Shown: piece by piece, positions 1 through 29,455 of the stretch | How positions within the stretch are numbered: the first letter of the stretch is position 1 | How the letters are laid out: every line of letters begins with the position of its first letter | Source of the DNA: a virus | Direction: 5' to 3' (one strand) | Virus record (IMG/VR): IMGVR_UViG_3300036985_000961 | Location: 1-29,455 of that record | Length of the DNA stretch: 29,455 nt | The notes under the pieces: model-generated | What the model was told of the DNA's origin: nothing | Seen by the model: only the letters and a program-made list of their open reading frames with translations | Databases searched by the model: none | Program-made: the position numbers and the translations under genes

Positions 1-127
1 TTTCTGCAAACGTTGCGGCTGCTTATCGTATTGCTACGGCTGCAACTAACACAGCAACAAACGTAACAACAGGTTTGTCTTTGACTTACTTGGATATTCC
101 AGTTGTTGTTGAGTATGGTCTTCCTGC
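1..127. repeat. Left copy of the 127-bp terminal overlap
   Basis: These 127 bases are identical to 29329-29455. The capsid reading frame runs through the joined ends without interruption. An exact overlap of 127 bases matches the largest k-mer commonly used by short-read assemblers, so this is best read as an assembly overlap proving a circular contig rather than a biological terminal repeat. Confidence 0.95.
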
Positions 128-326
128 TAACCAAATCATCTTGTCTGATTACACAAACTTCATCTACGCTTTAGATGCTGAAGGTGACCAAGACAACCTA
201 CAAATCGTTGACTTTAGCAAGACAACACTTGACCGTCGTATCGGTGCAAGAGCTGACTTCAAAGCAGGTTTCTATGTAGTGAACACGACACAAGTTGTTT
301 GGTACGGAGGTTCAACTTATTGTTAA
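1..326 (+). CDS. Major capsid protein, C-terminal part (continues from 28722)
   Basis: This is the 3' part of the capsid gene that begins at 28722. Position 1 is the second base of a codon and the first full codon starts at 3. Joined across the ends the gene is 933 nt, or 310 residues, a usual size for an HK97-fold capsid protein. This part encodes the last 107 residues, including a segment ending in a YGGSTYC tip. A strong terminator follows directly at 334-360. The annotation as capsid protein rests on its place directly after the prohead protease, its size and its overall composition; no catalytic motif is expected. There is no ORF start at 75 as a naive reading would suggest, because the frame is open to position 1. 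Confidence 0.85.
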   Translation, partial: SANVAAAYRIATAATNTATNVTTGLSLTYLDIPVVVEYGLPANQIILSDYTNFIYALDAEGDQDNLQIVDFSKTTLDRRIGARADFKAGFYVVNTTQVVWYGGSTYC

Positions 327-333
327 TACTAAA

Positions 334-360
334 TTGGGGGTTTAACCGCCCCCTTTTTTT
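334..360 (+). terminator. Intrinsic terminator after the capsid gene
   Basis: GGGGG at 336-340 pairs with CCCCC at 349-353 around an 8-nt loop, followed by seven T residues (354-360). It lies 9 bases after the capsid stop codon. Confidence 0.85.
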
Positions 361-380
361 AACCTTTAAAAACTAAAAAA

Positions 381-887
381 ATGGCTTGTACAACAATAGA
401 AACAATTTTAAAGGGCTGTGATAACAATATCGGAGGGATAACTTCAATTTATATAAACGATATGGACAACATTACGGGTCCAATCGTTGAAGCTAACTGG
501 ATTATTTCTGACTTTGGTACACTTGCAGACCCTTTCATTCCTTTTGAGTTCAGACGTAACACGGGAATGTTTACGGAAGAGGCGGCAATTGACCTTGTAA
601 ATGGTTCGTCTTTCATTACACAAACAATTACTTTGATTTTTCACCGCAGAGAAGCGGCTAAATCTAAAGCAATTAAAATCCTTGGTGAAGGTCAAAGAGA
701 CTTGGCACTTGTAGTTGGTGACGCAAACGGAAAGTACTGGTATTTTCCAAACGCTCAACTTACTGCGGTTGCTGAAGGTTCTGGAACGGCTAAAGCAGAC
801 GGTTCAAAGTATTCAATTACGTTCGTAGCTGAAAACGAAAACCTTGCATTTGAAGTTGCAGCAGCTGAAATTCCAAATATCATTTAA
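381..887 (+). CDS. Probable major tail tube protein
   Basis: A 168-residue protein of mixed, beta-prone composition with no signal peptide or membrane segment. The C-terminal half has a stretch reading LTAVAEGSGTAKADG followed by SITFVAENENLAFEV, a glycine-turn and beta-strand pattern that resembles siphophage tail tube subunits. The gene stands alone between two strong terminators, directly after the capsid gene, which fits a very abundant virion protein expressed as its own unit. The leader is A-rich with no Shine-Dalgarno sequence. The tail tube assignment is inference from position, size and pattern; another abundant head or tail protein is possible. Confidence 0.6.
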   Translation: MACTTIETILKGCDNNIGGITSIYINDMDNITGPIVEANWIISDFGTLADPFIPFEFRRNTGMFTEEAAIDLVNGSSFITQTITLIFHRREAAKSKAIKILGEGQRDLALVVGDANGKYWYFPNAQLTAVAEGSGTAKADGSKYSITFVAENENLAFEVAAAEIPNII

Positions 888-912
888 TAGGATTATCACA
901 ACACTAAATACT

Positions 913-938
913 AAGGGGGGTTCACACTCCCCTTTTTT
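913..938 (+). terminator. Intrinsic terminator after the tail tube candidate
   Basis: AAGGGG at 913-918 pairs with CCCCTT at 929-934, followed by a run of T residues to 938. It sits 25 bases after the stop codon at 887. Confidence 0.8.
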
Positions 939-941
939 ATT

Positions 942-963
942 TAACCAACTTTTCGAGTGGTTA
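942..963 (+). promoter_or_regulatory. Leader hairpin upstream of the 978 gene
   Basis: TAACCAACT at 942-950 pairs with AGTGGTTA at 956-963, eight base pairs with one bulged A and a TTTCG loop. It lies directly after the terminator and 14 bases before the ATG at 978. It could protect or mark the 5' end of a message that reads through or is processed here, but no function is shown by the sequence alone. Confidence 0.35.
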
Positions 964-977
964 CTTATTAAGGTAGT

Positions 978-1325
978 ATGATATACATCGAACAAAACCA
1001 AAACAATACAATAGCTTTAACGCTAACGGAAAGTGCCACGATCACAGCACCGACTTGGTTGTTTAAATTCGTGTGGGAAATGGACCAAACACTTGACCCT
1101 ATTTATTGGGTGGGTGTGGATTATTCGCAATATGTTAACCGCTATAACCTTTTCTTTTTGGAGGAAGGTGTTGACGTTACTTTACGGATTGGTCAGTTTC
1201 GCTATTGGGTTTATGAAAGTCCAGTGCCTATTATAGTTGACCCAAACACGAACGACAACGGATTGACTTTAGTTGAGGAAGGTCGTATGGTTGTCGAAGG
1301 TATATCAAATTCAATTTATGACTAA
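978..1325 (+). CDS. Small structural protein, function unknown
   Basis: A 115-residue, beta-prone protein without membrane segments. It begins MIYIEQNQNNTIALTL, an opening that I recognise from small proteins in structural modules of Bacteroidetes phages and prophages, where the role is not established. The stop overlaps the portal start by one base (TAATG), so the two are probably translationally coupled. The gene follows a terminator and a leader hairpin (942-963), with no TAnnTTTG promoter seen in between, so its message must come from readthrough or an unrecognised late promoter. A tail or fibre accessory part is the most likely role. Confidence 0.55.
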   Translation: MIYIEQNQNNTIALTLTESATITAPTWLFKFVWEMDQTLDPIYWVGVDYSQYVNRYNLFFLEEGVDVTLRIGQFRYWVYESPVPIIVDPNTNDNGLTLVEEGRMVVEGISNSIYD

Positions 1326-2641
1326 TGGGATTATTTGGAAAGTTTAAAAGTGATGACTCACTAAAAATAGTTGACACGGGTTACCAAAGTTTTAGTACTC
1401 CGTTCCTGCGTGTGCCAGAAGGCAATTTGTCTTTACCCTTTGTAGATGTACGTTATACTGTACAAGGTTACGTCCGTTTCGGAAATGACAACCTTTATCC
1501 GCAGTATATGAATCAAATGTACTATATGAGTCCGTTGCACGGGTCTATTGTAGACTTCAAGACCAACGCAACTATTGGAGGTGGGTACACATTTGACGAG
1601 TCGAAGTTGACGGATATGGAGAAAGTTGTTCTTTATGCCTTCGGAAAAAAGATAGGTTTCAAAGACACGCTAAAGACGATCACGAAAGACGTTATTCTTC
1701 ACGGACGTTGCTACTTTTTAATTGAGTTGAAAGGTGGGAAGACTTATAACGTGAAACGAGTAGCCCCCGAGAAGGTAAGAATAAACCAAACTAAAACTTT
1801 GTACGCAGTAAATGAGGATTGGCAGTTTGGTATGCAAATTAGAACCTTTGAACCATACCACCCGGAATGCAAAGACGGAACTTACCTATACGCTTACGAA
1901 CAAAAGAGCGTAGGACAAGACTACTATCCCCTTCCTCAATATACAAGTGCGTTAAACTTCGCCTTTTTGAGTGGTGAACTTAGCTACTTGCAGAAATCAA
2001 ACATACAAAATTCAATCTTCCCGTCGTTTGCTATGATGTTTCCTAAGAAGCCACAAGGCCCTGAAGAGATGCAGCTGATAAAAGACACGGTTTCTAAATT
2101 AAAAGGTGCGGAGAACGCAGGAAAAGCAGTCGCCTTCTTTGCTAATAACAAGGAGCAACTTCCAGAACTCGTTAACGTACCTACAAATAGTAACGATGAA
2201 TTATTTAGGGGGGTTTCAGAGTTGAATACGGAGCAGATTTGTTTCGCTCACACGATTGACCCTATACTTTTGGGAGTGCGCACTACAGGTTCACTTGGTA
2301 GTGGTTCGGATATCAAACAAGCCTACGTTATCTTTGAAAAGAATACTATTATTCCTTTACGTGAAACCATTACGGATGTAATAAACGGACTTTTAAGAGC
2401 GGTTGGTATTAATGCAAAAGTAGAAATTACTAACTACCAAATCGTAAACGAAACAATCACTTCAATCGAAGACGAAGGTAGCCAAGTAACCAACGCACTC
2501 AACGCAATGAGTCCACTCGTAGCTACGAAAGTACTGGAGTCGATGACAATAAACGAAATTAGAGCAATGGCTGCACTTGCACCCGTTCCCGATGGAGACG
2601 TTGTTAAGTCACAAATCGGATTAATACCACCAACATTATGA
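1325..2641 (+). CDS. Portal protein
   Basis: A 438-residue protein that should form the dodecameric ring at the unique capsid vertex through which DNA enters and leaves. It has the typical order of small siphophage portals: an N-terminal segment with FGNDNLYP and SPLHGSIVDFKTNATIGGG, a central alpha/beta part with a VKRVAPEKVRI stretch, a region of ELNTEQICFAHTIDPILLGVR and the TTGSLGSGSDIKQAY motif, and a helical C-terminus. The length is at the short end of the family. It overlaps the next gene by four bases (ATGA). Unusually it lies downstream of the capsid and probable tail tube genes, rather than next to terminase. Confidence 0.85.
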   Translation: MGLFGKFKSDDSLKIVDTGYQSFSTPFLRVPEGNLSLPFVDVRYTVQGYVRFGNDNLYPQYMNQMYYMSPLHGSIVDFKTNATIGGGYTFDESKLTDMEKVVLYAFGKKIGFKDTLKTITKDVILHGRCYFLIELKGGKTYNVKRVAPEKVRINQTKTLYAVNEDWQFGMQIRTFEPYHPECKDGTYLYAYEQKSVGQDYYPLPQYTSALNFAFLSGELSYLQKSNIQNSIFPSFAMMFPKKPQGPEEMQLIKDTVSKLKGAENAGKAVAFFANNKEQLPELVNVPTNSNDELFRGVSELNTEQICFAHTIDPILLGVRTTGSLGSGSDIKQAYVIFEKNTIIPLRETITDVINGLLRAVGINAKVEITNYQIVNETITSIEDEGSQVTNALNAMSPLVATKVLESMTINEIRAMAALAPVPDGDVVKSQIGLIPPTL

Positions 2642-3153
2642 TTTATTTCGTAACTGAAAATTACCTAAAGGTAAACACACCTATAACTGCTAACGTTGAC
2701 GTTACGGACGTTTTCCCCTATGTCAAACCAGCCGCTGATATGAGGCTACAAGCGATTCTTGGGACATATTTTTATAATTATTTGTTGGCTGCGTATAACG
2801 CTCAAACATTAAACAACGACGAAGAGTTATTAGTCGAAAAGATACAACCCGTTGTAGCGTGGAGGGCAGCCGAACAAGCCGCGTTCGGATTAACTTACCA
2901 ACTTAAGAACAAAGGTATACAAACGCAGTCGGGAGATTATTCTTCGAGCGTGTCCCAAGGTGAAACGGCTTTCGTGATGGACCACTACGGACAAATGGCT
3001 GCGTTCTACGAGAAAAGACTTACTAACTATTTGCTCACGAATAAAGCATTATTCCCTGAGTTTACAAGTGACCTAAACACGGACTCGGATATTAAGCCCG
3101 TAGGTGGTTGCGGCAATAGAGGCGACTACGACAACACGATGATGGTGATCTAA
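2638..3153 (+). CDS. Probable head-tail connector (adaptor)
   Basis: A 171-residue, largely helical protein directly after the portal, overlapping it by four bases. It begins with a short beta segment, then has DMRLQAILGTYFYNYLL and a helix with VAWRAAEQAAFGLTYQL. This arrangement resembles the DUF6712-type proteins found after portals in Bacteroidetes phages and is consistent with a gp6-like adaptor that docks under the portal ring. The C-terminus is glycine- and aspartate-rich (GGCGNRGDYDN) and probably unstructured. The function is inferred from position and helical pattern. Confidence 0.55.
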   Translation: MIYFVTENYLKVNTPITANVDVTDVFPYVKPAADMRLQAILGTYFYNYLLAAYNAQTLNNDEELLVEKIQPVVAWRAAEQAAFGLTYQLKNKGIQTQSGDYSSSVSQGETAFVMDHYGQMAAFYEKRLTNYLLTNKALFPEFTSDLNTDSDIKPVGGCGNRGDYDNTMMVI

Positions 3154-5120
3154 TGGCAGACCAAGAAATAAATATAAAACTTAACGGGATAGCACAAATC
3201 CGTTCGGAACTTAAAGCCCTAAAAGGTGAACTTGCTAACGCAACCGACCCTAAACAAATGGCGGCACTTGCTGAAAAGGCGGGTGCATTAAGTGACCAAC
3301 TGAAAGACGCAAACGAACAGGCCGCGGTCTTCGCTTCAGGTTCACGCTTCGAGCAGACGAGTAACGCGTTCGGCTTAATGCAATCTCAGTTAATGTCGAT
3401 GGACTTTGAGGGTGCTGCAACCAGTGCTAAATTGTTCGCGGGTAACCTTGGAAAGATTGACGCTAAAACTATTTCGTCTTCCTTAAAAAGTATGGGGTCG
3501 ACAATAGTATCGGTTGGCGGTGCGTTTATGAAACTTGGAGCGCAGATTTTACTTAACCCTATTTTCTTAATTGCTGCCATTGTCGCGGGTATTGTTGCTG
3601 CGTTGTATATGTTAGCGGACAGACTCGGTTTCGTCACTAAGTTCATCGACTTTATGACCGCTGCGTTTAAGCCATTGATTGACGCGGTTAAGTGGTTTTT
3701 AGATTTATTAGGACTTACTTCTTTTGCAGCTGATGAGTCATTTGCAAAAACAAGTGATCAACTCGAAAAGGAAAAAGAAAAGCGTGAAGAGGTTATCGGA
3801 CAAATGGACGACAAAATAGCCCTACTTGAAGCCGAAGGAAAAAGCACCATTGCACTACGAATAGAAAAGAATAAATACTTTGCTGAAGAAATCGCGAACC
3901 AAGCGAAACTTCTTGAGTTTATGGACAATTCGTTTTTGAACCAAACCAAGTTATACAAAACAGCGGTTAAAGAAAACAAGACCAAAGCCAAAGAAATAAA
4001 AATTGAGGAAGTTAAACTCAATCAGGAAGTCAAAGCCGAACAAGAAAAAGCCGCCGCAGATTATGAACAATTTTTAGCGGATAGGTTAGCGGCAAGACGT
4101 TTAATCCAAGACGTTGAATTGAGCGTTGCAAAAGACGGAATAGAAAAGGAACTACTTGCTAATAAATACAAGTACGACCGTATGCGTCAAGACTTGTTAA
4201 CGAACAAAAAATTGACGGATGATGTGCAATTAAAACTTGACAAACTATACCTTGAACAAAGCATAAACGAAGCGGAAAAGATTAATCAAAAATACATTGA
4301 CGCAGAAAAAAAGAAACAAGCCGAACTTAACAAAGTAATTAAAGACGCTCAACTTTTACAAGCCCAAGAGCGAGAGGACTTCTTTGCACTATACGACCAA
4401 AATACCCGTAGCGCACAACAACTCGAAGAGGACGCAGTTCGTGAAAAATACTTTAACCTAATTACCCTTGCCGAACAAAACGGATTAGATACCATTGAGT
4501 TAAAGAAACGACAAGAAGACGCAATAGCCGATATTGAAAAAGCCGCACGGGAGAAAAAAGCCGCAGAAGAGAAAGCCGAGTTTGACCGCAAAGTAAAAAT
4601 TGCTGAAGACTACGCTAACTCGGTTAATAACCTTGCCGAAACAGTGTTTACTATCTCAAATTCTCTTGGAAAACAAGACGATATAAGCAAAGAAAAACGT
4701 GCAAAGCGTCAGTTCCAAGTTCAGAAAACAATGCAGTTGTCTATGGCTATTCTTGACGGATACAAAGCGGCTGCGGCTTCAATAGCTGCAAACCCTCCCG
4801 TTACTCCGATAGGTATTGCTGCACTCATTGCTACTATATCGGCCTCGGTTGGTGCAATAGCAAAGATAGCAAGTACTCAATACGGGGCTAAAAGTTCAGG
4901 TGGTGGCGGTGGTGCTGCGGCTGGAGGTGGCGGTGGTGCAACTCCTGCAACAAATAGTACCCCTTCGTTCTCACTATTCGGACAAGGTAACAATATGAAC
5001 ACGACAAGCGCACCGAAAGACCAAGAGAATACAATGACCGTTAAGGCAATAGTTGTTGAAAGTGACGTAACAAGCACCCAAAACAAGGTTAAGAAAATGC
5101 AAGAAAACGCTACACTATGA
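3153..5120 (+). CDS. Tail tape measure protein
   Basis: A 655-residue protein that sets tail length and is released during DNA ejection. The N-terminal 130 residues are helical, then there is a strongly hydrophobic segment around residues 130-165 (LNPIFLIAAIVAGIVAALYML) and a second at about 530-565. Between them lie roughly 350 residues rich in K, E and A that read as long coiled coils. Near the C-terminus is a glycine-rich linker (GGGGG repeated twice). At the usual 0.15 nm per residue this implies a tail of about 100 nm. The start shares one base with the previous stop codon and the end overlaps the next gene by four bases. The usual overlapping chaperone pair upstream is missing. Confidence 0.85.
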   Translation: MADQEINIKLNGIAQIRSELKALKGELANATDPKQMAALAEKAGALSDQLKDANEQAAVFASGSRFEQTSNAFGLMQSQLMSMDFEGAATSAKLFAGNLGKIDAKTISSSLKSMGSTIVSVGGAFMKLGAQILLNPIFLIAAIVAGIVAALYMLADRLGFVTKFIDFMTAAFKPLIDAVKWFLDLLGLTSFAADESFAKTSDQLEKEKEKREEVIGQMDDKIALLEAEGKSTIALRIEKNKYFAEEIANQAKLLEFMDNSFLNQTKLYKTAVKENKTKAKEIKIEEVKLNQEVKAEQEKAAADYEQFLADRLAARRLIQDVELSVAKDGIEKELLANKYKYDRMRQDLLTNKKLTDDVQLKLDKLYLEQSINEAEKINQKYIDAEKKKQAELNKVIKDAQLLQAQEREDFFALYDQNTRSAQQLEEDAVREKYFNLITLAEQNGLDTIELKKRQEDAIADIEKAAREKKAAEEKAEFDRKVKIAEDYANSVNNLAETVFTISNSLGKQDDISKEKRAKRQFQVQKTMQLSMAILDGYKAAAASIAANPPVTPIGIAALIATISASVGAIAKIASTQYGAKSSGGGGGAAAGGGGGATPATNSTPSFSLFGQGNNMNTTSAPKDQENTMTVKAIVVESDVTSTQNKVKKMQENATL

Positions 5121-5749
5121 CAAGCTACATAACACTACTTAGTAAAATTGAGCAGTTTTGTAACGCTCACTTGCAAATCAAAAAGTACGGGGGTGAATTT
5201 CGAGAACAAATGCCTAACTTTTCTACTCAAAACGAGAAGTACCCCGTTGTTTTTGTCGAACCTATTAGCGACCTTGAGGATCTAAACACGAACCAATTTA
5301 GCATTAATGTTTATTGTGTCGACATTATACAAAAAGACCGAGCAAATCTTAACTCAATAGTTAGCGACTGCCAACTTATTCTGAAAGACCTATACGTTTA
5401 CTATAAAAACGATATGGATATTCAGTTGGATGTAGTTGGTACGTCTTCAATGACACCCGTTAACAACTTTGACTCGGATTACGTGGCGGGTTGGGTTATG
5501 AGTATAACTTTTGAGGTCTCAACTTACGGAGCTTGCGAAATCCCAATGAACCCAATTACTCCCGTTGAGGTAGAATGTGAACCGGGTATAGTTGAAAACT
5601 CTGACGGAAGTTACACAGCAACCGTTGAAAGCGGTGGTTTACTTATATTACCAGACACAACTTACAACGTGTATTTAAATTCGGTTCTTGTAGCAACTGA
5701 AACGGCGGTAACTTTAGCAAATTTTGATATCAATATAGTATGGCAGTAA
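5117..5749 (+). CDS. Probable tail terminator protein with extra C-terminal domain
   Basis: A 210-residue protein. Residues 1-145 have an alpha/beta pattern (LLSKIEQFCNAHLQ, then KYPVVFVEP, INVYCVDII and VSDCQLILKDL) like tail completion or terminator proteins that cap the tail tube. Residues about 150-210 (EPGIVENSDGSYTATVESGG and following) look like a small all-beta, Ig-like addition. It overlaps the tape measure gene by four bases and the following fibre gene by ten. The terminator role is inferred from the pattern and neighbourhood; a baseplate part is the main alternative. Confidence 0.5.
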   Translation: MTSYITLLSKIEQFCNAHLQIKKYGGEFREQMPNFSTQNEKYPVVFVEPISDLEDLNTNQFSINVYCVDIIQKDRANLNSIVSDCQLILKDLYVYYKNDMDIQLDVVGTSSMTPVNNFDSDYVAGWVMSITFEVSTYGACEIPMNPITPVEVECEPGIVENSDGSYTATVESGGLLILPDTTYNVYLNSVLVATETAVTLANFDINIVWQ

Positions 5750-6867
5750 ACATAAATATCCCTTCGGAAGTCACGCAGACAATAACTGACGGAGTTACTA
5801 CAACAGCACCAAGCGAGAACGCAGTATTTGACGCATTGGCTTTAAAGGCGAACAGCGCAGACCTTGCACTTGTTGCAACAACTGGAGATTACAACGACTT
5901 ATCTAACTTGCCTACTTTACCAAGTGGTACAGTTACATCGGTAGGTTTAACTATGCCGAGTGCGTTTAGTGTAGCCAATAGCCCAATAACTTCAAGTGGT
6001 GATATAGCGGTAACGGGTGCGGGTGTAGCAAGTCAATATGTTCGTGGTGATGGTTCTTTGGCTAACTTTCCTACAACAAGCGGAGGCGGTGCATCGGTTA
6101 GTTATTACTTAAATGGCTCAGTAAGTCAAGGCACTTTTGGAGGTATTGCTATGCGTGAAATTAACAAAGTTCCTATCATTGGTGCGGGTACTGATTTTAC
6201 AATTAATGCAAACGGATATATTCAAAGTTTTATCACTGACGCAAACGACCCAAATCAATTAGAGATACCGGCAGGAAATTGGAATTTTGAAACTTATTTT
6301 AGTGCTTCGTCAAATGGTGGAAATCCGTCTTTTTATGTAGAACTTTATAAATGGGATGGTGCTACCTTAACATTGATTGCATCTAATTCAACTAATCCCG
6401 AAATTATAACGGGAGGAACTGCAACAGATTTGTATTTAACCGCTTTGGCTGTGCCTCAAACTACACTTGCTTTAACGGATAGGTTAGTAGTTAGAATTTA
6501 TGTAACGCACAGCGGAAGAACAATTAAACTGCATACTGAGGACAATCACCTTAGCCAAATTATAACTACATTTTCAACGGGGTTAACTTCATTAAATGGT
6601 ATTACAGCTCAAGTGCAGAACTTGGCAGTAGGTACAAGCGGTACTGACTTCGCAATATCATCTGCAACAAATACACATACATTCAATTTACCAACTGCAA
6701 GTGCAGCAAATAGGGGTGCGTTAAGCACATCTGATTGGAGTGCATTTAATAATAAAATTGCTAAGCACGACGGAGTGACCTACGACACTAACGCACTTCA
6801 AACGGTTACAGCCGCAGAATACGCAGCACTGACACCTAACGCAAGTACAATTTATTTCATTGTGTAA
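5740..6867 (+). CDS. Tail fibre protein
   Basis: A 375-residue protein rich in G, S, T, A and N with no membrane segment. The N-terminus has TTTAPSENAVFDALALKAN and GDYNDLSNLPTLP, repeats widely found in phage tail fibres and collar-linked proteins. Motifs of the type VTSVGLTMP and GAGVASQYVRGDGSLANFP recur in the shaft of fibres from many phages. The middle (residues about 120-280) reads as a beta-rich, possibly trimeric head domain, and the C-terminus (AALTPNASTIYFIV) resembles a short tip or assembly segment. It ends one base into the next gene, so fibre and receptor-binding candidate are likely made together. Confidence 0.7.
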   Translation: MAVNINIPSEVTQTITDGVTTTAPSENAVFDALALKANSADLALVATTGDYNDLSNLPTLPSGTVTSVGLTMPSAFSVANSPITSSGDIAVTGAGVASQYVRGDGSLANFPTTSGGGASVSYYLNGSVSQGTFGGIAMREINKVPIIGAGTDFTINANGYIQSFITDANDPNQLEIPAGNWNFETYFSASSNGGNPSFYVELYKWDGATLTLIASNSTNPEIITGGTATDLYLTALAVPQTTLALTDRLVVRIYVTHSGRTIKLHTEDNHLSQIITTFSTGLTSLNGITAQVQNLAVGTSGTDFAISSATNTHTFNLPTASAANRGALSTSDWSAFNNKIAKHDGVTYDTNALQTVTAAEYAALTPNASTIYFIV

Positions 6868-8504
6868 TGAAGATAGGTTCAACTGATATAGTTAATTGTA
6901 AGATTGGCAGCACTCAAGTTAACGAGATAAGGATTGGCTCAACTTTGGTATGGCAGTTTTCAAGTGTTGACCCCGATGCTCAAGCATTTATCACAGCGGC
7001 AGGAATTACAAACCCAACGCAGCAAACTGCAATCAATACTCTTGTAGTGTCATTAAAAGCCAATGGTATTTGGACAAAGATGAAAGCCATTTATCCGATG
7101 GTGGGAGGTACGGGATTACAGCATTCATATAACTTAAAAAATACTGCTCAATTCCAAATAACTTGGAGCGGAGGAATAGTACATTCAAGTACAGGAGTTA
7201 CAGGTAATGGAACAAATGGATTTGGTAATACGGGACTTTTACCATCAACTCAACTTTCTTTAAATTCAACTCACATCAGTTACTATACAAGAACAAATAA
7301 CAATGGTTCTTCTTTTGCTGAAATGGGTGTTTTAAATGGTAATCAAGGAATTTTCATAATACCAAAATTTGATGGTTCTGCTACGGGAGCATATAGAGCA
7401 GTTAACAGTAGCCAACTTGGACCAGGGGCATCACCAACTGATGTGAGAGGTTTGTATATCGCTTCAAGAATTACATCAACTGCAATGAAGTTGTATAGAA
7501 ATTCATCAACATTATTTAATGACACACAAACAAGTGGAGCATTATTTAGTCTTGGCAATGTGTTTTTATTGGCTTCAAATGTTGGTGGTTCTGCAAATTA
7601 TTTTTCAGCAAGACAATGCGCATTCGCATCTATTGGTGACGGATTAACAGACACCGATTCATCAAACCTCTACACAGCAGTCCAAGCATTCAATACTTCA
7701 TTAGGAAGGTCAGTAGGTCCACAAACGGTAAGTGATGCAGATGCTCAAGCATTCGTCACCGCTGCCAACATTCAAGACCAAGTACAAGCCGATGCAGTAA
7801 ACAATCTTGTGATTGGATTAAAGGCAGATGGACTTTGGACAAAGATGAAGGCAATATATCCTTTTGTTGGTGGAACAAGCACCACGCATAAGTATAATCT
7901 TAAAGACCCAAGAGATTTAGATATAGCGTTTAGATTGGTTTTTAATGGTGGATGGACTCACAGCGCAAATGGTGTTTTACCTAATGGTACAAATGGATAT
8001 GCTGATACTTTCTTTGTTCCATCTGCAAACCAAACTATTTTTAATAATGGTTTAGGATGTTATATTAGTGCAAATACATTTTTGGCTTCGGATTCGGTTA
8101 CTATGGGAGCTTTTAATTCAGCGGGGCAAGCAAGTATTTTAATATCTAAAATTCAAAGTAACGGAGTAGAAAAATTAGATGGGAGATTAAATGCGGGTAA
8201 TTCACCTCAGACAATAGTAGGAAGAGCGGGTAATTTTTCGATTCATAGAACATCTGCAAACGTCACTAAGTTGTATAAAAATACAAGTGTAGTTTTGAAT
8301 TTTGTATCGGGAGGGACTTCACTACCTACATTAAATGTGTTTTTAGGAAATATGTCTTTTGGTGTGAATTCTCCTTATGCTTTAGGATATACAAACTCGG
8401 AATTCAGATTGGCTTATTTATCAGAAGGGTTATCTGATTCTGAAGTCAGTAATTTATACACATCACTACAAGCATTCCAAACTTCTTTAGGCAGACAAAT
8501 ATGA
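6867..8504 (+). CDS. Putative receptor-binding protein with duplicated lectin-like domain
   Basis: A 545-residue protein with three parts. Residues 1-32 hold three short repeats of the form IGST-x-(I/V), likely beta rungs anchoring to the fibre. Then come two tandem domains of about 250 residues. Both open with DAQAF(I/V)TAA and (W/L)TKMKAIYP, contain NGTNG(F/Y), and close with SNLYT-x-(V/L)QAF-x-TSLGR. The internal pattern suggests a concanavalin/LamG-like beta sandwich. The two copies are clearly related but diverged in the middle, as expected for receptor-contacting surfaces. It is the last fibre-type gene before lysis. Receptor binding is inference. Confidence 0.6.
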   Translation: MKIGSTDIVNCKIGSTQVNEIRIGSTLVWQFSSVDPDAQAFITAAGITNPTQQTAINTLVVSLKANGIWTKMKAIYPMVGGTGLQHSYNLKNTAQFQITWSGGIVHSSTGVTGNGTNGFGNTGLLPSTQLSLNSTHISYYTRTNNNGSSFAEMGVLNGNQGIFIIPKFDGSATGAYRAVNSSQLGPGASPTDVRGLYIASRITSTAMKLYRNSSTLFNDTQTSGALFSLGNVFLLASNVGGSANYFSARQCAFASIGDGLTDTDSSNLYTAVQAFNTSLGRSVGPQTVSDADAQAFVTAANIQDQVQADAVNNLVIGLKADGLWTKMKAIYPFVGGTSTTHKYNLKDPRDLDIAFRLVFNGGWTHSANGVLPNGTNGYADTFFVPSANQTIFNNGLGCYISANTFLASDSVTMGAFNSAGQASILISKIQSNGVEKLDGRLNAGNSPQTIVGRAGNFSIHRTSANVTKLYKNTSVVLNFVSGGTSLPTLNVFLGNMSFGVNSPYALGYTNSEFRLAYLSEGLSDSEVSNLYTSLQAFQTSLGRQI

Positions 8505-8743
8505 GACTATCACAACTAACACAAGAGCAAAAATTGACCTATGTAGGGCTACTTACTGAGGTGCAGAAAGACGAAATAATCGGACAACTTTACACGGATG
8601 ATTCTTACTTTAATCCTATTCAAGACAATTTAGACAACTGGATTATTTCAGTAGAGGAGATGGAGTTTTGTACGGTTGAGCAATTTATGTGGGTCAAAGA
8701 CCTTCCTTTAATCGAGTACGTTGCTAAGGTCGTAGAGTTATGA
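8501..8743 (+). CDS. Hypothetical protein between fibre and holin
   Basis: An 80-residue acidic, mostly helical protein that overlaps its neighbours by four bases on each side, so it belongs to the same operon. No signal peptide or membrane segment. It contains YFNPIQDNLDNWIISVEEME, which suggests a compact soluble fold. Its place directly after the receptor-binding candidate suggests a fibre chaperone or small tail part, but I do not recognise the family. Confidence 0.55.
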   Translation: MRLSQLTQEQKLTYVGLLTEVQKDEIIGQLYTDDSYFNPIQDNLDNWIISVEEMEFCTVEQFMWVKDLPLIEYVAKVVEL

Positions 8744-9153
8744 AGTATTTAATCACGGCACTCGTTGCTATCTACTCTTTCTTTGCGCCAATCCAAGTTA
8801 TCTTATTAGTTATCGGACTTGCTATTTTCATCGACACGTTTGTCGCTGTTCGTTTGACTACGGAAAAGTTTAGTAGTAGGAGACTTCGACAAGGGTTAGT
8901 TGGTAAGATGATCACATATCAAAGTGCCGTTATATTATTTTTCCTCATCGATTACGCAATGGTTAACGAAATGGTTAAGACCGTCTTTTCGGTGGACTAT
9001 ACGTTGACTAAATTAGTCGGTTTGTTCTTGGCATCCATCGAGGTAGTCAGCATTGACGAAAAAATCAGAGACAGATACGGTGATGATAAAGGTTTCATTG
9101 CTCGGTTCAAGAGGTTTATAACCAACGTAAAGAAGATAAAGGATAGTTTCTGA
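8740..9153 (+). CDS. Holin (phage holin family 4-like)
   Basis: A 137-residue membrane protein that should form the lysis holes in the inner membrane. Hydrophobic segments lie at about residues 2-18, 19-36, 60-78 and possibly 85-103 (KLVGLFLASIEVVSI). The motif ESI-like ASIEVVSIDEKI and the basic C-terminus (RFKRFITNVKKIKDSF) resemble holins of the toxin-secretion/phage lysis type (Phage_holin_4). It lies just before a spanin and an endolysin, which strongly supports a lysis role. Start ATG overlaps the previous gene by four bases. Confidence 0.8.
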   Translation: MKYLITALVAIYSFFAPIQVILLVIGLAIFIDTFVAVRLTTEKFSSRRLRQGLVGKMITYQSAVILFFLIDYAMVNEMVKTVFSVDYTLTKLVGLFLASIEVVSIDEKIRDRYGDDKGFIARFKRFITNVKKIKDSF

Positions 9154-9175
9154 TGGATTAAGCCGACATTTAATA

Positions 9176-9183
9176 TATTTTTG
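9176..9183 (+). promoter_or_regulatory. Weak candidate promoter -7 box before the spanin
   Basis: TATTTTTG fits the Bacteroidetes -7 consensus TAnnTTTG and lies 24 bases before the ATG at 9208. No convincing TTG element is seen about 19-21 bases upstream, so this is a low-confidence promoter that could give extra expression of the last lysis genes. Confidence 0.25.
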
Positions 9184-9207
9184 CGTATAAATTCCAAAAT
9201 AACATAG

Positions 9208-9666
9208 ATGAAATTCCTAATTTGCTTATTGATTTTAACGTCCTGCTCGGTTAATTACCACCTCAACAAAGCAATTAAAAAAGGTTATCGTTGCGACACT
9301 ATTAGCGACACTATCCGAATAACTAAAGTAGATAGTTTCCTTGTATGGAAACACGACACCACTTATTGGGTGAAGGTAGTAAGCTCAAAAGACACTATTA
9401 TCTATTACAAGACTTCCTACTATCCAAAAACACGCTACGAAGTTAGATTCGATTACAAGCGTTTTAACGACTCTTTACGTACAATTCGATTAATCTATAA
9501 GGACTCACTACGTAATGCGCTTAAAACGGCTAAAAATGACGTTAAACGTGAACGAGTAGTGCAACGCAACAAACCGCTAAGACAATTCAAACAACTATTT
9601 GTGATTTTAGGGTTTATCCTTACACTAATTTTTCTGTTTATTATCTTTAAAAAACGTGTACATTAG
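9208..9666 (+). CDS. Probable unimolecular spanin (u-spanin)
   Basis: A 152-residue protein with an N-terminal lipoprotein signal: a short hydrophobic stretch followed by the lipobox LTSC, with Cys13 as the lipidation site and Ser at +2. The C-terminus carries a single transmembrane segment at about residues 129-147 followed by KKRVH. The region between is charged and beta/coil-rich. An outer membrane lipid anchor plus a C-terminal inner membrane anchor in one chain is the layout of phage T1 gp11-type u-spanins, which fuse the two membranes in the last lysis step. Its position between holin and endolysin supports this. It implies a Gram-negative host. Confidence 0.7.
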   Translation: MKFLICLLILTSCSVNYHLNKAIKKGYRCDTISDTIRITKVDSFLVWKHDTTYWVKVVSSKDTIIYYKTSYYPKTRYEVRFDYKRFNDSLRTIRLIYKDSLRNALKTAKNDVKRERVVQRNKPLRQFKQLFVILGFILTLIFLFIIFKKRVH

Positions 9667-9681
9667 TCGAAAAAATTGACT

Positions 9682-10245
9682 ATGAACTTAGAAACGTACA
9701 TTAAATTTATTAAGAAATGGGAGGGCGGTCTTTCAGGTGACCCTTCGGACTCCTGCAGCGCGATGTATTGCCCCGTACTAAAAGACGGAAAGAAATACCA
9801 CACCAATATGGGTATATGTTACTCGTCTTGGGTAGGTATGTTCGGACACGACAACAACGTCCGCTTTCTAAATATGAACTCAGAAGATTGGTTTAAGATA
9901 TTTCGTAAAGGATATTGGGACAAGTGTCGAGCTGACGAGTTTAAATGCTTTTCAATCGGTGTAATTGTTACGGGTATGGCTTGGGGCTCAGGACAGCACC
10001 GCGCTATTATAACCCTCCAACAAGCGGTTAACAATTTAGGCAAACACGTAGTTGTTGATGGTGTTATTGGTAGTAAAACCTTGGCAGCCGCCAATGAGTT
10101 AGACGATCAGATTTTATTCGATGAACTTATCCGACTTCGGGAAGCATTTTTTATTGCCATTAGTAAGCCCGGAATGAAAAACTCTAAATACCGAAAGGGT
10201 TGGCTCAATAGACTAAGTGATTATTACGAAACCTTTAGACCTTGA
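9682..10245 (+). CDS. Endolysin, GH108-type muramidase with peptidoglycan-binding end
   Basis: A 187-residue enzyme starting at the ATG at 9682; a TTG two codons upstream (9676) is a less likely start. The N-terminus has KKWEGGLSGDPSDS with the expected catalytic Glu14, followed by YHTNMGICYSSW, the pattern of glycosyl hydrolase family 108 lysozymes in Bacteroidetes phages. The C-terminal half (LQQAVNNLG, VDGVIGSKTLAAAN and following) matches the PG_binding_3 domain that normally accompanies this family. No signal peptide is present, so release depends on the holin. The stop codon TGA overlaps the TTG start of the exonuclease. Confidence 0.85.
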   Translation: MNLETYIKFIKKWEGGLSGDPSDSCSAMYCPVLKDGKKYHTNMGICYSSWVGMFGHDNNVRFLNMNSEDWFKIFRKGYWDKCRADEFKCFSIGVIVTGMAWGSGQHRAIITLQQAVNNLGKHVVVDGVIGSKTLAAANELDDQILFDELIRLREAFFIAISKPGMKNSKYRKGWLNRLSDYYETFRP

Positions 10246-11015
10246 CACGCAAAAGACTATTTTTCGACTTGGAAACTTCGCCAAATATCGTCACATCGTG
10301 GCGGATTGGCTACAATCTAAACATTTCACCCGACAATATAATTCAGGAACGCGCTATTATTTGCGTGTGTTGGAAATGGGAAGGCGAAGACGAAGTACAC
10401 GCACTGACTTGGGACAAAAACCAAGACGACAAGACCCTATTAAAGAAATTTATTAAGGAACTCAATAAAGCCGACGAGGTAATCGGTCACAACGGGGATA
10501 GGTTCGACATTAAATGGCTGCGCACACGCTGCATTTACCACGACGTTGATATGTTTCCCACGTACCGCACCATTGACACGCTTAAATTCGCTAAAAGTGG
10601 GTTCTATTTTAATTCTAATAAGTTGGACTACATTAGTAAGTTCTTGGGAGTGGGTGCAAAGTCGGACACTGGAGGTTTCCAAACGTGGAAGGATATACTA
10701 TTTGATAAATGTGAGGTGGCACTTGATCGTATGGTCGAGTATTGTAAAAACGATGTCGTAATTTTAGAAAAGGTTTACGACAAGCTACGGCCTTACTCAA
10801 AGCACAAAGTCAACTACGCTACATTACGAGGTGGTGATCGTTGGAACTGCCCTAACTGCGGCACTGAAGACGTGAAACTTCGCAAGACCTACACAACTGC
10901 TGCGGGTACAATTATGCACTCGTTAGGATGTAAGGCGGGATGTCGTTCGGCTTACTCGGTAAACAATAAAGTTTATATTGATTGGATTAAGCACAAAATG
11001 ATAAATAATATATAG
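10242..11015 (+). CDS. DEDD-family 3'-5' exonuclease with zinc ribbon
   Basis: A 257-residue protein starting with TTG in a TTGA overlap with the endolysin stop. The RNase H-fold exonuclease motifs are visible: FFDLET (Asp9, Glu11), IGHNGDRFD (Asp86 or Asp89) and YCKND (Tyr167, Asp171). This set is that of the DEDDy group, found in polymerase proofreading domains and stand-alone nucleases. The C-terminus has Cys203-x2-Cys206 and Cys230-x3-Cys234, a likely zinc ribbon for nucleic acid binding. No polymerase domain is present, so it is a stand-alone nuclease probably used in DNA replication, repair or host DNA breakdown. It is read from the lysis side but functionally opens the DNA region. Confidence 0.75.
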   Translation: MTRKRLFFDLETSPNIVTSWRIGYNLNISPDNIIQERAIICVCWKWEGEDEVHALTWDKNQDDKTLLKKFIKELNKADEVIGHNGDRFDIKWLRTRCIYHDVDMFPTYRTIDTLKFAKSGFYFNSNKLDYISKFLGVGAKSDTGGFQTWKDILFDKCEVALDRMVEYCKNDVVILEKVYDKLRPYSKHKVNYATLRGGDRWNCPNCGTEDVKLRKTYTTAAGTIMHSLGCKAGCRSAYSVNNKVYIDWIKHKMINNI

Positions 11016-11051
11016 TATATTTGTCTACTTCTTTTTCAGGTTAGGTTTAGA

Positions 11052-11086
11052 ATGGGGCTTTCTTTCGGGTTAGCCCTGTTTTTTTT
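11052..11086 (+). terminator. Intrinsic terminator at the end of the late/lysis unit
   Basis: GGGGCT at 11054-11059 pairs with AGCCCT at 11072-11077 (one G-U pair), followed by TG and eight T residues (11079-11086). It closes the unit that ends with the exonuclease. Confidence 0.75.
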
Positions 11087-11116
11087 GTCACACATTTACC
11101 CTAAGTTTGTGACAAA
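11084..11116. repeat. Perfect 9-bp inverted repeat, candidate operator or origin dyad
   Basis: TTTGTCACA at 11084-11092 and its exact reverse complement TGTGACAAA at 11108-11116 are separated by 15 bases. The left arm begins inside the T-run of the terminator. The symmetry could serve a dimeric DNA-binding protein or an origin, or act as a second hairpin. Confidence 0.5.
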
Positions 11117-11248
11117 TGTCCAGTTTTTTAAGCATTGAACTTGACAAAATGCAAATTCCGAAAAGTTTTTTTTCACTCTGAAACCCTTACCACCATTGAG
11201 TTCTTAAATAAACTTTAATTTATTTTGTTAAAAAAGTGTGCAAAAGTA

Positions 11249-11278
11249 TTGCGTATTAAAAATAATGCAGTACATTTG
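11249..11278 (+). promoter_or_regulatory. Early promoter (Bacteroidetes type)
   Basis: TTG at 11249-11251 and TACATTTG at 11271-11278, separated by 19 bases, match the Bacteroidetes -33/-7 consensus (TTG and TAnnTTTG). The spacer contains GTATTAAAAATAA, repeated at the 15.9 kb promoter. The first ATG lies 35 bases downstream at 11314. Confidence 0.75.
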
Positions 11279-11313
11279 TAAGGTCAATAAGGCACAAACG
11301 AAAAAAAAGAAGA

Positions 11314-11427
11314 ATGAAAAACTTAATCCTTTACTTCACACCACGCAACGCAGACGAGCGTAACTCCTTAGGAGGTCTTGTAGTCGGCATCTTAGTAATC
11401 ACTTTAATTATCACTTTAATACCTTAA
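11314..11427 (+). CDS. Small membrane protein, first early gene
   Basis: A 37-residue protein: a polar N-terminus MKNLILYFTPRNADERNS, then one hydrophobic segment of about 18 residues (GGLVVGILVITLIITLIP). It is the first reading frame after the 11249-11278 promoter and its ATG follows an A-rich leader. A single-span peptide as the first early gene could act on the host membrane, for example in superinfection exclusion, but nothing in the sequence proves this. Confidence 0.55.
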   Translation: MKNLILYFTPRNADERNSLGGLVVGILVITLIITLIP

Positions 11428-11430
11428 ATT

Positions 11431-11646
11431 ATGACAACTTACGAATTTAAACAATCAGTAATTATCGAGCGCAAACAAGAGAAAATTGAAGCACTTATTG
11501 AGGGCTACAAAGAAATAATGCGCCAACTACAACACAACCAAAAGTTCGCAAAGACGGACGCAGAAAGTATGGCTTATTATACAGCTCGTAATATAGTCGA
11601 AGAAACAATGATTGAGATAGCAGACATTAACGTAACCGATATTTAA
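11431..11646 (+). CDS. Hypothetical helical protein
   Basis: A 71-residue, charged protein that reads as helices, with a probable coiled coil over residues 10-40 (IIERKQEKIEALIEGYKEIMRQL). It starts three bases after the previous stop, so it is in the same early operon. No known motif; family not recognised. Confidence 0.6.
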   Translation: MTTYEFKQSVIIERKQEKIEALIEGYKEIMRQLQHNQKFAKTDAESMAYYTARNIVEETMIEIADINVTDI

Positions 11647-11647
11647 G

Positions 11648-11821
11648 ATGTTTGAAGAAGTAATTTTAAGATGTGACTATTGCCGAGGAACAGGAATTGG
11701 CGAATATGTAACTGAATACGGTCCTTGGGGACGAGAAGTAAAAGAAACCTGCCACGAATGCGAAGGAGACGGAATGATAACCAAAATAATCGAAATCGAA
11801 TATGAAGAAGAACAAGATTAA
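11648..11821 (+). CDS. Small DnaJ-type zinc-finger protein
   Basis: A 57-residue acidic protein with two paired cysteine motifs: CDYCRGTGIG (Cys9, Cys12) and CHECEGDGM (Cys35, Cys38). The CxxCxGxG form is that of the DnaJ cysteine-rich zinc-binding repeat. Only one zinc site is present and no J-domain. Such miniature proteins occur in many phages and may bind protein or nucleic acid. It begins one base after the previous stop and overlaps the next gene by 20 bases. The function is unknown. Confidence 0.65.
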   Translation: MFEEVILRCDYCRGTGIGEYVTEYGPWGREVKETCHECEGDGMITKIIEIEYEEEQD

Positions 11822-11957
11822 GTGCAACATAACGCACTTTCAGGAGCAATTAAAACGACAGTTGGCAATAACCCACGGAGATCGTAAGAACTGGTGGACA
11901 AACTACAACGCAGAATTAGTGAACCGAATAAGTGAAATTAAAAAAGCGACTTTATGA
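11802..11957 (+). CDS. Small basic hypothetical protein
   Basis: A 51-residue basic protein (MKKNKIKCNITHFQEQLKRQ at the start; DRKNWWTNYNAELVNRI in the middle). It overlaps the zinc-finger gene by 20 bases and the next gene by four (ATGA), typical of packed phage operons. The basic charge suggests nucleic acid contact; family not recognised. Confidence 0.55.
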   Translation: MKKNKIKCNITHFQEQLKRQLAITHGDRKNWWTNYNAELVNRISEIKKATL

Positions 11958-12334
11958 AAGCAAACGAATTTAGAATAGGAAATTTTATAAAATACAAGAA
12001 CATTGCGTTTCAATGCGACCTTGAAGATTTAATTGTTATTCGTGATTTTGAAGACCACCATTACAGTTATGTTGAACTTAACGAAGAATGGTTTTTAAAG
12101 TTAGGGTTTCAATTAGAAAATAACGAATGCGAAGAAATGAATTATTTTTGGTGGTATTTAGATGAATTAGAAATAAGCGTTTTTAAAATTGCCAATAGAG
12201 TTAGTTATTGTTATGAAGATAATTATGGTATTTCACCAATGATTAAATATGTTCACGAATTACAAAACATTTATTATGCTTTATTTGAAGAAGAAATGAG
12301 CATTGAAAAGACGAAAAAAGAAAGAATTTTTTAA
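11954..12334 (+). CDS. Conserved Bacteroidetes phage protein, function unknown
   Basis: A 126-residue protein with the pattern FRIGNFIKYKN near the start and YVHELQNIYYALFEEEMSI near the end. I recognise this combination from small proteins common in Bacteroidetes phages and prophages that are annotated only as hypothetical. The composition is acidic and aromatic-rich, suggesting a soluble alpha/beta fold. Codons are more AT-rich than in the flanking genes. It starts in a four-base overlap. Confidence 0.6.
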   Translation: MKANEFRIGNFIKYKNIAFQCDLEDLIVIRDFEDHHYSYVELNEEWFLKLGFQLENNECEEMNYFWWYLDELEISVFKIANRVSYCYEDNYGISPMIKYVHELQNIYYALFEEEMSIEKTKKERIF

Positions 12335-12344
12335 ACACGAACCT

Positions 12345-12488
12345 ATGAGATGGAAAGTAACTTACAAGGGCTACGCTCACAAAACTTGGATTGAGATGTA
12401 CAAGATCGTGACAGCCAACAGCAAGGAAGACGCAATCAAAAAAGCCGACCTTTGGGAAGGTGTAATTTTAAAAGTTGAGATGATATGA
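12345..12488 (+). CDS. Small hypothetical protein
   Basis: A 47-residue protein starting at the ATG at 12345 (a TTG at 12303 lies inside the previous gene and is unlikely). It reads as two beta strands, an alpha helix and a strand (WKVTYKGYAHK, MYKIVTANSKEDAIKKADLW, VILKVEMI), similar to small DpnD/PcfM-like or ubiquitous phage proteins with an A-(S/N)S-x-E-(D/E)A-I motif. The stop overlaps the next start by four bases. Confidence 0.55.
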   Translation: MRWKVTYKGYAHKTWIEMYKIVTANSKEDAIKKADLWEGVILKVEMI

Positions 12489-12739
12489 CCAACGACATTA
12501 AACTAATAGCAGCGACCTCAATCCTCCCGGTACTTGCTGACTTCCTCGAAGATCTAAACGAAGACAAAGCGTTTAGAACCGATATGAAAATGGCAACGCT
12601 AAACCTCATCGGACAAATACGAAAACTCGATGAAAGGATAATGAAGAACGCAAGTAACGAGACAAGCGAACAACAGGTAAACATTCAAATAGCATTCAGA
12701 CAATGGATAAAATCGGCACAACCTACGGACGAAAACTAA
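12485..12739 (+). CDS. Hypothetical helical protein upstream of the DnaA-like gene
   Basis: An 84-residue, mostly helical and acidic protein (ILPVLADFLEDLNEDKAF, MATLNLIGQIRKLDERIMK). It starts in an ATGA overlap and its end overlaps the start of the DnaA-like gene by 37 bases. Its position makes a role in replication plausible, but no motif supports a specific function. Confidence 0.55.
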   Translation: MTNDIKLIAATSILPVLADFLEDLNEDKAFRTDMKMATLNLIGQIRKLDERIMKNASNETSEQQVNIQIAFRQWIKSAQPTDEN

Positions 12740-13146
12740 GCTACATAAAGAAGAAACTACCTAAGCGGAACTTTTACACTATGCACGAGTTTTACTTGAT
12801 TTGTCCGTACTCACACGAGGAGTTGAAGATACCTAACCGAAGCCGAGATATAATGCAATGGAGGCAGTTAGGAATGGTTTGGTCGTGTTTATCAGGCAAC
12901 TCACTTGTTGAGTCGGGTCGTATGTTCGGCAAAGACCACGCAACGGTTGTTTACTCGCAGGAGATGATCGTGTACGCATTAGACGGCTTTCACCCACTAC
13001 TCAACGAGAAACTTCAAGACGTACTGGAGTGCATCGAAATAGCCCAAACCGAAGCGAAGGACTTTAATACGTCGTTGATAATTTCGAGTAGGCACATTGA
13101 AAGATTGTTAATAAATAAATATAAAAGAATTAACCAAATGAAATAG
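12703..13146 (+). CDS. Stand-alone DnaA domain IV-like DNA-binding protein
   Basis: A 147-residue protein whose residues about 45-90 match the DNA-binding domain IV of the bacterial initiator DnaA. Visible are RSRDIMQWRQLGMV, then SGNSLVESGRMFGKDHATV, which parallels the DnaA signature FGGRDHTTV (here Phe75, Asp78, His79, Thr81, Val82). The AAA+ domain of DnaA is absent. The protein probably binds double-stranded DNA at an origin or operator; a non-coding, structured segment follows directly (13147-13279), then replication genes. The start at 12703 overlaps the previous gene by 37 bases; ATG at 12781 is a shorter alternative that keeps the domain. Regulation of host initiation by competing for DnaA boxes is another possibility. 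Confidence 0.7.
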   Translation: MDKIGTTYGRKLSYIKKKLPKRNFYTMHEFYLICPYSHEELKIPNRSRDIMQWRQLGMVWSCLSGNSLVESGRMFGKDHATVVYSQEMIVYALDGFHPLLNEKLQDVLECIEIAQTEAKDFNTSLIISSRHIERLLINKYKRINQMK

Positions 13147-13173
13147 GTAATACTTATATTTATAGACAAGTTC

Positions 13174-13255
13174 GCTTCCACATTATAGAACTTTAAGGTG
13201 TTATTTAGCCCTATTAATCAGTAGCGACGTGGAAGCCGTGAAAGTTAATGGGGCT
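13174..13255 (+). ncRNA. Candidate pseudoknot RNA overlapping a terminator
   Basis: Two stems interleave. Stem A: GCTTCCAC (13174-13181) with GTGGAAGC (13229-13236), 8 perfect pairs. Stem B: AGCCCTATTAA (13207-13217) with TTAATGGGGCT (13245-13255), 11 pairs with one G-U. The 3' half of stem A lies in the loop of stem B, giving an H-type pseudoknot order. It sits between the DnaA-like gene and the next replication gene, with a weak TATATTTA box at 13155-13162. It could be an attenuator, a small RNA or a DNA-level binding site. Confidence 0.4.
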
Positions 13256-13260
13256 TTTTT
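13207..13260 (+). terminator. Intrinsic terminator before the DUF6291-like gene
   Basis: An 11-bp stem (13207-13217 with 13245-13255) with a 27-nt loop, followed by T residues to 13260. The loop is longer than usual and carries GTGGAAGC, which can pair upstream. No clear promoter lies between it and the ATG at 13280, so downstream genes depend on readthrough. Confidence 0.65.
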
Positions 13261-13279
13261 ATTGACTAAATTTTAGAAA

Positions 13280-13873
13280 ATGGGTAAAGAAAAAGGTAGG
13301 GAAACAATGATTGTATATCGGTCATTCTTTGAGTCCCTGAAAGGTTGTGAAAAGGAAGTACAAGCAGACGTTTGGAATGCCATTTTTGAAATGGGTTTTA
13401 ATCAAAAGGAAGTTGAACTGGATGGATTAAGTAAAACACTTTGGTTGCTTATTAAGCCACAAATAGAAGCAAACTTAAAGCGGTTCTTAAACGGGAGCAA
13501 ACCAAAACAAAAGCAAAACGTAAGCGAAACGGAAGCAAAAACGAAGCAAGAACGAAGCGAAAGTGAAGCTAATAACAATAACAATAAGAATAACAATAAT
13601 ATAACACGCACACCTTCTAAAAATAAACAACCCTTTTTGGAGGAAGTTATATCTTACTTTAATGAAAACAACTATACAACCGAAAGTGCAACCAAAGCAT
13701 TTAATTACTACCACCCTGAATGGAAAGACTCCCAAGGTAAACGAGTGTTAAACTGGAAGCAGAAAATGCGTGGTGTTTGGTTTAAAGATGAGAACCTAAT
13801 TAAAGGTGACGAAGATTTAACACTTGACCAACAACTTTACCGCAACGTAATGGCACAAATCAACAACCGATGA
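13280..13873 (+). CDS. DUF6291-like protein, probable replication initiation/helicase loader
   Basis: A 197-residue protein. Residues 10-65 (IVYRSFFESLKGCEKEVQAD, WLLIKPQIEANLKRFLNGSK) match the DUF6291-type domain found at the start of replication genes in Bacteroidetes phages. A low-complexity linker rich in Q, E, K and N (about 70-110) follows. The C-terminal part (FLEEVISYFNEN, FNYYHPEWKDSQGKRVLNWK, KMRGVWFKD) resembles the end domain of phage replication proteins of the DnaT/DnaD sort. It overlaps the helicase gene by four bases, so a loader or initiator role is likely. An internal ATG at 13307 (residue 10) is an alternative start. Confidence 0.6.
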   Translation: MGKEKGRETMIVYRSFFESLKGCEKEVQADVWNAIFEMGFNQKEVELDGLSKTLWLLIKPQIEANLKRFLNGSKPKQKQNVSETEAKTKQERSESEANNNNNKNNNNITRTPSKNKQPFLEEVISYFNENNYTTESATKAFNYYHPEWKDSQGKRVLNWKQKMRGVWFKDENLIKGDEDLTLDQQLYRNVMAQINNR

Positions 13874-14745
13874 ATAGTACACTTAAATACCTTTTCGATT
13901 ATAAAGACGGACTCATAAAACAAGGGTTAGGGTTGGATATTGAGTTAGACAACTACCTTCGGTTTAAACCTAAGCAGTTAAACATTATTCTCGGACACGA
14001 CAATGTAGGTAAAACCTATTGGATTAATTGGTATTTCCTTGCACTTACCTCAAAGCACGGTTTAAAGTGGTGCATATGGTCGGGTGAAAATCAAAGCGGT
14101 CAAATTATGCGAGATTTAATTCAAATGTATTCGGGTACTTCCTACAAGAAATTAACGAAGTCTGAAATTCAGCAGTATTATTTGGTACTTGAACCATACT
14201 TTACGTTTATTCCTAACGACAAGCTATACACACCTGAAGAGTTGTTAAGCATCTTTGAAAATACGGACTGCAACGCTTGTTTAATTGACCCCTTCACGGG
14301 ACTTGACCGCCAAATGGGTTACGAAGCAAACTACCGCTTTCTAAATATGGCACGTCAGTTTTGTAATACTACGGGAAAGACCATCTACATAAACACTCAC
14401 CCAACTTCCGAAAGTGGACGAAGTGGAATGCTGTACGGAGACGACCAAAAAGAATGGAAAGGTCACCTAAAACCACCATTGAAAGACCACATTGAAGGTG
14501 GTAAGGCATTTTTGAATAGGTGCGACGATATGTTAGTTGTTCACCGCTTAGTAAAACACGAAACAATGAAGTATGAAACGATGATAAGCATTGAAAAGGT
14601 CAAAGACACCGACACTGGAGGAAGACAAACCACGCTAAACCTGCCCGTAATGTTTAACTTTAACTCTGGGTTGGGCTTTAAATGCGGAAGCGTTGACCCA
14701 ATCAAACGAAACAAACCAAATACTAACAACGATTTACCTTTTTAA
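13870..14745 (+). CDS. RecA-fold ATPase, probable replicative DNA helicase
   Basis: A 291-residue protein with a Walker A motif GHDNVGKT (residues 42-49, Lys48), a following IWSGENQSGQIMRD segment with the likely catalytic Glu73, and a Walker B strand CLIDPF (Asp140). These are arranged as in AAA_25/DnaB-like RecA-fold helicases, without the N-terminal primase-binding domain of full DnaB. It likely unwinds phage DNA at the fork, loaded by the product of the preceding gene. The C-terminus ends in NNDLPF, closely resembling the DDLPF-type tip of bacterial SSB proteins. The next gene starts right after the stop. Confidence 0.75.
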   Translation: MNSTLKYLFDYKDGLIKQGLGLDIELDNYLRFKPKQLNIILGHDNVGKTYWINWYFLALTSKHGLKWCIWSGENQSGQIMRDLIQMYSGTSYKKLTKSEIQQYYLVLEPYFTFIPNDKLYTPEELLSIFENTDCNACLIDPFTGLDRQMGYEANYRFLNMARQFCNTTGKTIYINTHPTSESGRSGMLYGDDQKEWKGHLKPPLKDHIEGGKAFLNRCDDMLVVHRLVKHETMKYETMISIEKVKDTDTGGRQTTLNLPVMFNFNSGLGFKCGSVDPIKRNKPNTNNDLPF

Positions 14746-15018
14746 ATGAAAGATTTAGACATATTAACCGCACAAATTAACCTGCAAACCCTCGACAAGG
14801 CATTGACTTTGAGTATTGATGACTTGAAAGCAAAACACTCGCACCGGGTAGACTTGATTAAGCCGATGGAAACACGGCAAATGGAACTAAAAGAAGCTAT
14901 GCTAACATTTTACCGAGTATGCGAAGACCACAAGCAAGTGATAAAAAAGGTTTATGCGCTGCACGAAGAGAATTTGAGATTGAAGACTGAAAACACGGAA
15001 CTAAAAAAGTTTATATGA
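14746..15018 (+). CDS. Coiled-coil hypothetical protein
   Basis: A 90-residue protein that is almost entirely helical, with a probable coiled coil over residues 65-90 (HEENLRLKTENTELKKF has a leucine-type heptad). It follows the helicase stop with no gap and overlaps the next gene by four bases. A helper role in replication is possible; family not recognised. Confidence 0.6.
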   Translation: MKDLDILTAQINLQTLDKALTLSIDDLKAKHSHRVDLIKPMETRQMELKEAMLTFYRVCEDHKQVIKKVYALHEENLRLKTENTELKKFI

Positions 15019-15386
15019 ATGAAGAACAATTATTCAATTATTTAAAAGAAAATTATATATACGATCTTTTAAAATGCGAAGACCAGTTTTCAAGATACGA
15101 TTGTTTCAGCAAAACGTATAAATGTGTAATTGAACTAAAATGTAGAAATAAACACTATGACGATTTAATGTTAGAAAAAATCAAATACGATAGCTTAAAA
15201 AAATTAGATTGCAGGGCACTTTATATAAATTCAACTCCAAAAGGTATATATGTTTTTAACATAAACGACATTAATCCTAATTGGATTACTGACACTTCAA
15301 TGCCTAAGCAAACCGAATTTTCTGATAACAATAGAACGGAAAAAACCTATACTTTAATTTCCGTACATAACTCAATAAAATTATGA
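15015..15386 (+). CDS. Possible PD-(D/E)XK-fold nuclease
   Basis: A 123-residue protein. The segment YDCFSKTYKCVIELKCR gives an Asp at about residue 29 and an ELK core (Glu39, Lys41), followed by HYDDLMLEKIKYDSL and a strand with CRALYINSTPKGIYVF. Asp ... (D/E)-x-K followed by a helix and strand is the core of the PD-(D/E)XK nuclease fold. Similar small proteins occur next to replication genes in Bacteroidetes phages. The gene sits between helicase and NinG, in keeping with DNA processing. Activity is inference; the first acidic residue is uncertain. Confidence 0.5.
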   Translation: MNEEQLFNYLKENYIYDLLKCEDQFSRYDCFSKTYKCVIELKCRNKHYDDLMLEKIKYDSLKKLDCRALYINSTPKGIYVFNINDINPNWITDTSMPKQTEFSDNNRTEKTYTLISVHNSIKL

Positions 15387-15904
15387 AGTCGTGTAAAAAA
15401 TGCGGTGAAATCTTTACACCATACCGAACCACGGACAAGCACTGTTACATTTGCACAAAGACGGAACAAGCGTTAAAGAACCTCGCCAAAATGAAACGGG
15501 ACAAGGTCAAGAAACAAAAGGAAGACCTGTTAACCGTGTCTGATTATCTTAAATTGGCTCAACAAGTATTCAACAAGTGGATAAGGTTACGTGATCAGGA
15601 ACAAGGTTGCATAAGTTGCGGCAATCCCCTCGGAAGCAAATACGATGCGGGGCACTTTTGGAGCGCAGGGGGACACTCATCCGTTCGGTTTAATGAGAAC
15701 AATGTACACGCCCAGTGTGTGAGCTGCAACCAACATAAACACGGAAACTTATTGCCATACCGAGAGGCACTAATAAAGAAAATTGGACACGACGGCTACG
15801 GATGGCTTGAAACTTTTGCGCACGAAACTCGTAAATGGGACAAGGAAGAACTGAAAGAATTAATTGCTTTGTATAAAAAAAAGATAAAAGATAGTGTGTA
15901 TTAA
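15383..15904 (+). CDS. ninG: NinG-family recombination protein (Rap-like)
   Basis: A 173-residue protein of the lambda NinG/Rap family, which cleaves Holliday junctions and other branched DNA. It has an N-terminal zinc-binding pair CKKC (Cys4, Cys7) and CYIC (Cys21, Cys24), a basic helical linker (about 30-50), then QGCISCGNPL, DAGHFWSAGG, FNENNVHAQCVSCN and KHGNLLPYREAL, which are the family's conserved blocks. Length is close to the usual 200 or so. It overlaps the previous gene by four bases and ends the first replication unit; a promoter for the recombination unit overlaps its 3' end. Confidence 0.85.
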   Translation: MKSCKKCGEIFTPYRTTDKHCYICTKTEQALKNLAKMKRDKVKKQKEDLLTVSDYLKLAQQVFNKWIRLRDQEQGCISCGNPLGSKYDAGHFWSAGGHSSVRFNENNVHAQCVSCNQHKHGNLLPYREALIKKIGHDGYGWLETFAHETRKWDKEELKELIALYKKKIKDSVY

Positions 15905-15922
15905 AAATAAAGCGTATATTTG
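15898..15922 (+). promoter_or_regulatory. Promoter of the recombination unit
   Basis: TATATTTG at 15915-15922 fits the Bacteroidetes -7 box. Upstream is GTATTAAAAATAA (15898-15910), identical to 13 bases in the spacer of the 11.25 kb promoter. A clear TTG -33 element is not seen, although GTGTG lies at 15894-15898. The ATG at 15947 is 24 bases downstream. Confidence 0.6.
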
Positions 15923-15946
15923 AAGACCAAACACAACAAAAGAAGT

Positions 15947-16090
15947 ATGAAAAAGATGAGCACCATTGCAGAACTTGACGCTAAAATGATTAAAATAGCG
16001 GCTTCCGTTAATATGACAGTTGAGCAGTTTCGCAAATTGTCACGTAAGAAATTCATTGCTATATGCAATCAATACAACGCAACCAAATAA
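15947..16090 (+). CDS. Small basic hypothetical protein
   Basis: A 47-residue, helical and basic protein (MKKMSTIAELDAKMIKIAAS, then VEQFRKLSRKKFIAICNQYN). It is the first gene after the 15.9 kb promoter and its stop lies 11 bases before the ERF start. A start inside this gene at 16063 in the ERF frame is less likely than the ATG at 16102. The function is unknown. Confidence 0.55.
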   Translation: MKKMSTIAELDAKMIKIAASVNMTVEQFRKLSRKKFIAICNQYNATK

Positions 16091-16101
16091 ATAAACCATA
16101 T

Positions 16102-16653
16102 ATGAAAAAAGAAGAAGTAAAAGTTGAAGAACTGGTTAAGGTCACGGGACTTTATCCAAAACTACACGCAGCCAAGCAAAAGATAGGCAAGGTCGTGAAG
16201 AACGCTAACAACCCCCATTTCAAGAAGTCCTATGCGGATATCAATTCGTTACTTGAGACGGTTGAACCTATCCTACTTGAACACGGACTATTGTTATTAC
16301 AGCCGATTATTGACGGCTATGTAAACACGATGATAATAGACATTGACAATGGAGACAGCGTTAGTTCATCTCTTCGCCTTCCAGAAGTACTTGACCCGCA
16401 GAAATTGATTGGAGCAACTACCTACTACCGAAGAGCAACATTACAATCGTTAATGTCCCTTCAGGCAATAGACGACGACGGCAACGAAATCAGCGCAGTC
16501 ATTAAAAACACGAAGCCAACTATCACACAAGAACGTTTTGAAAATGGACTAACTCAAATTGCCGAAGGTAAACTAACACCCTCAGCATTTAAACAAGCGT
16601 TGAGCGGGTTTCAATTAACAGACTTACAAACCAAATCATTGCTACTACTATGA
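16102..16653 (+). CDS. ERF-family single-strand annealing protein
   Basis: A 183-residue recombinase of the ERF family, which anneals complementary single strands during phage recombination and repair. Characteristic blocks are visible: NNPHFKKSYADINSLLETV, VEPILLEHGLLLLQP, then GDSVSSSLRLP, the LIGATTYYRRATLQSLM motif and IDDDGNE. The start was set at ATG 16102, after the stop of the small gene at 15947-16090. It overlaps the exonuclease gene by four bases, forming a Red-like pair. Confidence 0.85.
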   Translation: MKKEEVKVEELVKVTGLYPKLHAAKQKIGKVVKNANNPHFKKSYADINSLLETVEPILLEHGLLLLQPIIDGYVNTMIIDIDNGDSVSSSLRLPEVLDPQKLIGATTYYRRATLQSLMSLQAIDDDGNEISAVIKNTKPTITQERFENGLTQIAEGKLTPSAFKQALSGFQLTDLQTKSLLLL

Positions 16654-17321
16654 AAATTCGCTGCAGCTCGTTAGGTAAGATAATGACTTCCCCCCGTACA
16701 AAGGGGGAGGTCTTGTCTCAAACCGCAAAGACGTACATCAAAGAATTGGTAATCGAGGAAACCTTAGGAATACGCAAGGAGTTTTCAAGTCGTTACACTG
16801 ACAAGGGGAATATTCAGGAAGACACCGCCATCGAAATGGCATCTAAGGTATTGAGTTTGCCGTTTGCGCTCAAAAACACGGAATACTTTGAAAACGAATT
16901 TATCAAAGGGACTCCCGATTTAATACTTGAGGACGAAATCGTAGACATTAAATGCTCTTGGGACGGCACTACCTTCCCGTGGTTTGAAGACGAACTACCA
17001 AACAAGGATTACTATTGGCAAATGGTCGGGTATATGTGGCTCACTGGAAGAACTAAAGCCCGAATTGTTTACTGCCTTGTTGACACGCCCGAAGACATTG
17101 TGCAAGACGAGATTAGACGAACCTCGTGGAAGAAATTTGAGATTGATGTGACCGAAGAAACCGAAACGGAGGTACGAGCGAAACACGAATTTAGCCATAT
17201 AAGCGAAAATAAGCGCATTAGAACGTACTTAGTAGAGTTAAACGATGCGAACATCGAACAAGTAAAAGAAAAGCTGTTAGAGGCGAAAAAATACTATAAC
17301 GAATTAATAGATAAATTATGA
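16650..17321 (+). CDS. YqaJ/lambda-type recombination exonuclease
   Basis: A 223-residue PD-(D/E)XK nuclease. The core is KGTPDLILED (Asp90) followed by DEIVDIKCS (Asp99, Lys101), with YWQMVGYMWLTG downstream, the helix with a glutamine typical of YqaJ/lambda exonucleases. It likely degrades one strand of duplex DNA to produce the single strands that the ERF protein anneals. A Glu in the N-terminal helix region (about residue 57, NIQEDTAIEMA) fits the first acidic residue of the family. Overlaps of four bases at both ends tie it into the operon. Confidence 0.8.
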   Translation: MKIRCSSLGKIMTSPRTKGEVLSQTAKTYIKELVIEETLGIRKEFSSRYTDKGNIQEDTAIEMASKVLSLPFALKNTEYFENEFIKGTPDLILEDEIVDIKCSWDGTTFPWFEDELPNKDYYWQMVGYMWLTGRTKARIVYCLVDTPEDIVQDEIRRTSWKKFEIDVTEETETEVRAKHEFSHISENKRIRTYLVELNDANIEQVKEKLLEAKKYYNELIDKL

Positions 17322-17518
17322 AAGTAGATAGAATAGTAATCCAAGTACTTAACCAAATAGCCGACCGAAGCGAAAGGGGCTTAGAGAAATACGGAACGAA
17401 CTTAGAACGCACCGATCTTGAAACCTTAGACTGGATACAACACGCACAGGAGGAAGCAATGGACTTGTGTCTATATTTAGAAAGAATTAAAGAGCAAATC
17501 AAAAACAAACAGTTATGA
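17318..17518 (+). CDS. MazG-like all-alpha protein
   Basis: A 66-residue helical protein containing RGLEKYGTNLERTDLETLDW followed by QHAQEEAMDLCLYLERI. The KYG-T-L and H-x2-EE-x2-D-x2-Y-L pattern is that of small phage MazG-like proteins related to all-alpha NTP pyrophosphohydrolases, which trim nucleotide pools or alarmone levels. The protein is shorter than full MazG domains (about 90-100), so it may act as an oligomer. It overlaps its neighbours by four bases each. Confidence 0.6.
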   Translation: MKVDRIVIQVLNQIADRSERGLEKYGTNLERTDLETLDWIQHAQEEAMDLCLYLERIKEQIKNKQL

Positions 17519-17703
17519 AAAAACAAACAGCCGTTGAATGGCTTGTAGAGCAAATCAAAAGTGATAGTGATATTATTTTTTGTTATGACAAAAATGTGCA
17601 TCCATTTGACAAATATGTAGAGACAGCCAAAGCAATGGAAAAAGAACAAAAAATTGAAAAGTATTTCAAAGGTGTTAAAAAAGGTAAGAAACTTTTATTT
17701 TAA
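17515..17703 (+). CDS. Small conserved phage protein (paralogue of the 18417 gene)
   Basis: A 62-residue protein opening MKKQTAVEWLVEQIKS and containing ETAKAMEKEQKIEKYFKG. The TAVEWLVEQ start and the (A)KxMEKEQI block define a small family seen repeatedly in Bacteroidetes phages. The same two blocks occur in the 18417-18632 gene. The function is unknown; the overlap of four bases places it in the recombination operon. Confidence 0.6.
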   Translation: MKKQTAVEWLVEQIKSDSDIIFCYDKNVHPFDKYVETAKAMEKEQKIEKYFKGVKKGKKLLF

Positions 17704-17713
17704 ACAAACAATT

Positions 17714-17983
17714 ATGACAAATCACGAATTCAGGTTCTCAAATGGGGACAAAGTAGAAGACCTTGTTACGGGTTTTAAAGGTATCATCACGGGTTCTGCT
17801 TATTATTTAACGGGTTGTAATCAGTATTGCGTAGCCGCCAAAGCAAAAGACGAATTTAGCGAAGCAACGGTAACTTGGTACGATGAGGGAAGGTTAAACC
17901 TAATGACCGAAAAAGAAATAACAGCAGAAGAAGTAAAAGCCGAAAAGAATGGCGCAGACAAATCACCAAATAAAACAATGTAA
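17714..17983 (+). CDS. Hypothetical protein with KOW-like start
   Basis: An 89-residue protein starting at ATG 17714, ten bases after the previous stop; the upstream ATG at 17654 lies inside the preceding gene. It contains FSNGDKVEDLVTGFKGIITGSAYYLTGCNQYCV, split as a beta-rich SH3/KOW-type pattern of the G-D-x-V-x-D-x-V-T-G-F-x-G type, followed by WYDEGRL and an acidic, lysine-rich tail. Such proteins are common in phages and have no proven role. Confidence 0.55.
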   Translation: MTNHEFRFSNGDKVEDLVTGFKGIITGSAYYLTGCNQYCVAAKAKDEFSEATVTWYDEGRLNLMTEKEITAEEVKAEKNGADKSPNKTM

Positions 17984-17984
17984 T

Positions 17985-18221
17985 ATGAGTTACGAACACA
18001 AAGCAAACACGGGAACGCTTTTTCCTAACAACAAAAAAGCAGACAATCACCCGGACTACAAGGGGAAGATTAAAGTAGGCGAAGTTGAATACGAACTTGC
18101 GGGGTGGGTTAAAAAGACGGACAAAGGACAATTCCTTTCGTTGAAACTATCCGAACCCTTCCAACCTACACCACAAAGCACCTCGGAAAAGATTATGGAC
18201 TCAACGGGTATTCCATTTTGA
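17985..18221 (+). CDS. DUF736-like protein with SSB-like C-terminal tip
   Basis: A 78-residue protein starting at ATG 17985 (the ATG at 17949 is inside the previous gene). The core TGTLFPNNKKADNHPDYKG, then KIKVGEVEYELAGWVKK and GQFLSLKL, matches DUF736-type small beta proteins. After a short P/T/S-rich linker it ends in MDSTGIPF, which recalls the acidic-IPF tip of SSB proteins used to recruit repair enzymes. No conventional SSB was seen in this genome, so a role as single-strand DNA binding substitute is an attractive inference. The stop forms a TTGA overlap with the next gene. Confidence 0.6.
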   Translation: MSYEHKANTGTLFPNNKKADNHPDYKGKIKVGEVEYELAGWVKKTDKGQFLSLKLSEPFQPTPQSTSEKIMDSTGIPF

Positions 18222-18448
18222 GAGTAGCAGAACTTACCCAACTCAACGGCTTTCTTCGGGAGGTCGTTGAGTCACGGCTCGAAGTGGAAAGTATGCGGTC
18301 TTTTTGTAGGCGGTCTAAAGTCCAGTGTAGCCAAGTCAAGAAATTACTAAACAACGAAGGCGGATTAAACACGACAACCGTCCAACGAATAGCACACGCA
18401 CTAATAGATAGCAGATATGAAGCAGACAGCAGTACAATTTTTAGTTAA
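18218..18448 (+). CDS. Small helix-turn-helix protein
   Basis: A 76-residue protein starting with TTG in a TTGA overlap. The central part (SMRSFCRRSKVQCSQVKKLL, GGLNTTTVQRIAHAL) reads as a Cro/XRE-like helix-turn-helix in which SQVKKLLNN is the recognition helix. It is the only Cro-like candidate in the genome and might regulate early genes, for example through the inverted repeat at 11084-11116; this link is speculative. The 3' end overlaps the next gene by 32 bases. Confidence 0.55.
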   Translation: MRVAELTQLNGFLREVVESRLEVESMRSFCRRSKVQCSQVKKLLNNEGGLNTTTVQRIAHALIDSRYEADSSTIFS

Positions 18449-18632
18449 TGAGTTAGAAAAATTAACGGGTTTGAATTTAAAAGACGAACCAATAATTGTA
18501 AAAGCCAAATTAATGGAAAAAGAACAGATAAAATTCTTTTTTGATAAAGGTCATCTATATTCAGGGTGTCCTTATGGGCTTGAAGAAATTTATACAAAAA
18601 CATTTTTAGATGAGGCGCAGGAAACCAACTGA
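18417..18632 (+). CDS. Small conserved phage protein (paralogue of the 17515 gene)
   Basis: A 71-residue protein beginning MKQTAVQFLVNELEKL and containing VKAKLMEKEQIKFFFDKGH, the same blocks as the 17515-17703 protein. The C-terminus differs. It is more AT-rich than its neighbours. It overlaps the HTH gene at its start and the 18610 small gene at its end. Function unknown. Confidence 0.6.
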   Translation: MKQTAVQFLVNELEKLTGLNLKDEPIIVKAKLMEKEQIKFFFDKGHLYSGCPYGLEEIYTKTFLDEAQETN

Positions 18633-18735
18633 CAAGAACCACGTCAAATATCGGATGCAAAGACGGACAAAAACCGATTGGTGCAGATATATCTTTCAAT
18701 TACCCGCCTTCGAGCGACTTAACCCTGACGAATAA
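18610..18735 (+). CDS. Very small basic protein
   Basis: A 41-residue protein, strongly basic at the start (MRRRKPTDKNHVKYRMQRRT) and ending FQLPAFERLNPDE. It overlaps the previous gene by 23 bases in another frame, and its last codons form the 5' arm of the terminator at 18721-18748. The overlap and the non-random, Arg/Lys-rich content support a real gene, but a chance reading frame cannot be excluded. Confidence 0.45.
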   Translation: MRRRKPTDKNHVKYRMQRRTKTDWCRYIFQLPAFERLNPDE

Positions 18736-18748
18736 GTTGGGGTTTTTT
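18719..18748 (+). terminator. Intrinsic terminator at the end of the recombination unit
   Basis: AACCC at 18721-18725 pairs with GGGTT at 18740-18744, then T residues to 18748. The stem is short (5 bp, 14-nt loop), so it may be modest in strength. The T-run also supplies the -33 element of the next promoter. Confidence 0.55.
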
Positions 18749-18775
18749 GTTGGTTAAAAAATAATTGTATCTTTG
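18746..18775 (+). promoter_or_regulatory. Promoter of the sigma-like/packaging unit
   Basis: TTTG at 18746-18749 and TATCTTTG at 18768-18775, 18 bases apart, match the Bacteroidetes consensus. The spacer holds TTAAAAAATAA, like the two other promoters. The ATG at 18793 is 17 bases downstream. Confidence 0.7.
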
Positions 18776-18792
18776 ACTAAAATCTAATCATT

Positions 18793-19050
18793 ATGGAATA
18801 CGTTTTTTTAATTGCAATGGGGTGGTTTATTCAGGAGTTTGAACCATTTAAGTATTTAGCCGACCTCATCTACGACCGCATTAAGCCCCGACCACTAATT
18901 GACTACGTCTTTGGCTCGTTGGAGTGTTGGCAGTGCTGTACATTTTGGTCAGCGTTAGCTATTACTTGGTCCTTTGAAAAGGCGGTCATTGCTTCCTTTA
19001 TTACGTTTGGGTTACAAATGCTGCACGAGGGATGGATGCGAAAGAAATAG
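18793..19050 (+). CDS. Small membrane protein with CWQCC motif
   Basis: An 85-residue protein with a hydrophobic N-terminus (residues 2-13), a segment GSLECWQCCTFWSALAITWS and a further hydrophobic stretch (about 62-78). The C-x2-C-C-x-FW motif resembles small membrane proteins of the DUF1360 sort found in phages. It is the first gene after the 18746-18775 promoter, so it is made early in that unit. It may act at the inner membrane; function not known. The stop overlaps the next gene by 19 bases. Confidence 0.6.
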   Translation: MEYVFLIAMGWFIQEFEPFKYLADLIYDRIKPRPLIDYVFGSLECWQCCTFWSALAITWSFEKAVIASFITFGLQMLHEGWMRKK

Positions 19051-19238
19051 ATCTATTCGAAACCCTTTACGACGAGTTTAACTTGGGTAAAGTAAGCAAG
19101 GTGACTGCGGTGCGTTGTCGTGACGTGTGGAATACCTACAACCCTGCAAAAAAAATTACCTATTGTATGTGTTCTTCGGTTCAAAGACGGATATACGCAA
19201 AGGACTTTCTAACGTGGTATGCGGAATACAATAGATAA
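19032..19238 (+). CDS. Hypothetical protein, possible HTH
   Basis: A 68-residue protein (FETLYDEFNLGKVSKVTAVR, CMCSSVQRRIYAKDFLTWY). The aromatic-rich helical pattern and the end motif VQRRIYAKDFLTWYAEYNR suggest a small DNA- or protein-binding domain. It overlaps both neighbours (19 and 20 bases) and so is transcribed with the sigma-like gene. Confidence 0.5.
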   Translation: MDAKEIDLFETLYDEFNLGKVSKVTAVRCRDVWNTYNPAKKITYCMCSSVQRRIYAKDFLTWYAEYNR

Positions 19239-19722
19239 ATTCTACACTGACAACTATAACTTGTTGGTGAGTGCTGCGAAAAGACGAATTACGCAGTTAA
19301 AGAAATCTATTGAACCAGAGAGTCTTGTTTCCTCGTCCTATTTATACTTAGTGGGGAAGGTCGACACAATCACCGAGGAAGAAATCGAACGTCTTGCATT
19401 TGGGTTCATCTACTTCGAGCTGATGAGGTACAACTCCCAAACGAATTTAAAGGAACGGATTAACTCGATGGACTTAGAGTTTGAGATTAGTGACGGGAAT
19501 AACCAAAGCGAACAATTAATACTTAAAATAGACGTAAGCGACTTCGTGAAAACGTTGGATAGGGTCGACGCAATACTTTGGGACGTGTATTTTACTAAGG
19601 GGATAACAACCAAACGAGACTTAGCCGACCATTTTAACATTGACCCTTCCAGTGCATTGATTTACATTAACGAGTTGAAAGCAAAATTTAGAAATTATGT
19701 TGAAGATAAAGGAACAATATAG
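19219..19722 (+). CDS. Sigma factor-like / late transcription regulator candidate
   Basis: A 167-residue protein. The N-terminal half is helical and resembles sigma region 2 (FYTDNYNLLVSAAKRRI, then PESLVSSSYLYLVGKV, in the place of the usual acidic-AED-L-V helix). The C-terminal part (DRVDAILWDVYFTKG, TKRDLADHFNIDPSSALIYI, NELKAKFRNYV) reads as a region 4-like helix-turn-helix. It lies shortly upstream of the terminases, where a late switch gene would be expected. The likeness is distant, so it may be a general HTH activator instead. Confidence 0.5.
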   Translation: MRNTIDKFYTDNYNLLVSAAKRRITQLKKSIEPESLVSSSYLYLVGKVDTITEEEIERLAFGFIYFELMRYNSQTNLKERINSMDLEFEISDGNNQSEQLILKIDVSDFVKTLDRVDAILWDVYFTKGITTKRDLADHFNIDPSSALIYINELKAKFRNYVEDKGTI

Positions 19723-19924
19723 GGGAGTGAGCGTTGAGTACAAATTGGGTACTGTCCGGGTAACGAATAAAATTGAGGACTTGACCGCAGCCGACATAAA
19801 CACGGCTAAAAAGTGGGGGGTTAACTTGGAGAAATACTTTGAAAAGACGGAACTACCTATTGAACTTCCTACAATAGAATACCAAGGAGTAGTTGAGCCT
19901 AAACCTAAACGCAAAAGAAAATGA
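19697..19924 (+). CDS. Small hypothetical protein
   Basis: A 75-residue protein with LKIKEQYRGVSVEYKLGTVR, a short beta hairpin, then DLTAADINTAKKWGVNLEKY and a basic KPKRKRK end. The opening resembles small proteins placed just before packaging genes in Bacteroidetes phages. The basic tail suggests nucleic acid contact. It overlaps the sigma-like gene by 26 bases. Confidence 0.55.
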   Translation: MLKIKEQYRGVSVEYKLGTVRVTNKIEDLTAADINTAKKWGVNLEKYFEKTELPIELPTIEYQGVVEPKPKRKRK

Positions 19925-20091
19925 AAATTAGCCACGTATTCGCTTTTTTAGTCGCTTGCCTTACGTTTACGGCAGCACTCAGTTTGATATACCACGAGAC
20001 CGACTTAGTAATGACGTTTTCAGGGTTTTCAATTATAAGTTACCTATGCTATCTAATTGCCATTACAGGCGAAAACGAACACAATGGCTAA
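19921..20091 (+). CDS. Small two-span membrane protein
   Basis: A 56-residue protein with two hydrophobic segments (about residues 5-23 and 31-50) joined by a short polar loop, ending GENEHNG. It begins in a four-base overlap and ends eight bases into the next gene, so it fits the operon exactly. No known family; a role at the inner membrane is inferred. Confidence 0.5.
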   Translation: MKISHVFAFLVACLTFTAALSLIYHETDLVMTFSGFSIISYLCYLIAITGENEHNG

Positions 20092-20275
20092 TTACTACCT
20101 ACTCGACGCAGGCAAAAATATGACAAAGTTTGCTATGGCACTGGAAGACGAACTCAAAGCCCACGAAGCCCACGTTGTAATGTACCTTACCGACGTGGAC
20201 GGGTTAATGTGCTTGGAGGAAATAAGCGAGGATGACTTTTTAGACCATTACACCAAAAACACGAAAGAAAAATAA
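20084..20275 (+). CDS. Small acidic hypothetical protein
   Basis: A 63-residue acidic protein starting at ATG 20084 (MANYYLLDAGKNMTKFAMAL). The upstream ATG at 20057 lies inside the membrane protein gene. It ends DDFLDHYTKNTKEK and overlaps the previous gene by eight bases. It directly precedes the small terminase gene; function unknown. Confidence 0.5.
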   Translation: MANYYLLDAGKNMTKFAMALEDELKAHEAHVVMYLTDVDGLMCLEEISEDDFLDHYTKNTKEK

Positions 20276-20276
20276 A

Positions 20277-20702
20277 ATGGGAAAGCCAAGAAACATAGAT
20301 AGCCCCGAACACCTATACGGAGTATTCGAACTATACACCGAAGCCGTAAAGACAAGAGTAAGAACAATCCCCAAAGCCACCAATAAAGGAGTGGTTTACG
20401 AAGAACACACACCCCCGTTAACCATTGACGGGTTCAAGACGTTTTGTAATAAATACGGGGCGGATATTAACCGATATTGGTATAATGTTGAGGGGGCATT
20501 TTCTGACTATGTAAGCATCGTCACGCGCATAAAGGAAGAAATCCGCAACGACCAAATCGAAGGTGCTTTAATCGGTCAGTACAACAATAATATCGTAGCC
20601 CGACTAAATGGACTCACTGAAAAGACGGACGTAACTACGGGAGGTGAAAAACTTAACCAACCAATCACGGTTAACATAGTCAATGCAGATAAACGCGACT
20701 AA
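20277..20702 (+). CDS. Terminase small subunit
   Basis: A 141-residue protein that should recognise phage DNA and load it on the large subunit. It has an N-terminal part with RNIDSPEHLYGVFELYTEAV and PPLTIDGFKTFCNKYGADIN (helix-turn-helix-like), a helical middle (IVTRIKEEIRNDQIEGALIG) and the block QYNNNIVARLNGLTEKTD, followed by a flexible end, as in DNA-packaging proteins of many siphophages. It overlaps the large subunit by 20 bases. Confidence 0.75.
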   Translation: MGKPRNIDSPEHLYGVFELYTEAVKTRVRTIPKATNKGVVYEEHTPPLTIDGFKTFCNKYGADINRYWYNVEGAFSDYVSIVTRIKEEIRNDQIEGALIGQYNNNIVARLNGLTEKTDVTTGGEKLNQPITVNIVNADKRD

Positions 20703-21831
20703 CATTTTTTCCCGTAATTGGGACGCAATGAATAGCGACAAGCGTTTCATCATTAACCAAGGGGGCAGCCGTTCAAGTAAGACCTACTCGCTTTGTCAAA
20801 TGATTATAGTGTACTGCGTTCAAAACCCAAACAAGGTAGTTAGTATTGTTCGTAAGACCTTCCCCGCTTTGAGGGCTACGGTGATGAGGGATTTCTTCGA
20901 GATTATGAAGGACTTGGAAATCTACGAAAAGGCCAACCATAATATGAGTGAGAATATATACCGCTTCCCTAATGGTTCAATAGTCGAGTTTTTCTCGGTA
21001 GATGACGAGCAGAAAATCAGAGGGCGCAAACGAGATGTAGGGTGGTGCAATGAAGCCAATGAACTTTGGTTCGAGGACTTTCAGCAGCTCAATATGAGAA
21101 CGGAGGAAAAACTAATCTTTGACTATAACCCAAGCGACTCGTCAAGTTGGCTTTACAAGTTACCGCCCGAAGAAAGTGTAATGATTAAGTCGACCTACAA
21201 AGACAACCCCTTCCTTCCCGAAAGCATTAAGCGACAAATCGAAGACCTGAAGCGAACCGACGAAGCCCTTTACCAAATCTACGCGTTAGGTGAAAAGGCA
21301 ATCAGCAAGTCTAATATATACAATAATTGGATGTTCTTAGGTCGGAAGCCGACAAGGTTTCAATCCTTCGTGTATGGACTTGACTTCGGTTACAATCACC
21401 CGACCGCTTTAATACGCGTCTATTGGTCCGATGGGGATATTTGGATTGAACCCGTACTTTACGAGAGTTACCTAACCACGTCAGAGTTAATAGAAAAGTT
21501 TAAACAACTGGAAGTTGAAAAGTCGGTGGATATTCTCGCGGATTACTCGCGCCCCGAAATAATAGCCGAACTACAAAACGCAGGGTTCAACGTGAACAAC
21601 GCTAACAAGTCGGTCAAGATGGGGATAAACTTCGTGAAGACCTTTGGGGTATTTTGTCAGGAAGACGAAGCCCTAAAGAAGGAATACGAGAACTACAAGT
21701 GGAAGAAGATAGGCGACATTATTACCGAGGAACCTATTAAGCTATACGACGATGCAATGGACGCAATCCGTTACGCGACAACCTACATAAAAGAAACCTA
21801 CTACACCGACGACCAATACGTGGCCTTCTAA
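20683..21831 (+). CDS. Terminase large subunit (PBSX/Terminase_3 type)
   Basis: A 382-residue packaging motor. The ATPase half has Walker A GGSRSSKT (residues 27-34, Lys33), Walker B DVGWCNEANE (Glu124), and a FDYNP coupling motif at about 146-150. The nuclease half has YGLDFGYNHP (Asp234), LADYSRPE (Asp287) and DDAMDAIRYA (Asp360), the three acidic residues of the RNase H-fold nuclease. It cuts concatemers and pumps DNA into the prohead. Length is normal for compact members. No intein or HNH gene is present next to it. Confidence 0.9.
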   Translation: MQINATNIFSRNWDAMNSDKRFIINQGGSRSSKTYSLCQMIIVYCVQNPNKVVSIVRKTFPALRATVMRDFFEIMKDLEIYEKANHNMSENIYRFPNGSIVEFFSVDDEQKIRGRKRDVGWCNEANELWFEDFQQLNMRTEEKLIFDYNPSDSSSWLYKLPPEESVMIKSTYKDNPFLPESIKRQIEDLKRTDEALYQIYALGEKAISKSNIYNNWMFLGRKPTRFQSFVYGLDFGYNHPTALIRVYWSDGDIWIEPVLYESYLTTSELIEKFKQLEVEKSVDILADYSRPEIIAELQNAGFNVNNANKSVKMGINFVKTFGVFCQEDEALKKEYENYKWKKIGDIITEEPIKLYDDAMDAIRYATTYIKETYYTDDQYVAF

Positions 21832-21861
21832 CCACGACTTACAATAAATACTTAAGGAGTT

Positions 21862-23268
21862 ATGGCAATGACACTAATAGCAGCACCGCAAGAATTCACA
21901 CCAGCGTATAACCCGTGCAAGTTTATCTTCAACTCGACGAACAAAAACAACGAGGGGTTTAGATATATATTCGACATTTACGAAAGTGGCACGTTAAATA
22001 AAATAGGTGAGTACCGGGTACTGCCTACCTACGGAACGGGCTACGGGGAAGTTGACCTAAGCAAGTTGTTAGGGTCAAAAGTTGCGCCCGACTTCCAACC
22101 ACTTAACTACTCGGAGTTGGACACACCGACTTCACGCTACAAGTACGATGTTCAGGTAGGCGAAGAATACATAGTCACTTACAACTACACTGCTTCACTT
22201 GCGGACAATGCAGGGAACGTAGAAATTACACCTACCGCAGCTCACACATTTTTAGTGGGCGACCAAGTAGTTGTAGACGCAGGAACGAACACTTTGATTA
22301 CGGGCTTGTGGACTGTCATAGCAATCACGGGGACAACGGACTTTACAATTAGTGCGGCTTGGTCCAACGTGGTAGACCCAACGGAGAACGGAACCGTGAC
22401 CTATGCGGACAAGAGAAAGACGGTCACACGTGACATTGAACAGGAACTAAACAAATGGGTGTTTAACGGAGCGTTGCCTTGGGTTCAGTTTCCTAACTAC
22501 CTTTTAACTGACTATCTATTAGACAACACGTCTGCGCTATTCCTTACGTCGATGTCTTACCAAGATATGACCATAGCACCTAATCAGGAAATTTGGTTCA
22601 ACGGATTTAATACGGGGGTGACGGGTAAAGTAGTGTTTAACAATTCTAACGGGGACTCGTTTTACTACGATGTCAATAACACGGAAATAACTACTCAGTT
22701 ATGCGTGGCAAGTCCTAACCTTAACTTGACTGTTATCACTGGAACTGCGCCATTGATTAAAGCCGACACAACCTACTACGAATTTTATTTCATTGACGCG
22801 TCAGCACCGCCCGACTCACAAACGTACACTTTTAACATTGACCAACGATGTGCCATTAACGATTACTATTTAGTCTTTTTAGATCGTATGGGTTCGTGGG
22901 GTTCGTTTAGTTTTCCTTTACGTTCTTACGAGACGGGGACAAGCACAAAGCAAACCTTTAACAAAGTTGTTGAGGGCTACGTTAACGGGACGGAGTGGAG
23001 TTACACAAGTGACGCACGAGGGTTAACAACTTACTCAAGCACTGTTGATAAAAACTTCCAACTCAATACTAACTGGATGAACGAGGAAATGGCTGCCTAC
23101 TTCCAAGAGTTGATTACGTCACCCGTGGTTTACTTTTGGGACGGGACTCAATACCTTGCTTGTGTTGTTCAGGAAACTGCCTTCGAGGTTGAAAAGCAAC
23201 GCAACAAGAACCTAATCAAAAAGACGGTTAACGTAAAGTTGGCGAACCAAGACAAAATTAACTTATGA
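21862..23268 (+). CDS. Large tail protein, Dit/baseplate-like
   Basis: A 468-residue, beta-rich protein. The start NPCKFIFNSTNKNNEGFRYI and the later DRMGSWGSFSFP and NWMNEEMAAYFQELITSPVV blocks recur in tail proteins of Bacteroidetes phages and prophages. Residues about 100-185 (HTFLVGDQVVVDAG, GTVTYAD) look like an inserted small beta domain. It is followed without a gap by the 887-residue tail protein, suggesting a joint tail-tip role. AAGGAG at 21854-21859 lies only two bases before ATG 21862 but eight before ATG 21868, so the start may be the latter (MTLIAAP). Confidence 0.6.
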   Translation: MAMTLIAAPQEFTPAYNPCKFIFNSTNKNNEGFRYIFDIYESGTLNKIGEYRVLPTYGTGYGEVDLSKLLGSKVAPDFQPLNYSELDTPTSRYKYDVQVGEEYIVTYNYTASLADNAGNVEITPTAAHTFLVGDQVVVDAGTNTLITGLWTVIAITGTTDFTISAAWSNVVDPTENGTVTYADKRKTVTRDIEQELNKWVFNGALPWVQFPNYLLTDYLLDNTSALFLTSMSYQDMTIAPNQEIWFNGFNTGVTGKVVFNNSNGDSFYYDVNNTEITTQLCVASPNLNLTVITGTAPLIKADTTYYEFYFIDASAPPDSQTYTFNIDQRCAINDYYLVFLDRMGSWGSFSFPLRSYETGTSTKQTFNKVVEGYVNGTEWSYTSDARGLTTYSSTVDKNFQLNTNWMNEEMAAYFQELITSPVVYFWDGTQYLACVVQETAFEVEKQRNKNLIKKTVNVKLANQDKINL

Positions 23269-25928
23269 GTGTACGCATACAATTAGAGACGGGCTACCTT
23301 GACGTAAAGGAGGGTACTGCCTTCCCTTTGAACTTTGGTGTTGCGGATATTCGGGACGTGAGTAAAAAGTCGGGAGCGTTCTCAAAGACGATTACGTTAA
23401 CGGGAACGGCTAACAACAACAACCTACTCAACCACTACTACGATATAAACGTACAGGCGGGAACGTTCAACATAAACACCCTTACTCGATGTAGCGTAAT
23501 TCAAAACGGACTACCTGTACTTGAAGCGGGTTACCTTCAACTAATAGCTGTTAACAAAATACAAACGACTGCGGACTACGAGAACGAAGTTGAATATGAG
23601 GTTTTAGTAAAAGACGAAAGTAGCGACTTCTTCACTAAACTCGGCAATAAGGAATTAACGGACTTAGACTTTAGCGACTTGAACCACGAGTACCGGGCAG
23701 ACAACGTAGTTAACTCATTTGCGAACACCCAAGGGGATGGGTACAAATACCTCCTACCCTTTAAGGACTCGAATAGTTATTTACTGCAAGAGATGAAACC
23801 TGCCATTTACGCAAAGACTTACTTTGATCGTATCTTTAGCAACGCAGGGTTTTCGTACACTTGGAATAGTTTAGCGGCTGCACACTTCGACAAACTCATA
23901 ATACCTTTCAATGGTGAAAAGTCAGTTGTTGACTACAACGACTATTTAGTAGAAGCCAATAACACGGCTATTATTTCGGGCGGCACAATGGTTTACGGAG
24001 TTACGATAGAAACAGACCCATTAACGGGGTGGACTGAGACGCAAGACAACTTCGGTTTATTCAATCCAACTACGGGAGTTTATGACATTCCTTTGAACTT
24101 ACAAGGTGGTGAAAACATATCGTTTCAATTTACGTACACCGCAGACATTAACCTAACAAACCCTTCGGCAACGTCCGCAACGTTTCAATGGGATGGTGAG
24201 ATAAAGCCATTATTTAGGTTAAATAAAAATGGTGGGTTTTATGCGTTTAGTAATTCATCTCAGGGAGTTACTTTAAATTCGGGCTTAACAATACCTTCGG
24301 GCACGTCAACTATTGGAACGATTACGGAAACAATTACAGTGCTTTGTGGTGGTGTAATTACGACCGATATAATTGAATTTTTGGCAGGGTTAAGTATTGA
24401 CTTATTTGGTACTGGAGACATTTGGCTTTCGGGTGGTTTGCCTGTAAACGTGACAAGTGAAATCGACTACACTTCTATTGATGTTCGTATTTTACCTTCG
24501 TCAAACATTCTCGGCTACGCTGCGCAGATTGATATGAACAACGTAGTGCCTAACAAGGTAAAGCAAGCGGACTTCATTAAGTCATTGTTCACGATGTACA
24601 ACCTTTACACCGAGCAAGACAACGACGTTCCTAACAACTTGGTGTTAATGCATCGAGATGACTATTACGACAGCGGAGCTGAAATAGATTGGACGTATAA
24701 ACTCGCAAAGGACAAAGACCAAGCCCTTCAATTCTTACCCGAGTTGAGCGCAAAGAAATTAATACTCACTTACAAGAACGACAGCGACGACCCTAACAAA
24801 ATATACTTTGAGGCCACGAAAGAGATCTACGGCCAATTAGAATTTATCTTCGACAACGAGTATGTAAAGGGAATAGACACCAAAGAAATAACCTTTAGCC
24901 CGACACCGATTGGACTAAGCACATTCAACGCTTACTTACCTTTGCTTTCAGGCGAACCCAAAGTGAACATTCGTATCTTACAAGACGGAGGGGAGGGAAC
25001 GTGTGACGCTTACAACCTTTACAACTACGGAACTACGGGAGAAACCAACGTAACAACCTACCCAATTTTACACCATTGGGACGACCCGATAAACCCGAGC
25101 TTTGATATTCTATTTGCGCAGCCCGACTATATGTTTTACAACGGGTACAACGTCACGAATAACAACCTTTACAATTTGTACTGGCGAAGAACCGTTAACC
25201 AAATAAACGTCGGTAAAATGTTGACGGCATACTTTGACCTACGAGAAGACGATATACAAAGTCTTAAACTAAATTCAAAGGTACGTATAGATAATTCTTG
25301 GTGGACGATTAACAAAGTAATTGACTACGACTGCAACGCTCAAAACTTGACTAAGGTGGAGTTGATGAGTGCGGACACTGAAATTGATTTAGCACCATTT
25401 AAAAAGGGTTCAGTTACCCCGACCACGATAGGCGACTTAGCAAGTCACACGGGCAGCATACACTTCAACAACTCGTTTGTGGGGAACGTAGTACCGGGTA
25501 CGTCAGTCAGTGCCATCTACGGACAGGGCAACGTGATCCAACCGGGTGTTAATGGAATAATCGTAGGCGACAATAAGATACTCGACCAAACGGGAATAAG
25601 CACCGAGCGGATAACTGCGGACGTTGCGAACATTAAATCTTTGAGTTTGTCGGGTGGTCTTAAATACCCTATAAAAAAATCAAACGTAGATTACTATGTT
25701 ACAATAAACGACTGCATAATTTTGTCAGCGGGTATTAATATATATTTGCCACCTTCAAATGTTAACCAACAAGGTCAAGTATTCATTTTTAAAAATGAAA
25801 GTGGAACGAGTACAATTTATCCTTTTGGTTCTAATGTGATTGATTTAAGCATTACTTCAATTACCTTATCACCATCGGATAGCGTTACGTTAGTAGATAA
25901 CGGAGGAAATGGTTGGTTCATTATTTAA
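23265..25928 (+). CDS. Large tail-tip protein
   Basis: The biggest protein of the genome, 887 residues. The N-terminus VRIQLETGYLDVKEGTAFPL and the motif DVSKKSGAFSKTITLTGTAN are a signature I recognise from tail-tip or baseplate proteins in Bacteroidetes phages. The middle is beta-rich; residues 490-720 probably form the ring-like hub (ending VNQINVGKMLTAYFDLREDD and IDNSWWTINKVI). The last 150 residues (FNNSFVGNVVPGTSVSAIYG and IYLPPSNVNQQGQVFIFKNE) look like a fibre tip or cell-binding end. The gene overlaps the previous one by four bases. Confidence 0.6.
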   Translation: MSVRIQLETGYLDVKEGTAFPLNFGVADIRDVSKKSGAFSKTITLTGTANNNNLLNHYYDINVQAGTFNINTLTRCSVIQNGLPVLEAGYLQLIAVNKIQTTADYENEVEYEVLVKDESSDFFTKLGNKELTDLDFSDLNHEYRADNVVNSFANTQGDGYKYLLPFKDSNSYLLQEMKPAIYAKTYFDRIFSNAGFSYTWNSLAAAHFDKLIIPFNGEKSVVDYNDYLVEANNTAIISGGTMVYGVTIETDPLTGWTETQDNFGLFNPTTGVYDIPLNLQGGENISFQFTYTADINLTNPSATSATFQWDGEIKPLFRLNKNGGFYAFSNSSQGVTLNSGLTIPSGTSTIGTITETITVLCGGVITTDIIEFLAGLSIDLFGTGDIWLSGGLPVNVTSEIDYTSIDVRILPSSNILGYAAQIDMNNVVPNKVKQADFIKSLFTMYNLYTEQDNDVPNNLVLMHRDDYYDSGAEIDWTYKLAKDKDQALQFLPELSAKKLILTYKNDSDDPNKIYFEATKEIYGQLEFIFDNEYVKGIDTKEITFSPTPIGLSTFNAYLPLLSGEPKVNIRILQDGGEGTCDAYNLYNYGTTGETNVTTYPILHHWDDPINPSFDILFAQPDYMFYNGYNVTNNNLYNLYWRRTVNQINVGKMLTAYFDLREDDIQSLKLNSKVRIDNSWWTINKVIDYDCNAQNLTKVELMSADTEIDLAPFKKGSVTPTTIGDLASHTGSIHFNNSFVGNVVPGTSVSAIYGQGNVIQPGVNGIIVGDNKILDQTGISTERITADVANIKSLSLSGGLKYPIKKSNVDYYVTINDCIILSAGINIYLPPSNVNQQGQVFIFKNESGTSTIYPFGSNVIDLSITSITLSPSDSVTLVDNGGNGWFII

Positions 25929-25959
25929 CCAAAAGACGAAACGATTACTTAACTAAGTT

Positions 25960-26436
25960 ATGGAAGGCTCATTCAAGATAAAGTACAAGACCCGTTTTAA
26001 GCTACAAAAGGCTATTCAACAAACCATTACTCAAATTGGGTTTAACGAGTCGGGTGAAGGTACGGGAACGATGCACGACTCAATCCGTATATCAGCTGCA
26101 ACGGGTGACCTTAACCAACTTTACGTTACGGTCAACGCAATCTTTTACTATATGTTTTTGGATAAAGGTGCGAAGCTTACCAACGGGGGAGAGATTAGAC
26201 CTTACTTCATAACACAAAAAGCCATAGATAGCCCTTTAGGTCAACAATTTATATCCGATGCAATAGGCGAATACCTTGTATGGATGCAGGCGAACTACCC
26301 TATCTTAGACGTGGCTACAATTAACGTCACTCCCGACAATATCAAGTTAAACATTACGTACAATTTGTTTGGTTCGGATGGTAAAAAGAATTGGGATGGC
26401 AAATACGAGTACGATAAAAATTGGTGGAACTGGTAA
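25960..26436 (+). CDS. Possible head-tail joining / tail completion protein
   Basis: A 158-residue protein with a helical start (KTRFKLQKAIQQTITQIGF), a segment TGTMHDSIRISA, and YVTVNAIFYYMFLDKGAKLT. A helix followed by a strand-rich part with a (Y/F)-x2-(F/L)-x-(D/E)-x-G motif is the pattern of HK97 gp10-like tail completion proteins. The end is rich in W, N and K. The TAA stop touches the stop of the minus-strand gene (26437), leaving no space for a terminator. The assignment is tentative. Confidence 0.4.
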   Translation: MEGSFKIKYKTRFKLQKAIQQTITQIGFNESGEGTGTMHDSIRISAATGDLNQLYVTVNAIFYYMFLDKGAKLTNGGEIRPYFITQKAIDSPLGQQFISDAIGEYLVWMQANYPILDVATINVTPDNIKLNITYNLFGSDGKKNWDGKYEYDKNWWNW

Positions 26437-27174
26437 TTAGCCCTTGTTGAGTTGTAACTCTTCGACCATTGACAGCATATTAAACACGAACACCAACGGC
26501 AAGTCCGTAACTGCGTCTATTTTTGTGAGGTCTTGGTTCGCTAAGTCGTAGAGTAGTTTTTCCCACGACCATTTTGTAAATACCTTTTCTTCGGCTTCGG
26601 CTTTCAGGTCTTCCGCGTCAAGTTCGACACCTTCGTCTTCCTCAATAACGGGGTTAAACAGGTTTTCGTAGCGTTGCTTAAAGTCGTTTGAATAGTTAAT
26701 GTAATTGTTTACCGCACCAAAGACTTCGTTTATACTTACGTCTTGAAACGTATCTTTACGGCTCATTATACTATATGAATAGGGCTCAAAAATTAGGTTA
26801 TTCCACTCGTCAGTCTTCCACCTTTTGTATAATATACTAAGCAAAATATCGAAATTTTGTACACTTTGACTAACATAATGTTCAAGGTCTATGAACTCCC
26901 CCAACGTAAGCGCGTCCATTGGCTTTAATCTAAAACCTTTAACCAATTCATTTGGCTTATTGGACGGCTCACGCTTAATAAAACTTACTTGACTTGCAAG
27001 GTCTATTAATTCTTCGGGTGAAAGTTCCTCTAACTCTTCGGGGTCTGTATCGGAGAGTATAGAGATGGCTTCCAGTGTGTGCAAAAAGACGGAGTTGTAT
27101 TCTTCGGGGTCAATGGAGTTTAGTTCTACCCACTGACTAACCGTTATCTCGTTCCAACTCTTCGGTAGTTTCAT
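26437..27174 (-). CDS. Putative tail assembly chaperone-like protein (second of pair)
   Basis: A 245-residue acidic protein, minus strand. It opens MKLPKSWNEITVSQWVELNS, has DALTLGEFIDLEHYVSQ and ILLSILYKRWK in the middle, and an acidic end. The start resembles that of the preceding minus-strand gene (IPNQMNELSVEQFDHLNKI), as does the (A/S)ILYKR/AILFKR block, so both probably belong to one family. Such pairs with an (I/L)-x-V-x-Q-(W/F) start occur in Bacteroidetes phages and are plausible tape-measure chaperones, which are otherwise missing. It overlaps the other gene by 38 bases in another frame. Confidence 0.45.
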   Translation of the reverse strand: MKLPKSWNEITVSQWVELNSIDPEEYNSVFLHTLEAISILSDTDPEELEELSPEELIDLASQVSFIKREPSNKPNELVKGFRLKPMDALTLGEFIDLEHYVSQSVQNFDILLSILYKRWKTDEWNNLIFEPYSYSIMSRKDTFQDVSINEVFGAVNNYINYSNDFKQRYENLFNPVIEEDEGVELDAEDLKAEAEEKVFTKWSWEKLLYDLANQDLTKIDAVTDLPLVFVFNMLSMVEELQLNKG

Positions 27175-27694
27175 CTATTTTCTTTTCGGTTATTTTGGTA
27201 ATCTTTTGCAGGATATCTAAAATGTACGGGAATGCAATTTCTGCATTTTGCTTTTTGAATAGGTTAACCTTAAACTTAAGATGTGCAGGAGCGTAGTGTT
27301 CGGTTCTCGTTAGGTCCGTACGTTTGAAAAGTATGGCTAATGTCTGCGCACAAAAGTTGTCGTCTTGTCCTCGGTAGATTTTCTCAATCATTCCTAAGTC
27401 CTTAACACCGATATTTTCGTTTGCTTCGTAGGTATATTTGTCAATGACAATTTGAGTCACCTTTTCAGTGCTTGGTATTTCGGACTTGTTGAAGTCTTTG
27501 ATGTAGTTGGCGAACTCGTCAAGTTCCATTGCGTCAAATGCTTTTTCTTCTACACCTAAGTAGATAAACTTTTCAATCCATTTCTCGATGGTATCTAACT
27601 CTTGGTTATTCTCAATTTTGTTTAGGTGGTCAAACTGCTCAACGCTCAGCTCGTTCATTTGGTTGGGAATTTCAGCCCCGTAGATTTGTATCAT
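27137..27694 (-). CDS. Putative tail assembly chaperone-like protein (first of pair)
   Basis: A 185-residue acidic, helical protein, minus strand, transcribed first from the 27705-27750 region. Blocks are MNELSVEQFDHLNKI, DNFCAQTLAILFKRTD, then HLKFKVNLFKKQNAEIAFPY, which align by eye with the second gene (ITVSQWVELNSI, FDILLSILYKRWK). It ends DETTEELERDNG. A TAG lies directly before the next gene's ATG in that frame, so fusion by frameshift could only occur inside the 38-base overlap; no standard slippery heptamer is seen. Role inferred. Confidence 0.45.
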   Translation of the reverse strand: MIQIYGAEIPNQMNELSVEQFDHLNKIENNQELDTIEKWIEKFIYLGVEEKAFDAMELDEFANYIKDFNKSEIPSTEKVTQIVIDKYTYEANENIGVKDLGMIEKIYRGQDDNFCAQTLAILFKRTDLTRTEHYAPAHLKFKVNLFKKQNAEIAFPYILDILQKITKITEKKIDETTEELERDNG

Positions 27695-27704
27695 TGCTTA
27701 GATT

Positions 27705-27750
27705 TTAACCAAAGGTATAAAAATAATGTTGAAAAATTAACCAAAAGTAT
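27705..27750 (-). promoter_or_regulatory. Divergent control region with two reverse -7 boxes
   Basis: A 14-bp direct repeat with one mismatch, TTAACCAAAGGTAT (27705-27718) and TTAACCAAAAGTAT (27737-27750), spaced 32 bp start to start. Each holds CAAAnnTA, the reverse complement of the TAnnTTTG box, so one or both can drive the minus-strand pair. For the plus strand, TTG at 27729-27731 and TATTTTAG at 27748-27755 are a weaker promoter candidate for the protease and capsid genes. Confidence 0.45.
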
Positions 27751-27771
27751 TTTAGTGTACTTATTAAGTCA

Positions 27772-28719
27772 ATGGAAGGACTACCGACTTACAAAATTAC
27801 CATAGACGAAGAGTACAACGATGGCGAACAACCTTTGGGAGTTGATGCCATAGCGTTCACGTCAAACCCCGCAGTTCTTGTTAAGGGTGTAGCGTTTAAG
27901 TCACACGCTAAAAGTCACTTCGCAGACGAAAAGAAGTATCGTATTACTGCACCTGCAATGATACCGATGGACATTTATCGGAACGACGACGATATGGGCG
28001 AGTACTATGTACAATTCTCAGAACTTGAGATTGATACAATCTTTAAGGAATTTATGCTCAACTTAAACAACCGCAATTTGTTTAACCTTGAACACGAAGG
28101 CGACAAAATTGTCCCTGCGTATATTCTTGAAGCGTGGTTGGTGGACAACCCCGAAGCGGACAAGGCAATGAGTACGTTTGGTATTTCAGTGCCTAAAGGT
28201 ACGTTAATGATGACCGCACAAATAACCGACACCGAGTACTATAACAAGTTAGTCGAAGCGGGTCAAGTCGGCTTTTCCATTGAGGGCTTTTTAGGTCTCA
28301 AACTAAGTAATCAAAAACAAACATATATGTTACCAGACGGAAAACACACGCTCGAAGATGGTACGGTAATCGTTGTAAAAGACGGAGTTGTCGTAGAAGT
28401 TCAAGAGCCACAAGCCGAGGAAGTAGCAATGGAAGTTGAAGCGTCTACGGAAGTGGAAATGGCTACACCAGTTGAAACTGAAACACCTGAAGAGGTTGTT
28501 GAAGTGGAAGTTGAAGCGGCTATTGACCCTGCGGCAGATGCAGAAGCTATCCTTGCAATCGTTAACCCTGTTTTAGAGCAGCGTGTTAGCGAAATCTTGC
28601 AAGTCATTGCAGACCTTAAAAACGAATTAACTGAAACGGAGGAAGTTGCACCCGTTGAGGAAATTAAAATGTCAGCAACACAAAAATTTAACAAAGTAAT
28701 TGACTTCTTAAAAAAATAA
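27772..28719 (+). CDS. Prohead serine protease (XkdF-like) with scaffold-like tail
   Basis: A 315-residue protein. Residues 1-180 match XkdF-type phage proteases: NLEHEGDKIVPAYILEAW with His108, VPKGTLMMTAQI, and VEAGQVGFSIEGFLG with Ser169 as likely catalytic residues. Residues about 205-300 are very rich in Glu, Val and Ala, helical and acidic, followed by KMSATQKFNKVIDFLKK, a typical scaffold end. It thus appears that protease and scaffold are one chain, cleaved during head maturation. It lies directly upstream of the capsid gene with two bases between. Confidence 0.75.
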   Translation: MEGLPTYKITIDEEYNDGEQPLGVDAIAFTSNPAVLVKGVAFKSHAKSHFADEKKYRITAPAMIPMDIYRNDDDMGEYYVQFSELEIDTIFKEFMLNLNNRNLFNLEHEGDKIVPAYILEAWLVDNPEADKAMSTFGISVPKGTLMMTAQITDTEYYNKLVEAGQVGFSIEGFLGLKLSNQKQTYMLPDGKHTLEDGTVIVVKDGVVVEVQEPQAEEVAMEVEASTEVEMATPVETETPEEVVEVEVEAAIDPAADAEAILAIVNPVLEQRVSEILQVIADLKNELTETEEVAPVEEIKMSATQKFNKVIDFLKK

Positions 28720-28721
28720 AG

Positions 28722-29455
28722 ATGGCTAAAAAACTAAAATTTGACTTGACGGTTGACAACAGTGCGTTGCTTCAAGCAAACCCGTCCGAGTACTATTCAA
28801 TCCTTTACGGAATGGAGAACGCAGTAACAAACTACCGAGTTCTACCGGGTATTAAAAACAAAACGAAAATTGCTACGGTTTTATTTTCCGAAGTATTGGC
28901 AGAAAGTGGCTGTAACTTTTCCGCTCAAGACGCAGACCTTAGCGCAGTAGACATTGATGTTTGTGCGTTGACTTCTCAAGCGTCTGTTTGTCAGTTTGAC
29001 TTGGAGCAATCTTTCCTTGCTTTGGAAATGGCTAAAGGTTCAAACTCGGACTTTTCAGTTGCTTCGTTTATGAATTTCTTTTATTCACAAATGGCGAAGA
29101 AAGGTCACCAAGAACTTGCACAATTGATGTGGAAAGGTGACACTGGAAGTGCTACTCCTGCGTTGACTTTGTGTGATGGTTGGTTGTTGCGTTTGTGTAC
29201 TGCTGCTGACTATATCAATGGTGGTGCGGGTGCTCTTACTTCATCTAACGTACTTGCTGCAATGGCTGCTGTATTGACTGCTGCAACTCCTGAAATGTTG
29301 GTTAACCCTGCAATGATGCAATTCAAAGTTTCTGCAAACGTTGCGGCTGCTTATCGTATTGCTACGGCTGCAACTAACACAGCAACAAACGTAACAACAG
29401 GTTTGTCTTTGACTTACTTGGATATTCCAGTTGTTGTTGAGTATGGTCTTCCTGC
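28722..29455 (+). CDS. Major capsid protein, N-terminal part (continues at 1-326)
   Basis: The 5' part of a 310-residue protein interrupted by the ends of the linear sequence; the unique portion is 28722-29328. It starts MAKKLKFDLTVDNSALLQAN two bases after the protease stop. A central block with QELAQLMWKGDTGSATPALT and LCDGWLLRLCTA resembles the (L/M)-(F/M)-W-x-G-(N/D) ... x-G-(L/W) block of HK97-fold capsid proteins from Bacteroidetes phages. The capsid is expected to be assembled on the scaffold-like tail of the preceding protease. Codon choice is more regular and T-ending than in early genes, in keeping with strong expression. A terminator follows the stop. Confidence 0.85.
   Translation, partial: MAKKLKFDLTVDNSALLQANPSEYYSILYGMENAVTNYRVLPGIKNKTKIATVLFSEVLAESGCNFSAQDADLSAVDIDVCALTSQASVCQFDLEQSFLALEMAKGSNSDFSVASFMNFFYSQMAKKGHQELAQLMWKGDTGSATPALTLCDGWLLRLCTAADYINGGAGALTSSNVLAAMAAVLTAATPEMLVNPAMMQFKVSANVAAAYRIATAATNTATNVTTGLSLTYLDIPVVVEYGLP
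29329..29455. repeat. Right copy of the 127-bp terminal overlap
   Basis: Identical to 1-127. It lies inside the capsid gene and keeps its frame when joined. Counted once, the circle is 29,328 bp. Confidence 0.95.

Follow-up and report, generated by a model that had tools for sequence, protein, structure and literature searches.

A predicted kissing-loop RNA with a terminator hairpin at the head of phage replication-initiator operons

The stretch of viral DNA analyzed here (29,455 nucleotides of IMG/VR record IMGVR_UViG_3300036985_000961, hereafter the window) carries at 13155-13260 an interleaved RNA element, a Bacteroidetes promoter box followed by a predicted RNA of about 94 nt. In the predicted RNA, hairpin 1 is connected by a linker to a terminator hairpin, and an 8-bp kissing interaction joins the loops of both hairpins. 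Judged from its homologues, the element is nearly certain to be an RNA structure, and its four helices, namely hairpin 1, the terminator hairpin, the inner helix and the 8-bp loop-loop pairing, are shown by comparison: all four are retained through compensatory changes in over 80 distinct relatives from viral contigs. The element nearly always heads a replication-initiator operon, whatever the type of initiator, and the RNA is common to many phages of Flavobacterium-type bacteria. We class it as a new RNA family, without a match in Rfam 15, whose general kind (structured phage leader or small RNA) is already known. Its parts in the window are as follows.

13155-13162, + strand: promoter -7 box TATATTTA (consensus TAnnTTTG), with the predicted transcription start at 13167
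13167-13260, + strand: predicted RNA of about 94 nt, delimited by promoter box and terminator
13168-13193, + strand: hairpin 1, stem AAGTTC (13168-13173) with GAACTT (13188-13193), 14-nt loop GCTTCCACATTATA
13174-13181, + strand: kissing strand 1, GCTTCCAC, forming 8 bp with kissing strand 2
13194-13206, + strand: linker of 13 nt; a related pattern, AAGGnnTTATT, recurs in many relatives (alignments A1 and A2)
13207-13255, + strand: terminator hairpin, arms AGCCCTATTAA (13207-13217) and TTAATGGGGCT (13245-13255)
13224-13239, + strand: inner helix GCG (13224-13226) with CGT (13237-13239) within the terminator loop, an AGTA/GAA internal loop beneath it
13229-13236, + strand: kissing strand 2, GTGGAAGC, in the apical loop of the inner helix, pairing with the hairpin 1 loop
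13255-13260, + strand: T-run of the intrinsic terminator, read from the sequence; six to seven T is the commonest run length among relatives

A preliminary description of this DNA had reported two interleaved stems, and both lie where it placed them: GCTTCCAC pairs with GTGGAAGC, and AGCCCTATTAA pairs with TTAATGGGGCT, with one G-T pair in the latter, a terminator loop of 27 nt as it had claimed, and T at 13255-13260. Its reading was right in that the RNA structure is interleaved and includes a terminator; the fold is not a simple H-type pseudoknot. The loop of hairpin 1 consists of GCTTCCAC followed by ATTATA, so that the nested AAGTTC/GAACTT stem encloses kissing strand 1 and the interaction is one of loop with loop. 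The original observation is confirmed as real and the element is larger than first described, with hairpin 1, the inner helix, the TAnnTTTG-type -7 box and carriers among cultured phages now added. A simple terminator scan gave no match at the site because of the scan's loop limit; the GC-containing 11-bp stem and the six T that define an intrinsic terminator in sequence are both present and conserved.

Relatives were gathered through homologues of the flanking proteins and with a DNA pattern limited to ACATTATA, CCCT and GGGnTTTTT. Most close relatives carry, right after the stop codon of a DnaA-like gene, an RNA unit with different letters, in which the kissing words are paired as CATCCTAC/GTAGGATG, CTCTCCAC/GTGGAGAG and GCTCTCAC/GTGAGAGC, among others. 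A descriptor scan of the ACATTA class recovered 30 distinct kissing words of 7-8 nt or more, and further words occur in other classes. The dimensions of the unit vary little: the linker measures 10-16 nt in 86 unique relatives, and the length from hairpin 1 through the terminator stem falls in a narrow range of 84-95 nt. The R1 model matches the window at 13168-13260 (E 1.5e-14), its single copy in this genome.

The covariation is clear in a 20-row alignment whose rows were selected by a descriptor requiring some kissing, with 97.4% of cells paired, double changes in 23 of the 29 pairs, and a covariation score of 0.823 against 0.239 for shuffled rows and at most 0.143 with slid partners. Hairpin 1 covaries at all six of its pairs and the inner helix at all four of its aligned pairs; among these kissing-selected rows the 8-bp kissing helix is paired in 100% of cells, with double changes in six pairs and two pairs invariant. 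Double changes affect seven of the 11 pairs of the terminator stem, where the search pattern itself imposes part of CCC/GGG, so that the invariant pairs there are not evidence. Because selection had required kissing, two less biased tests were made. Hits to a kissing-free sequence pattern contained the exact in-register 8-nt complement in 69 of 80 compact viral cases, and the remaining 11 have 6-7 bp on reading the listed sequences; swapped words gave an exact complement in 0.34%, and 0 of the 117 hits that this pattern had in cellular genomes contained one. For the second test, 81 rows were aligned to a model lacking kissing pairs (there is some redundancy among the IMG/VR contigs, the effective number being about 47), and there the kissing columns were among the strongest covarying, with z up to 16. 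The covariation check proposed in the preliminary description is therefore passed by both of its stems, together with two further helices. An ordinary terminator with a second stem present by chance would agree with the nested folding energy, which taken alone is unremarkable at the element (z = -0.94), but homologue covariation in four helices refutes this reading, and we give it virtually no credence.

The comparison of upstream regions also clearly supports a discrete transcription unit. Of 109 distinct upstream regions, 85 contain a strict TAnnTTTG box and 102 a relaxed one, where 0.033 would be expected per region, and nearly all of these boxes lie 17-21 nt ahead of the first kissing strand; the window's own copy has a final A instead of G. 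The same box occupies -12 to -5 in F. psychrophilum (PMC9723704), so that transcription would be expected to start at the foot of hairpin 1. An own promoter with a predicted start at the base of hairpin 1, plus an intrinsic terminator, is strongly supported. The preliminary description had seen no promoter between the terminator and the ATG at 13280, which agrees with our finding for the window and with 0 TAnnTTTG boxes between terminator and first ATG in 86 unique relatives.

The neighboring genes and a predicted origin place the element within a replication module.

12703-13146, + strand: upstream gene, DnaA domain IV only (PF08299, Pfam E 1.3e-8)
13280-13873, + strand: downstream gene of DUF6291 replication-initiator type (Pfam PF19808, E 3.7e-11)
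13499-13599, + strand: predicted origin of tandem repeats, about five 11-bp iterons (13499-13556) and an AT-rich AATAAC array (13571-13599)
13870-14745, + strand: DnaB-like replicative helicase gene (PHROG matches, best E 2.9e-21)

The preliminary description had suggested control of helicase expression; replication genes do follow, but the immediate neighbor is the DUF6291 initiator type and the helicase comes second. Across the family, an initiator-type gene lies within 2.5 kb 3' of the RNA in 90 of 115 distinct contexts, most often about 25 nt away or less, or about 200 nt away with a small intervening gene. Several initiator types are represented, among them DUF6291 and DUF1376-like. Contexts without one are mostly short contigs or contain other replication genes, and two loci, L199 and L224, are true exceptions; their RNA copies (L199 1820-1913, L224 6964-7059) sit away from a recognised initiator, and the L199 copy precedes virion-type genes. 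In L246, L085, L094 and others, HNH/NUMOD4-like endonuclease genes separate the RNA from the replication genes and look like insertions at this junction.

Upstream genes are variable. The preliminary description had offered the element as a DNA site of the DnaA-like protein encoded just before it, and that gene does adjoin the element in the window and is found upstream in 48 of about 115 distinct contexts. Many carriers nevertheless have other upstream genes, the complementary arms vary freely while staying complementary, promoter box and T-run are both conserved, and no fixed DnaA-box-type sequence was present across relatives; a DNA binding site is thus scarcely credible. The protein itself has, of DnaA, just the DNA-binding domain IV, and belongs to an IMG/VR homologue group reaching down to about 33% identity, with no match among cultured phage records.

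The window's iterons and AT-rich array lie inside the initiator gene. Tandem repeats, many with 10-12-bp units, occur in 88 of 100 downstream kilobases (the first kb after the RNA) and in 64 of 195 control stretches; those after the RNA mostly lie 240-350 or 500-630 nt past it. Tandem iterons in initiator genes suggest an origin there, and we infer a lambda-O-like origin inside the initiator gene. It is conceivable, given this iteron-like enrichment downstream and the window's own iterons, that the RNA is linked to the origin and primes replication or activates an origin within the initiator gene. We consider this unlikely, as the terminator would end the RNA well ahead of the repeats and the origin function of the repeats is itself a prediction.

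We tentatively propose, with a confidence somewhat short of even, that the kissing fold serves as an attenuator gating the start of phage replication, and that it would also release a stable small RNA. The RNA would fold while emerging; most transcripts would stop at the T-run to give the compact RNA of about 94 nt, and some would read through into the replication-initiator gene and across its iterons. The passing fraction would set the initiator level, because no other promoter box serves the initiator gene, and would set origin transcription as well. Such a gate might be tuned by a protein of phage or host, or by another copy of the RNA through loop-loop pairing. The terminator's location in a 5' leader, with other promoter boxes absent before the next gene in 86 of 86, favors this proposal, as do the initiator-type gene in 90 of the 115 contexts and the same placement in unrelated cultured phages. 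Against it, all-pairs covariation in the 81-row alignment placed no conserved competing (antiterminator) helix among the top covarying pairs, so that the element is not a textbook two-state attenuator or switch. The operon may instead be transcribed from an antiterminated upstream transcript or a non-consensus promoter, and the L199 and L224 copies lack an adjacent recognised initiator.

The sharp 5' and 3' ends of the predicted RNA suit a free small RNA equally well, a role that the preliminary description had named beside attenuation. Such a stand-alone RNA might have its targets in trans, whether RNAs of host or phage or a protein of the host, and happen to be located at the head of the replication module. 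Its own promoter box and terminator, the predicted start flush with hairpin 1 and the narrow length of 84-95 nt agree with this reading, which we regard as possible if doubtful. Its position ahead of replication operons is, against this, kept across very different phages. Moreover, the kissing words vary and match elsewhere in their own contigs about as often as chance predicts (5 against 3.9 expected, and 2 against 2.1), which argues against a conserved seed. Free variation of the loop words, set against the general conservation of ACATTATA, the linker and the internal loop in this class, suggests that the fold matters more than the word. A kept fold with free words would be a better fit for a leader contacted by a protein or the polymerase than for a seed RNA directed against a fixed host target.

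The covariation fits pairing within one molecule or between two copies alike. It is therefore conceivable that the RNA forms a dimer or larger assembly, its loops pairing between molecules as in phi29 packaging RNA, and by our estimate the class I linker of 10-16 nt is near the limit for a fully stacked monomer. A linker of at least 10 nt in all 86 unique relatives, however, hints at an intramolecular tether, and the element is found at replication rather than packaging genes in nearly all cases; we give an assembly of this kind only a slim chance. Returning to the proposed gate, it is tempting to speculate, although we think it quite improbable, that RNA already made by a resident phage uses its loops to pair with those of the leader just emerging from a phage of the same type, and so shuts the gate on the latter's replication operon. 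If this self-recognition were true, the loop words would be swappable copy-number and superinfection specificities, and the whole would amount to a single-RNA incompatibility system for phages.

Parts of this arrangement have precedents. The plasmids pT181 and pIP501 control replication by attenuation, with a terminator in the leader of the initiator gene and an antisense RNA from the opposite strand. The element too has a terminator in an initiator-gene leader, but it showed no covarying competing helix. The oop RNA of lambda is a short terminated RNA near the origin and the initiator gene O with its iterons, is read against the direction of O, and has no kissing hairpins. The element is likewise a short terminated RNA adjoining an iteron-containing initiator gene, and differs in its kissing hairpins. 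The put RNA of the lambdoid phage HK022, a cis-acting antitermination RNA that contacts RNA polymerase and suppresses termination, has two simple hairpins without loop-loop pairing and is not itself a terminator. Compared with the element by position and hairpin count alone, and with no sequence relation claimed, put is alike as a structured RNA that heads early phage operons and acts on transcription in cis (PMC9378689), as is proposed for the element. The phi29 pRNA is a phage RNA with complementary loops in which, in one report (PMC12670572), sequence varies and the fold is kept. It is tied to DNA packaging and assembles on the packaging motor, whereas the element is the shorter of the two, stands at the head of replication operons and has a terminator hairpin at its end; the three-way junction of pRNA is absent from the element's consensus fold of two hairpins. 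GOLLD and ROOL are phage RNAs as well, likewise with covarying kissing loops and no known function (PMC12286853), but they run to hundreds of nucleotides, lie near tRNA islands and form RNA nanocages, and the element has no Rfam match to either.

The preliminary description had not recognised a known RNA family, and our searches bear this out. Rfam 15 gave no match in the window at gathering thresholds; in E-value mode the best matches scored far under the gathering scores and none fell at the element, and the element was likewise unmatched in the loci of 16 relatives. A BLASTN query of phage records with the element returned short terminator-like fragments only. A pattern scan of cellular genome contigs yielded chance matches, with kissing in 0 of 117. 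One match was found among 397 Flavobacteriaceae genomes; its contig, number 164, may be of phage origin, so we do not call it a host gene. A literature search on Flavobacterium and Cellulophaga phages, with most subscription journals outside its reach, found no description of the RNA.

The element appears to move between phages as a cassette, or to act as a recombination joint between modules. The RNAs of L141 and L186 are 100% identical, while the adjoining DnaA-like proteins are 45% identical and the downstream proteins unrelated. Conversely, L002 and L089 encode DnaA-like proteins that are 100% identical, and the window and L081 ones that are 97% identical, beside different RNA alleles. Identical RNAs with unrelated flanks, together with near-identical upstream genes beside different RNAs, indicate that the RNA is exchanged like an allele.

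The same architecture is present in the cultured Flavobacterium phages morran9-1, tooticki6-1, stinky9-1, snork6-1, hattifnatt9-1, lillamy9-7, elemoA, elemoC and elemoD, where the RNAs lie upstream of initiator and primase genes with purine-rich and pyrimidine-rich words on opposite hairpins, and in Cellulophaga phage phi19:1. These findings add a structured RNA family, found in many Bacteroidetes phages, at the step that starts phage replication. Cultured carriers with known hosts, such as tooticki6-1 on Flavobacterium sp. LMO6, elemoA on Flavobacterium sp. BAL314 and phi19:1 on Cellulophaga baltica, make promoter, termination, folding and function directly testable, and the many interchangeable loop words pose the question of what selects for RNA specificity in phages.

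Cellulophaga phage Nekkels_1 seems to carry an elaborated form of the RNA; by eye, its locus (L385, about 2320-2490) has two loop pairings, ATTGGAA/TTCCAAT and GTCTAAC/GTTAGAC, set around a very long terminator hairpin. Matches to the Rfam DUF805b cis-regulatory RNA (RF02914) occur in the phage loci L379 (868-902) and L224 (7371-7403), one of the two lying in the replication region of Flavobacterium phage morran9-1. In the window itself, the protein of the first open reading frame (1-130) repeats the end of the last (29330-29455), so that a short terminal direct repeat and a circularly complete phage genome are probable for this record.
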